Assembly: GCA_947259715.1 (NCBI GenBank)
Contig: CAMYNR010000020.1
Location: 1-48,728, forward strand
From: an uncultured Desulfuromonadales bacterium
GTDB lineage: Bacteria > Desulfobacterota > Desulfuromonadia > Desulfuromonadales > Geopsychrobacteraceae
Reading direction: 5' to 3'
DNA: 48,728 bases
Both the position numbers and the translations under genes were made by a program. Of the stretch, positions 1-48,728 are shown one piece after another. The notes under the pieces are model-generated. The model saw only the letters and a list, made by a program, of their open reading frames with translations. It made no database searches and was not told the DNA's origin. Position 1 is the stretch's first letter. Each line of letters starts with the position of its first letter.

Positions 1-565
1 TCAAGCCGAACGCCTCACAGCAGTCTTTGATCTTTTCCAACTCAATCGGCTGCAGACTGACATGCGGCAGTATGACAATCTTCCTTGCATCGGTGGTGTC
101 TCAGGGGGCCACCAATTGTTCAATCAACGCCTTGCAGGTCAGTGCCCAGCCACTTTCGAAACCGCCTTCGTAATCGGGGGTGTTGACGTAAACCAGCGGA
201 TATTCCACCTGCGCCGCAACCCCGCGGATATCATCCCCTTTGGTCTCCGGCAGCCCGGTGGTGTGCAGACCGATCAGGCTGGGAGTCACTTTCTTAGTGA
301 TGTTCTTCACCGATTCGACGATGCTGTAATCGCCACCGTCGAGCACTGCAATGGCATCGGTCACGGCGCTGGTCTGAATGGCGATCGGTTCGCTGAAATG
401 GCGGGTGTAGTAAACCTTGGTAAAGCTGGTGCAGCCCTGGCCGCCGTGCATCAGCGGCATGCAGCCGTCGATCCCTAAAAAGGCCAGGGTGGCGCCCATC
501 GGCTGACTGAGCTTGAAGGGGTTGACCTGCAGCGGTTTGTTCGATTTATGGCTTACTTCTCCCAT
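1..565 (-). pseudogene. nifN: NifN, FeMo-cofactor scaffold subunit; 5' part with in-frame TGA, runs off window
   Basis: NifN pairs with NifE to form the scaffold on which the nitrogenase FeMo-cofactor is matured. The N-terminal 154 residues are typical of NifN: a KPLQVNPFKLSQPMGATLAF start, then GIDGCMPLMHGGQGCTSF with the cluster-region cysteine. The ATG at 565 lies inside the end of nifE (13-nt overlap) with a GGAGG six bases upstream. At 103-101 the frame meets TGA, yet the same frame continues with NifN-like sequence (KIVILPHVSLQPIELEKIKD) to the window edge. So this is either a nonsense mutation, a pair of compensating indels around 70-105 (a shifted frame there would read APETPPMQG), or a sequence error. 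Selenocysteine is formally possible but unknown for NifN. Family assignment is firm; functional state is not. Confidence 0.85.
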
Positions 566-1862
566 GGAGCCCTCCGTGCGACCAGCTTGAATACCGGGTT
601 TTCCAGCGCATTTTTCAGATCTTCGGCCAGATTCAGCAGGCCGTCATAGCCGCCGTAACTCTTTTTCTTCTCCTGATTGACGTCGGCGAAGGCGATCCCT
701 TTTTTAATGGCGGTGTAAAGAGAGCGGCCGCCGGCGAGGAGCAGGTGCGCGCCCCGTTCATCGATCAATTTGGCTTGCTCGGCACCCGGGTTCATCATCA
801 ATACGCCATCCTCCCCAAGGTATTCTCTGGCTTTCTCCCGATCATCCGCGGTGGCTTTCTTGACCGCGGTGGCGACCACCTCGATGCCGAGATCCTGCAG
901 GGCCGAGGCGATCGACCAGGTTTTGTTGCCGCCGGTGTTGAGGACCGCTTTTTTGCCGGCGAAAATTTCCCGGTAGGGCAACAGCCTGGCTTCAAGCTTG
1001 GCCTCTTCGCGGGCGATCAGTTTTCTGGTGCGCTCGAGCAGCTCGGCATCGCCCAAGGCCTCGGCAATCGCCAACAGGCCGTTGCTGGTATCCCGTTTGC
1101 CATAAAAAGAGAGCGAAACTGAGGGGATGCCGTACTTTTCCTGCATTTTGCGGGTCAATGAGATCAGTGACTTGGCACAGACGATCACGTTCAGCTTGGC
1201 GCGATGGGCGGTGCGGATATCCCGAGTTCGTCGAGCAGATGAGAGTACTGCCACATATCGCCGGTGACGTTGTATTCGCCGATCAGATTGATATCGAAAG
1301 GGGTGGTTTTTTCCGGCTCTTTGGTGCCGATCAGATCCCGCAATGCCGCTTCGCCGCCCAGGCGACTGCCGAGGTTTTTGCTGCCGACAAAGCCTGGGGC
1401 ATGCACCGGTATCATCGGCACGCCATGTTTTTCGGCGGCCAGCTTACAGACCTGATCGAGATCATCGCCGATCAGGGCGGTGACGCAGGTGGCATAAACA
1501 AAAACCGCCTCCGGGCGATATTTTTCCATAATGTAGTCGATGGAGGCGGTGAGTTTCTCTTCGCCGCTGAAGACCACATCATTGAGGCTGACATCGGTGG
1601 TAAAACCCACCTGGGTCAGGTCCCGTCCCGCCCAGCTGGTCTTGGTGGCACGGGTTTCCCAACTTGTGGCCAGGCAGGTCATCGGTCCGTGGACCAGATG
1701 AGCGGCATCGGCATAGGGGAAGAGTGAAATCTGGGCCCCTTCAAAAGCGCAACCGCCGGTTGTTGCGCCAGGGGTCGGCGCATTGCAGGCAGCTTGCTTG
1801 GTCTGGTTATGTTCACAGGCGCTCTCATTGAGCAGCTCTTTAATCTTCGGTTTGTCTGCCAA
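553..1862 (-). pseudogene. nifE: NifE, FeMo-cofactor scaffold subunit; frameshifted by a small internal deletion
   Basis: NifE is the alpha-type partner of NifN in FeMo-cofactor assembly. Two overlapping frames together make one NifE. Residues from a TTG at 1862 run MADKPKIKELLNESACEHNQ to LLDELGI, then fall out of frame and stop at 1191. The second frame resumes with DIRTAHRAKLNVIVCAKSL and runs to a stop at 553. TTG is chosen because AAAGGA sits 7 nt upstream, an in-frame TGA lies just beyond, and the N-terminus fits the family. At the junction (about 1215-1225) about 13 family residues between LGI and the AHRA motif are missing. Reading CGGGATATC in both frames (ELG-I and R-D-I) suggests an out-of-frame loss of about 40 bp between short direct repeats. 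A sequencing or assembly error is the alternative. Confidence 0.85.
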
Positions 1863-1965
1863 GGGTTGATCCTTTCTGTCGCTTCCAGAGTCAAATCAAG
1901 CCCATCGCATCATTGGGAGGGGATCAAGGTGGCGGGACATCTTTGTCACGTCGGGAGTCTTTCTT

Positions 1966-1981
1966 TGCAAAAGCCTCGCCA
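1966..1981 (-). promoter_or_regulatory. Sigma-54 (-24/-12) promoter of nifEN
   Basis: The minus strand reads TGGCGAGGCTTTTGCA. GG and GC are separated by exactly 10 bases, matching the RpoN consensus TGGCAC-N5-TTGC at the invariant positions. It lies about 104 bp upstream of the nifE start, leaving a leader of about 90 nt. Sigma-54 dependence is typical of nif operons. Confidence 0.7.
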
Positions 1982-2049
1982 TCTTAAGCGGTGGGTAATT
2001 AAATGGGTTTGGTGGAGTGCTTGCAATGTGTGTGGGCGTTTTTTCAAAC

Positions 2050-2076
2050 AACTTTGCCTGTTTTATAGGCAAAGTT
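2050..2076. repeat. Perfect inverted repeat upstream of nifE promoter
   Basis: AACTTTGCCT (2050-2059) and AGGCAAAGTT (2067-2076) are perfect complements with a 7-nt loop. It lies about 70 bp upstream of the nifE sigma-54 site, where activators bind, and also upstream of the plus-strand gene. It could be an operator or a cruciform; there is no T-tract to suggest a terminator. Confidence 0.5.
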
Positions 2077-2304
2077 TGCAAGAGGTTGGTTGCTCTGACT
2101 CTGGAAACGTTTTTGGATGTCTTCCCGAGATTTCTCTTACAGGTCGTTTTTGATCTTAACCAGTTATCCTGGCAATGCTTTTTTAATCCTTGGGGACGCT
2201 GGAAAGCTGCTGGACAGCGACTATACTGGAAGAAAGGGCTGTGAATTCTTCAACAGCTTGGCAGCCTGGAGATGGGACCCTGGAAAATAGGAAGGGGGAC
2301 GGAA

Positions 2305-2823
2305 ATGCAAAAGGACGTAAGGAAATTTGGTATCAGTGATAAGCGAGGTCGCAAGCGGACCAGCACCGATCCCTTTTTGCCTTCTGAAGGACTCAAAGAA
2401 CCGGCATTGTGTACCAGCTGTAAAACTGCCTATCACAGAAATCGCTGGTCGCGCGATCCGGAAGCCTACCGGGCGCTAGAGCTGAGTTCGACCATCAACT
2501 GGATAACCTGCCCCGCCTGTCAGAAAGCGGATGCCGGTTATCCGGAAGGAATTGTCACCCTTAAAGGCAGTTATCTCTGGGATCATGAGGAGGAAATTCG
2601 TAATATCGTAAAGAACGAAGTGAGCAAGGCTTATGATAGAAATCCTCTCCAGCGGGTCATGAAGATGACCCGGCGGGAAGACGCGCTGGTGATTGAAACC
2701 ACAGAAGAAAAGCTGGCTGAACATCTGGGACGGGTTGTTCATCGTGCTCACAGTGGTGAACTGAAAATCAGCTGGGCTGGCAACCCCGATATCTGCCGGG
2801 TCAACTGGGAACGCAGCACTTGA
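2305..2823 (+). CDS. Small zinc-finger protein, BCAM0308-like family
   Basis: A 172-residue soluble protein of unknown role. Two CxxC pairs (Cys36/39 in CTSC and Cys69/72 in CPAC) could hold one zinc ion. The C-terminal half (residues 95-165) is a mixed alpha/beta region with TRREDALVIETTEEKLAEHL. The layout (Zn ribbon followed by a conserved basic domain) fits the BCAM0308 family, an assignment from memory of the family pattern. ATG at 2305 is preferred over the upstream ATG at 2272 because AAGGGGGAC lies 6-14 nt before it. It stands alone, divergent from nifE and 118 bp ahead of the archease gene. No enzymatic motif is visible. Confidence 0.7.
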   Translation: MQKDVRKFGISDKRGRKRTSTDPFLPSEGLKEPALCTSCKTAYHRNRWSRDPEAYRALELSSTINWITCPACQKADAGYPEGIVTLKGSYLWDHEEEIRNIVKNEVSKAYDRNPLQRVMKMTRREDALVIETTEEKLAEHLGRVVHRAHSGELKISWAGNPDICRVNWERST

Positions 2824-2830
2824 AGCCTGG

Positions 2831-2899
2831 ATCAGGCCATACACTTCGCTCCACTGACCCCGGTTCGCCGATTGGTTCAGCGAAGTGCGTAGCCAGATA
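2831..2899. repeat. Short palindromic intergenic repeat, family P copy 1
   Basis: About 69 bp with 20-bp imperfect terminal inverted repeats: left ATCAGGCCATACACTTCGCT, right (reverse complement) ATCTGGCTACGCACTTCGCT. The centre contains CCACTGACC and GCCGATTGG. The same termini and the GCCGATTGG core recur at 25064-25149, and the terminal sequence recurs at 23757-23918. It sits between the stop of the 2305 gene and the archease gene. Confidence 0.6.
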
Positions 2900-2941
2900 C
2901 CTGAGTAAGTCTCTCTACGAAAAAGGTGCAGGCCTTCGAGA

Positions 2942-3358
2942 ATGAACCGGTTTCGCTTGCTGGAACATACCGCCGATATGGGCATTGAAGCCGAAGGGGA
3001 GAGCCTTCCGGCGCTGTTTCAGCAGGCGGCCCTGGGGCTGCGGCAGATTTTGACCAGTTGCCAGGAGATTCAATCTCGGGAAGAAATCATCCTGGAATTG
3101 ACCGCTCAGGATCAGGTTGAACTGCTGGTCAACTGGCTGGGTGAGCTGTTGTACCTGTTGGAAGTGCATCGATTCCTTCCCGCAAGCTTTGAGGTCCTGG
3201 CGATTAATGGGCAGAGCTTAAAAGCCAGGGTCAAAGGGGAAAATTGGGTGCCTGGTCGGCATGTCCTGGAGCGCGAAATCAAAGCGATCACCTACCATCA
3301 AGCCGAAGTCGAGGCAACGGACCATGGCTGGCGGGCGCAGGTCTTTGTCGATCTCTAA
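2942..3358 (+). CDS. Archease, RtcB-activating protein
   Basis: Archease speeds guanylylation and multiple turnover by the RNA ligase RtcB. The 138-residue protein has the family hallmarks: the N-terminal FRLLEHTADMGIEAEG segment with the conserved metal-binding Asp, the central LVNWLGELLYLLE helix and the C-terminal EIKAITYHQAEVE strand region ending in FVDL. Length is normal for the family. Start is the ATG at 2942; its Shine-Dalgarno is weak (GCAGG about 12 nt upstream). The rtcB gene follows 36 bp downstream in the same direction, the pairing expected of a functional partner. Confidence 0.92.
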   Translation: MNRFRLLEHTADMGIEAEGESLPALFQQAALGLRQILTSCQEIQSREEIILELTAQDQVELLVNWLGELLYLLEVHRFLPASFEVLAINGQSLKARVKGENWVPGRHVLEREIKAITYHQAEVEATDHGWRAQVFVDL

Positions 3359-3394
3359 AATGATCCTCCTTTTTTCCGACCAGAGGAGCCGGCG

Positions 3395-4837
3395 ATGAGT
3401 ATCAAGGTCGAGCAGATCGATGCCTGCCGTTGGCGGATCCCGCGAAGCGGAGCGATGCGGACTGATGGCCTGGTTTTCGCCGATCGCAACATGATGGCGC
3501 AGCTGCAGAAGGAACAGGCCCTGGAGCAGGTTCGGAACGTGGCGACCCTGCCGGGCATCGTTGGCCCCTCCATCGCCATGCCCGATATCCACTGGGGCTA
3601 TGGCTTTCCAATTGGCGGAGTCGCCGCTTTTGATGCCAAAGAAGGAGTCGTCTCTCCGGGAGGGGTTGGCTATGACATCAATTGTGGTGTGCGTCTGCTA
3701 CGCACGGCGTTGACGGTTGAGGAGGTCCGGCCGCGCGTTGCGCGATTGGCGGACGAACTCTTTCGCAATGTGCCCTCAGGGGTCGGTTCCCACCGCAGCG
3801 ATCTGAAGCTGAGTCGTGCCGAAGCGCGCCAGGTGCTCAGCAAGGGGGCGCGCTGGGCGGTGGAAAATGACTACGGGCGGGCGGAAGATCTTGACCACAT
3901 CGAAGAGCAGGGGATGCTCGCCGGGGCCGACCAGGATCTCGTTTCTGACCGGGCTTTGGAGCGTGGCCGCAATCAGCTCGGCACCCTGGGAAGCGGCAAT
4001 CATTTTCTTGAAGTCGACATGGTTGAGGAGATTGGCGACGAACAGGCCGCCAACGTCCTTGGCCTTTTTCCCGGCCAGGTAACCGTCACCATCCACACCG
4101 GAAGTCGCGGTCTGGGTTATCAGGTGTGCGATGATTTCCTGAAAATGATGTTGCGGGCGGCAGATAAATATGCCATTGAGCTGCCTGACCGGCAGCTCTG
4201 CTGCGCGCCGCTGACCAGCCCGGAAGGCAAGCAGTACCTTGCGGCGATGGCCGCTGCGGCGAACTTTGCTTTTGCCAATCGGCAGCTGATTACCGCCTGG
4301 GTGCGGGAAAGTTTCGAACGGGTCCTGAATAAAAGCCCGGCGGATCTGGGGATCTCTTCCATTTATGACGTCTGCCACAACATTGCTAAAATGGAGACCC
4401 ATCATTTCGCCGGTAAAAAGCGCCGCCTCTGTGTCCACCGCAAAGGGGCAACCCGCGCTTTCCCGCCGGGACATCCGGAAACGCCTGAGCTCTATCGCAG
4501 CGTTGGCCAGCCGGTGATGATTCCTGGCGATATGGGGCGCTACTCCTATGTTCTGGTCGGGACGCAGACCGCATTCGAAGAAACCTTCGGCTCCACCTGT
4601 CATGGCGCCGGACGGGTATTATCACGACACGCGGCGAAGAAGCTGGCGCGCGGCCGTAATATTGAAGAGGAGCTTGCTGGAAAGGGAATTACCCTCCGCG
4701 CCTCTTCAAAAGCCACCGTGGCCGAAGAGATTTCTGAATCGTACAAAGATGTTCTGGATGTCGTCAGCGTCGTCCAACAGGCCGGTATCGGCAAAATCGT
4801 CGCGCGTTTGCGTCCTCTGTTGGTGGTCAAGGGGTAG
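3395..4837 (+). CDS. rtcB: RNA-splicing ligase RtcB
   Basis: RtcB joins RNA 2',3'-cyclic phosphate (or 3'-phosphate) ends to 5'-OH ends using GTP and Mn2+. The 480-residue length matches the long, archaeal-type RtcB class that usually needs archease. Visible active-site residues are DINCGVR (Asp94, Cys97), GNHF (His203), TIHTGSRG (His234), CHNIA (His329) as metal ligands, and STCHGAGR, where His403 corresponds to the guanylylated nucleophile. GAGGAG lies just before the ATG. It is downstream of archease and probably cotranscribed. No RtcR-type activator or RtcA cyclase gene is in the window, so regulation is unknown. Confidence 0.95.
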   Translation: MSIKVEQIDACRWRIPRSGAMRTDGLVFADRNMMAQLQKEQALEQVRNVATLPGIVGPSIAMPDIHWGYGFPIGGVAAFDAKEGVVSPGGVGYDINCGVRLLRTALTVEEVRPRVARLADELFRNVPSGVGSHRSDLKLSRAEARQVLSKGARWAVENDYGRAEDLDHIEEQGMLAGADQDLVSDRALERGRNQLGTLGSGNHFLEVDMVEEIGDEQAANVLGLFPGQVTVTIHTGSRGLGYQVCDDFLKMMLRAADKYAIELPDRQLCCAPLTSPEGKQYLAAMAAAANFAFANRQLITAWVRESFERVLNKSPADLGISSIYDVCHNIAKMETHHFAGKKRRLCVHRKGATRAFPPGHPETPELYRSVGQPVMIPGDMGRYSYVLVGTQTAFEETFGSTCHGAGRVLSRHAAKKLARGRNIEEELAGKGITLRASSKATVAEEISESYKDVLDVVSVVQQAGIGKIVARLRPLLVVKG

Positions 4838-5015
4838 TCGCCCGGCTAAGCGAGCTCATAAGTCAGCTTTGGGCGTGAATATTCTGCGATTTTATGCTTG
4901 AATAGCCACTTTAGGTCGATGGGCGAAAGTGTTTTTATTTTCTTCGCCAAAATGTCGGCTGATCGGTTTGCCTCAATCGAAGAAATTTATTGTTATTGCC
5001 GAATAAGGAGGAATG

Positions 5016-5546
5016 ATGCGTTTAGCCACGAGCCTTTTTACCGTTCTGATTTTCTGTCTCTGGTTCGCCACTTGCGCTTTTGCGGTTGAAGAGGAAACCT
5101 ATTACCAGTCCGGAAGTTTCAGCCTCGCCGGAGACGGTGCAAGTTATCTTCAGGTCGCCGCCGGGACCTATGACCTGGATGAGAACGAAGATGGGGTTGC
5201 CGGGCAGATCGAGTGGCGCTTCGGAAAAAAATACCTGTTTATCGGACCCGCTCTTGGCTTGTTGATGAACACCGATGGCGGAGTTTATTTGTACGGTCAG
5301 CTGTATGCCGATATGGGTTTCGGTAACCTCCGAATTGTTCCCGCTTTCGGCTTCGGAGCTCATGATGAAGGGAGCAGCGAAGATCTGGGTGGCACCTTCC
5401 AGTTCATCTCTTCGCTCAGTATCGCTTACCAGATGACCAATCAGGGGCGGATCGGCATCAGGTATGAGCATATCTCCAATGCCGATATCTACGATGATAA
5501 CCCGGGCACCGATCCCCTGCTGCTATTTTACGAACATCCGTTCTAG
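5016..5546 (+). CDS. pagL: PagL-like lipid A 3-O-deacylase (acyloxyacyl hydrolase)
   Basis: PagL proteins are small outer-membrane beta-barrels that remove the 3-O acyl chain of lipid A. This 176-residue protein has a signal peptide ending in CAFA and alternating strands through the middle. It has the PagL signature near the end: IRYEHISNADIYDDNPGTD, with the His-x-Ser of the catalytic site. The usual Glu after NPGT is Asp here, so activity is uncertain. The last residue is an aromatic Phe, as for a barrel. ATG 5016 is chosen because AAGGAGG ends 4 nt before it; the ATG at 5013 would be too close. The stop codon TAG is part of the inverted-repeat element that begins at 5543. Confidence 0.75.
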   Translation: MRLATSLFTVLIFCLWFATCAFAVEEETYYQSGSFSLAGDGASYLQVAAGTYDLDENEDGVAGQIEWRFGKKYLFIGPALGLLMNTDGGVYLYGQLYADMGFGNLRIVPAFGFGAHDEGSSEDLGGTFQFISSLSIAYQMTNQGRIGIRYEHISNADIYDDNPGTDPLLLFYEHPF

Positions 5547-5710
5547 GAGGCTGTCGGATTTATCACGGACCGACTGCAAAATCGTCTGATCGGTCCATAT
5601 TTCTGACAATTTTCGACAAATAGCCCTGCTATTCGCTCTCAAATTCTCGAAAATCTGGTCTCGAGCAGCCAATTTTTCGTTTCGACCCAGAAAGTCCGAC
5701 AGCCTCCTAG
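5543..5710. mobile_element. MITE-like 168-bp inverted-repeat element
   Basis: The ends are perfect 16-bp inverted repeats: CTAGGAGGCTGTCGGA at 5543-5558 and its complement at 5695-5710. Inside are further complementary pieces (ATTTTCGA/TCGAAAAT and AATAGC/GCTATT), so the element can fold into a long hairpin. It has no ORF of its own. CTAG at each end could be the target duplication or the terminal bases. The two convergent genes both end in the TAG lying in the element's ends. It resembles non-autonomous elements moved in trans by a transposase that is not in this window. Confidence 0.7.
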
Positions 5711-7278
5711 CGGAATTCGCGAATTCGTTGAGTGATTTGTTCAGCGACCCGATCTGGCTGGGTGTCGGCAGAAACGCTGATGCTCAGCGAAGCTTCCTGG
5801 GGGCGCAAAGGTTGTTGGGTCGCCAGCTGATGATTCAGAACCTCAAGGGTTGCCTCCGAGGCATCGCTCTCTGTCGCAAGCCGCTGCTGGATGCGTTGGC
5901 GTAACTCTTCGGTCGGCACGCTGAAATCCAGGATGAGCAAGGGAGCTTGAAGCGTCCTGGCCAGCTGAGCGGCCAGATCGCGTTGGTCGTTTTGCAGAAA
6001 ACAGGCGTCGATGATCACCGGAATACCTGCCTCAAGTCCCTGCCTGGCCAGATCGATCAGGCGCTGGTAGGTTTTTTCGAAAGCATCTGAAGAGTAAATC
6101 CCGCCATCAATCGGCGACCCGCTGGCAGCTTTTGCCTCCAGACCGTGCAATCGTTTGCGTTCCAGGTCGGAGCGGACATGGATTGCACCAATATTGCTCG
6201 CAAGCTCTCCGGCAAAGGTGGTTTTTCCTGAGCCGGACAGGCCGTGGGTCATGATCAGAAAGCTCTGGCCGGTTTTGGTATAGCTGGTCGCAAGATCGAG
6301 ATAGCTTTGAAAAAGCTGTCGGTCCTGTTTCCGTTCAGCATCAGATAGCCCCGCCTGAGACAAGCGCAGGCGGGTGACCTTGGCGCGCACCATCGCCCGG
6401 TAGACCAGATAAAATCTGAGCAGTTGTAATCCCTGGTAGTCCCCGGTTTGCTGCAGATAACAATTCAAGAAGGCCCACCCCAAATTTTCCTGACCGCGGT
6501 CATCCAGGTCCATGATGAGAAAAGCGATGTCGCTACAGACATCGATCCAGCGCAGGTTCTGGTTGAACTCTATCCCGTCGAAGAGAACCGGTTGCGCGTC
6601 GATCCAGGCCATGTTGGCCAGATGCAGGTCGCCGTGGCATTCACGCACAAAGCCAGCGGTTTTCCGCTGACAGAAAAGCTCCTGCTGTTTTTTTAACTGC
6701 CGCTGGCTCCAGTGCGCCAAATCGTCCAGTTGCGAAGTGTCTTCTCGTGAGAGCAGCGGACGAATCTGGCTGAAATTTTCCTCGACTGGCGCTCTGATCG
6801 ATGCTGGTGAGCCAAAATCCTGGCTTTGGGGAGCGACCGGTGCCTCCTGATGCAGCCTGGCAATATAGCTGGCAAAGACTTCCAACTGCTGGCGGCTGAG
6901 TTTTTTGGCGCTCAGCAATCGGTCAAGCTGGGCTGACTGAGGAAAGCGACGCATTTTCACCGCGTATTCCAGGGGGGGCTGACCATTGACCTGCAGATTA
7001 TCGGCGCTGCCGCCAATGGCAACCAGGCCAAGATAAAGTTGTGGGGCGAAGCGCCGGTTCAGGCGGATTTCTTCGGCGCAGAAATGCTGGCGCTTTTTCA
7101 GGCTGGAAAAATCGAGAAAACCGAAATTTAACGGCTTTTTGACCTTGTAAGCAAAATCTCCAGCGAGAAAGACCCAGGAGATGTGGGTCTCGATCAATTC
7201 CACCTGTTCGACCGGATGATCGTAACATGCGGGCTGCTGCAGCGCCTGCAGCAGGTCTTGCTGCGAACCAGAACTCAT
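5707..7278 (-). CDS. APH-like kinase domain fused to a P-loop (zeta-toxin-like) kinase domain
   Basis: A 523-residue two-domain protein of unknown substrate. Residues about 1-330 form an aminoglycoside phosphotransferase-like fold with the Brenner motif HGDLHLANM (215-223) and the metal-binding FDGIEF (233-238). Residues about 340-523 are a P-loop kinase with Walker A GLSGSGKTT (346-354) and a later IIDACFLQ, as in zeta-toxin or gluconokinase-like ATPases. The same fusion is common in proteobacteria (COG2187 plus COG0645). ATG 7278 has GGGAGG nine bases upstream and is preferred over the start at 7302. Its TAG stop lies in the right end of the 5543-5710 element. No antitoxin gene is adjacent, so a toxin role is not supported. 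Confidence 0.85.
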   Translation of the reverse strand: MSSGSQQDLLQALQQPACYDHPVEQVELIETHISWVFLAGDFAYKVKKPLNFGFLDFSSLKKRQHFCAEEIRLNRRFAPQLYLGLVAIGGSADNLQVNGQPPLEYAVKMRRFPQSAQLDRLLSAKKLSRQQLEVFASYIARLHQEAPVAPQSQDFGSPASIRAPVEENFSQIRPLLSREDTSQLDDLAHWSQRQLKKQQELFCQRKTAGFVRECHGDLHLANMAWIDAQPVLFDGIEFNQNLRWIDVCSDIAFLIMDLDDRGQENLGWAFLNCYLQQTGDYQGLQLLRFYLVYRAMVRAKVTRLRLSQAGLSDAERKQDRQLFQSYLDLATSYTKTGQSFLIMTHGLSGSGKTTFAGELASNIGAIHVRSDLERKRLHGLEAKAASGSPIDGGIYSSDAFEKTYQRLIDLARQGLEAGIPVIIDACFLQNDQRDLAAQLARTLQAPLLILDFSVPTEELRQRIQQRLATESDASEATLEVLNHQLATQQPLRPQEASLSISVSADTQPDRVAEQITQRIREFR

Positions 7279-7440
7279 TTGTCGACCTCCCGATTGCATC
7301 AAAGCTTAGCCGATCTGCAGTTGATGGCAAGGTCGTTGACCTGAGCTGTTTTTCAGGCAGAAAAAGGCTCGGATGCCTCTTTTTTGTTCAACCTTTCCTG
7401 GCTGTTGGCGACTGATGGGGTAAATTCTTCGTCTGCAGAA

Positions 7441-7456
7441 CGGCACGCCACTTGCT
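7441..7456 (+). promoter_or_regulatory. Sigma-54 (-24/-12) promoter of nifV
   Basis: CGGCACGCCACTTGCT matches the RpoN consensus TGGCACG-N4-TTGC(A/T) at all but the first base, with the required GG-N10-GC spacing. Transcription should begin near 7467, giving a leader of about 100 nt before nifV. It is the best sigma-54 match in the window. Confidence 0.8.
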
Positions 7457-7472
7457 GTAAAAGAATCATATT

Positions 7473-7555
7473 TCTCTTCGGGCAATGGCGCTCAGCGAAG
7501 AGATCGGCAACGTAGCCCTGACCTGTGCAAAACGGTTATGGGCTTTTTAAATTTT
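7473..7555 (+). promoter_or_regulatory. Candidate ANTAR antitermination leader of nifV: two hexaloop hairpins and overlapping terminator
   Basis: Hairpin 1: TCTCTTC (7473-7479) pairs with GAAGAGA (7497-7503). Inside, GGGC/GCTC closes a six-base loop AAUGGC (7484-7489). Hairpin 2: GGC (7506-7508) pairs with GCC (7515-7517) around the six-base loop AACGUA (7509-7514). Both loops have A at position 1 and G at position 4, the known ANTAR recognition rule. A terminator hairpin then forms from AGCCC (7514-7518) and GGGCT (7540-7544), followed by a T-rich run to 7555. It shares bases with hairpin 2, so the two are mutually exclusive. Binding of an ANTAR protein would stabilise hairpin 2 and allow read-through into nifV. 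Inferred by eye, not by folding software. Confidence 0.65.
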
Positions 7556-7566
7556 TGAGGTGAGCC

Positions 7567-8694
7567 ATGAAGTCTCTGGAAAAGAAGCAGATTATCATTG
7601 ATGACACCACCTTGCGCGATGGCGAACAGACTGCTGGTGTTGTTTTCAGTCTGGAGGAAAAGAAACGCATTGCGCTTATGCTTGATGAAATTGGCGTTGG
7701 CGAGCTGGAGTGCGGTATCCCGGCCATGGGCAAGCAGGAACAGGCCTCGATTCGGGCATTGGTCGATTTAGGGCTGAACGCCCGACTGATGACCTGGAAC
7801 AGGGCCGTCATCAGGGATATACAGGCCTCCCTGGCGACCGGCGTGCAGGCGGTTGATATCTCTCTGTCGGTTTCCGATCTGCACATCCAACATAAATTGG
7901 GCAAAAGCCGCGCTTGGGTGAAAGAGCAGTTGAAGCGCTCCCTCGGGTTTGCCAAACAGCATAATCTGTATGTTTCGGTCGGTGGCGAGGACTCCAGCCG
8001 GGCTGATCTCGATTTTTTGATCGAGCTGTTACGAATCGCCGAAAATGAAGGGGCTGATCGCTTTCGCTTTTGCGACACCCTTGGCATCCTCGACCCCTTT
8101 GCGACCTACGACAAAGTGAAATATCTGGCCGAGCGCAGTTCCCTCGATTTGGAAGTTCATACCCATAACGACCTGGGCATGGCGACTGCCAATGCAATTG
8201 CCGGGATCCGCGCTGGAGCGAAGTTCGTCAATACCACCGTCAACGGACTCGGCGAGCGAGCGGGAAATGCTGCGCTGGAAGAGGTGGTGATGGCGCTCAA
8301 ACATGCCTGTAATATCGATCCGCAGATCGATACCAGCCGATTTTTAGAGATTTCCCGCTATGTCGGACAGGCCAGCCAGCGACCGGTGCCCGATTGGAAA
8401 GCCGTGGTCGGGGAAAAAGTCTTCTCTCATGAATCGGGCCTGCACGCCGATGGGGTGATTAAAAATCCTGCGAATTATGAAGGTTTTGACCCAGGGGAAG
8501 TCGGTTTGCAACGTCACATGGTCCTCGGCAAGCACTCCGGCAGTAATGGTTTGAAGCAGCGCCTGGAGCAACTGCGGGTCGATTGGCAGGGGGTCGATGT
8601 TGAGGCGCTGCTCTACCGGGTCCGCACCGCTTCCCAGCGCCGCAAGCGTGCTCTGAATGACCATGAGCTGCTGCAACTGTGCCGCGTCGCCTGA
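7567..8694 (+). CDS. nifV: Homocitrate synthase NifV
   Basis: NifV condenses acetyl-CoA and 2-oxoglutarate to homocitrate, the organic ligand of the nitrogenase FeMo-cofactor. The 375-residue protein has the DRE-TIM metallolyase signature [17 protein letters not shown] (Arg17, Asp18), the metal-binding VHTHND pair (His198, His200), the [10 protein letters not shown] motif and GLHADGV further on. The ATG has GAGGTGAG nine bases upstream. A sigma-54 promoter and a putative ANTAR antiterminator precede it, which fits nif regulation and argues for NifV over a lysine-pathway or isopropylmalate synthase homologue. The GNAT gene follows after 9 bp. Confidence 0.93.
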
Positions 8695-8703
8695 GGAGAG
8701 TCG

Positions 8704-9510
8704 ATGCAGTTTCAGAATTTAAGTGAGGCAGACTGGCGGCTTTTCATGCAATGGGCGATCGCCGAGGGGTGGACGGTGCCATTTCAGGAACAGCGGCTGT
8801 TTCAGAACCAATGGCGGCCCTATTTCTTTGTGCTGCGATCGGCCGGGCAGGTGCAGGGGTTTGTCTCGGCGGTGCTCTATAAAAACAGCGGCTGGATCGG
8901 AAACCTGCTGGTCGGACCGGAACGGCGTGGCCATGGCTTTGGCTCGGCACTGTTCGATTTTGCCCTCGATTTCTTGCGTCAATCAGCGCCCTCCCGCATC
9001 TGGCTGACAGCCTCGCAAGAGGGACAGCCACTTTACCAGCGCAGAGGATTCAGGAGTGTCGATCGCATTGACCGCTGGCGCGGCCAGGGGCATGGTGCTG
9101 TTGAGCTGGAGAGCCAGCAGCTGGTGTCTGAATTAATCGAGCTTGATCACAGTTGCTGGGGGGAGTCGCGAGCGCCTCTGCTGGCGATCTTGACGGATGA
9201 TGGCGAGATCTGCTGCAGTGGCCAGAGCCTGGGGCTGCTGCAGCCGGGGTTGGTGGCATGGCAGCTGGGGCCCTGGCTGTCGCCCAACAAATGTCCGCGT
9301 GAAAATCGTCTGCTGTTGACCCAGGCGCTGGAGAAAACCCCAGCGGGCCGCCCCCTGGTGATTGACCAGTTAGTTTCCGCCGAGGCTGGGATGTTGTTGC
9401 GCAGCGCCAATTTTGAGTTGAGCTGCAGTAATGAGTTGATGTGTCTATCCAAAGAGCCGGTCAAGCTGCAGGGGGTCAACGCGCTGGCCAGCCTGGGGAG
9501 CATCGGCTGA
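8704..9510 (+). CDS. GNAT family N-acetyltransferase
   Basis: A 268-residue acetyltransferase of unknown substrate. The N-terminal GNAT domain (about 1-120) has the acetyl-CoA-binding GPERRGHGFGSALF (Q/RxxGxG/A type). The C-terminal half (about 140-265) looks like a second, diverged GNAT-like domain (TPAGRPLVIDQLVSAEAGML). It starts 9 nt after nifV with GAGGAG upstream, so it should be cotranscribed with nifV and share its nitrogen control. A nif-related role is inferred only from this position. Confidence 0.85.
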   Translation: MQFQNLSEADWRLFMQWAIAEGWTVPFQEQRLFQNQWRPYFFVLRSAGQVQGFVSAVLYKNSGWIGNLLVGPERRGHGFGSALFDFALDFLRQSAPSRIWLTASQEGQPLYQRRGFRSVDRIDRWRGQGHGAVELESQQLVSELIELDHSCWGESRAPLLAILTDDGEICCSGQSLGLLQPGLVAWQLGPWLSPNKCPRENRLLLTQALEKTPAGRPLVIDQLVSAEAGMLLRSANFELSCSNELMCLSKEPVKLQGVNALASLGSIG

Positions 9511-9642
9511 GCGGGAACCTTTGCTATACCACACCTGATTGAGCAATTTCACAAATAGCAAATATTTCATGAGCTTGCTTGAAAGCCTCAATATCATAGC
9601 TATTCTTTTCAGAACCTTTCCTTTTTCTGACTGGAGGAGCCC

Positions 9643-10077
9643 ATGCTTGAAGAGTTCAAGAAGTTTGCGATGCGTGGTAATGTGGTGGACATGGCTGTGG
9701 GGATCATCATTGGCGCGGCCTTCGGTAAGATCGTCAGTTCGGTGGTCAAGGATATCATTATGCCGCCGATTGGGCTGATCATGGGGAATGTTGATTTTTC
9801 CAATTTGTTTATCAACCTCGGCGAGGGAGAGTTCGATTCTCTCAAAGCTGCCCAGGATGCTGGCGCGCCAACAATCAACTATGGTCTATTTGCCAACACG
9901 GTGCTCGATTTCCTGATTGTCGCATTTGCCGTATTCATGCTGATCAAGGCGATCAATAAAGCGACGGAAAAAGAAGAAGTCCCGGAAGAACCAACCACCA
10001 AGGAGTGTCCTGAGTGCCTCTCCGAGGTGCCGATTGCTGCCAAGCGTTGTAAAAACTGTACATCGGCTTTCGCCTGA
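9643..10077 (+). CDS. mscL: Large-conductance mechanosensitive channel MscL with C-terminal zinc ribbon
   Basis: MscL opens in the inner membrane under extreme tension to release solutes during osmotic downshock. The 144-residue protein has the standard pattern: N-terminal amphipathic helix [14 protein letters not shown]1 [20 protein letters not shown], a periplasmic loop, and TM2 around residues 83-105. After the charged linker it has CPEC...CKNC (Cys122/125/136/139), a small zinc ribbon seen in some MscL but absent from E. coli MscL. A strong GGAGGAG precedes the ATG. It is convergent with fhs. Confidence 0.95.
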
Positions 10078-10109
10078 TAAACATACTTTCGAATGAATGG
10101 ATTTGCGCG

Positions 10110-10132
10110 CAGGGCGGAAACAAACCGCCCTG
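10110..10132. terminator. Hairpin terminator between mscL and fhs
   Basis: CAGGGCGG (10110-10117) and CCGCCCTG (10125-10132) are perfect complements with an AAACAAA loop. It is followed by a short T run (GGTTTTATT). Its place between two convergent genes suggests it ends mscL and possibly fhs. Confidence 0.65.
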
Positions 10133-10141
10133 TGCCAGGTT

Positions 10142-11806
10142 TTATTCCAGCCCTTCAATCGAGCCATCATCCCTTAATTGCCAAGCTTCTGCTGCCGGAT
10201 GTTTCGGCAACCCCGGCATGCGCAGAATATCTCCGGTGAGCACGACCAGAAACCCGGCCCCTGAATTGATCTGAATGCCATTTACGGTGACCTCAAAATC
10301 GCGCGGGCGGCCGTACAATTTGGGATCGTCTGAGAGTGACCCGGGCGCCTTGGCGACACAGACCGGAAGCTGGTTATAGCCAAGCTGCTGTACTAAACGC
10401 AGGTCCTTAGCGGCCTGCTTGGTAAAGGCAACGTCGTCGGCGCCGTAAATCTCCCGGCAGATTATTTTGATCTTCTCTTCCACCGGCATTTCAAGGGGAT
10501 AGAGGGGCTTATATGGTTGGCTCTGTTCGGCAACCTGCATGACCTTTTCGGCCAACTCGGCGGCACCACGGCCACCCTCGGCGTGATGGGTACAGAGTGC
10601 AAAAGGGGTCGCTAGCTCCCGGCAGCGGGCCTCAATCAGCGCCAGCTCAGCCGCATGATCGCCGGCAAAGCGATTGAGCGCGACGACCGGCTGCTTGTTA
10701 AACCTGCGAACATTTTCGATATGCTTGTCCAGGTTGCCCAGTCCGTCACGGAGCGCGATAAGATCCTTCTTCCCCAGCTGTGCCTTTTTTTGCCCACCGT
10801 GCAGCTTGAGTGCCCGGGTGGTCGTGACCAGAACCACCACTTGGGGATCCAGCTTGCCCAGCCGACACTTGATATCGAAGAACTTCTCCGCCCCCAGGTC
10901 GAAGCCGAACCCGGCCTCGGTGATCGCCCAATCGGCGTGGTGCAGGGCCATCCGGGTCGCGATTAAACTGCTGCAGCCGTGGGCAATATTGGCAAAGGGG
11001 CCACCGTGAACCAAAGCTGGAACCCCCTCCAGGGTTTGTACCAGGTTGGGATGGATGGCCTCGCGCAGCAATGCCAGCATGGCGCCGGTGACCTGCAGCT
11101 GTTCTGCGAACACCGGTGCGCCAGGGTAGGTAAATGCCACCAGGGTGCCCGCCAGGCGCTGGCGAAAATCATTCAGGTCGCTGGCCAGACACAGCATTGC
11201 CATCACCTCCGACGCCGCGGTGATGTCAAAACCGCCTTCGCGGGGGATCCCCTGCTGTTTGCCGCCCAGTCCCAGCACGATATGCCTGAGGCTCCGGTCG
11301 TTCATGTCGATCACCCGCCGCCAGAGGATCCTGCGCGGATCGATGTTCAGCAGGTTGCCCTGGTAGATATGATTGTCAATCACCGCTGAAAGCAGGTTGT
11401 TGGCACTGGTGATGGCGTGAAAATCCCCGGTGAAGTGCAGGTTGATCCGATCGGCGGGCATGATCTGGCTGTAGCCTCCGCCGGTGGCGCCCCCTTTCAT
11501 CCCCAGGCAGGGGCCGAGGGAAGGCTCGCGCAGCGCCAGGCAGACCGATCTGCCTGATCTGGCCAAAGCCTGCCCAAGGCCGATTGTGGTTGTGGTTTTC
11601 CCTTCGCCGGCAGCGGTGGGGGTGGTCGCAGAGACCAGAACCAGCTTACCCGGCGCTCGCGAGCTGCGCCCTAAGCTGTTCAGGTGAATCTTAGCGAGCT
11701 GTTTTCCGAACGGCAGCAGGTCCTCATGGTGAATCCCCAGCTGATCGGCAATGGCGCCGATCGGTTTCGCTTGAACCTGTTGGGCAATTTCGCGATCGCT
11801 CAGCAT
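10142..11806 (-). CDS. fhs: Formate-tetrahydrofolate ligase
   Basis: Fhs makes 10-formyl-tetrahydrofolate from formate, ATP and tetrahydrofolate, feeding purine and one-carbon metabolism. The 554-residue product matches the family from MLSDREIAQ, through the P-loop TPTAAGEGKTTTT (62-74), RINLHFTGDFHAITSANNLL, GGFDITAASEVMA and HGGPFANIAHG, to the C-terminal MPGLPKHPAAEAW. The start at 11806 (ATG with AAAAGGGA upstream) fits the family N-terminus; the upstream 27-residue extension does not. It is a monocistronic gene on the minus strand. Anaerobes commonly carry it. Confidence 0.95.
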   Translation of the reverse strand: MLSDREIAQQVQAKPIGAIADQLGIHHEDLLPFGKQLAKIHLNSLGRSSRAPGKLVLVSATTPTAAGEGKTTTTIGLGQALARSGRSVCLALREPSLGPCLGMKGGATGGGYSQIMPADRINLHFTGDFHAITSANNLLSAVIDNHIYQGNLLNIDPRRILWRRVIDMNDRSLRHIVLGLGGKQQGIPREGGFDITAASEVMAMLCLASDLNDFRQRLAGTLVAFTYPGAPVFAEQLQVTGAMLALLREAIHPNLVQTLEGVPALVHGGPFANIAHGCSSLIATRMALHHADWAITEAGFGFDLGAEKFFDIKCRLGKLDPQVVVLVTTTRALKLHGGQKKAQLGKKDLIALRDGLGNLDKHIENVRRFNKQPVVALNRFAGDHAAELALIEARCRELATPFALCTHHAEGGRGAAELAEKVMQVAEQSQPYKPLYPLEMPVEEKIKIICREIYGADDVAFTKQAAKDLRLVQQLGYNQLPVCVAKAPGSLSDDPKLYGRPRDFEVTVNGIQINSGAGFLVVLTGDILRMPGLPKHPAAEAWQLRDDGSIEGLE

Positions 11807-11950
11807 GCGCAAGTCCCTTTTATGGGGACCTGTGCCCCCAAGGTCAGGATAGGGCTGCTCTTCAGAGCTTTGCAGGCAGCTGATCACGGAGAGAAGAAGC
11901 CGCAGCCTGTAACCATCTCAAAAAACTATAGCAGAGAAAAAACGGGCCGA

Positions 11951-11982
11951 TTGATGGTCACTCCAGAAGCTTGCACTATAAT
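11951..11982 (+). promoter_or_regulatory. Possible sigma-70 promoter of the DUF4197 gene
   Basis: A perfect TATAAT (11977-11982) lies 51 bp before the start codon. The best -35 (TTGATG, 11951-11956) is 20 bp away, longer than ideal, so the call rests mainly on the -10 box. Confidence 0.4.
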
Positions 11983-12032
11983 GAAGAGTAGCACCAGGAT
12001 GAACACATTAGCTTTGCGAAGGGATTAAACAG

Positions 12033-12803
12033 ATGGTCAACAAACCGAAACCGTTTTCCGGCATTTCTCTTTTTGTCTGTGCCCTGCTGAGCCTGCTCTT
12101 TCTGCTGCCACAGAGCGGCGCAGCCATTGACTGGTTTAAGGCCGGCAAAGATTTGTTGCAAGACACCAGTGAATCCAAAAGCCCGAGCCTGAGCTCCTTA
12201 ACCGAAAGTGAAATCGGCGCCGGTCTCAAAGAAGCATTAAAAGTCGGTAGCGAGCGGGTGGTCGGCCAGCTTGGCGCCCTGGACGGCTTTAACGCCGACC
12301 CGCAAATTCGTATTCCCCTGCCGGCCAGCTTTGACAAGGTGCGATCCGTGCTGGCCCCGATCGGCCAGGCCGGAATGCTGGATGACTTGGAGCTGAAGCT
12401 CAATCGTGCGGCAGAAGAGGCTACCCCGCAGGCCAAAGCCTTGTTCCTGGATTCGATCAACCAGATGACCCTTGAGGATGTGCAGCAGATCTACAGCGGT
12501 CCCGAGGACGCCGCGACGCAATACTTCAGAGGAAAGATGTCCCAACCTTTAGCAGACGCTATGCAACCGATCGTTGAAGACAGCATGGCGCAGGTGGGCG
12601 CGGTGCAGGCTTATGATGCGGTCATGGGGCAATATCAAACGATCCCTTTTGTGCCGAACGTCAAGGCCGATCTGACTTCGCATGTGGTGGAAAAGGGGAT
12701 GGATGGGATCTTCCATTATCTGGCCAAGGAGGAGGCGGCTATCCGCCAGAATCCGGTCGAACGAACCACAGATATTCTGCAGAAAGTGTTTGGCGCAAAA
12801 TAA
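12033..12803 (+). CDS. DUF4197 domain protein, exported
   Basis: A 256-residue protein of unknown function. An N-terminal hydrophobic segment (residues about 9-31, ending SGAA) looks like a signal peptide or anchor. The rest fits DUF4197: LTESEIGAGLKEALKVGSER, LNRAAEEATPQAKALF, ATQYFRGKM, and the C-terminal IRQNPVERTTDILQKVFGAK. It is mostly alpha-helical. AAGGGA lies upstream of the ATG. It converges on the RND operon with a hairpin between them. Its role cannot be stated from sequence. Confidence 0.8.
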   Translation: MVNKPKPFSGISLFVCALLSLLFLLPQSGAAIDWFKAGKDLLQDTSESKSPSLSSLTESEIGAGLKEALKVGSERVVGQLGALDGFNADPQIRIPLPASFDKVRSVLAPIGQAGMLDDLELKLNRAAEEATPQAKALFLDSINQMTLEDVQQIYSGPEDAATQYFRGKMSQPLADAMQPIVEDSMAQVGAVQAYDAVMGQYQTIPFVPNVKADLTSHVVEKGMDGIFHYLAKEEAAIRQNPVERTTDILQKVFGAK

Positions 12804-12825
12804 CTGCACGGATGAGATTTCAATA

Positions 12826-12857
12826 AAGCAGGCGGAGGATCCCGTCTCCGCCTGCTT
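12826..12857. terminator. Bidirectional hairpin between the DUF4197 gene and the RND operon
   Basis: AAGCAGGCGGAG (12826-12837) and CTCCGCCTGCTT (12846-12857) pair perfectly over 12 bp with an 8-nt loop. It ends 3 bp before the RND gene's stop codon. No long T-tract follows on either strand, so efficiency is unclear. Confidence 0.6.
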
Positions 12858-12859
12858 GG

Positions 12860-15800
12860 CTAAACTTGTTCAGAAAAGCGTCCTTCTTTCAGCTCAGGTT
12901 TCTGCTCCCGCTCCGTCCCTCTCCTGAACAGACCAATAAAGTCTTCCAGAATCAAATAACTCGCTGGGACCAGCAGCAGGCTCAAAAAAGTGCCGAAAAG
13001 GATGCCGAAGCCGAGGGACACGGCCATCGGTATCAGGAACTGCGCCTGGGTGCTGGTTTCGGTGAGCAGCGGCAGCAGCCCGACGAAGGTGGTCAGCGAG
13101 GTCAGCAGAATCGGCCGGAAGCGGGCACCGCCGGCGAGCATGACCGCTTCGATCAGCTCCATCCCCTCACGTCGACGACGATTGATAAAATCAACCAGCA
13201 CCAGGCTGTCGTTTACCACCACCCCGCAGAGCGCCAGAATCCCCAGGGTGCTCATGAAGCTCAGATTCATTCCCATCAGCATATGGCCGACGATGGCACC
13301 ACCCAAACTGTAGGGGATCACCAGCATCACCATGAAAGGTTGCAGGTAGGAGCGAAACGGGATCGCCAGCAGCGCGTAAATGGCGAAGAGCACAAAGATG
13401 ATGCCGAAAAACAGGCTGCCGAAGGATTCACGCTGTTCTTTCAATTCACCTTCAAAGGCATAGCGCACCCCCGGGTAGTTGAGCAGCAGATTATCCAGGT
13501 AAGGGCGCAGGTCCGCGGCAATGGCGTTGGTGTCGACCTTGCCCTTTTCGGCATCGGCTGAAACGTTGACCGCGCGGTTGCGGTCGACCCGGCGGATAGT
13601 GGAAAAGCCGGTACCGATCTGGGCGTCGGCGACCTGGCTGAAGGGGACCTCGATCCCGTCGGGGGTGCGGATCTTCATCTGTTCCAGGTTGGCGGCGCTG
13701 CTTCGTTCGCTTTTCGGATAGCGGATCATCACCCGCACATCATCCCGGCCGCGCTGGATCCGCTGTGCTTCCGCGCCGAAAAAGGCCGCCCGCACCTGGC
13801 GACCAAGATCGCTGGAGGTCAGGCCGAGGAGCTCCGCCTCCGGACGCAATCGCAGCTGAATCTCCTCCTTGCCCTGGTCGAAGCTGTCCTGAATGTCGTA
13901 GAGACCGGGATATTCAGCCAGCCGTTGCTTGAGCGCATCGGCGACGGTGGTCAGGCTGGCAAAATCTGCCCCGGTGAGTTGCACATCGATCGGATCGCCG
14001 CCACGGCCGATTTCGGCGCGGAAGTTCAGCTCCTTGACCCCGGGGATGGTGCCGATCCCTTGGCGCCATTCGTTGACGATCTGCCGGGTAGTCACATTTT
14101 GTCTGCGTTCTTCGGGCGGCATCAGCTCCAGGGTCACCTGGCCGATCTCCGGGTTGCCCCGCAGCCCCGGCCGGCCGCCACCACTCCAGCCGATGCTGAC
14201 CAGAATATTGCGGATAACCGATTCTTGTCCTTCCGGTTCCTGATATTTTTTCTGCAGGCTGCTGGCGACCCGGGCGATTTTTTCGATATGCCGACGGGTT
14301 TGATCCTCGGCGGTGCCGGCTGGCATCACCAGGGTGGCGCGGGCTGTCTCGCTCTGCACCCGGGGGAAGAAGGTAAAGCCATAGCGACCGCTGATGACAA
14401 AACTGATGATGATGACGATCACAGCGGTAAACAGGGAAAAGGTCAGATGACGGCGGTTCAGCGCGCGCCGCAGTATCGGTTGATAGACTTTTTCGATGAA
14501 CCTCTCCAGACCGTCGGCGATACGGCGCTGCAGCCTCAGCAGCGGGCCCTGACGTTTCTTCTGCAGGTGAACATGGCGCAGGTGGGCGGGCAGGATCAGC
14601 TTCGATTCGACCCAGGAGAAGATCAGCACCGGAATGACGATTAACGGGATCTGGGCAAAAATCGGTCCGCGCAACCCCTCCATAAACAGCAGAGGAGTAA
14701 AGGCCGCGACGGTGGTGAGCAGGCCGAAGGTCACCGGTATCGCCACCTCCTGGGCGCCCCGAATCACCGAGTCAACGCTCTCACCATCTTTTTTCAGATG
14801 CGTGTAGATATTTTCCCCGGTGATGATCGCATCATCGACAACAATCCCCAGCACCAGGATAAAGGCAAACAGGCTGACAATGTTGATGGTCACCCCAAGC
14901 ACCGGCATCAGCGCTAAAGCGCCCATGAAGCTGATCGGGATGCCGATGCAGACCCAGATGGCGATGGAAAAGCGTAAAAACAGCGCCAACAGAACAAAGA
15001 TCAGAATTCCCCCCTGAATGGCGCTGTTGGTCAGGGTGTTCAGGCGCAATTTAACGATTCGGGAGCGGTCGCGCCAGTAATCGAGGCTGACGCCGGGGGG
15101 CAGCTGATCCTGTTTGTCGGCGACATATTGCTTAACCGCCTGGCCGATCTCCAGGGCGTTCTGGTCTCCGGTACGATAGACTTCGATCAGTACCGCCGAG
15201 CGTTCGTTAAACAGTGCGTACAGAGGTTCTTCATCGAAACCGTCATGGATGCTGGCCAGATCGCCGAGCAACAGCCGGCTGCCGTCGGCATTGCTGCGGA
15301 TCGGAATGCGGGAAAAATCTTCAGCAGTATAGGCCTGGCCGCGGGTGCGCAGGAGGATTTCGCCGCCACTGCTTTTGATCGCCCCGGCGGGCAGATCGAC
15401 AGAGGAACGGCGCACCGCTTCGGCAATATCATTCAGGCCGAGGCCGTACTCTTCAAGGGTTTTCTGGCTGACTTCGATCGACAACTCAAAGGGGCGCACT
15501 GCCACCAGGTCGGCCTGGCTGACTTCCGGCAGAGCGGTCAGGTCATCGCGCACCAGTTCGCCGAAGCGGCGCAGGTCCTGCTCCGACAAAGAGCCGCTGA
15601 CAACAATCGAGACCACCTCGCGGCGAAACTCAAGAACCTGATATTCTGGCCGTTCGACTTCATCCGGGAAGGTGGTGATGGCATCGACCCGATTTTTGAT
15701 ATCGTCGAGCAGGTCGCGCGGCTCATAACCTTTTCGTACCTCGATACGAACCTGCCCGGAGCCTTCCCGCGCATTGGAGATCACCTCCTCAATACCCTGC

Positions 15801-16027
15801 AGGTCGTCGATCGCTTCTTCGATGCGGATCACCACCGCCTCTTCGACCTCGGCCGGGGTGGCGCCACGGTAGCGCACATCAACGGTGACCGTATCCCTTT
15901 CGAATTGAGGGAAAACCTCCAGGGGGATCAACTCGATCAGAGAATAGAGCCCGAGCCCGACGATCACCAGCATCAGCAGATTGGCGGCGACCGGATTGTG
16001 GGCGAACCAGGAGATCAATCCTTTCAT
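12860..16027 (-). CDS. RND family efflux pump, inner-membrane permease (AcrB/HAE1 type)
   Basis: Proton-driven inner-membrane exporter of drugs or other hydrophobic compounds. The 1055-residue length and the two repeats of one TM helix, a large periplasmic loop and a TM bundle are standard for AcrB-type pumps. TM4 has the proton-relay pair in LGIVVDDAIITGENIY. The N-terminus (FAHNPVAANLLMLVIVGLGLY) and LSFMSTLGILALCGVVVNDS are typical of the HAE1 subgroup. Its ATG overlaps the adaptor gene's stop by 4 nt (ATGA), so the two are coupled. Substrates cannot be read from the sequence. Confidence 0.93.
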   Translation of the reverse strand: MKGLISWFAHNPVAANLLMLVIVGLGLYSLIELIPLEVFPQFERDTVTVDVRYRGATPAEVEEAVVIRIEEAIDDLQGIEEVISNAREGSGQVRIEVRKGYEPRDLLDDIKNRVDAITTFPDEVERPEYQVLEFRREVVSIVVSGSLSEQDLRRFGELVRDDLTALPEVSQADLVAVRPFELSIEVSQKTLEEYGLGLNDIAEAVRRSSVDLPAGAIKSSGGEILLRTRGQAYTAEDFSRIPIRSNADGSRLLLGDLASIHDGFDEEPLYALFNERSAVLIEVYRTGDQNALEIGQAVKQYVADKQDQLPPGVSLDYWRDRSRIVKLRLNTLTNSAIQGGILIFVLLALFLRFSIAIWVCIGIPISFMGALALMPVLGVTINIVSLFAFILVLGIVVDDAIITGENIYTHLKKDGESVDSVIRGAQEVAIPVTFGLLTTVAAFTPLLFMEGLRGPIFAQIPLIVIPVLIFSWVESKLILPAHLRHVHLQKKRQGPLLRLQRRIADGLERFIEKVYQPILRRALNRRHLTFSLFTAVIVIIISFVISGRYGFTFFPRVQSETARATLVMPAGTAEDQTRRHIEKIARVASSLQKKYQEPEGQESVIRNILVSIGWSGGGRPGLRGNPEIGQVTLELMPPEERRQNVTTRQIVNEWRQGIGTIPGVKELNFRAEIGRGGDPIDVQLTGADFASLTTVADALKQRLAEYPGLYDIQDSFDQGKEEIQLRLRPEAELLGLTSSDLGRQVRAAFFGAEAQRIQRGRDDVRVMIRYPKSERSSAANLEQMKIRTPDGIEVPFSQVADAQIGTGFSTIRRVDRNRAVNVSADAEKGKVDTNAIAADLRPYLDNLLLNYPGVRYAFEGELKEQRESFGSLFFGIIFVLFAIYALLAIPFRSYLQPFMVMLVIPYSLGGAIVGHMLMGMNLSFMSTLGILALCGVVVNDSLVLVDFINRRRREGMELIEAVMLAGGARFRPILLTSLTTFVGLLPLLTETSTQAQFLIPMAVSLGFGILFGTFLSLLLVPASYLILEDFIGLFRRGTEREQKPELKEGRFSEQV

Positions 16028-17235
16028 GGCTGGCGCTCCAGGTCGTCTGGCTGCGAGGTGCCGGCGGTTTCGGTTTCTCCAGCCACGCGCACTTTGATTC
16101 CTTCGGCGACAAACGACAGATTGGTCAGGGACAGCCGATCTCCTGCCTGCAACGGGTTCCGGGCGATAACCTGTTGCTGGTCGCGCCAGAGAACCTCAAG
16201 TTGGCGACGTTCCAGACGGCTGTCGGCGTCAACCAGATAAATGGTATTTTCGCCTCGCACTGCTTCGCGGGGCAGGATAAATATATTCTCCAGGGTCTCT
16301 CCCTGGATGCTGGCTTCAAGGAACTGGCCGATCTTCAAAGGGGGGCGGTCGCCCTGGCGGCGATAGGGGTCTTCGATCTGGGCAATCACGAACAGCTGAC
16401 GGCTGCGGATATCGACCGTACTCTCGGTGCGGACCAGGTGGCCGGTCCACTGATAGCGGCGGCTGCCGACGCGGTAGCTGAAGAGGACTTTTGCTCCTGT
16501 CGTTTGCTGCTTGGGCGCGTCGCGGTAGCTTTCCGGCAGCTGCAGATAACTCTGCTGCTCGCTGCTGATCGGCAGGCGCACTTCGACGGCGTCGCTGGCG
16601 AAAATTTCAGCCAGCGGCGTGCCGGGGGAGACATACTGGCCAAAATCGACCTGCTTTTCCAAAATCCGTCCAGCGTAAGGGGCAACAATCTGCGTGCGTT
16701 CCAACTCGAGCTGTGCTTGGGCCAGGCGGGCTTCGGCGGCCGCCAGCGCAGCCTGGGCATTCTCCAACTGCGGTCGGCGCAGCAGCAGGGGCGTCGGATC
16801 ACCCTGCAGCTTCAGCTTTTGCCAATCGCGGCTGGCCTGTGCGCTGCGCGCCTGCTCCTCGGCCAGAGCCAGTCTGCGCTGACTGAGTTCGGCTTTGGCG
16901 ATGGTCAAGGCATTCTGATAATCGCGTTGATCAATCTTCAGCAGCAAACGGTCCTTTTCAAAAAAACCGCCGTCACGAAAGTTCTCATCGACCCAGACGA
17001 TCTTGCCGGAGACCTCAGGGACCAGGGTGCTGCTGGTGCGTGGCGCAACGGTCCCGCGGCTTGGCACCTGGATCTGATAACTCTGCGGCTGCAGTTCCAT
17101 AACTTCCACCGTAGGCGGTGCGACCTCAGGACGCTGGCGCTTGGCTTTGGGGCCGGTCGCGATCAGGTTGGCGGCGATGGCAATGCCGGCCAGCAGGACC
17201 AGCGGCGGGAGAATAAAGCGAAAAACCCGTTTCAT
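16024..17235 (-). CDS. RND efflux periplasmic adaptor subunit (membrane fusion protein)
   Basis: Links the inner-membrane pump to the outer-membrane channel. The 403-residue protein has an N-terminal TM/signal segment (residues 5-27), a lipoyl/barrel-sandwich half at about 70-110 (VPEVSGKIVWVDENFRDGG), an alpha-helical hairpin at about 110-180, the second lipoyl half (APYAGRILEKQVDFGQYVSPG), then beta-barrel and membrane-proximal domains. It overlaps by 4 nt with both neighbours' coding regions (ATGA at each junction), showing tight operon structure. Confidence 0.93.
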   Translation of the reverse strand: MKRVFRFILPPLVLLAGIAIAANLIATGPKAKRQRPEVAPPTVEVMELQPQSYQIQVPSRGTVAPRTSSTLVPEVSGKIVWVDENFRDGGFFEKDRLLLKIDQRDYQNALTIAKAELSQRRLALAEEQARSAQASRDWQKLKLQGDPTPLLLRRPQLENAQAALAAAEARLAQAQLELERTQIVAPYAGRILEKQVDFGQYVSPGTPLAEIFASDAVEVRLPISSEQQSYLQLPESYRDAPKQQTTGAKVLFSYRVGSRRYQWTGHLVRTESTVDIRSRQLFVIAQIEDPYRRQGDRPPLKIGQFLEASIQGETLENIFILPREAVRGENTIYLVDADSRLERRQLEVLWRDQQQVIARNPLQAGDRLSLTNLSFVAEGIKVRVAGETETAGTSQPDDLERQP

Positions 17236-18644
17236 GGTTGTTCCTCAGGGAGTGGCGGCGCAAAGGGACCGCCTAGAGCCAGGTAGAGATTCAGGCGATT
17301 TTCCAAACGCTGACGCCTGGTTATCAGCAGGCTGCTTTCAGCGACAAAGGCGCGCCGCTGGGCTTCCAGCAGGGTGATGATGTCATCCAGCCCCTGACGG
17401 TAGCGATCTTCCGCCAGCAGCAGTGCCGCTGCCGATTCTTCGGTGGCCCAGCTCAGGGCGGCTTGCTGCTGTTTGAAATAAATTTCTGAGGCCAGGCTGG
17501 TTTCAACCTCACGAAAGGCCGTCAGAGCTGTCTCTGCGTAGCTGACCACCTGCTCGTCAAGCTGCGCCTCACTTAAATCCTGCTCAGCAGCACGGCGGCC
17601 ACCATCGAGCAGCGGCTGGACCAGAGATCCGGCCAGGCTCCAGACCAGGTTGTCCCAATCGAGCAGTTGGTGGAGCTTTTCGCTGGCGGTCCCGCCTGAG
17701 GCGGTGAGTCGAAAGATCGGCAAACGGTTTCTCTGCGCGGCATAAAAATTCTCCTGAGCGGCGGTCAGGCGCTGGGCCGCCGCCAGCAGATCAGGCCGCC
17801 GTTCCAGCAGCTGGGAGGGGAGGCCGGCAGGAACCTGGCGGGAAAGTTCCGGCAGGCGGGCGGTGCCTTGCAATCGGCCGGTGGGATAACGGCCGAGCAG
17901 AGTTTCCAGTTCCTTCTGGCGCTCGCTGTATTGGCGAAGGCGCAGATTCCGGTTGCTTTGCGCAGTGGCCAGGTTGCTGCGCGCCAGGCGCAGGTCAAGG
18001 GCACTGCTCAGGCCACTGCGGTATTGCTGTTCTATGACTTGCAAACTCTGCAGGTAGGAGTCTTCGGTGCGCTGGGCCAATTGCTGCTGCAGGGCCGCTT
18101 CATTCAATAAGAACCATTGCTGGGCGATGCCGGCTGCTAAAGACAGGCGGGCGGCCTGATAGTCGTTTTTGCTGGCAGCCAGTTCGGCAATTGCCGCCCG
18201 TTCACTGTGGGCAAGGCGGCGCCAGAGGTCGACTTCCCAGCTGAGCGCGCCTGCCAGGTTGAAGCTGTTGCTGGTCGTTTGGCCATTTGCGCTCAGCGTC
18301 TGGCGCCGGCTGGCGGAAAAATCGAGATCAAGCTCCGGCTGGCGCTGGGCGCCGGCAAGCTCAGCCCTGGCCTGAGCTGAGCGAATCCGTTCGGCGACCG
18401 CCTGCAGAGCAAAGTTGCGCTGCAGTGCTTCCTGCACCAGATTGGTCAGTTGAGGGTCGGCAAAGTCCTCAAGCCAGGCTGTTGGTGTGTGCTGGGTTGT
18501 CTGTTGGCCCTGAGCCCAGGAGTCCGGCTGCCGCGGAAGCTGCGCCTGGGGATCTATTGGCGGAGCAAAAGGCTGGCAGGCACTGAGGAGAAAGCCTGCG
18601 CAAAGAAGTTGCAAAAAAAAATAGCGAGATATATTTCTAATCAC
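17232..18644 (-). CDS. Outer-membrane efflux lipoprotein (TolC/NodT family)
   Basis: Outer-membrane channel of the tripartite RND pump. About 470 residues with a lipoprotein signal ending in GFLLSAC (lipobox Cys) and two OEP repeats rich in long amphipathic helices. The LQRNFALQAVAERIRSAQAR helix and a matching later repeat around AETALTAFREVETSL are characteristic. The start is taken as GTG at 18644 because AAAAGG lies about 6 nt upstream; a TTG at 18659 would put the ribosome site inside the gene. It is the first gene of the operon OMF-adaptor-pump. Confidence 0.88.
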   Translation of the reverse strand: MIRNISRYFFLQLLCAGFLLSACQPFAPPIDPQAQLPRQPDSWAQGQQTTQHTPTAWLEDFADPQLTNLVQEALQRNFALQAVAERIRSAQARAELAGAQRQPELDLDFSASRRQTLSANGQTTSNSFNLAGALSWEVDLWRRLAHSERAAIAELAASKNDYQAARLSLAAGIAQQWFLLNEAALQQQLAQRTEDSYLQSLQVIEQQYRSGLSSALDLRLARSNLATAQSNRNLRLRQYSERQKELETLLGRYPTGRLQGTARLPELSRQVPAGLPSQLLERRPDLLAAAQRLTAAQENFYAAQRNRLPIFRLTASGGTASEKLHQLLDWDNLVWSLAGSLVQPLLDGGRRAAEQDLSEAQLDEQVVSYAETALTAFREVETSLASEIYFKQQQAALSWATEESAAALLLAEDRYRQGLDDIITLLEAQRRAFVAESSLLITRRQRLENRLNLYLALGGPFAPPLPEEQP

Positions 18645-18685
18645 TGGTGGCCTTTTCAACGCGCGCTGAATCGCTTCATTTCAAT

Positions 18686-18714
18686 TCAATAGAACCTTGA
18701 ACTTCCTTTGTCAA
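18686..18714 (-). promoter_or_regulatory. Sigma-70 promoter of the RND operon
   Basis: On the minus strand TTGACA (18714-18709) and TATTGA (18691-18686) are spaced by 17 bp, about 40 bp ahead of the GTG start. A tandem 10-bp repeat lies just upstream of the -35. Confidence 0.6.
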
Positions 18715-18719
18715 AATAA

Positions 18720-18739
18720 TTTACCAAACTTTACCAAAC
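18720..18739. repeat. Tandem 10-bp direct repeat upstream of the RND promoter
   Basis: TTTACCAAAC occurs twice head-to-tail (18720-18729 and 18730-18739), one helical turn apart and 5 bp upstream of the RND -35 box. This is the spacing expected of a regulator binding the same DNA face twice. No TetR- or MarR-type regulator gene is adjacent. Confidence 0.55.
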
Positions 18740-18766
18740 CCTTCTCAGAGCTATCTTAGCCTTATC

Positions 18767-18789
18767 CCGCCGCCTTTCGCCAGCGGCGG
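18767..18789. repeat. GC-rich inverted repeat in the RND/ANTAR divergent region
   Basis: CCGCCGC (18767-18773) and GCGGCGG (18783-18789) are complementary with a 9-nt loop. It sits between the two divergent promoters and could insulate or regulate them. No T-tract is present. Confidence 0.4.
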
Positions 18790-18843
18790 AGCTGATGGTG
18801 GCATAAATTTAATAATAAAACTCCTCGACCAGATTCTTCCTTT

Positions 18844-18859
18844 CGGCATTGCTTATGCA
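18844..18859 (+). promoter_or_regulatory. Sigma-54-like promoter of the ANTAR response regulator gene
   Basis: CGGCATTGCTTATGCA keeps the invariant GG-N10-GC of RpoN promoters, with a weaker match elsewhere than the nifV site. Predicted transcription start is near 18870, leaving a short leader with AAGGAGG before the ATG at 18896. Confidence 0.5.
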
Positions 18860-18895
18860 ATTTATCCGGTTCGGAACCGTTCAAGGAGGAAAAAG

Positions 18896-19459
18896 ATGAA
18901 ATGTGCTCTGGTCGTTGACGAAGACGCAAGTTTGCGTCAGTTGATCGCTAAAACCCTTGTGGACTGTGGCTTTGATCGGGTGGTTGAAGCTGAATCCACG
19001 ACCCTGGGAGCCGCCCTGGCGACCTCGGAAAAGCCACTGTTAACCGTTCTGGACTTTTCCCTGAGCGGTGCAGAAGAGGTTGCCGCTGCTGAAAAAATTG
19101 GCAGTCTGACCACCGGGCCGGTTGTTTTGTTGGCAGCTGCTGGTGAAAGCGAATGTCTGGAAAAAGCTTGGGAGGTTGGCGTCAGTCAATTGCTGATGAA
19201 GCCTTTCGGCGAGGAACAGCTCAAGGTCACCATCGATACCGCCATCCATCAATTTGTTGAACTCTCGAGCCTGCAGCAGGAGGTTGATAAGCTGCGCGAA
19301 ACCCTCGATGCGCGGAAAAAAATCGATCGCGCCAAAGGGGTGCTGATGAAACAGGGCCTCACCGAGCCGGATGCTTATCGGCGGATGCAGAAACTGGCGA
19401 TGGACAAACGCAAAAGCCTCAAAGAGGTTGCTGATGCCATTTTGCTAATGGAAGATTAA
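18896..19459 (+). CDS. Response regulator with ANTAR RNA-binding output domain (GnfR/NasT-like)
   Basis: A 187-residue transcription antiterminator. Residues 1-120 are a receiver domain with acidic residues Asp8/Asp10, the phospho-acceptor in TVLDFS (Asp53) and the conserved Lys102 in MKPFG; the usual Thr/Ser switch position is Ala (VVLLAAAG). A coiled coil (122-140) leads to the ANTAR domain (137-185: KKIDRAKGVLMKQGLTEPDA then a helical bundle). ANTAR dimers bind pairs of hexaloop hairpins and prevent termination. In Geobacter an ANTAR regulator of this kind (GnfR) controls nif genes. The sigma-54-like promoter and the hexaloop leader of nifV at 7473-7555 suggest the same here. No partner kinase gene is adjacent. 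A strong terminator follows. Confidence 0.88.
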   Translation: MKCALVVDEDASLRQLIAKTLVDCGFDRVVEAESTTLGAALATSEKPLLTVLDFSLSGAEEVAAAEKIGSLTTGPVVLLAAAGESECLEKAWEVGVSQLLMKPFGEEQLKVTIDTAIHQFVELSSLQQEVDKLRETLDARKKIDRAKGVLMKQGLTEPDAYRRMQKLAMDKRKSLKEVADAILLMED

Positions 19460-19489
19460 CCCATTTAAGAGATTGGTATTTGTCCCACC

Positions 19490-19529
19490 AAAGCCCCTGC
19501 CGCTCAGCTGCAGGGGCTTTGACGTTTTT
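19490..19529 (+). terminator. Rho-independent terminator after the ANTAR regulator
   Basis: AAAGCCCCTGC (19490-19500) and GCAGGGGCTTT (19510-19520) form a perfect 11-bp stem, followed by GACGTTTTTC. It lies 30 nt after the stop codon and separates the gene from mgtE. Confidence 0.85.
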
Positions 19530-19643
19530 CTCTCCTTATTGATGAGGGTCTACAATCTAAATCAATTGCTAATCTGCTTTTATCATGGATAATACCCTGG
19601 TTAAGATCCTCTCCGCTTTGAATTCAACAAAGGGCTTTATGTG

Positions 19644-21008
19644 ATGGACAACACCCTGCTTGAAAAACCCTGGGATACCCTGGAAAGTCTGGTCAGCGCA
19701 GAAGATTGTGGGCAAATTGTCGATTTTCTTGATCAGCTCAGCCCCTCTGAAACGGCACGGGCTATTTCCCGGTTGGATCCAGATCAACAGGTTCAACTCT
19801 TCGGTCTTCTGGCCCCGGATGCTGCCGCGGAGGTCATCGAAGATATCTCTGAGGAGCAAGCAGCTGACCTGATTGAAGAGCTGCCACCTGAAAATGCTGC
19901 AGCCATTCTTGAAGAGCTTGACAGCGACCACGTCGTCGACCTGCTCGGCGAGATGCCTGATGGCAGCGCCACAGCCATTATCGAGCGCATGAAGCCGGAA
20001 GACGCCGAGGAGGCGCGGCAATTTCTGGAATACCCGGCGGAGACCGCCGGCGGCGTGATGGTCTCTGAGGTGCTCAGCTTTTCAGCCTCGATGACCATCC
20101 GCGAAGTGCTCGACGATCTGCAGAGAAATCGTGAGACCTATGCAGATTACCATGTGCAGTATCTCTACGTGGTCGATCAGCGGCAGCGGCTCTGCGGAGT
20201 CCTGCGGATGCATGATCTGCTGTTCCCCGAACACCAATTGCGCCTGGCCGAGGTGATGTTGAAAAATCCCCACCATGTCCTGGTCACCGCCGGACTGGAG
20301 GAGTTGGCAGATTTCTTTGCTGACTTCGATCTGTTTGGAGCCCCGGTCGTGGATGCCGAAGGCCGACTGCTGGGGGTTGTGCTCCCTGAAGCGGTGGAAG
20401 ATGCGCGGCGCAAGCGGTCGGTTAAAAATTACCTCGGCCTGTCGGGCATCATCGGCGGGGAAGAATTCCGTTCCATGCCCTTGCTGCTGCGTTCCGGACG
20501 GCGCTTATCCTGGCTGAGCCTGAATATTGTATTGAACATTATCGCCGCCAGCGTCATCGCGATTTATCAGGATACCCTGGCCGCAGCCATTACCCTGGCG
20601 GTGTTTTTGCCGATGGTCAGCGATATGAGCGGCTGCTCCGGCAATCAGGCGGTCGCGGTCAGTATGCGCGAGTTGTCCCTTGGCCTGGTCCGGCCGCAGG
20701 AATTGCTCCGCGTGCTCGGTAAAGAGGCCAGCCTCGGAGCCATCAACGGCATCGTCCTGGGCGGTCTGCTTGGCGGTGTCGCCCTGCTCTGGAAGGGGAA
20801 TCCCTATCTTGGTCTGGTGGTCGGTGGCGCGCTGGCTGCCAATACCCTGGTTGCCGTCTCCCTGGGCGGGCTGTTACCGCTGCTGCTAAAGCGTCTGAAA
20901 ATGGATCCGGCGCTGGTTTCCAGTCCCCTGCTTACAACGGTGACCGATATGTGCGGTTTCTTTTTTGTCCTCAGCTTTGCCAGCCAGGTGCTGCCAAAGC
21001 TCGGTTAA
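19644..21008 (+). CDS. mgtE: Magnesium transporter MgtE
   Basis: Inner-membrane Mg2+ channel gated by cytosolic Mg2+. The 454-residue protein has an N-terminal superhelical MgtE_N domain (about 30-130, with LLAPDAAAEVIEDISEEQAA repeats), two CBS motifs (about 135-255), a connecting helix, and a five-helix membrane domain (about 285-453). The pore region holds MVSDMSGCSGNQAVAVSMRE. The ATG at 19644 is used; a GTG one codon earlier is possible. No Mg2+ riboswitch (M-box or yybP) was recognised in the 115-nt region before it. The MscS-like gene follows 12 bp later. Confidence 0.92.
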   Translation: MDNTLLEKPWDTLESLVSAEDCGQIVDFLDQLSPSETARAISRLDPDQQVQLFGLLAPDAAAEVIEDISEEQAADLIEELPPENAAAILEELDSDHVVDLLGEMPDGSATAIIERMKPEDAEEARQFLEYPAETAGGVMVSEVLSFSASMTIREVLDDLQRNRETYADYHVQYLYVVDQRQRLCGVLRMHDLLFPEHQLRLAEVMLKNPHHVLVTAGLEELADFFADFDLFGAPVVDAEGRLLGVVLPEAVEDARRKRSVKNYLGLSGIIGGEEFRSMPLLLRSGRRLSWLSLNIVLNIIAASVIAIYQDTLAAAITLAVFLPMVSDMSGCSGNQAVAVSMRELSLGLVRPQELLRVLGKEASLGAINGIVLGGLLGGVALLWKGNPYLGLVVGGALAANTLVAVSLGGLLPLLLKRLKMDPALVSSPLLTTVTDMCGFFFVLSFASQVLPKLG

Positions 21009-21020
21009 AGGGGGCGGCAG

Positions 21021-21596
21021 ATGGATTGGCTGGCAAGGATGGAGATCATGGAAAAGATCAGTCTGCAGATACTGACCCAGACCGCTTTGACGATCCTGGC
21101 ATTACTGCTCTATTCAGGACTGCTGCGTGTCTCTCGCCGCCTTATCGTTGCCTACGGCAGTCAGCACAGCATCAGTGAGAAGAGAATTGTCTATACGAAA
21201 AAGTATTTCCGGATGGCGCTGTTTATTCTCCTGCTGTTGGCCATCACCCTGATCTGGGGCATCGATTTTCGCGGCATCCTGATTTTCGCTTCCTCCCTTT
21301 TTGCGGTGGTCGGAATCGGTCTGTTTGCCTCCTGGTCGGTGCTAAGCAGCGTCACCTCAAGCGTCATTATCTTTTTTCAGTTTCCTTACCGCATCGGTGA
21401 TCGCATCCACCTGATCGATGGAGAAGACAGTATTAATGGAACGATCACCGACATGACCCTGTTTTATATCCAGATCGAGACCCCCGGCGGGGAAGAGATT
21501 GCCTACCCGAATAATCTTGCCATTCAAAAGCCGATCGGCCGATTGCCTGCTGACAAGAGTCTCGCGTTGAACGAGGATGACCAACGGGAAGATTGA
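21021..21596 (+). CDS. Small MscS-family mechanosensitive channel
   Basis: A 191-residue membrane protein with three predicted TM helices (about 15-35, 63-83, 88-110). The third carries the pore-like helix, running into the MscS beta domain with SSVTSSVIIFFQFPYRIGDR and ETPGGEEIAYPNNLAIQKPI. It lacks the larger C-terminal cage of E. coli MscS and so is a minimal member. GGGGGCGG precedes the ATG. It lies 12 bp after mgtE, so the two are probably cotranscribed. Confidence 0.85.
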   Translation: MDWLARMEIMEKISLQILTQTALTILALLLYSGLLRVSRRLIVAYGSQHSISEKRIVYTKKYFRMALFILLLLAITLIWGIDFRGILIFASSLFAVVGIGLFASWSVLSSVTSSVIIFFQFPYRIGDRIHLIDGEDSINGTITDMTLFYIQIETPGGEEIAYPNNLAIQKPIGRLPADKSLALNEDDQRED

Positions 21597-21631
21597 TTTC
21601 CGGGCGGGTTTACTGCCGCGGAGCTTTCGCT

Positions 21632-21663
21632 TATCAGGGGAACTGCTATAATTTTTCCTGATA
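21632..21663 (+). promoter_or_regulatory. Extended -10 promoter within an inverted repeat, upstream of the OCD gene
   Basis: TGCTATAAT (21644-21652) is a perfect extended -10 element. It lies inside an inverted repeat, TATCAGG (21632-21638) and CCTGATA (21657-21663), so a protein bound there would block the promoter. The start codon is 36 bp downstream with AGGAGG before it. Confidence 0.55.
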
Positions 21664-21687
21664 GTTGATGCTGTCCAGGAGGCTGTC

Positions 21688-22782
21688 ATGACCTCAGTTA
21701 TCCCCAGTTACCGCCCGCCCGATTTTTCCGTCCCGCCTCTAAGCAATGCTCCTGTGGTGCAAACTGAAAGCGCCCCGCAAGACGGGGTCGTGCCGAAAAA
21801 CTACCATGGCACCTCCAATTATCCCGAATACGTGCATCTTGGCGCTGGTGAATGGCTGCTGGCGCCTGAGAGCCGTATGGATTCGGTGTTGGTGTTGAAG
21901 GGGAAGCAGCTCGATGTGGTCGAGGCGCGGCGGGTCAAGCAGGGCGACCATGTGGTGGTCGGGCGCACCGAGAATGGCGAAGAGGGAATCTACGTACACA
22001 CCAGCGGTTTTGAACCACCAGAAAGCGCGGCGGCGGACAAATTTGCTTTTCGCACCCGCGGCACGCGCGAAACCCCCTTTTCCCGCTCCTATGACGAACT
22101 GTACCAGGTCCTGCGCCATGATCGCGAGCATGGCCACATCTCCTGGGTGCTGGGGCCGGCGGTCGCTTTCGACAAAGACAGCCGTGATGCCATGCAGGGA
22201 CTGGTTGAGACCGGTTTTTGTCATTCGCTGCTGGCCGGGAACGCCCTGGCCACCCACGATCTGGAGGCGGCCTATTTTCGCACCGGCCTGGGGCAGGATA
22301 TCTATACCCAGCACCTTAAGCCGATGGGGCACTACAATCATCTGGATATCATTAACGAGATCCGCCGGGCCGGCTCAATCCGCCAGGCGATCGCGCAGTT
22401 GGGGCTGAAGGATGGCATCATCTATGCCTGTGAGAAATCTGGCATCCCCTATGTGCTGGCCGGTTCGATCCGCGATGATGGCCCCTTGCCGGAGGTGATC
22501 GCCGATGTCTACGCCGCCCAGGATGCCATGCGGGAGCATGCGCGAAAAGCGACCACGGTGATCGCCCTGGCCACTCAGCTGCATTCCATCGCGTTTGGCA
22601 ATATGGTGCCAAGCTATCATGTGCAGGCTGATGGCCAGGTGCGGCCAGTGTTTTTCTATATTGTCGATATGACTGAGTTCAGCGCTGACAAATTGGCCAA
22701 CCGCGGCTCGGCCCAGGCGGTCGCGATCCTGACCAATGCGCAAGACTTCATCGTCAACTTGTGGAACAATTTGCAGGGGTAG
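21688..22782 (+). CDS. LOR/SDH-domain (TIGR00300-type) ornithine cyclodeaminase-like protein
   Basis: A 364-residue protein of the TIGR00300/LOR-SDH group, whose catalytic domain in archaeal Ocd and in the C-terminal part of cyanobacterial AgrE/ArgZ converts ornithine to proline and ammonia with bound NAD. The core is well conserved: YHGTSNYPEYVHL near the N-terminus, HISWVLGPAVAF, LLAGNALATHDLEAAYF, INEIRRAGSIRQAI, GIPYVLAGSIRDDGPLPEVI and ATQLHSIAFGNMVPS. It appears to lack the roughly 100-residue N-terminal LOR domain of full-length relatives. Arginase follows 80 bp downstream, which supports an arginine-ornithine-proline route. Substrate assignment is inferred from family and context. Confidence 0.8.
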   Translation: MTSVIPSYRPPDFSVPPLSNAPVVQTESAPQDGVVPKNYHGTSNYPEYVHLGAGEWLLAPESRMDSVLVLKGKQLDVVEARRVKQGDHVVVGRTENGEEGIYVHTSGFEPPESAAADKFAFRTRGTRETPFSRSYDELYQVLRHDREHGHISWVLGPAVAFDKDSRDAMQGLVETGFCHSLLAGNALATHDLEAAYFRTGLGQDIYTQHLKPMGHYNHLDIINEIRRAGSIRQAIAQLGLKDGIIYACEKSGIPYVLAGSIRDDGPLPEVIADVYAAQDAMREHARKATTVIALATQLHSIAFGNMVPSYHVQADGQVRPVFFYIVDMTEFSADKLANRGSAQAVAILTNAQDFIVNLWNNLQG

Positions 22783-22798
22783 GAGGTTTAACTGAAGT

Positions 22799-22847
22799 GG
22801 CACCCCCCAGTGGGTGGCCGGGGGTGCCCCTACGACGGTTGATCGTA
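22799..22847. repeat. Hairpin pair between the OCD and arginase genes
   Basis: GGCACCCCC (22799-22807) and GGGGGTGCC (22820-22828) form a perfect 9-bp stem. CTACGA and TCGTAG immediately after form a second 6-bp stem. It looks like a palindromic intergenic repeat unit; it could also lower expression of the downstream gene. Confidence 0.5.
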
Positions 22848-22862
22848 GAGAAAGATCATCCT

Positions 22863-23756
22863 ATGCCGAACAAATCGATCCGCATCATCGGTGTTCCCAT
22901 CGACCTGGGGCAGGACCAGCGCGGGGTCGATATGGGACCGAGCGCAATTCGCTATGCCGGGCTTTCTGCGCGCTTGAAAGCCTTGGGTTATAAACTGCAT
23001 GATGCCGGAAATCTCTATGTTCCGGTGCGCGACTCATTGTTTGGCCCGGCGGGGGGCAATTTTCTGCCGTCAATCCAGCAGGTCTGCCAGTCCGCTTACA
23101 GCGCCGCCAACCAGGCGGTGCTCGATGGCGACCTCCCCCTGTTTCTCGGCGGCGACCATTCCCTGGCGATCGGCACCATTGGCGGCATAACCCATCGTGA
23201 ACCTGCCGGAGTGATCTGGATTGATGCCCATGGCGATGCCAACTCGCCACAGAGCAGCCCATCCGGCAATATTCACGGCATGCCGGTGGCGACGCTGCTC
23301 GGCGAGGGCTATCCGGAACTGGTCAACATCGGCCGTCCCGGCGCCAAGCTTGAAGGGCGCGATCTGGTGATGATCGGTATTCGGGACCTCGATTCCGGTG
23401 AGCGTAAGTGGCTTAAAAAGAGCGGCATCCGGGTCTACACTATGCGCGAACTGGATGAGCGGGGCATGAGCGCCATCATCCGTGAAGCGCTACAGATTCT
23501 GGAGCACCGCAGCCGCTTGCACCTGAGCCTGGATATGGACAGCCTGGATCCGAGTAATGCTCCCGGCGTTGGGACCCCATCCCCCGGCGGTCTGAGTTAC
23601 CGTGAAGCGCAGTTGCTGATGGAGATCGTCGCTGACAGCGGCAAACTCTGCTCGGCCGATATCGTCGAGATCAATCCGATTCTTGACCACGAAAATCACA
23701 CTGCGCGTATGGCGGTCGAGCTTGCTGCCTCCCTGTTTGGCAAAAGTATTCTTTAA
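22863..23756 (+). CDS. rocF: Arginase
   Basis: Hydrolyses arginine to ornithine and urea. The 297-residue protein has all Mn2+ ligand motifs of the ureohydrolase family: [20 protein letters not shown] and [19 protein letters not shown]. The [15 protein letters not shown] segment and the arginase-type N-terminus ([20 protein letters not shown]) favour arginase over agmatinase. ATG 22863 is used because the family N-terminus begins there; its ribosome site is weak. The last codons (ATT CTT TAA) form the left copy of an 8-bp direct repeat flanking the element at 23757-23918. Together with the upstream gene it could turn arginine into proline. Confidence 0.93.
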
Positions 23757-23918
23757 TCTGGTTATTTATTTCGCTCAAGTAGAAGCGGTAAGGGGTTCGG
23801 AAATTCCATTGGAAGGGTGTCTGGTGCCTGGATGGCACCAGTCAAGCCCCATGGATGGGTTTATGCGGCCCTGGAAATGGAGTTTCCGAACGCAATTCGA
23901 GCGAAAGGGATAACCAGA
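23757..23918. mobile_element. MITE-like 162-bp element with 8-bp target duplication, family P long copy
   Basis: The ends are inverted: TCTGGTTAT(n3)TTTCGCTC on the left, the complement on the right. A second inverted pair lies further in (GTTCGGAAATTCCATT versus its complement with one mismatch), so the whole element can fold on itself. TTCTTTAA occurs directly on both sides (23749-23756 and 23919-23926), as expected of an 8-bp target-site duplication. The left copy contains the arginase stop codon. No ORF is present. The termini match the shorter repeats at 2831-2899 and 25064-25149. Confidence 0.75.
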
Positions 23919-23938
23919 TTCTTTAAATTGCTCGTGGC

Positions 23939-25034
23939 TTAATCTGTGGATACTGGCCGCAGTCTGAGGATCTTCCCGCTGTCGGTTGACAGGTACAGCC
24001 AGCCTTGCGGATCTTCGGCCAGCGCGCGAATCCGCTCGCCGAGGGATTCGAGCAGCCGTTCTTCAGCGACCGGCTGGCCTTCCTGGTTGAGGCTCACCCG
24101 GTTGAGGTGGGTCAACTTCAGCGCCCCGCTGAAGAGATCATCCCGCCAGCCGGGGAAGGCTTTACCGGAGTACAACAGCAGGCTGCCTGGAGCTATCGAC
24201 GGCACATAAACCTTGACCGGATCCATCATCCCCGCTTTGTGGGTCGCCTCGCCGACCATCATCGGGCCCCAGTATTCCTTGCCGTGGGAAACCACCGGCC
24301 AGCCGTAATTCTCGCCAGCCTTGATCAGGTTGATCTCATCGCCACCGCGCGGTCCGTGTTCAATGCTCCAGAGACGCTCTCTTTTGGCATCATAGGCCAG
24401 TCCCTGCGGATTGCGGTGGCCGAAGCTGTAGATCTCCGGCAAGGCGCCAGGCCTGTTCAAGAACGGGTTGTCGGCGGGCAGGCTGCCATCGAGATTGAGG
24501 CGCAGGATCGAGCCGGCGTGGGTTGTCAGATCCTGACCGTTGGGGCGCACCCCCCGGTCGCCAACGCTGAAAAAGAGGTGGCCCTGAACGTCAAAGACGA
24601 TACGGCTGCCGAAATGGCGGCCGGTGGCGGAGGCGGAACGGGCCTGCAAGTTTGGCCCTGGCCAGTGTGGTCACCACCCCTTCCGGTTGGTGTTTGCTGT
24701 AGCTGAAGTAGATCCAGCCCCCAGTTTGATAATCGGGCGGCAGGGCAACATCAAGCAGGCCGCCCTGTCCCTTGGCGGCGATCGTTGGCCCACCGGTCAG
24801 CGGTGTCAGTTGGCCGGTCTTGAGATCCAGGAGCTGAATGCGTCCCTGGCGTTCGGTGAGCAGTATCTTCTGCGGGCTGACAAAGGCCATCCCCCAGGGG
24901 ATGCCAAGGCCTTCCGTCACCAGCTCCACCTGAAAATCGCTGCCGGCGCTCTGGCCGCGCAGTAATGGTTCAGCAGCCAAAGGGGAGCTCAAGGCTAGGC
25001 AGAGACAGGTGAGAGAGAAAAGAAAAATACGCAT
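23939..25034 (-). pseudogene. PQQ-dependent sugar dehydrogenase (YliI/Gdh-B-like), frameshifted
   Basis: Periplasmic beta-propeller of the soluble aldose sugar dehydrogenase family. The N-terminal frame (start MRIFLFS at 25034, with GAGGAG before it) carries a signal peptide and runs ELVTEGLGIPWGMAF to VTTLARAKLAG. The sequence then shifts frame; the second frame resumes ARSASATGRHFGSRIVFD and continues through SFGHRNPQGLAYD, HGPRGGDEINLI and KAGENYGWP to the stop at 23939. About 13 family residues are missing at the junction (about 24640-24655). CTTGCAGGC can be read in both frames there, which suggests an out-of-frame loss of about 40 bp between short repeats, like nifE. A sequence error is the alternative. 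Confidence 0.85.
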
Positions 25035-25063
25035 GCTGTTCTCCTCGCGTCGATTCAAGAAAA

Positions 25064-25149
25064 TCTGGTTATGCACTTTGCTCCACTTGTCAGGAAATGG
25101 GGGCTCTGGCCCCTGTCAGCCGATTGGCGGAGCGAAGTGCATAACCAAG
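25064..25149. repeat. Palindromic intergenic repeat, family P copy 3
   Basis: Left end TGGTTATGCACTTTGCTCC (25066-25084) and right end GGAGCGAAGTGCATAACCA (25129-25147) are inverted copies with one mismatch. The centre holds a GGGG/CCCC hairpin and GCCGATTGG, also in the copy at 2831-2899. The TCTGGTTAT terminus is shared with the longer element at 23757-23918. Confidence 0.65.
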
Positions 25150-25319
25150 CAAGACTATTTTAAAAAAGCATAGCCAGACTGAATGCCGCTGGCAAGCCAA
25201 GCGGAACCAGAAGGCGCTGGTCGACCGATTGCTTCTGCTGCTTGGACATTTGCATGCACTTTCCATCCGGACGCCCGCTGATAAATCGGTGGATTGGTAA
25301 GGACATTAATTTAAAAAAA

Positions 25320-25348
25320 TTGACTGCGATTAACTTTGACGATACATT
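25320..25348 (+). promoter_or_regulatory. Sigma-70 promoter of the PilZ gene
   Basis: TTGACT (25320-25325) and TACATT (25343-25348) are separated by 17 bp in an AT-rich stretch, about 105 bp before the start codon. Confidence 0.55.
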
Positions 25349-25452
25349 TCATTAGTCGCTTATTCCCCCGCTTGTCGCTCAATCGCCCAGCCTGGCCGGC
25401 CGACCCTCTCTTGCTGCCAGGTTGATGAGAATAATTCCTTTGGGAGAATACA

Positions 25453-26196
25453 ATGCTAAGACAGATCCTCATCGTTCACCCCTCAGAGCCCGTTTTGCGA
25501 TCACTGCAGAAGGCCATCAATGCCAATATCAGCGATGCGGCGGTGTTTACCGCCGACTCGGTTCAGCTGGCGGTCGAAACAACAAAAATGTTTCATATCC
25601 ATCTGATTCTTCTTTCTCCAGAGTTTTCGAGGGAGGCTTTGAGTGATCTCTGCAATCAGCTTCAGCCGCTCGCGGCGGAGCAGTCGGTGCCTATTTTGCT
25701 GTTGACTGAAGGGGGGAGTCGGCAGGAACTTGAGTCAGCTTGTGAGCTGGAGACCGTTGGCACCATTGATCTGGCCTGCGGTGCGAATACCCTTTGCCAG
25801 ACGATCGATCAGGTTTGTTGCCCGAAACGGCTCAGGGGGGCCAAGCGCTATAGTATCCCACGCACCGAAATCACCGTCTGCCAGTCTGGCTGTTCACTGC
25901 CGGGGAAGGTTATCAACATCAGTGAAGGGGGACTCTTGTGTCAGTTGGAAGCGCCTGGCGGATTTGAATGGGCAAAACCAGCAATTCTGAATCTGCATTT
26001 TAACATTTCTGGCAAGGTGCTGGCGATCCAAAAGCTGCGAGGGGCTTCAGTCAACCTTAATGTGGTGCGCGCCAATCCGGATGAATCCCCCGCGGTGATC
26101 CGGGTCGCTTTCCGCTTCATTGAACCTGCTGAAGAGTCGCTTGTGCAGTTAAGCGATATCTTTTCCCTTTATGGCGCAGAAGAAGATGCCCTTTAA
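25453..26196 (+). CDS. Pseudo-receiver/PilZ domain protein
   Basis: A 247-residue soluble protein. Residues 1-120 have the fold pattern of a response-regulator receiver (QILIVHPSEPVLRSLQKAIN, then LILLSPEF and VPILLLTEGG). The phospho-acceptor Asp is replaced by Ser, so phosphorylation is unlikely. Residues about 130-240 are a PilZ domain: KRYSIPRTE gives an RxxxR-like start and INISEGGLLCQL gives the N/DxSxxG motif, so c-di-GMP binding is plausible. GGGAGA precedes the ATG. It is transcribed alone. It may act in c-di-GMP signalling, as the adhesin locus at 37577-48728 probably does, but no direct link is visible. Confidence 0.8.
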   Translation: MLRQILIVHPSEPVLRSLQKAINANISDAAVFTADSVQLAVETTKMFHIHLILLSPEFSREALSDLCNQLQPLAAEQSVPILLLTEGGSRQELESACELETVGTIDLACGANTLCQTIDQVCCPKRLRGAKRYSIPRTEITVCQSGCSLPGKVINISEGGLLCQLEAPGGFEWAKPAILNLHFNISGKVLAIQKLRGASVNLNVVRANPDESPAVIRVAFRFIEPAEESLVQLSDIFSLYGAEEDAL

Positions 26197-26292
26197 CTTT
26201 TTCAGGGCTGAGAAAAAACGACAGAGGCCTAATGCTTGAGACCTTATCTTCTTCCGGGCTAGAATGGCCCTCCTTTAGCCTGGAGGTTATTC

Positions 26293-26985
26293 ATGAAGCT
26301 ACCTGCTCCCCTACTGGAAGGTGTCCTGTTGCGCCGCTATAAGCGGTTTTTAACCGATATTGAGCTGGCCGACGGCACCGTTGTGACCGCCCATACACCA
26401 AATACCGGTAGCATGAAGCAGTGTGCGCTGCCCGGCCATCAGGTGCTTATCTCGCCTGCAGAGAATCCGAAACGCAAACTGAAGTACACCCTTGAGTTGA
26501 TTAGAGTTGGTGAAACCTGGGTCGATACTCACACCCAGCGGACCAACCGGGTGGTTGAAGAAGCGCTGCGTTCGGGCTGGATCGATGGACTCTGCGGTTA
26601 TTCCCTGACTCCGGAATTCAGGTTTGGCGAGAGTCGAATCGATTTTTTGCTGGAAAAGGCTGACCAGAGAGTCCTGCTCGAAGTGAAAAATGTCACCTTG
26701 CTCTGCGGAGAAACGACCGCCTGCTTCCCTGATGCGGTCACTGCTCGCGGACAAAGGCATTTGCGGGAACTGTTGGCGGCAAGGCAGCAGGGCTATCAGG
26801 CGGTGATCTTTTTCCTCGTGCAACGCGGCGAGGCGACCGAGTTTTCTCCCGCTGACGAAATCGATCCGGAGTACGGGCGCTTATTACGCGAGGTGGTCGC
26901 CGGCGGAGTGGAAGCATTGGCGTATAAAACCGTTGTCTCCCCTATGGCAAATCGGGTCGGGAAACAGATCCCGGTGGTGCTGTAG
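26293..26985 (+). CDS. sfsA: DNA/RNA nuclease SfsA
   Basis: SfsA-family protein, first named for a sugar-fermentation phenotype and now viewed as a nuclease. The 230-residue length is standard. Conserved segments are ELADGTVVTAHTPNTGSM, YSLTPEFRFGESRIDFLLE and the PD-(D/E)xK-like LLEVKNVTLL, then FPDAVTARGQRHLRELL and AVIFFLVQRGE. GGAGGTT precedes the ATG. tmcAL starts 2 bp after its stop, so the two form an operon. Confidence 0.94.
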   Translation: MKLPAPLLEGVLLRRYKRFLTDIELADGTVVTAHTPNTGSMKQCALPGHQVLISPAENPKRKLKYTLELIRVGETWVDTHTQRTNRVVEEALRSGWIDGLCGYSLTPEFRFGESRIDFLLEKADQRVLLEVKNVTLLCGETTACFPDAVTARGQRHLRELLAARQQGYQAVIFFLVQRGEATEFSPADEIDPEYGRLLREVVAGGVEALAYKTVVSPMANRVGKQIPVVL

Positions 26986-26987
26986 CG

Positions 26988-28244
26988 ATGCGCAGCGTCG
27001 GTCTGATCACCGAATACAATCCTTTTCACAATGGCCACCTGCATCATTTGCAGCAAAGTCTCAAGGCGGCCGAGGCTGAGGTTTCGGTGGCGGTGATGAG
27101 CGGCCATTTTCTGCAGCGCGGCGAACCGGCCCTGGTTGATAAATGGGTCCGTACAGAGATGGCTCTGGCGGCCGGGGTTGATCTGGTTATCGAGCTGCCA
27201 TTTCCCTGGGCCTGCAACAGCGCACCGTATTTTGCATTGGGCGCGGTGCAGGCTTTAAACTCTCTGGCAGGAATCGACGCGCTTTGCTTCGGCAGTGAAG
27301 CAGGTGAGCTGAGCAATCTGCAAAAGCTCAGCGGACTCTTACGCCAGCAGCGTCAGACCATTACCGAGCAGACCGCGCGGTTGCTCCGTCAGGGGGTGAA
27401 CTTTCCGACCGCCCGCGAGCAGGTCATCAGCGAACTTTGTGATGATTCTCAGCTTGCGCAGCTGCTTGCTCAGCCGAATAATATTCTTGCTATTGAGTAT
27501 CTGCACGCCCTGACAGAAACGCGCTCGACAATTCGGCCGCTGACGATTCAGCGGATCGGGGCCGGCTATCATCAACGGCAGGCGGTCGGGGAGATCGCCA
27601 GCGCCACCGGCATCCGGGCGATGCTCGCTGCTGATGAAAAGATTTCGGCCTATCTGCCCCGGCCGGTTCAGCCTGTTCTGCAGGCGGCTCTAAAGGCTGG
27701 CCGGCAGAGTTCGGAAGAGCTCCTGCTGCGCCTGCTGCTGGCGCGCCTCAACCTCGGGGTCGATTCACTGGCCGGAATCTATCAAATTGAACATGGTTTA
27801 CAGCATCGTTTGGTCGAAAAAGCCGAGCAGGCGAGTATTTACAAGGATTTTGTCACTGACTGCAAATCGCGGCAGCTGACCCGCACCCGGGTTCAACGCA
27901 GCCTCTGCTATCTGCTCAATGGAGTCGGCAAAGAGTTCATGACGGAATCTCTGCAGCGGGGCCCGCTTTATCTGCACCTGCTCGGTTGCAGCCGCGCCGG
28001 GGAGGAATTTCTCGCTCATTATCGAAAGGAGTTTCAGCTGCCGCTGATCAGCAACTATTCGCGCATCACGGCGCAGCTGAAGAAATACTACGGTGCCAAG
28101 AGTGCCGACTATCGACTGGCTGCGCAGCAACTTGAATTGGAACTGCGGGCGACCAGAAATTTCACCCTGCTGATAAAAAGCTGGCCGGGTGGCCGCCGCA
28201 ATCAGGATTATTACCAGGCCGTGCGTCGGGCTCGGGGAAACTGA
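26988..28244 (+). CDS. tmcAL: tRNA(Met) cytidine acetate ligase TmcAL
   Basis: TmcAL makes N4-acetylcytidine at the wobble base of elongator tRNA(Met) from acetate and ATP. The 418-residue protein begins with the nucleotidyltransferase motif TEYNPFHNGHLHHL (HxGH at 14-17), followed by VMSGHFLQRGEPALVDKW and the DLVIELPFPWACNSA segment typical of the family. The C-terminal half is helical. It begins 2 nt after sfsA and converges with the OmpA-like gene, whose stop is 7 bp away. Confidence 0.92.
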   Translation: MRSVGLITEYNPFHNGHLHHLQQSLKAAEAEVSVAVMSGHFLQRGEPALVDKWVRTEMALAAGVDLVIELPFPWACNSAPYFALGAVQALNSLAGIDALCFGSEAGELSNLQKLSGLLRQQRQTITEQTARLLRQGVNFPTAREQVISELCDDSQLAQLLAQPNNILAIEYLHALTETRSTIRPLTIQRIGAGYHQRQAVGEIASATGIRAMLAADEKISAYLPRPVQPVLQAALKAGRQSSEELLLRLLLARLNLGVDSLAGIYQIEHGLQHRLVEKAEQASIYKDFVTDCKSRQLTRTRVQRSLCYLLNGVGKEFMTESLQRGPLYLHLLGCSRAGEEFLAHYRKEFQLPLISNYSRITAQLKKYYGAKSADYRLAAQQLELELRATRNFTLLIKSWPGGRRNQDYYQAVRRARGN

Positions 28245-28251
28245 TCCAGTT

Positions 28252-28716
28252 TCAGGAGTCGTCCTCCGGCAGGAAAACCCGCACCTCCACCCGGCGGTTG
28301 GCGCCCAGTCCGGTTTTGTTGCCACTTCTGGGGATCATCGTGCTGGCTCCATAGCCATAGCGGACAAATTTGTTGGCCGCCAGGCCGGTCTCATTCTGCA
28401 GGAATACGGCGACATTATAGGCTCTTGCCTGGCTGAGCTGTTGATTGTTGACGTACTCATAATCATTGACAATTCGGCGCCGGTCGCAATAGCCCTCGAC
28501 CAGAATCAGCTTGACCGGCTGCTGCTTGATTTGCTTTGCCAGGCGCTTCAGCTTACTGAGCTCCTGAGCACTGAGTTTGGCCGATGCGGTTTCAAAATGC
28601 ACCAGAGTCGGTTCGGCCAACAGCTTATCTGCCTGGCTGAGTGAACTGGAAACCAGCAACAGCAGCAGGGCGGTTAGGATGACGCGGACCTTGGGCAGGT
28701 GACCGTTCAGTTTCAT
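28252..28716 (-). CDS. OmpA-family periplasmic protein
   Basis: A 154-residue secreted protein. The N-terminal hydrophobic segment (about 10-29) is a signal peptide. The rest is an OmpA-like peptidoglycan-binding domain with HFETASAKLSAQELSKL, VEGYCDRRR (the usual GHTD is replaced by GYCD), LSQARAYNVAVFL and the C-terminal GANRRVEVRV. AAGGAGG lies before the ATG. It is the last gene of the lemA operon, 11 bp after the second TPM gene, which suggests a cell-envelope role for that operon. Confidence 0.88.
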   Translation of the reverse strand: MKLNGHLPKVRVILTALLLLLVSSSLSQADKLLAEPTLVHFETASAKLSAQELSKLKRLAKQIKQQPVKLILVEGYCDRRRIVNDYEYVNNQQLSQARAYNVAVFLQNETGLAANKFVRYGYGASTMIPRSGNKTGLGANRRVEVRVFLPEDDS

Positions 28717-28727
28717 TCTTTCCCTCC

Positions 28728-29366
28728 TTATCGGTTTTTCTCCAGAATCAGATTCGGCAGTTCATCATGATCATCATGTTTCACCGGCAGCGGCGAGGCG
28801 AGGAGTTCGCCACAGCGCTCCACTGCTTTACAGACTGCGCCGCAGGCATCGTCCGATTTCAGGCCGGCGACGATAATGTCGACAATTTCCTCCCAGGTAT
28901 GTTCCGGAACCTGTTCGTTGATGCCGCTGTCGGCAAGCACCTGTACGCGATGCTCAAAAAGTGAGATCAGAATCAGGATGCCGGTCCGGTCGCGGGTTTC
29001 GTGCAAGCCAAGTTGCAGGAAACTGACCATCGCTTTCTCTTTGACTTCAGCGGTCAGTTCATCGGGGTGGATCAGTTTGCGTTTTAAGCCCGGCAAGCGG
29101 CGGATCAATTGTTGATAGAGAACGTAGGCCCCAACAAAGACCGGGATAAAGACCCAGATCGATGAATCACCGAACAGCCAGCTGAGCAGCAGGCCGGTTC
29201 CCATGGCCAGACTGCCGGCGCCGATCAGTTCAGCCCGGGGATAGTCGTAGGAACTGTCGACCACCATCGGCACAATTTCGCTGCTGGTGGTGCCTTCGGC
29301 GGCCTTGACGGCCGCTTCGATTCTCTGTTGCTCTTCTTTGCTGAAGAACTCACTCGCTGATTTCAT
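28728..29366 (-). CDS. TPM domain membrane protein
   Basis: A 212-residue protein with a TPM domain in two parts: SKEEQQRIEAAVKAAEGTTS at the start and, after two close TM helices (about 48-88), GILILISLFEHRVQVLADSG. This arrangement, with the TM pair inserted in the fold, is typical of the second TPM gene in lemA-TPM-TPM operons. Function is unknown; TPM proteins are often linked to membrane protein quality control. GGGGACC precedes the ATG. Confidence 0.85.
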   Translation of the reverse strand: MKSASEFFSKEEQQRIEAAVKAAEGTTSSEIVPMVVDSSYDYPRAELIGAGSLAMGTGLLLSWLFGDSSIWVFIPVFVGAYVLYQQLIRRLPGLKRKLIHPDELTAEVKEKAMVSFLQLGLHETRDRTGILILISLFEHRVQVLADSGINEQVPEHTWEEIVDIIVAGLKSDDACGAVCKAVERCGELLASPLPVKHDDHDELPNLILEKNR

Positions 29367-29396
29367 TAGGTCCCCAATTTCTGTTCCTGAAAATCC

Positions 29397-30119
29397 TTAC
29401 CAACCGCCAGAGGCGCCGCCACCGCCACCGCCGCCACCACCGCCGGAGAATCCTCCTCCGCCGAAGCCGCCGCCACCGAAACCACCACCGAAGGGTGGAC
29501 CGCCGATGTAGGTGCCTCGGCGCCGGGAACGGTGCCCCCGGCGGCCGCTCAGTCGGGCAAGGAGCGGAGCAAAGAAGAAGAACATGATGATGAAGCCAAA
29601 CGGGCTGGTGCGTTGCTTCTTCTTGCCGCTGCGCCCGGTCCCCTGGTACTCACCACGCACTGCTTCGGCCATCGCCAGCACCCCGGCGATGACGCCGCCA
29701 TCGAAGTCGCCCTGTTTCAACCGCGGACTGATTTCATTGTCGATAATGCGGCCGGCCAGCAGATCGGTCAGGCGTCCTTCCAGTCCGTAGCCGACCTCGA
29801 TGCGGATTTCGCGTTCCTGCTTGGCCAACAGCAGCAGGGCGCCATTGTCCTTGCTCTTCTGGCCGACTCCCCAGGTGGTCAGCACCTCCAGCGCGTACTC
29901 TTCCAGAACTTCACCATCCAGGCTGGGGGTGGTCAAAACGACGATCTGGGTTGAATCGCTCTGTTCGAACTCGCGCAGAAACTGTTCCAGTTTCAACTCT
30001 GTGGTTTCCGTGAGCAAGCCGGCCCGGTCATTGACATAGCCGGTTGCTGGAGGAACCTCCAGGGCAAGGACCCCTCCGGCGAAAATAAACAGCAGAAAAA
30101 AACTAACCAAAAATCGCAT
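29397..30119 (-). CDS. TPM domain protein with glycine-rich tail (YgcG-like)
   Basis: A 240-residue exported protein. It has a signal peptide (about 1-20, ending LALE), a periplasmic TPM domain (YVNDRAGLLTETTELKLEQF to IRIEVGYGLEGRLTDLLAGR), one TM helix (about 175-190: FGFIIMFFFFAPLL) and a short basic region. It ends in a glycine-rich tail of GGGGF-type repeats closing in SGGW, a usual feature of YgcG/TPM proteins next to LemA. The ATG at 30119 overlaps the lemA stop (TGATG), showing coupling. Confidence 0.88.
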   Translation of the reverse strand: MRFLVSFFLLFIFAGGVLALEVPPATGYVNDRAGLLTETTELKLEQFLREFEQSDSTQIVVLTTPSLDGEVLEEYALEVLTTWGVGQKSKDNGALLLLAKQEREIRIEVGYGLEGRLTDLLAGRIIDNEISPRLKQGDFDGGVIAGVLAMAEAVRGEYQGTGRSGKKKQRTSPFGFIIMFFFFAPLLARLSGRRGHRSRRRGTYIGGPPFGGGFGGGGFGGGGFSGGGGGGGGGGASGGW

Positions 30120-30700
30120 CAAAATTGAACCTTGGGTGCCTGGGCTGCGCCTGGGTCGGCTTTGAATGGCTCTTTGCGCTCCAACTGCAGTAAGAATTTG
30201 TTGGTCAGGTTGTTGGGAAAGGTGCGGATCGAACTGTTGAAGGTCTGTACGGCTTTGTTGTAGCGCTGCCGGGCAACGTTGATGCGGTTTTCGGTCCCTT
30301 CGAGCTGGTGCTGCAGGTCAAGGAAGTTCTGATTGGCCTTCAGGTCGGGATAGCGCTCGACCACCACCATCAGTCGGGACAGAGCGCTGCTCAGCTGTCC
30401 CTGCGCTTGCTGGAATTGTTCGAGCAGAGCGGGGTTGTTCAGCTGTTCGGCAGAAAGATTCATTTGACCGACCTTGGCGCGGGCGTTGGTCACCTCGGTC
30501 AAGGTCTCCTTCTCGTGAGCAGCGTAAGCTTTGACAGTTTCCACCAGGTTGGGGATCAGGTCGGCGCGGCGCTGATAGGTGGCTTCAACATCGGCCCAGG
30601 CGGCAAACACCGCTTCTTCGTTCTGCTGGATGGTGTTGTAGCCGCAACTGTTCAATACCAGGCTGACAAACAGCAATGAAATTAGCCAGCGGATCTTCAT
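30119..30700 (-). CDS. lemA: LemA family lipoprotein
   Basis: A 193-residue envelope protein. The N-terminus has a lipobox-like LVLNSC. The body is the all-helical LemA domain: NEEAVFAAWADVEATYQRRA, DLIPNLVETVKAYAAHEKET, then NINVARQRYNK-type helices. The start at ATG 30700 has GGAGG seven bases upstream, better than the start at 30712. It heads the operon lemA-TPM-TPM-ompA-like. The role of LemA is not established. Confidence 0.9.
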   Translation of the reverse strand: MKIRWLISLLFVSLVLNSCGYNTIQQNEEAVFAAWADVEATYQRRADLIPNLVETVKAYAAHEKETLTEVTNARAKVGQMNLSAEQLNNPALLEQFQQAQGQLSSALSRLMVVVERYPDLKANQNFLDLQHQLEGTENRINVARQRYNKAVQTFNSSIRTFPNNLTNKFLLQLERKEPFKADPGAAQAPKVQF

Positions 30701-30800
30701 GGTTTCCTCCAATCATCAAGCGTTGGGTTCATTAGATTGCACAGTTTAGCATAGTTGTTTCAACAGACGAGGGCTCGATTTACGCCCGCTGAGCAAAAAA

Positions 30801-32096
30801 TTATTCCGGCAGGGAGGCTGGCCGTGGAGCTTTATCGATCTTCTCGATGGAGGGCAACTCTTTGCTGCTCTCCGCGCCCAGCTCTTTGAACTTGCGGGCG
30901 GTCACCAAAACCCGGCTGTCCAGGGAGGCCATGCCATTGTTGTAGCTGTCGACGGCGCGCTCCAGGCCCTTGCCCATGAGGGTGAAATGCTGGCCGAGGG
31001 TGGCCAGGCGATCGTATAGCTCCCGGCCGAGTTGACTGATCGCTGCAGCGTTCTCCGTCAACTGTTCCTGGCGCCAGCCATAGGCCACCGAACGCAGCAG
31101 GGCGATCAGGGTGGTTGGGGTGGCCAGCAGGACCTTGCGATCAACGCCGGCTTCAATCAGGCCGGGATCTTCCGCCAGAGCGGCGGAAAAGAAGGTTTCG
31201 CCCGGGAGAAACAGCACGACGAATTCCGGGGTCGGTTGAAACTGCTCCCAATAATTCTTCGCGGAAAGTTTCTGCAGGTGATCGCGGATCTGCCGGGCAT
31301 GGCGGGCCAGGCAGGCTTTGCGCTCTTTCCCCTCGGTGGCTTCCAGCGACTCCAGGTAGGCCTGCAGTGGCGCTTTTGAATCGACGACAATATTGCGGCC
31401 ATTCGGCAGCTTGACCAGCATGTCGGGGCGCAAGCGACCGCTGTCGGCGGTTTCCTGCTCAACAAAATCGCAGTAGTTCAGCATGCCGGCCAGCTCAACA
31501 ACCTTGCGCAGCTGGATCTCTCCCCAGCGGCCGCGCACCGCCGGCGTGCGCAAAGCGCGGACCAGGTTGCCGGTCTCTTTTTCCAGGCTGGTCTGGCTGG
31601 TCAGCAGCGCTTTGAGCTGCTCATCGAGGCGGGCGTAGGCACCGCTACGGGCCTGTTCCAATTGTTGAATTTTGCCATCCACCTCTTTTAGTGAAGCTTC
31701 GAGGGGCTTGACCAGTTGATCGATCGCCTGCTGGCGATTTTCAAGATCACCTTTGGCCTGCTGCTGATAGCGCTCCAGGGTTGTTTTGGCCAAATCCAGA
31801 AAGCTCTGATTATTCGCCGCCAACGCCTCGGCGGAAAGGGCGCGAAAGGCTTGCTCACTCTGTTGACGGTTCTCTTCCAGCAGCATGAGCTTTTCTGCCG
31901 TGGCGCTCCGCTCTGTGTTCAACTGGGTCGACAGGGCAGCGATCTGCTGTAAAAGTTGCTCGCGCTCTGTCCGGTCTTTCAGGACCTGCTGCTGCAGGGG
32001 GCGACAGACCTGCAGACGGCCGATCAGCCAGCCGCAAAGCAGGCCGAGCCCGAGGGCACAGGCAAGCAGAATCCAGGTTTCATTGGCTAGTATCAC
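30801..32096 (-). CDS. rmuC: DNA recombination protein RmuC
   Basis: RmuC limits inversions at short inverted repeats; its biochemical activity is unproven. The 431-residue protein has one N-terminal TM helix (about 7-26), a long coiled coil (about 30-180) and the RmuC nuclease-like domain: LRTPAVRGRWGEIQLRKVVE, LPNGRNIVVDSKAPLQAYLE, FLPGETFFSAALAEDPGL and LLATPTTLIALLRSVAYGWR. It is a monocistronic gene on the minus strand. In this window rich in inverted-repeat elements its presence is of interest but is a general feature of the phylum. Confidence 0.92.
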   Translation of the reverse strand: MILANETWILLACALGLGLLCGWLIGRLQVCRPLQQQVLKDRTEREQLLQQIAALSTQLNTERSATAEKLMLLEENRQQSEQAFRALSAEALAANNQSFLDLAKTTLERYQQQAKGDLENRQQAIDQLVKPLEASLKEVDGKIQQLEQARSGAYARLDEQLKALLTSQTSLEKETGNLVRALRTPAVRGRWGEIQLRKVVELAGMLNYCDFVEQETADSGRLRPDMLVKLPNGRNIVVDSKAPLQAYLESLEATEGKERKACLARHARQIRDHLQKLSAKNYWEQFQPTPEFVVLFLPGETFFSAALAEDPGLIEAGVDRKVLLATPTTLIALLRSVAYGWRQEQLTENAAAISQLGRELYDRLATLGQHFTLMGKGLERAVDSYNNGMASLDSRVLVTARKFKELGAESSKELPSIEKIDKAPRPASLPE

Positions 32097-32184
32097 TGGG
32101 CTGGTCCTTTTAAACGTGATTTTATGCGGTTGGCCTGAAAGGAGGCCACGATAGCAGAGCGGCTGAGCCTGGACAAGAGCAGGA

Positions 32185-32212
32185 TTGCCAGATCCTTTTG
32201 ATCCGCTAGAAT
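32185..32212 (+). promoter_or_regulatory. Sigma-70 promoter of the YkgJ-family gene
   Basis: TTGCCA (32185-32190) and TAGAAT (32207-32212) are spaced by 16 bp, 46 bp before the start codon. Confidence 0.5.
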
Positions 32213-32258
32213 AGAATTACAAATACGGCAATTTTTAGAGTTTTCTACGGAGGGGCTG

Positions 32259-32948
32259 ATGAATAATTTTAATTTTGATCTTTGTCAGCAGTTAACTGCT
32301 GGAATGGTTGAGGAGCTCTGCCGCAGAAAAGCTGCTGCCGATCGGCTGTTAAATGAGATTCAGCGCGTCGCAGCAGATGCGGAGACTTTTCTGCAGGGTC
32401 AACCGGAAAATAATCGTCAGCTGATCGATTGCGGGCCCGGCTGCGGGAGTTGCTGCATCGTGAATGTCGCCATCCTGTTCCCCGAGGGGCTGGCGATTGT
32501 CCGTTATCTGGGTGGGCTCAAAAAGGCCAGCCGCCAGCAGATAGGGGACAAGCTGGAAGAGCTTTGGCGAGCTGTTCGCGGCCTTGATGATGAGGAGCGG
32601 ATGTTTTTGCGGCGCAGTTGCGCTTTCCTCGATGAACAGGGCTCCTGCCAGATCTATCCGGTGCGGCCACTGCTTTGCCGCAGTATCTCCTCGACCGACG
32701 CGGACAGCTGCCGTCAGGCATTGGTCGATCAGGTTTTTGGCATGGAGAGTGCGGTTCTGATGCATCTCTTTCAGCAGCAACTCTATGAGACGCTATTTGC
32801 CGGAATCGGCCGGGGCCTGGAAAAGGCTGGATTGGATGGTCGCAGTTGGCCGTTGAGCGGGCTGGTGCGCTATCTGCTGAAGAATTCAGTGGCCGAGGGC
32901 GATCTGCTGGCTGGGCGCCAGCTTGGTTGGCAGGAAATCTACTCCTGA
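32259..32948 (+). CDS. YkgJ-family cysteine cluster protein
   Basis: A 229-residue protein with the YkgJ (Zn/Fe-chelating) domain. Cysteines occur in DCGPGCGSCC (about 58-67) and in RRSCAFLDEQGSCQIYPVRP, followed by LLCRS, so a metal or FeS cluster is likely. A helical N-terminal part and a C-terminal helical part flank the domain. GGAGGGG precedes the ATG. It converges on the small membrane protein gene at 33330. Function is unknown for the family. Confidence 0.85.
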   Translation: MNNFNFDLCQQLTAGMVEELCRRKAAADRLLNEIQRVAADAETFLQGQPENNRQLIDCGPGCGSCCIVNVAILFPEGLAIVRYLGGLKKASRQQIGDKLEELWRAVRGLDDEERMFLRRSCAFLDEQGSCQIYPVRPLLCRSISSTDADSCRQALVDQVFGMESAVLMHLFQQQLYETLFAGIGRGLEKAGLDGRSWPLSGLVRYLLKNSVAEGDLLAGRQLGWQEIYS

Positions 32949-32964
32949 GGGCTGCCGGGCGATT

Positions 32965-33330
32965 TCAGGAGTAGCTGAAATAAAGGCCGAGACCGGCTAC
33001 CGAAAAGAGCAGGCAAAGGACCAGCGTGCTGCGAATATAGTCTCCCTTGCGGCGCCGGCGCCGGGTGTTGATCAGCACTCCGATGGCACTGGCCAGGGTG
33101 CTGAAGATCAGCAGCATGGCAATGTAGTCGACCAGCGCCATGTCCCAGTGCTGGCGGCGATAAATGTTCACCCGGTAAAAGCGATCGAAAAAAGTTTCCA
33201 CTTCCGGTTTGGCGACCGCTGCGATACAGATAGCTGCGAAGAGGCCGATTGCTGCGGTGGCGTTCAACCAGGTCAGCAGCCGCAGAAGGAAATCCGGGCC
33301 TTGCCGGCGTTCTTTCTCGGGTCTCATCAT
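32965..33330 (-). CDS. Small membrane protein of unknown function
   Basis: A 121-residue protein with three predicted TM helices (about 14-40, 66-86, 100-119) separated by charged loops; the segment RRRRRKGDYIRS between the last two is strongly basic. It has no recognisable catalytic motif. It reads as a real gene: hydrophobic segments are coherent and it fills a gap between a convergent gene and the divergent clpS. No function can be assigned. Confidence 0.65.
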   Translation of the reverse strand: MMRPEKERRQGPDFLLRLLTWLNATAAIGLFAAICIAAVAKPEVETFFDRFYRVNIYRRQHWDMALVDYIAMLLIFSTLASAIGVLINTRRRRRKGDYIRSTLVLCLLFSVAGLGLYFSYS

Positions 33331-33368
33331 TTCTTCACTCTGGCAGGCTTCGGTTCTGAATTAAAATG

Positions 33369-33377
33369 TGCTAGGAT
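33369..33377 (+). promoter_or_regulatory. Possible extended -10 promoter of clpS-clpA
   Basis: TGCTAGGAT (33369-33377) resembles an extended -10 element about 40 bp before clpS. No strong -35 box is present at 17 bp. Confidence 0.35.
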
Positions 33378-33416
33378 GAGCGGAAAAAATAATCCAGGCT
33401 AAGGTAAACTTAACAT

Positions 33417-33728
33417 ATGGCAAGTGACACTGGTAACAGAACCCAGATCAAGCAGAAGACCCAAGGGCAGGTGGCCACTCCGCCGCTGTTCAAGGTCATG
33501 ATGCACAACGACGATTATACCACGATGGAATTCGTCATCGAGGTGCTGCGGGATGTTTTCCGCAAGTCGGCGACTGAGGCCGAAAAGATCATGTTGACCA
33601 TTCATTTTCAAGGGGTTGGCCATTGTGGTACCTTCCCTTATGCAATCGCTGAAACCAAGGCCGATCAGGTACGCCTGCGGGCTCGGAAGTCCGGCTTTCC
33701 ATTGCGTTGTTCGCTGGAGGAGGCTTAA
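33417..33728 (+). CDS. clpS: ATP-dependent Clp protease adaptor ClpS
   Basis: ClpS delivers N-degron substrates to ClpAP. The 103-residue protein has the family core: FKVMMHNDDYTTMEFVIEVL with the binding-pocket NDD/TTMEFV, HFQGVGHCGTFPYAIAETK, and a tail ending RCSLEEA. Length is normal. clpA follows directly and aat is third, which is the complete set for leucine/phenylalanine N-degron making and degradation; only ClpP is not in this window. Confidence 0.95.
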   Translation: MASDTGNRTQIKQKTQGQVATPPLFKVMMHNDDYTTMEFVIEVLRDVFRKSATEAEKIMLTIHFQGVGHCGTFPYAIAETKADQVRLRARKSGFPLRCSLEEA

Positions 33729-33743
33729 GGAACGGTGGCTGAG

Positions 33744-35993
33744 ATGTTTAATCAGGATGTACAAATCGCGTTTACCTTGGCAGTTCGTGAAGCGCAGCGC
33801 CGCCGGCACGAATATCTGACGACTGAACATGTGCTTTATGCGCTCTTGTTCGAGGGGGTTGGGCAGCAGATTATCAGCGCTTGCGGCGGCGATATCGAAG
33901 GGCTCAAGCAGCTGCTGGAAAACTTTTTCGACATGCACCTCGAGCATCTGCCGGAAGGCGTGAATGATGAAGAGGTGCCGCGCCAGACTCTGGCCCTGCA
34001 GCGGATGCTGCAGCGCACAGTGCTGCACATGCAGGCCTCGAATCAGAGTGAGGTCGGCGTTGGCGATCTGCTTGCGGCGATCCTGGAAGAGGAAAACTCC
34101 CACGCCTGCTTCTTTCTGCAGAGTCAGGGGATCGAGCGGGTCGATCTGCTCGATTATATTTCCCATGGCCAATCGGTCGGTAACGCCAGCGAAGAACCGG
34201 AAGAACGACCTCAGCCAGAACCTGGTCAGGGGGAGCGCAGCAAGCCCAAACCGCAGCAGAATGATCCGCTGAAATCCTTTACCATCGACCTGATTGAGCG
34301 GGCCAAGGCTGGTAAGATTGATCCGCTGATCGGCCGCGATCTGGAAATGGAGCGGACAATCCTGGTGCTCTGTCGGCGACGGAAAAATAATCCGATCTTT
34401 GTTGGTGAGCCGGGGGTCGGGAAAACCGCCATGGCAGAAGGTCTGGCGCTGCGGGTTGCCGAAGGGTCGGTACCGGAAATCCTCAAAAAAAGTGAGATTT
34501 TCACCCTCGATATGGGGGCCCTGCTGGCTGGAACCAAATTTCGCGGTGATTTTGAAGAGCGACTTAAAGCGGTGGTGACCGAACTGCAGAAGCGCGAGCA
34601 TTCAATCCTGTTCATAGATGAAATTCACACCATCGTTGGTGCCGGCGCGACCAGCGGCGGTTCTCTGGATGCCTCCAATATCCTTAAACCGGCTCTCGGA
34701 GCGGGGGAGCTGCGTTGCATCGGCTCGACCACCTACGAAGAATATCGCAATCTGTTCGACAAGGATCGAGCCTTGTCGCGCCGTTTCCAAAAGATCGATC
34801 TGCAGGAACCGAGCGACGAAGAAACTCTGGAGATTCTCAAAGGCCTGGTCTCGCGCTATGAGCAGCACCATCAGGTCCGCTATGCTGAAGCGGCCCTGGA
34901 ATCCGCGGTGCAGTTGGCGGTCAAGCATCTGCCGCAGCGGCAACTGCCTGACAAAGCCATCGATGTAATTGATGAAGCCGGTGCGCAGCAACGCTTGGAT
35001 GGCCTGCTGAAAAAAGCGATCGGCATTGACGAAATCGAGCGGGTGGTGGCACGCATGGCCCGGGTGCCGATCCGCACCGTCTCTGGCAGCGATCGGCAGC
35101 GGTTGCGCCATCTCGAGCGGGATCTGAAGCGGGTGGTTTTTGGCCAGGATCCGGCCATCGAAGGGCTTGTCAAATCGATCCATCGCTCCCGGGCTGGTCT
35201 TGGCCACCCTGATAAGCCGGTCGGTTCCATGCTCTTTACCGGTCCGACCGGAGTCGGAAAAACTGAAGTGGCCCGGCAGTTGGCGATGCAGATGGGAGTC
35301 AAGTTCCTGCGTTTCGACATGAGCGAGTACATGGAGAAGCATTCGGTCGCCCGGCTGATCGGAGCGCCCCCCGGCTATGTCGGTTTTGATCAGGGGGGGC
35401 TGCTGACGGAAGAGATCAGCAAGAACCCCTATGCGGTGCTGCTTCTCGATGAGATCGAAAAGGCCCACCCTGACCTGTTTAATATTTTGCTGCAGGTGAT
35501 GGACCACGGTACCCTGACCGATAACAACGGCAAGGAAGCTGATTTTCGCAACATCATTTTGATCATGACCAGCAATGTCGGTGGTCGGGATATGAATGTG
35601 GTCCCCATCGGCTTTGGCAGCCGGACTGCCGCAGCGCCGAAAAATGCTGTGGAAAAAGCCTTTTCGCCGGAATTTCGCAACCGCCTCGATGCGACGATTC
35701 ATTTTGCGTCCCTGGATGAGCAGGTCATGCTTCAGGTGGTCGATAAATTCATCGCTGAACTCTCGACCCAGCTGGCAGAGCGGGAGGTGCAGATTCAACT
35801 CTCTGCAGCGGCGCGCAAGGAACTGGCCAAACGCGGCTATGATCCGCTGTTCGGCGCCCGGCCCCTCGGTCGCCTGATTCAGGCGGAGCTGAGTGATCCG
35901 CTGGCGGAGAAAATTCTTTTCGGTGAACTGCGCAAAGGGGGGCAGGTGAAGGTCGGCTGCAAGGGCGGAAAGCTGACCTTCCGTTTCAGCTGA
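33744..35993 (+). CDS. clpA: ATP-dependent Clp protease ATP-binding subunit ClpA
   Basis: Hexameric AAA+ unfoldase that feeds substrates to ClpP. The 749-residue protein has the Clp-N domain ([20 protein letters not shown] and a second repeat), AAA-1 with [13 protein letters not shown] and the [13 protein letters not shown] Walker B, AAA-2 with [13 protein letters not shown] and [12 protein letters not shown], and a C-terminal D2-small domain. The region around residues 150-175 is acidic and Pro-rich. ATG 33744 fits the family start (MFNQ-type); a GTG at 33735 has a better Shine-Dalgarno, so the start is not certain. It follows clpS closely. Confidence 0.95.
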
Positions 35994-36003
35994 TCTCTCG
36001 CCG

Positions 36004-36687
36004 ATGCCCTGTTACCAGCTGGACGATGAGCTCTGGTTTCCGCCGACCGAAGCGGCTGAAGACTATGGTCTGCTGGCGGTCGGTGGTGACCTGTCGGTCA
36101 ATCGTCTGCTGCTCGCCTATAGCCTCGGTATCTTCCCCTGGTATAATCCTGGAGAACCGATCCTCTGGTGGTCGCCCGATCCGCGCTGTGTGCTCTATCC
36201 CGCCCAACTGCATATCTCCCGTTCCCTGAAGCGCTTCATGCGCAAGCAACCCTTTCGCCTGTCGGTAAACGAAAATTTTGCCGCTGTGGTTTACTGGTGC
36301 CGGCGACTGCGCGCTGCCCGTGATGGCAGCGGCACCTGGATCACGCCTGAGATGCAGCATGCCTACCTTGAACTGCATCGGCTCGGTTTTGCTCACTCCG
36401 TTGAATGCTGGCAGGAAGACGAATTGGTCGGAGGGATTTATGGTGTCTGTCTGGGACGCTGTTTTTTTGGAGAGTCGATGTTCAGCCGCTCCACCAATGC
36501 CTCTAAGGTCGCTCTGGTGCATCTGGTGCGGACTCTGGAAGAGAAAGGGTTTGTGCTGCTCGATTGCCAGCAGACAACCGACCACCTTTTGAGCATGGGC
36601 GCGCAGGAAATTGCCAGGTGCGATTTTCAGGAGCAGTTGCGCCGAGCGGAAGTGCCCCCCAACGGGCCTCTGGTCAGCCGTTTTTAG
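36004..36687 (+). CDS. aat: Leucyl/phenylalanyl-tRNA-protein transferase Aat
   Basis: Aat attaches Leu or Phe from charged tRNA to proteins with N-terminal Lys or Arg, making N-degrons read by ClpS. The 227-residue protein has the family motifs AVGGDLSVNRLLLAYSLGIFPW, PILWWSPDPRCVL, GTWITPEMQHAYLELHRLGF and the C-terminal GGIYGVCLGRCFFGESMF and SRSTNASKVAL. It begins 10 bp after clpA, so clpS-clpA-aat is an operon. Confidence 0.94.
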   Translation: MPCYQLDDELWFPPTEAAEDYGLLAVGGDLSVNRLLLAYSLGIFPWYNPGEPILWWSPDPRCVLYPAQLHISRSLKRFMRKQPFRLSVNENFAAVVYWCRRLRAARDGSGTWITPEMQHAYLELHRLGFAHSVECWQEDELVGGIYGVCLGRCFFGESMFSRSTNASKVALVHLVRTLEEKGFVLLDCQQTTDHLLSMGAQEIARCDFQEQLRRAEVPPNGPLVSRF

Positions 36688-36707
36688 CTGCGGAGCGGTT
36701 GCCCCAT

Positions 36708-36735
36708 TTGACAGATAGGTATCACTGGCTAAACT
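36708..36735 (+). promoter_or_regulatory. Sigma-70 promoter of rubrerythrin
   Basis: TTGACA (36708-36713) and TAAACT (36730-36735) are spaced by 16 bp, about 63 bp before the ATG. Confidence 0.55.
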
Positions 36736-36798
36736 TCTACAGTTGCCTTGGTCGTGCCATCTCGTGGAAACTCGAATTTTTTGCAGGAGGAACTTATC

Positions 36799-37308
36799 AT
36801 GTCAGACGTTGCTGGGAGCAAAACCGAAAAGAATCTGCAGGAAGCCTTTGCCGGAGAGTCTCAAGCCAACAGGACTTACCTGGCCTTTGCCAGCAAAGCG
36901 GAGCAGGAAGGCCTGCATCAGATCGCCAAGCTCTTCCGCGCCGCAGCGGCAGCCGAAACGGTTCATGCCCACGCGCACCTGCGCGCCCTTGGGGGGATTA
37001 AGGACACCTCGGAAAATCTCAAAGAGGCGGTCGGCGGAGAAACCCACGAATTTACCGAAATGTATCCCAAGATGATCGAAGAAGCCGAAGCCGAAGGTTT
37101 CTCAGATGCCCTGCGCAGCTTTAAATTTGCCAACGCAGTGGAAAAGGTCCATGCTGACCTCTATCAGGATGCCTTGAATAACCTGGGAAAAAACAAGGTG
37201 GTTGATTACTATGTCTGTGAGGTCTGTGGCAACACCCTGGAGGGCGCTCCCGAAGGTCCCTGCGTGGTCTGTGGAGCCAAGCCGCAGGCGTTTACTAAAG
37301 TCGACTGA
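36799..37308 (+). CDS. rbr: Rubrerythrin
   Basis: Rubrerythrin reduces hydrogen peroxide in the cytosol of anaerobes. The 169-residue protein has a ferritin-like diiron domain with EAFAGESQANRTYLAFA, RAAAAAETVHAHAHLRAL and AVEKVHADLY (the ExxH and related ligands), then a C-terminal rubredoxin-like domain with CEVCG and CVVCGAKP. The start at 36799 (GCAGGAGGAACTTATC before it) fits the usual N-terminus. A strong terminator follows. It supports an anaerobic lifestyle with occasional oxygen exposure. Confidence 0.94.
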   Translation: MSDVAGSKTEKNLQEAFAGESQANRTYLAFASKAEQEGLHQIAKLFRAAAAAETVHAHAHLRALGGIKDTSENLKEAVGGETHEFTEMYPKMIEEAEAEGFSDALRSFKFANAVEKVHADLYQDALNNLGKNKVVDYYVCEVCGNTLEGAPEGPCVVCGAKPQAFTKVD

Positions 37309-37340
37309 GCTGCGGACTCAGTTGCAAAGTAAAGAATTAA

Positions 37341-37380
37341 AAAGGCCGGAAACCCCTGGGGTTCCGGCCTTTGATTTTGT
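37341..37380 (+). terminator. Rho-independent terminator after rubrerythrin
   Basis: AAAGGCCGGAA...TTCCGGCCTTT forms a long stem (37341-37372) with one bulged A and a CCCC/GGGG extension, then GATTTTGTTT. Confidence 0.8.
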
Positions 37381-37396
37381 TTCCTGCCGGTAATTA

Positions 37397-37537
37397 GTTT
37401 CTGTCTGGAAACTGCCCTTTTTCACCAGCTCGGCGTCAATCAGCACATTCGCTTGTGCGGCGTAAAGCACTACGCCTCCGCGCAAATGTTTGATTTCCTT
37501 GATCTGGCAAAAAATTGCTAGTTTCCAAATCAGAAAC
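37397..37537. repeat. Long imperfect-hairpin repeat element
   Basis: The stretch folds on itself over about 140 nt: GTTTCTG (37397-37403) pairs with CAGAAAC (37531-37537), TGGAAACT with AGTTTCCA, CTTTTTCACCAG with CTGGCAAAAAAT, and the centre has the perfect stem GGCGTA/TACGCC. Next to it lies a second hairpin, GTGCCATCCGG (37545-37555) and CCGGATGGGCAC (37561-37572). Together they resemble a mobile intergenic repeat. A minus-strand frame through the region is open but is broken by the terminator and probably not a gene. Confidence 0.6.
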
Positions 37538-37576
37538 GCACTTTGTGCCATCCGGACTTTCCGGATGGGCACTAAT

Positions 37577-39673
37577 TTAATTCAGCAGTTTTTCTGCTTC
37601 ATGCGATTGGACGACGAATTTTAATGTTTCGACAACCTCTGGGTCGTACCAGGGCGCATTCTGGCTGAAGATTTCCAGAATTTCTTCCTTACTTCTGGCA
37701 GGTCGATAAGAACGCGGCCTGAGCATGGCGCAGAAGCCGTTGCTCACTGCGAGGATTCGTGCCGGCAGATCAATTTCATCCCCCTGCAGGCCTTCGGGGT
37801 AGCCACTGCCGTCGAGATGTTCGTTCATTTGATAGACCGCCCGGTAGATCGGAAGTTCAAAGTCGATTTCGCGCAGAACATTCGCTGCATGCTGAACATG
37901 CTTTTCAACCTGCTCTTTTTCTTCCTTGCTCAGGGTGGTCGGTTTATTCAGCAGCTGCGGATCGATAAACATTTTGCCGATCTGGGACAGATAGGCGGCT
38001 GTCTCGACCGTGGCAATCACCTCATCCGGGGCGCGAAGGTTCTTCGCCAACAGTTTGGCTAAGCCGCTCATCAGGCGGGAGTGGCCGGCCAGGTAAGCGT
38101 CCTTGAGCTCGATGGTCTTTGCCAGTGCCTCGATCGCCTGATTAACCACCCGCTGGTTCCGCTCCTGCTCGTCGACCAGATCGGTGATGTCGCGGTAAAG
38201 GGAGATGATCCCTTTGAGCTTGCCTTGCTGGTCGATATAGGGAACCTTGGAAATTCGCAGATGGTGCCGCTTCGATTGCAGGTAGATCTGTTCGCGGTGG
38301 CTGGTCGGCTGATGATTTTCGATGACCAGGTTATCAAAGGCCTCAAGCCGCTTGGCCGTATCGTATCCGAACAGGGCCACATCATCCAGGCCGATGATCT
38401 CTTCCGGCTGGCGGCCAATCGCTTTGGCAAAGGCCGGGTTGGCGTACTGATAAAGTCCCCGGTTATCTTTGAGACCGATATATTCAGTTAAATTATTGTT
38501 GATCCCCTCCAGCAGCTTGTGCTGAGCTTCGATTTTTTCGGCAAGTTCGCGAAACCGGATCGCCTGCTGATGGTTCTCCACACCGATCATCCGCCACCAG
38601 AAGGCGCCCAGGGTGATCCCCAGCAGCAGCACCACCAGGCCGGCGATGCTGATGGCCACCCGGCGGAAATTTTTCAATGGCGCCAGAGCGGACTTTTTCT
38701 CCGCTTCGACCAGCACCCACCAGTTCAGTTCTGGGACTTTCCTGCCCAGGGAAAAAACGGTTTTCTGGCCATTGATTTCACTTCGCTCAGCATAGGCCAG
38801 CTGGGCACGCTCATCCAGGATCAGAGCTTGATTGATTCTGCTCAACTCTCCCGGCAGCCAGGGGGTCAACTCTTCAAAACCCCGGGCCGATTTTTGCAGC
38901 AGGCGGATCCTCTCGCCCTTGTCCGAGAGGGGAGAGGCGACCAGCAGCTCATTTATTTTTCCCGAAACCCGTTTGTTCAATTGTAATACCGCGACCGGAT
39001 CGGCCTGTTCACGTTCGGCCAGAGGCGGAAAAATCGGCAGGAAGACCTGCAGGATCAACCCGTTGCTGGAAGGGCTGAGACTGGAAAACTGAGGCTGTTT
39101 CTTCTGCAGGGTCTGTTCAACCAGCTGCAGCTGAGCTGGCTCAATGGGCGCGGTGCTGGCATCGGTGGCGATAAAGGATTGCCCGGAGCGGTTGATCACC
39201 CGACCGGAGATGAAACCTGCGTAGCGGGTGAACTCATCCAGTAAGTTTTGCATCATCGGCAGTTGCGCCGCTAGCTGCTGCAATTCAGGGCCGATTTTCG
39301 GATTGTCCGGGGTCAAGGGTGCGGTCAGCAGTAAAGACAAATCCTCTTCGATGAGATCGATTTCAGCGGCATAGAGCCTAAACAGCTCTGACTGGGTGAC
39401 CCGGTTCGCCTGGGTGACTTGACCCGCCAGCCAGGTCGAAATGACCTCGCTGCGGCCAACGGCCTGCAGTTCCAGGCGCTTTTCCAACGCCTCTTGAAGA
39501 TCCTCTGTTTTGCGTTGCAGACTCCAATGCACCAGCAACGCCGCACAGACTGTCACCAGCAGCATGGAAATGATGCCGATGCTGAGCCCCCAACGCGCCT
39601 GACTGCTGGCGCTGCCGTCTGGCGTCTGTGGCTGGCCCGAGAAAACCTGCGGTGAGGTCGATTGTTCCTGCAT
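37577..39673 (-). CDS. Membrane PAS-HD-GYP protein with degenerate HD-GYP domain, candidate LapD-like receptor
   Basis: A 698-residue inner-membrane signalling protein. TM1 (28-50) and TM2 (337-359) enclose a periplasmic sensor of about 285 residues (dCache-like). A PAS domain follows (385-500), then an HD-GYP domain (510-690). The phosphodiesterase metal site is broken: the usual LHDIGK is LSQIGK (563-564), the HHE before DGSGYP is MNE (616-618), and the AVADxxDAL motif reads AVSNGFCAM. The GYP motif (624-626) and other conserved features remain, so it may bind c-di-GMP without cleaving it. It starts 11 bp after the LapG-like gene, last of the operon, with AAGGGG before the ATG. Confidence 0.85.
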   Translation of the reverse strand: MQEQSTSPQVFSGQPQTPDGSASSQARWGLSIGIISMLLVTVCAALLVHWSLQRKTEDLQEALEKRLELQAVGRSEVISTWLAGQVTQANRVTQSELFRLYAAEIDLIEEDLSLLLTAPLTPDNPKIGPELQQLAAQLPMMQNLLDEFTRYAGFISGRVINRSGQSFIATDASTAPIEPAQLQLVEQTLQKKQPQFSSLSPSSNGLILQVFLPIFPPLAEREQADPVAVLQLNKRVSGKINELLVASPLSDKGERIRLLQKSARGFEELTPWLPGELSRINQALILDERAQLAYAERSEINGQKTVFSLGRKVPELNWWVLVEAEKKSALAPLKNFRRVAISIAGLVVLLLGITLGAFWWRMIGVENHQQAIRFRELAEKIEAQHKLLEGINNNLTEYIGLKDNRGLYQYANPAFAKAIGRQPEEIIGLDDVALFGYDTAKRLEAFDNLVIENHQPTSHREQIYLQSKRHHLRISKVPYIDQQGKLKGIISLYRDITDLVDEQERNQRVVNQAIEALAKTIELKDAYLAGHSRLMSGLAKLLAKNLRAPDEVIATVETAAYLSQIGKMFIDPQLLNKPTTLSKEEKEQVEKHVQHAANVLREIDFELPIYRAVYQMNEHLDGSGYPEGLQGDEIDLPARILAVSNGFCAMLRPRSYRPARSKEEILEIFSQNAPWYDPEVVETLKFVVQSHEAEKLLN

Positions 39674-39684
39674 GCCTTGCCCCT

Positions 39685-40404
39685 TTAGTGTTGCGGTAAC
39701 TTTTGCGCCGGGCTGGCCAGTTGACCATGAGCCCAGCGGAACTTTTCGTTGACCGAATAGTACGGTGAATAATGTAGGTAGCGCTGGTGACTGAGCACCA
39801 GATTCGACATATTGTCCAGAATAAAGGCATCATTTTGCAGATAGGCCGCCAGGACGGCATGACCGATATTCCGGATCCGGTCTCTGATGACAACGATTCT
39901 CAGCCCTTCGCTGGGAAACCCGAGCTGTCGCAGAGCGAAATATTTGGTGATGCTGTAATCCTCGCAATCCCCTGAGTAGCGCATGAACTCTTCAGGTGTT
40001 GCCCAGTATTCGGTGACGCCGTAAACTTCCATGTCCAGTCGGTATGGCCAGCGATTGAAAAAGAGGTTGACCCAGTCAAGCTGCTGCCGGGGTTCCAGGG
40101 TCTTCGCCTCGTTCAACATCTGCTGCCAGCTGCGGGCGATGGCTGCACAACTGGCCTGCTGATCGTCACAGCTGGCCAGTTTTTCGGTCTGTTGCTTGGC
40201 CCGTTCAATGATATCGGTCCATTTGGTCAGGGCACGCAGCGAACCACGAAATTCCATGCTGCCGAACAGCTCCAGCTTTTGCTCTGCTTGTACTTTAGTC
40301 ACGCCAGGCTTGGCGGAGAAACCGCTGCCAGGCCAGAGCAGCAGAAGCACAGCGATGGCAAGGCCCCAAAAACGCTGTCGGCCATGCTTGAAGATCCCGA
40401 CCAT
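39685..40404 (-). CDS. lapG: LapG-like periplasmic cysteine protease (BTLCP)
   Basis: Bacterial transglutaminase-like cysteine protease of the LapG type, which clips the N-terminus of large adhesins and frees them from the cell surface unless sequestered by a c-di-GMP receptor. The protein (239 residues) has an N-terminal signal or anchor (about 10-30), then RWPYRLDMEVYGVTEYWATP, and the catalytic triad Cys147 in YSGDCEDYS, His182 in NIGHAVL and Asp197 in ILDNM. ATG 40404 is used (GGGAG upstream); it overlaps the HlyD stop in TGATG. The operon puts it with its presumed secretion system and the divergent adhesin. Confidence 0.9.
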   Translation of the reverse strand: MVGIFKHGRQRFWGLAIAVLLLLWPGSGFSAKPGVTKVQAEQKLELFGSMEFRGSLRALTKWTDIIERAKQQTEKLASCDDQQASCAAIARSWQQMLNEAKTLEPRQQLDWVNLFFNRWPYRLDMEVYGVTEYWATPEEFMRYSGDCEDYSITKYFALRQLGFPSEGLRIVVIRDRIRNIGHAVLAAYLQNDAFILDNMSNLVLSHQRYLHYSPYYSVNEKFRWAHGQLASPAQKLPQH

Positions 40405-41771
40405 CAACGCTCCCGCAGGGCATTCTGCTTGGCTTTGAGAATCGGCTTAAGCAGGTAGTCCAATACGGTTTTTTCGCCGGTGAGGATATCGACACTGGCC
40501 GTCATGCCGGGGATGATCGGCAGCTCTGCGCCCCGGTAAGAGAGGCTGCTGGCTTTGGTCCGCAGCTTCACCTTGTAGTGGCTCTCGCCATTATCGTCGA
40601 GGATCGTGTCGGCGCTGATCTGCTCGACCACGCCCTCAAGGCCGCCATAGATGGAGAAATCATAGGCGGTGATTTTAATCATCGCCGCCTGCCCCGGATG
40701 CAGAAAGGCAATATCCGCCGGTCGGATGCGCGCCTCGATGAGCAGGGTGTCATCCAGCGGGACGACCTCGAGGATCGACTGACCGGGCTGAATGACGCCG
40801 CCAATGGTATTGATGTTGAGCTGTTTGATTGTTCCCCGCACCGGTGAGCGGACGTCGGTCCGCGTGACCCGGTCTTGTCCGGCGGAAATCGCCTCGCGCA
40901 ACGACTTTAGTTCTATCCGCCGGCGGTTCAATTCATCGAGTGCTGCGGCATGAAATTCTGCTTTGCGCTGTTTGCTGCGTCGCCTGGCTTCTTCGGCCGC
41001 GTTCTTGGCGCGCGGAATCCCCAGCTTTAAGGCATTGATGTCGCCGCGCAGGGTGACCAGGTCGCGTTCCAGCTTCAGGTAGTCGACCTCGGGATACAGC
41101 CCCTGGTCGCGCAGTGGTTTGGCGATGTTCAGCTGCTGCTGAGCCAAAAGCAGGCTCTGCTCCAGCTGGCTGAGGCGGCCCTCCTTTTCAGCGACCTCCT
41201 GGCGGCGCTGCTCATACTGGGATTCGATGATATTCAGCTCAGAACGCAACTGTTGCTGGCGGGCCCGGTAGATGTCCTTTTGTGCCTGCAGAATCAGTGG
41301 ACTGTCATTCAGGCTTTCCGGGAAAACCGGTTTCTTTCCGGTCGTCTCAGCGGTCAGCCGGGCAATCGCCGCCTCCTGCTCGAGGGCCTGGCTGGCGGTG
41401 TCACGGTACTGGCTGGCGGCTGCCGTATTGCTGATCCGGACCAGGATATCATTCTTATCGACGATCTGGTTTTCCTGAACCAGCACCTCTTCTAAAATGC
41501 CACCTTCGAGGTTCTGGATCACCTGGACACGCTGTGAAGGAATCACCTGCCCCATACCGCGGGTCACTTCATCCAGCACCGCCTGCTGCGCCCAAACAAT
41601 AAAGCTGACGATGAGCAGGCAGGTGGCCAGGGACATCAGGTAGGCGAAGCGATGCCCGGTTCGGTAAATCGCCGCATCCCCAGCGCTCATGAAGTGGATA
41701 TCGTCTTCATCGACAGTATGCTTGGCCGAGGGCGTCAGCCAACCGAAAAGAAAAGAGAGCAGGCGGCTCAT
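40404..41771 (-). CDS. lapC: HlyD-family type I secretion adaptor (LapC-like)
   Basis: Periplasmic adaptor of the adhesin's type I secretion system. The 455-residue protein has a cytosolic N-terminus, one TM helix (about 42-64), a barrel-sandwich half with VQVIQNLEGGILEEVLVQEN (the HlyD signature), a long coiled-coil hairpin (about 120-290) and C-terminal beta domains (TRTDVRSPVRGTIKQLNINT; SYRGAELPIIPGMTASVDIL). Its ATG overlaps the ABC gene stop (ATGA), so it is translationally coupled. Confidence 0.92.
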   Translation of the reverse strand: MSRLLSFLFGWLTPSAKHTVDEDDIHFMSAGDAAIYRTGHRFAYLMSLATCLLIVSFIVWAQQAVLDEVTRGMGQVIPSQRVQVIQNLEGGILEEVLVQENQIVDKNDILVRISNTAAASQYRDTASQALEQEAAIARLTAETTGKKPVFPESLNDSPLILQAQKDIYRARQQQLRSELNIIESQYEQRRQEVAEKEGRLSQLEQSLLLAQQQLNIAKPLRDQGLYPEVDYLKLERDLVTLRGDINALKLGIPRAKNAAEEARRRSKQRKAEFHAAALDELNRRRIELKSLREAISAGQDRVTRTDVRSPVRGTIKQLNINTIGGVIQPGQSILEVVPLDDTLLIEARIRPADIAFLHPGQAAMIKITAYDFSIYGGLEGVVEQISADTILDDNGESHYKVKLRTKASSLSYRGAELPIIPGMTASVDILTGEKTVLDYLLKPILKAKQNALRER

Positions 41772-43996
41772 TTGACGGCTCCGCGCACTGGTTGCTGACT
41801 CTGCACCTGCTGATTCTTCAGCGCTTCAAGCACCTGCTGCTTGGGACCGTCGGCGATAATCCGGCCATTATCGAGAATGATCAGTCGGTCGATCAGGTCA
41901 AGCATGCTGTGGCGGTGGGTGATCATGATCAGGGTCTTGTCTTTAGCATCTTCTTTGAGCCGCTGGCGGAACACCGCTTCGGTGGCATTGTCCATCGAAT
42001 TGGTCGGCTCGTCGAAGACCAGAATGTCGGGATCCTGCAGCAGCGTGCGGGCGATGGCGACCGACTGGCGTTGGCCACCGGAGAGCTGCTGCCCGCGTTC
42101 ACCGACCTGCATACCGAACCCGGCCGGGTGGGTGCGGATGAAGTCGGCCGCTCCGGAGGTGGTCGCGGCGCGGAAAATTGAGCGATCGTCGGCAAAGGGC
42201 TGGCCTAGGGCGATGTTGTCCCGGACGCTGCCGTAAAAGAGGAAGCCGTCCTGGGCGACATAGCCAATTTTGCGCCGCAGATCAGCAATGTCCAGCTGGC
42301 GGATATCGACTCCGCCGACTTTGACCTTGCCTTGCTGCGGCTCGTAGAGGCCGAGGATCAGACGGCTGAGGGTGCTTTTGCCGCTGCCCACCCGGCCGAT
42401 GATACCGACCTTTTCGCCGGGGGAAATCTGCAGGTTGATCGTGTGCAGCGAAAGATTTTCCGCAGCCGGGTATTGAAAGCTGACGTCTTCGAACTGGATG
42501 CTGCTCGGCAGCTGCTGATGACGCATGTAGTCCTGTTCGGGATTTCTTTCATTGGGGATCTTCATCAGCAGATCAAGTGATTTCATCGCCATGCGTGATT
42601 GCTGCAGGCGGGTGAGCATCGCGGCAATCGCGCCCAGCGGAGCCATAGCCCGACCGACCAGGATACTGCAGGCGATCAGCCCGCCCATGGTGAGTTCCCC
42701 GGCGCCGATCAGGTAGACGCCCCAGACGATGATACCGACGGTCACCATCTGTGCCGACAATTGGGAGAAGGACAGGGAGAAGGTGGCCAGGGCGCGGGCC
42801 CGGGCCGAGGAGCGGGCGCTCATGCCGACCACCTGCTCCCAACGTTTCTGCATCTGGCCATCGGCGAGAGAGGTTTTGATCGCCTCCAAGCCACTGATGA
42901 TCTCGACCAGCAGGGCATTTTTCTGGGTCGCTTCTTTGTAGCTGGCTTCGACTACTTTCTGGAAGGGAATCTGGATCGCCAAGCCGACCAGCACCACAAT
43001 CGGCACGGCGATCGCCGGTATCATCGCCAAGGGCCCGGCGATATAGGCGATGATGCCGATGAAGATGGCGATAAAGGGCAGATCGACGATGGCCAGCAGG
43101 GTGGTGGAGCTGAAAAATTCGCGCAAGGTTTCAAATTCACGCAGGTTGTTGGCCAGCGAGCCGGTTGATTCGGGTTTGTGGTCAAGACGGATCCCCATCA
43201 GCTGCTGCATCAGCTTGCTGGCGATGATGCTGTCGGCGTTGCGCCCGGCGACATCGACAAAGTAGCCGCGCAGGTTGCGCAGAATAAAATCAAAGAAAAA
43301 GGCCAGCGAAACGCCGGTCGCCAGCACCCAGAGGGTATCGATGGCATTGTTTGGAACCACCCGGTCGTAAACATTCATCACGAACAGCGGGCTGGCGACC
43401 GCCAGCACATTGACCATCAGGCTGGCCAGCAGGACATGCCGGTAAATCGGCCAGAATTTGAAAATCGTCCCCCAGAACCACTTCTTCGTATCGAGCAGCT
43501 GCAGATCGCTGGCCCGCGGATCAAGGCGTCCTTGCAGCTGGACAAAGATCGCGTAGCCACTGTAGTTCTTCTGAACCTCAGCAAGGGCAATCTCCTTGCC
43601 CGATTCACCCGATTCGGGAAAGCTGACCAGCGCCTTTTCACCGTCGATGCGCTGCAGAACGCAGGCGTTCTGATCTTCCAGCAGCAGGATGCAGGGCAGG
43701 GTCAGTTGGGAAATCTTTTTGATTGCAGGACGATGAACGATCTTGGCGCTCATCCCGGCCTGTTCGGCACTGCGAATACAGGCGGTCGGGCTGATCGGGC
43801 CGCTGTCATGCGGCAGCCCGGCCTTGAGTGTTTCTGTCGAGACGGGCTTGCCCAGCAGGCTGAACACCTGTGCCAGGCAGGTCAGCAGCGGGGGGAAGAA
43901 GTCGACCGCATGCGGAGGCGCATCTAGGCGAACCGATTTTTCTGACTGGGCCTCAAAGCTGTGCTGGTCTGGCTGCTGGTCGTGGTTTCCTGACAT
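41768..43996 (-). CDS. lapB: Type I secretion ABC transporter (LapB-like) with C39-like domain
   Basis: ATP-driven inner-membrane exporter. The 742-residue protein has an N-terminal C39-peptidase-like domain (about 33-160; Cys40 in LLTCLAQVF, catalytic pattern incomplete, so a substrate-docking role is likely), a six-TM domain (about 185-465) and an ABC domain (about 500-735) with Walker A GRVGSGKST, signature LSGGQRQ and Walker B DILVFDEPT. This is the LapB class used by repeat adhesins with N-terminal retention modules. It is the first gene of the minus-strand operon; the outer-membrane LapE partner is not seen in the window. Confidence 0.92.
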   Translation of the reverse strand: MSGNHDQQPDQHSFEAQSEKSVRLDAPPHAVDFFPPLLTCLAQVFSLLGKPVSTETLKAGLPHDSGPISPTACIRSAEQAGMSAKIVHRPAIKKISQLTLPCILLLEDQNACVLQRIDGEKALVSFPESGESGKEIALAEVQKNYSGYAIFVQLQGRLDPRASDLQLLDTKKWFWGTIFKFWPIYRHVLLASLMVNVLAVASPLFVMNVYDRVVPNNAIDTLWVLATGVSLAFFFDFILRNLRGYFVDVAGRNADSIIASKLMQQLMGIRLDHKPESTGSLANNLREFETLREFFSSTTLLAIVDLPFIAIFIGIIAYIAGPLAMIPAIAVPIVVLVGLAIQIPFQKVVEASYKEATQKNALLVEIISGLEAIKTSLADGQMQKRWEQVVGMSARSSARARALATFSLSFSQLSAQMVTVGIIVWGVYLIGAGELTMGGLIACSILVGRAMAPLGAIAAMLTRLQQSRMAMKSLDLLMKIPNERNPEQDYMRHQQLPSSIQFEDVSFQYPAAENLSLHTINLQISPGEKVGIIGRVGSGKSTLSRLILGLYEPQQGKVKVGGVDIRQLDIADLRRKIGYVAQDGFLFYGSVRDNIALGQPFADDRSIFRAATTSGAADFIRTHPAGFGMQVGERGQQLSGGQRQSVAIARTLLQDPDILVFDEPTNSMDNATEAVFRQRLKEDAKDKTLIMITHRHSMLDLIDRLIILDNGRIIADGPKQQVLEALKNQQVQSQQPVRGAVK

Positions 43997-44415
43997 TTTG
44001 ATTCCGGCTCAGCTATTGCTCAAGAGGCAATAGCATGACAGTTTTTATTAGGGGATCCCAATTGTAGCGAAGATTGTCTCGTTATACCACTGAAAAATTA
44101 AGATAATCTGGCATAGATAGCAGGACTAGGTTAAAAGGCTTGACCAGGGAATGTCTTGAATTTTACTTTATTATAAGACGAGACTGGTAATATATTCCCT
44201 GTAATGCGTAACTCAAAGTTACCTTGTTTTTCTTCTTACAGGAACCTGATCTTGTCAGATTAAGGGAATTGGTCGTTTGGCCTTTTATTTTTACGTTTTT
44301 CTGCTAGCGTAAATGCTAACTTCCTGCCTAAATGCTAAGTGTGATTCATCGTTGACAATACCTTTCCTGGTTTTTCCAGGTATTGTCATCCGCGTAAGTG
44401 CTGAGAGGGAAAGTC
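43997..44415. other. Divergent regulatory region between the lap operon and the adhesin gene
   Basis: This 419-bp gap contains an 8-bp inverted repeat GCTATTGC/GCAATAGC (44012-44034) just upstream of the lapB start. It also holds a possible extended -10 TGGTAATAT facing the adhesin (44185-44193), two direct repeats of TAAATGCTAA (44310-44319 and 44329-44338, 19 bp apart) and a hairpin (44353-44388). AT content is higher than in the coding DNA around it. No ORF here looks real. Confidence 0.55.
44353..44388 (+). promoter_or_regulatory. Perfect 11-bp inverted repeat before the adhesin start
   Basis: TGACAATACCT (44353-44363) and AGGTATTGTCA (44378-44388) are perfect complements. An alternative inner stem CCTGG/CCAGG is closed by a TTTTT loop. 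It ends 27 bp before the adhesin ATG, so it may be an operator overlapping the promoter or a hairpin in the mRNA leader. Confidence 0.55.
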
Positions 44416-47400
44416 ATGGCAAACCAAGAAGATGTTTCCGTTCCGAGATCTGAACTCCCACAAAGTCCAGAACAAGGCAGGGCGCTTGCTGGCGAAGCAA
44501 TGGGCTTCAAGCACCTCGCGGCTCCCGCTGCCGGGCAGCAGATCGAACTGACCACGGGAAAAGGTGATCTGGTTTATCTGTCTTTTCCGATTCAGCAGGC
44601 AAGCGCAGCTGTTGCCGGTGATGACCTGGTTCTGGAGTTCGAAAACGGCGGTAGCATTGTTCTTAAAGATTACCTTGTTCAGATTCAAGGCGAGGATCCC
44701 CCAGGGCTGGCCATGCCGGATGGGCGGGTGGTGATCGACACCCTGGAGCTGCATTCTCTCTTGTTTGACGACATTGAGACGGCAGGTGGCCCGAATCGCT
44801 CCGGCGGTTCCGGTGAATATCGAGACGATTTAGGCAACCTGGTGGATGGCATCGACCGGTTGGGGGTGCTGGATGCCGAGGCCTTTCCAGAGCAGTCCGC
44901 TGAACTGCTCCGCGATTTTGATGGCCCGCAGGTTCTGCCGATCGCTATGTTCGACCCCAATAACCCCGGCAGCGGCAGCGGCGACATCAGCATCCCGGAA
45001 GGTACAGATGCTGTTTTCGGTATTCAGATCAATGGCGCGGCCGCCGGTACAAATTTGACTTTGCGTCTGAGCGACGGTACTGCCGTTGCCGCAGATTATA
45101 ACCAGATCAGTTTCCAGTACAGCACCGACGGGGGCACGACCTGGGCCGATCTGGTCGGTCCGATCTCTTTGCCGCGCGGTGATTCAACCCTGCTGGTAAA
45201 AACCGACACGGTCGATGATCCCCTTGATGAATTCAACGAGACCTTTCAGCTGACAGCTCAGTTAAGCTCCGGTCCATCGGCGACCGCCACGGCCATTATC
45301 ATCGATAATGATGTGCCGACGATAACCAGTTTCGATCCAAGTGCTCCCGATAGTGGTACCGGCGACTTGGCCGTTCCTGAAGGGACTGACGCGGTCTTTG
45401 GCCTTCAGCTTTCCGACGTCGCCGCCGACAGCAGGCTCAGTCTGGCGTTGAATGATGGCACTGCTGTTGATACCGACTACAATGAGGGGCTCTATCAATA
45501 CAGTACTGATGGCGGTGCAACCTGGATCGATGTGGTCGGACCGATCGACTTGCCGGCAGGTGATTCCACCGTTCTGGTCAAGACCGATACCGTCAATGAC
45601 AGCGTCGACGAGCCGAATGAAACCTTCAGTCTCAGCGCAACCTTGACCAGCGCCGGGGTCGCTTACGCTGCGACCGCGTCGGCTACCATCATCGATGACG
45701 ATGAGCCAAGCATCACCAGCTTTGACCCGAGTAATCCCGGCAGCGGCAGCGGTGCTATCGAGCTGCCTGAAGGGGCTGAGGCGGTCTTCGGCATTCAGGT
45801 GGTCGATGCGGCTGCTGATAGCCTCTTGAGCCTGACCCTGGCGGATGGCTCCGCCCTGGATGCTGATTACAACGAAGCCATCTTCCAGTACAGCACCGAT
45901 GGTGGCATCACCTGGGTCGATGTCGGCGGACCGATCAGGCTTAATGAGGGTGACACCGAGCTGCTGGTCAAGACCGACACCGTCGACGACAGTGTTGAGG
46001 AGCCGAATGAAACCTTCAGCCTGACGGCGTCCCTGGAGAGTAATGGCAGCAGTTATGCGACCACGGCCACCGCGACCATTATTGATAATGACGATCCGAG
46101 CATTGGTGTAGTGACCGCCGATCCCGCTGATCTGGATACCACTGGGGTGACCGTCCCGGAAGGGACAACAGCAGCATTCAGCGTCGCGATCTCCAGCGCG
46201 GCGGAGAACAGCAGTCTGAGTCTTGAGTTGCTGCCGGGCAGCGCAACCGCTGAGAGCGATTATGCGCCAGCTTTCGAGTACAGCACAGATGGTAGCACCT
46301 GGCTTGCCTATAGCGGTGAAATCTCACTTGCTGGCGGCGACAGCACCCTTTATGTGCGGACCGCTACAAACGATGATCAGATCGATGAGCCAGACGAGAC
46401 CTTTGATCTCAACGCAACTCTGACCAGCAGTGGCGTCGACTATTCGGCAAGCAGCACTGCGACCATCATCGATAATGATGAGCCGACAATCACCGGCTTT
46501 GACCCGAGCAACCCGGACTCAAGCAGCGGTGATATCAGTGTTCCCGAAGGCTCGGAGGCGATCTTCGGCCTGCAGGTTGAGGGCACCGCGGCGGGCAATA
46601 CCCTGACCCTGGCGCTGGCGGATGGGACCGCTCTGGATGCTGACTACAACGAAAATACCTTTCAGTACAGTACCGATGGCGGCGCCACCTGGAACGATGT
46701 CGCCGGGCCGATCAGCCTCGCTGAAGGCAGCACCAGTCTGCTGGTCAAAACGGATACGGTCGATGACAGCTTCGATGAGCCGAACGAAACCTTCAGCCTG
46801 ACCGGCCAACTAGGGACCGGACAGACTGTGACCGCCATCGCCACTATCCTTGATGACGACGAACCGGCTCTCAACGCTTTTGATCCTGCTGACCCGACCT
46901 CTGGCAGTGGTGACCTCAGCATTCCGGAAGGTAGCGACGCTGTCTTCGGGCTGCAGGTCGAGGGGGCTGCTGCCGGCAGCAGTTTGACGCTGACTCTGGC
47001 CGACGGCACCGCCCTGGGGGCCGACTACAACCAAAACACCTACGAATACAGCACCGATGGCGGCAGTAGCTGGGCCAACGTCAGCGGTCCGATCAGCCTT
47101 GGCGAAGGGGATACCACCCTGCTGGTCAGGACCGACACGGTCAATGACAGCTTCGATGAGCCGAACGAAACCTTCAGTTTGATCGGCCAGCTTGACACGG
47201 GGCAGACCGCCACGGCCACGGCGACGATCATCGACGATGACGAGCCGAGCATCAGCAGCTTCGACCCCAACAGCCCTCAGAGCGGCAGCGGAGATATTGC
47301 TGTTCCCGAAGGCAACGATGCCGTTTTCGGTCTTCAGGTCAAGGATGCTGCTGCCGGAAGCAGTTTGACCCTGACTCTGGCGGACGGCACCGCTCTTGAT

Positions 47401-48728
47401 GAGGACTACAGCGAGAGCACATACCAGTACAGCAGCGATGGCGGCGCCACCTGGACCGATATCAACGGCGCTATTTCCCTGAGTGAAGGGGATACCAGCC
47501 TGCTGATCAAAACTGACACCGTCGCTGACCGGATTGACGAGCCAGATGAGACCTTCAGCTTGACTGGTCAACTTAATACCGGGCAAACCGTGACCGCAAC
47601 GGCGACGATTCTGGACGACGATCAGCCGACCATCAGCAGCTTCGATCCGAGCAATCCGCAAAGCGGGACCGGGGATATCGACATCACCGAAGGGGCCGAT
47701 GCGCTGTTCGGTCTTCAGATTGAAGGGGCAGCTGCTGGCAGCAGTCTGACCCTGAGCCTGGCTGATGGCACAGCTCTCGATAACGATTACAATGAGGGCA
47801 CTTTCCAGTACAGCACCGATGGTGGAAACAGCTGGCTGGATGTTGCCGGGGCAATCCCCTTGCCCGCCGGGGACAGCACCGTCCTGGTCAAGACCGACAC
47901 CGTCGACGATATTGTCGATGAGCAGAATGAAAACTTTACCCTGAATGCGACCCTGAACAGCCTGGGGACAGATTACGACGAAGTTGCTACGGCGACGATT
48001 ATCGATAATGACGGCCCCGGAATTAATGTGGTCACCGCCGATCCCGCTGATCTCAGCAATACCGGGGTCACCGTGCCGGAAGGAACCATCGCGGCCTTTA
48101 GTATCGATATTTCCAGGGCGGCGGCGAACAGCAGTCTGAGCCTTAACCTGACGCCCGAAACCGCGACGGCGGAGGCCGATTATGCCAGTTCTTTTGAGTA
48201 CAGCACCGATGGCAGCAACTGGCTCTCCTATACTGACGACATCCCTCTGAATGGCGGTGACAGCACAATCTTTGTCCGGACCGCGACGCTTGATGACAGT
48301 TTTGATGAAGCCGATGAGACTTTTGCGCTGAACGCGGTCCTGACCAGCAATGCTGTTGACTACAATGATAGCGCCCGGGCGATTATCATTGACGATGACG
48401 AGCCGAGTATCACCAGCTTCGATCCGGCTGAGCCGGGTAGCGGAAGTGGTGACCTCAGCATTCCCGAAGGCAGTGACGCCATCTTCGGTCTTGACATCAA
48501 AGGGGCCGCGGCCGGCAGCAATTTGACCCTGACCCTGGCCGACGGCACCGCCCTGGACGCCGACTACAATGAAAATACTTATGAGTACAGCACCGATGGC
48601 GGCGCCACTTGGACCGATGTCAGCGGGCCGATCGGTCTCGGTGAAGGGGATACCACCCTTCTCGTCAAGACCGACACTGTCGATGACAGCTTTGACGAGG
48701 CGGATGAAATCTTCAGCCTGACCGGTCA
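44416..48728 (+). CDS. Giant LapA/BapA-type adhesin with Calx-beta repeats, 5' part
   Basis: The open frame runs from ATG 44416 (GAGAGGGAAAG upstream) to the window end without a stop: at least 1437 codons. Residues 1-175 form an N-terminal module with a PAAG motif at 37-40 (a LapG-site-like sequence) and DDLVLEFENGGSIVLKDYL, which resembles the prefix domain of BapA/LapA proteins. Ten Calx-beta-type repeats of about 120-130 residues follow, with hallmark YSTDGGATW and DDSFDEPNETF. Unit starts are near 44950, 45331, 45721, 46108, 46498, 46879, 47260, 47641, 48028 and 48418. The fourth and ninth units are a distinct type (TADPADL). The protein is acidic. Secretion by the adjacent lapB-lapC system and release by LapG are inferred. 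Confidence 0.9.
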   Translation, partial: MANQEDVSVPRSELPQSPEQGRALAGEAMGFKHLAAPAAGQQIELTTGKGDLVYLSFPIQQASAAVAGDDLVLEFENGGSIVLKDYLVQIQGEDPPGLAMPDGRVVIDTLELHSLLFDDIETAGGPNRSGGSGEYRDDLGNLVDGIDRLGVLDAEAFPEQSAELLRDFDGPQVLPIAMFDPNNPGSGSGDISIPEGTDAVFGIQINGAAAGTNLTLRLSDGTAVAADYNQISFQYSTDGGTTWADLVGPISLPRGDSTLLVKTDTVDDPLDEFNETFQLTAQLSSGPSATATAIIIDNDVPTITSFDPSAPDSGTGDLAVPEGTDAVFGLQLSDVAADSRLSLALNDGTAVDTDYNEGLYQYSTDGGATWIDVVGPIDLPAGDSTVLVKTDTVNDSVDEPNETFSLSATLTSAGVAYAATASATIIDDDEPSITSFDPSNPGSGSGAIELPEGAEAVFGIQVVDAAADSLLSLTLADGSALDADYNEAIFQYSTDGGITWVDVGGPIRLNEGDTELLVKTDTVDDSVEEPNETFSLTASLESNGSSYATTATATIIDNDDPSIGVVTADPADLDTTGVTVPEGTTAAFSVAISSAAENSSLSLELLPGSATAESDYAPAFEYSTDGSTWLAYSGEISLAGGDSTLYVRTATNDDQIDEPDETFDLNATLTSSGVDYSASSTATIIDNDEPTITGFDPSNPDSSSGDISVPEGSEAIFGLQVEGTAAGNTLTLALADGTALDADYNENTFQYSTDGGATWNDVAGPISLAEGSTSLLVKTDTVDDSFDEPNETFSLTGQLGTGQTVTAIATILDDDEPALNAFDPADPTSGSGDLSIPEGSDAVFGLQVEGAAAGSSLTLTLADGTALGADYNQNTYEYSTDGGSSWANVSGPISLGEGDTTLLVRTDTVNDSFDEPNETFSLIGQLDTGQTATATATIIDDDEPSISSFDPNSPQSGSGDIAVPEGNDAVFGLQVKDAAAGSSLTLTLADGTALDEDYSESTYQYSSDGGATWTDINGAISLSEGDTSLLIKTDTVADRIDEPDETFSLTGQLNTGQTVTATATILDDDQPTISSFDPSNPQSGTGDIDITEGADALFGLQIEGAAAGSSLTLSLADGTALDNDYNEGTFQYSTDGGNSWLDVAGAIPLPAGDSTVLVKTDTVDDIVDEQNENFTLNATLNSLGTDYDEVATATIIDNDGPGINVVTADPADLSNTGVTVPEGTIAAFSIDISRAAANSSLSLNLTPETATAEADYASSFEYSTDGSNWLSYTDDIPLNGGDSTIFVRTATLDDSFDEADETFALNAVLTSNAVDYNDSARAIIIDDDEPSITSFDPAEPGSGSGDLSIPEGSDAIFGLDIKGAAAGSNLTLTLADGTALDADYNENTYEYSTDGGATWTDVSGPIGLGEGDTTLLVKTDTVDDSFDEADEIFSLTG

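Follow-up and report, generated by a model that had tools for sequence, protein, structure and literature searches.

How transcription of nifV is controlled in an uncultured Desulfuromonadales bacterium is the question raised by positions 7,441 to 7,566 of the window, the term used here for the whole analysed stretch of 48,728 nucleotides. An earlier note on this DNA had proposed double control, with transcription start governed by RpoN (sigma-54) and elongation by an ANTAR protein. Judged by the computable evidence, namely folding, covariation, related leaders, and a REC-ANTAR protein encoded in the window, double control was the best reading: the nifV leader is most probably a genuine antitermination leader of the ANTAR type, driven by RpoN, and a new, well-supported example of a known form of control. 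We assign a probability of about 0.88 to the fuller proposal, drawn from sequence, that this leader is an RpoN-driven ANTAR antitermination switch opened by the protein encoded at 18896, which would act likewise on the nifH leader of the same genome. The features are collected in Table 1.

Table 1. Features of the window and of the nifH leader in the same genome
Feature	Position	Strand	Basis
Putative sigma-54 (RpoN) promoter CGGCACGCCACTTGC	7441–7455	+	Weighted consensus match
P1 hairpin, hexaloop AAUGGC at 7484–7489	7473–7503	+	RNA folding; covariation in relatives
P2 hairpin GGC-AACGUA-GCC, antiterminator form, hexaloop 7509–7514	7506–7517	+	Nascent-RNA prediction; conservation
Predicted intrinsic terminator, 5' arm overlapping P2 3' side, then U run	7514–7548	+	MFE of full leader
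nifV, homocitrate synthase	7567–8694	+	TIGR02660, 528.6 bits (cut-off 462.9)
GNAT-family acetyltransferase	8704–9510	+	PF00583; 9-nt gap after nifV
Sigma-54-like site CGGCATTGCTTATGC	18844–18858	+	52 nt upstream of ANTAR gene; score 11.5/14
REC-ANTAR response regulator, candidate antiterminator (GnfR-like)	18896–19459	+	PF00072 and PF03861 over cut-off
nifH leader (loci L105 and L106)	G000:C1:8917-9070	-	Sigma-54 site; P2/terminator modules, two in tandem

The sigma-54 consensus is TGGCAC-N5-TTGC, in which GG and GC are 10 nt apart. By our own weighting of this consensus, with a maximum of 14, the site ahead of nifV scored 13 and was the sole one reaching at least 13 on either strand of the 48.7-kb window; its GG and GC show the 10-nt spacing in the TGGCAC-N5-TTGC context, in agreement with the near-perfect RpoN promoter originally proposed. 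Because sigma-54 transcription starts about 12 nt past the GC, the nifV RNA is predicted to begin near 7467. Sigma-54 sites resembling that of the window also precede related nifV leaders. The acetyltransferase gene that follows nifV probably shares its transcript, and 22 of 45 related nifV loci yielded a homologue; in some loci (L059, L062–L064) the homologue lies immediately upstream of nifV.

The two hairpins with six-base loops had been described correctly, both in letters and in coordinates. The P1 stem is long, having 11 bp with a 3-nt bulge, and 3 bp is the length of the P2 stem only. Both stem-loops thus have the 3 bp or more expected of ANTAR targets, and both loops, AAUGGC and AACGUA, have six nucleotides with A at position 1 and G at position 4. 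The linker between P1 and P2 is 2 nt long when counted from the full stem of P1 and 13 nt when counted from the inner core of 3 bp, both values being in the range of 2 to 25 nt that is given for ANTAR targets in the available text of PMC8164766. The sequence also agrees with the proposal that AGCCC (7514–7518) is common to the second hairpin and to a terminator: it can pair with GGGCU (7540–7544), after which come TTTTT (7544–7548), AAA, TTTTT and GAGG (7557–7560), with the nifV ATG at 7567, and the terminator U run ends 8 nt upstream of GAGG. As positions 7514–7517 belong to both predicted forms, P2 and the terminator would be mutually exclusive.

Folding, which the earlier note had suggested as a check, gave the predicted succession of structures. 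RNAs of 52–73 nt starting at 7467 were predicted to contain P1 and P2, and at 76 nt or more the terminator displaced P2; for the leader up to 7550, P1 with the terminator reached -27.7 kcal/mol versus -21.5 kcal/mol with P2 forced, so that the predicted terminator form is better by about 6 kcal/mol. P2 could therefore be a short-lived form that a protein would hold in place, and the preference for the terminator is no refutation, because P2 must lose to the terminator in the absence of protein for an ANTAR leader to work. The terminator hairpin by itself had -14.3 kcal/mol. The whole leader had -30.2 kcal/mol with a z of -1.56, and 16 of 200 shuffles were equally good; this is only a modest advantage over shuffles, and therefore folding alone is no proof. 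A simple consensus terminator scanner did not list the terminator at 7514–7548, probably owing to its interrupted stem. In a search of the window with Rfam 15, no match at or above a gathering score was obtained, and five matches at 7400–7600 were all far under the gathering scores.

On the present sequence data, the case for the leader is a comparative one and does not depend on folding alone. A close nifV (74–100% identity) was present in six of the 10 genomes of the genus that were searched, own genome included, and all five of the other leaders showed the same layout, with both hexaloops and the terminator. By a strict folding-based rule, a leader was called dual if it had two A1/G4 hexaloops and a terminator with the overlap. 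Of the 56 nifV leaders from the order, 24 were dual, versus 3 of 560 shuffles, and of the 46 leaders in a named set that includes the window, 14 were dual, versus 0 of 460 shuffles; the two sets share genomes (e.g., L029 and L163), and L003 and L025 are one contig. None of 39 more distant nifV-type loci (L066–L104, labelled mostly as Actinobacteria and Clostridia, some without a phylum label) was dual, their own shuffles giving 5 of 390. Leaders counted as single by the strict rule amounted to 9/46 in the named set (shuffles 17/460), 6/56 in the order (20/560) and 2/39 among the distant loci (12/390). Neither class applied to 26 of the 56 order leaders, some of which were matched by the covariance model described below. 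A cruder first rule had given 9/42 versus 1/39. A second terminator rule, by which 12 dual and 8 single leaders were counted among 46 and 3 dual and 42 single among 920 shuffles, classed the window as 'none' and was dropped in favor of the folding-based rule. The nifV leader of Desulfuromusa kysingii (L032/L202) has hairpins that read better with five-base loops, AUGGU and ACGCG, followed by a clear terminator. The nifV leaders L179, L189 and L191 contain one or two hexaloop hairpins and no terminator recognized by the rule, and perhaps act on translation.

A covariance model, R1, was built from 15 nifV leaders of the genus and its relatives. P1 was 91% paired in these leaders and P2 100% paired with an invariant stem; four P1 pairs were doubly changed, a number matched by 36 of 500 shuffles, and the number of pair types was matched by 172 of 500 and the covariation score by 0 of 500. 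R1, which is our own model and not the published ANTAR model whose use had been suggested, was then applied to 51 of the 56 order leaders (the other five come from genomes already used in training; L200 and L206 are shortened by contig ends). It matched 32 of the 51 at E<=0.01, 30 of them at 27.5 bits or more; the leader sought in related nifV genes was present. These 30 exceed the noise in the own genome, where R1 gave 34 matches, 33 besides nifV; 14 of these 33 (L114–L124, L126–L128) were taken for coding sequence from their surroundings as judged by eye, and noise in the own genome therefore extends up to 23.8 bits. No match above 16.5 bits was obtained in the 39 more distant nifV-type loci.

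The alignment comprised 30 of the 32 matches, without L179 and L191, which scored lowest. It was fitted to R1, and hence the pair and loop counts lean towards the model; with this proviso, position 4 was G in both loops in 30/30, position 1 was A in 26 and 29 for the two loops and otherwise G, and positions 2, 3, 5 and 6 were variable. The P1 loop of relatives can thus start with G as well as with A. Double changes affected four P1 pairs, in 14 cells; the number of such pairs was equalled by 2 of 500 shuffles and the covariation score by 0 of 500. Across 29 distinct further rows, P2 was 97.7% paired. The nif ANTAR leaders gathered here show covariation, the absence of which the earlier note had named as a refutation, and no Rfam family was matched by the one in the window.

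A related arrangement was found at nifH of the same genome, where the sigma-54 site TGGCACAGCCCCTGC is followed by the modules GGC-AACGAG-GCC and GGGC-AAUGGG-GCCC. In the first module a hairpin resembling P1, CAC-GACGUA-GUG, carries G at loop position 1, and similar hairpins occur in relatives; because the P1 loops deviate, the modules were found by pattern. When A or G was accepted at position 1, at least one module was present in 43 of 54 nifH leaders and at least two in 14 of 54, versus 33 and 2 of 540 shuffles. The pattern returned 11 rows versus 10 in a reversed control, which proves nothing without terminators, and a wider pattern returned 77 rows, many overlapping, versus 30 in the control; no further leader was convincing by eye. 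A third nifH module that was listed lies upstream of the sigma-54 site and was taken as chance.

The protein named by the earlier note as the candidate antiterminator is indeed of the REC-ANTAR type, its ANTAR domain scoring 69 bits with PF03861 (cut-off 27.3), and its gene was the only ANTAR match found in the own genome, which is 77% complete. Its best solved relatives were 1s8n ('putative antiterminator') and 6wsh ('Response regulator'), the latter of which we take to be EutV. Eleven residues of EutV are reported to touch RNA in the accessible text of PMC8934654. With the numbering matched by us onto the structure alignment, seven of these 11 (R142, K143, K149, E160, Y164, M172 and R175) are identical in the 18896 protein, K147 is replaced by R, and R168, N173 and R177 differ. 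The score of the sigma-54-like site upstream of the gene was attained in 2.6% of shuffles of the 220-nt upstream stretch. Sites of at least 11.5 lay within 250 nt of 27 of 32 ANTAR ORFs, own included. In this survey the gene starts were partly guessed; two of the 34 loci yielded no ORF, one ORF (L142) does not encode an ANTAR protein, another (L138) did not lie where expected, and one genome is represented twice (L022 and L157).

ANTAR genes are associated with nif genes across the order. Among 89 genomes (the own genome plus others with a completeness of 90% or more), ANTAR was over its cut-off in 73, nifV in 58 and nifH in 55; ANTAR was present in 58 of 60 genomes with nifH or nifV versus 15 of 29 without them (Fisher p 8e-7, kinship ignored). 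In 30 of the 58 genomes it lay within 10 kb of nifH or nifV and in 38 within 50 kb, and examples of close linkage include L046 and L049, where an ANTAR gene follows nifV after about 100 nt, and L031, where it is divergent from nifV. Of the named genomes bearing nifV, 38 of 41 carry ANTAR and 3 lack it. The tie to nif genes that characterizes a REC-ANTAR protein of the GnfR type is thus seen as an association in relatives, function aside.

Given the promoter match, the hairpins, the terminator overlap, the conservation, the covariation and the gene association, we infer sigma-54 use, phosphorylation, RNA binding and read-through as steps of a control with two gates. At the first gate, sigma-54 polymerase would start near 7467 under an active NtrC-type activator. 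At the second, the nascent RNA is predicted to fold P1 and P2 first; without protein, GGGCU would displace P2, and the resulting terminator would stop transcription before nifV. The 18896 protein, which its family suggests to be phosphorylated under nitrogen-fixing conditions, would bind the P1 and P2 hexaloops, hold P2 closed and block the terminator, so that polymerase could continue into nifV and the acetyltransferase gene. The two tandem nifH terminators are probably opened by the 18896 protein as well, in which case it would regulate the nif regulon in the manner of GnfR. The sigma-54-like site at the ANTAR gene would put both gates under one nitrogen signal. If this is true, homocitrate synthase, which is required for the nitrogenase cofactor, shares with nifH an RNA-level lock beyond RpoN in many Desulfuromonadales.

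The attenuator might instead be opened by another RNA-binding factor, with the ANTAR protein serving other operons, which we consider unlikely. Such a factor would suit G002, a genome of the genus (99% complete), whose nifV and nifH leaders are of the present type and which gave no ANTAR match; this genome counts against the link between leader and protein, as do G009 (80% complete) and G086, also without an ANTAR match. It would also suit the own ANTAR gene, which lies about 11 kb from nifV with no nif gene adjoining, and the retention of ANTAR by 15 of the 29 genomes that have neither nifH nor nifV, which means that ANTAR is not only a nif regulator. However, the leader follows the ANTAR rule, with two hexaloops and G4 throughout the aligned matches, ANTAR lies near nif genes in many relatives, and a second ANTAR was not found in the incomplete own genome.

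It is much less probable that P1 and P2 control translation or RNA stability and not termination. ANTAR RNAs without terminators are allowed for in the available text of PMC3369931, and the hexaloops of L179, L189 and L191 would be of this kind, whereas in the window P2 is overlapped by the terminator, whose U run stops shortly before GAGG, and the same overlap recurs in 24 of the 56 order leaders. Least probable of all is an ordinary RpoN promoter with a constitutive terminator, the hexaloops being chance hairpins; the low z of the whole leader and the 3 bp of P2 are what chance might give, but both loops are conserved, P1 shows compensatory changes, and dual leaders are far commoner in the order than in shuffles.

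At nif genes, the combination of RpoN with ANTAR is not new to this group of bacteria. Pelobacter carbinolicus belongs to the Desulfuromonadales, as does the nearest named relative of the window (L025). In the text available from Ramesh et al. 2012 (PMC3369931), ANTAR substrates are predicted in three transcription units of P. carbinolicus that are important for nitrogenase, and nitrogenase subunits are listed among wider ANTAR targets; our leader resembles that regulon in linking ANTAR leaders to nitrogenase. The same paper, as available, has no word beginning with nif in its main text and no sigma-54 in its section on ANTAR substrates. Like the eut, nas and ami RNAs recognized by EutV, NasR and AmiR, the leader has two A1/G4 hexaloop hairpins with P2 overlapping a terminator, as far as the available texts describe them (PMC3369931, PMC8934654). 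Unlike those RNAs, it has nifV as its target, a sigma-54 promoter and a longer P1 stem, and the leaders in our alignments almost always have GGC-six-GCC as P2. In Geobacter sulfurreducens, an ANTAR response regulator reportedly antiterminates nif genes, with its own gene under an RpoN cascade, and this work of Ueki and Lovley in 2010 on GnfK/GnfR with GnfL/GnfM and RpoN is said to be the experimental precedent for RpoN plus ANTAR at nif. The present locus would be like GnfK/GnfR in placing RpoN and an ANTAR response regulator at nif genes. Accessible parts of PMC7962754 describe gnfK and gnfR as a nitrogen-fixation kinase and response regulator. A study of RpoN in G. sulfurreducens (PMC2725144) describes a promoter for RpoN at nifEN, and its text does not contain the word nifV. 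In the openly licensed literature, no ANTAR leader of nifV was found in titles, abstract openings or available passages.

The nifV leader of the window retains both hexaloops. We tentatively suggest, at rather less than even odds, that Geobacter-type nifV leaders have lost P1 and act as natural single-hexaloop ANTAR antiterminators near the 5' end of the transcript. A sigma-54 match of at least 12 was present in 15 of the 28 loci L038–L065, and in 9 of these 15 a single A1/G4 hairpin lay no more than 33 nt from the predicted start and overlapped a terminator, with none earlier (shuffles 10/750). This rule-based count was used in place of the automatic 'single' label (26/102 leaders), which includes P1 mistaken for P2, and it drops L041, earlier counted by eye. 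In one of the nine, L045, a 3-bp P1 is possible right at the start; in the others (L038, L043, L044, L046, L051, L053, L057 and L058), just 7–27 nt precede the hairpin, with a folding energy of 0 in seven. If the suggestion is true, such leaders would circumvent the current model, which requires a dimer to contact both loops in turn, and nature would offer in them a way to test the number of loops required for ANTAR antitermination; with L045 excluded, seven of these eight single-hexaloop genomes carry an ANTAR gene.
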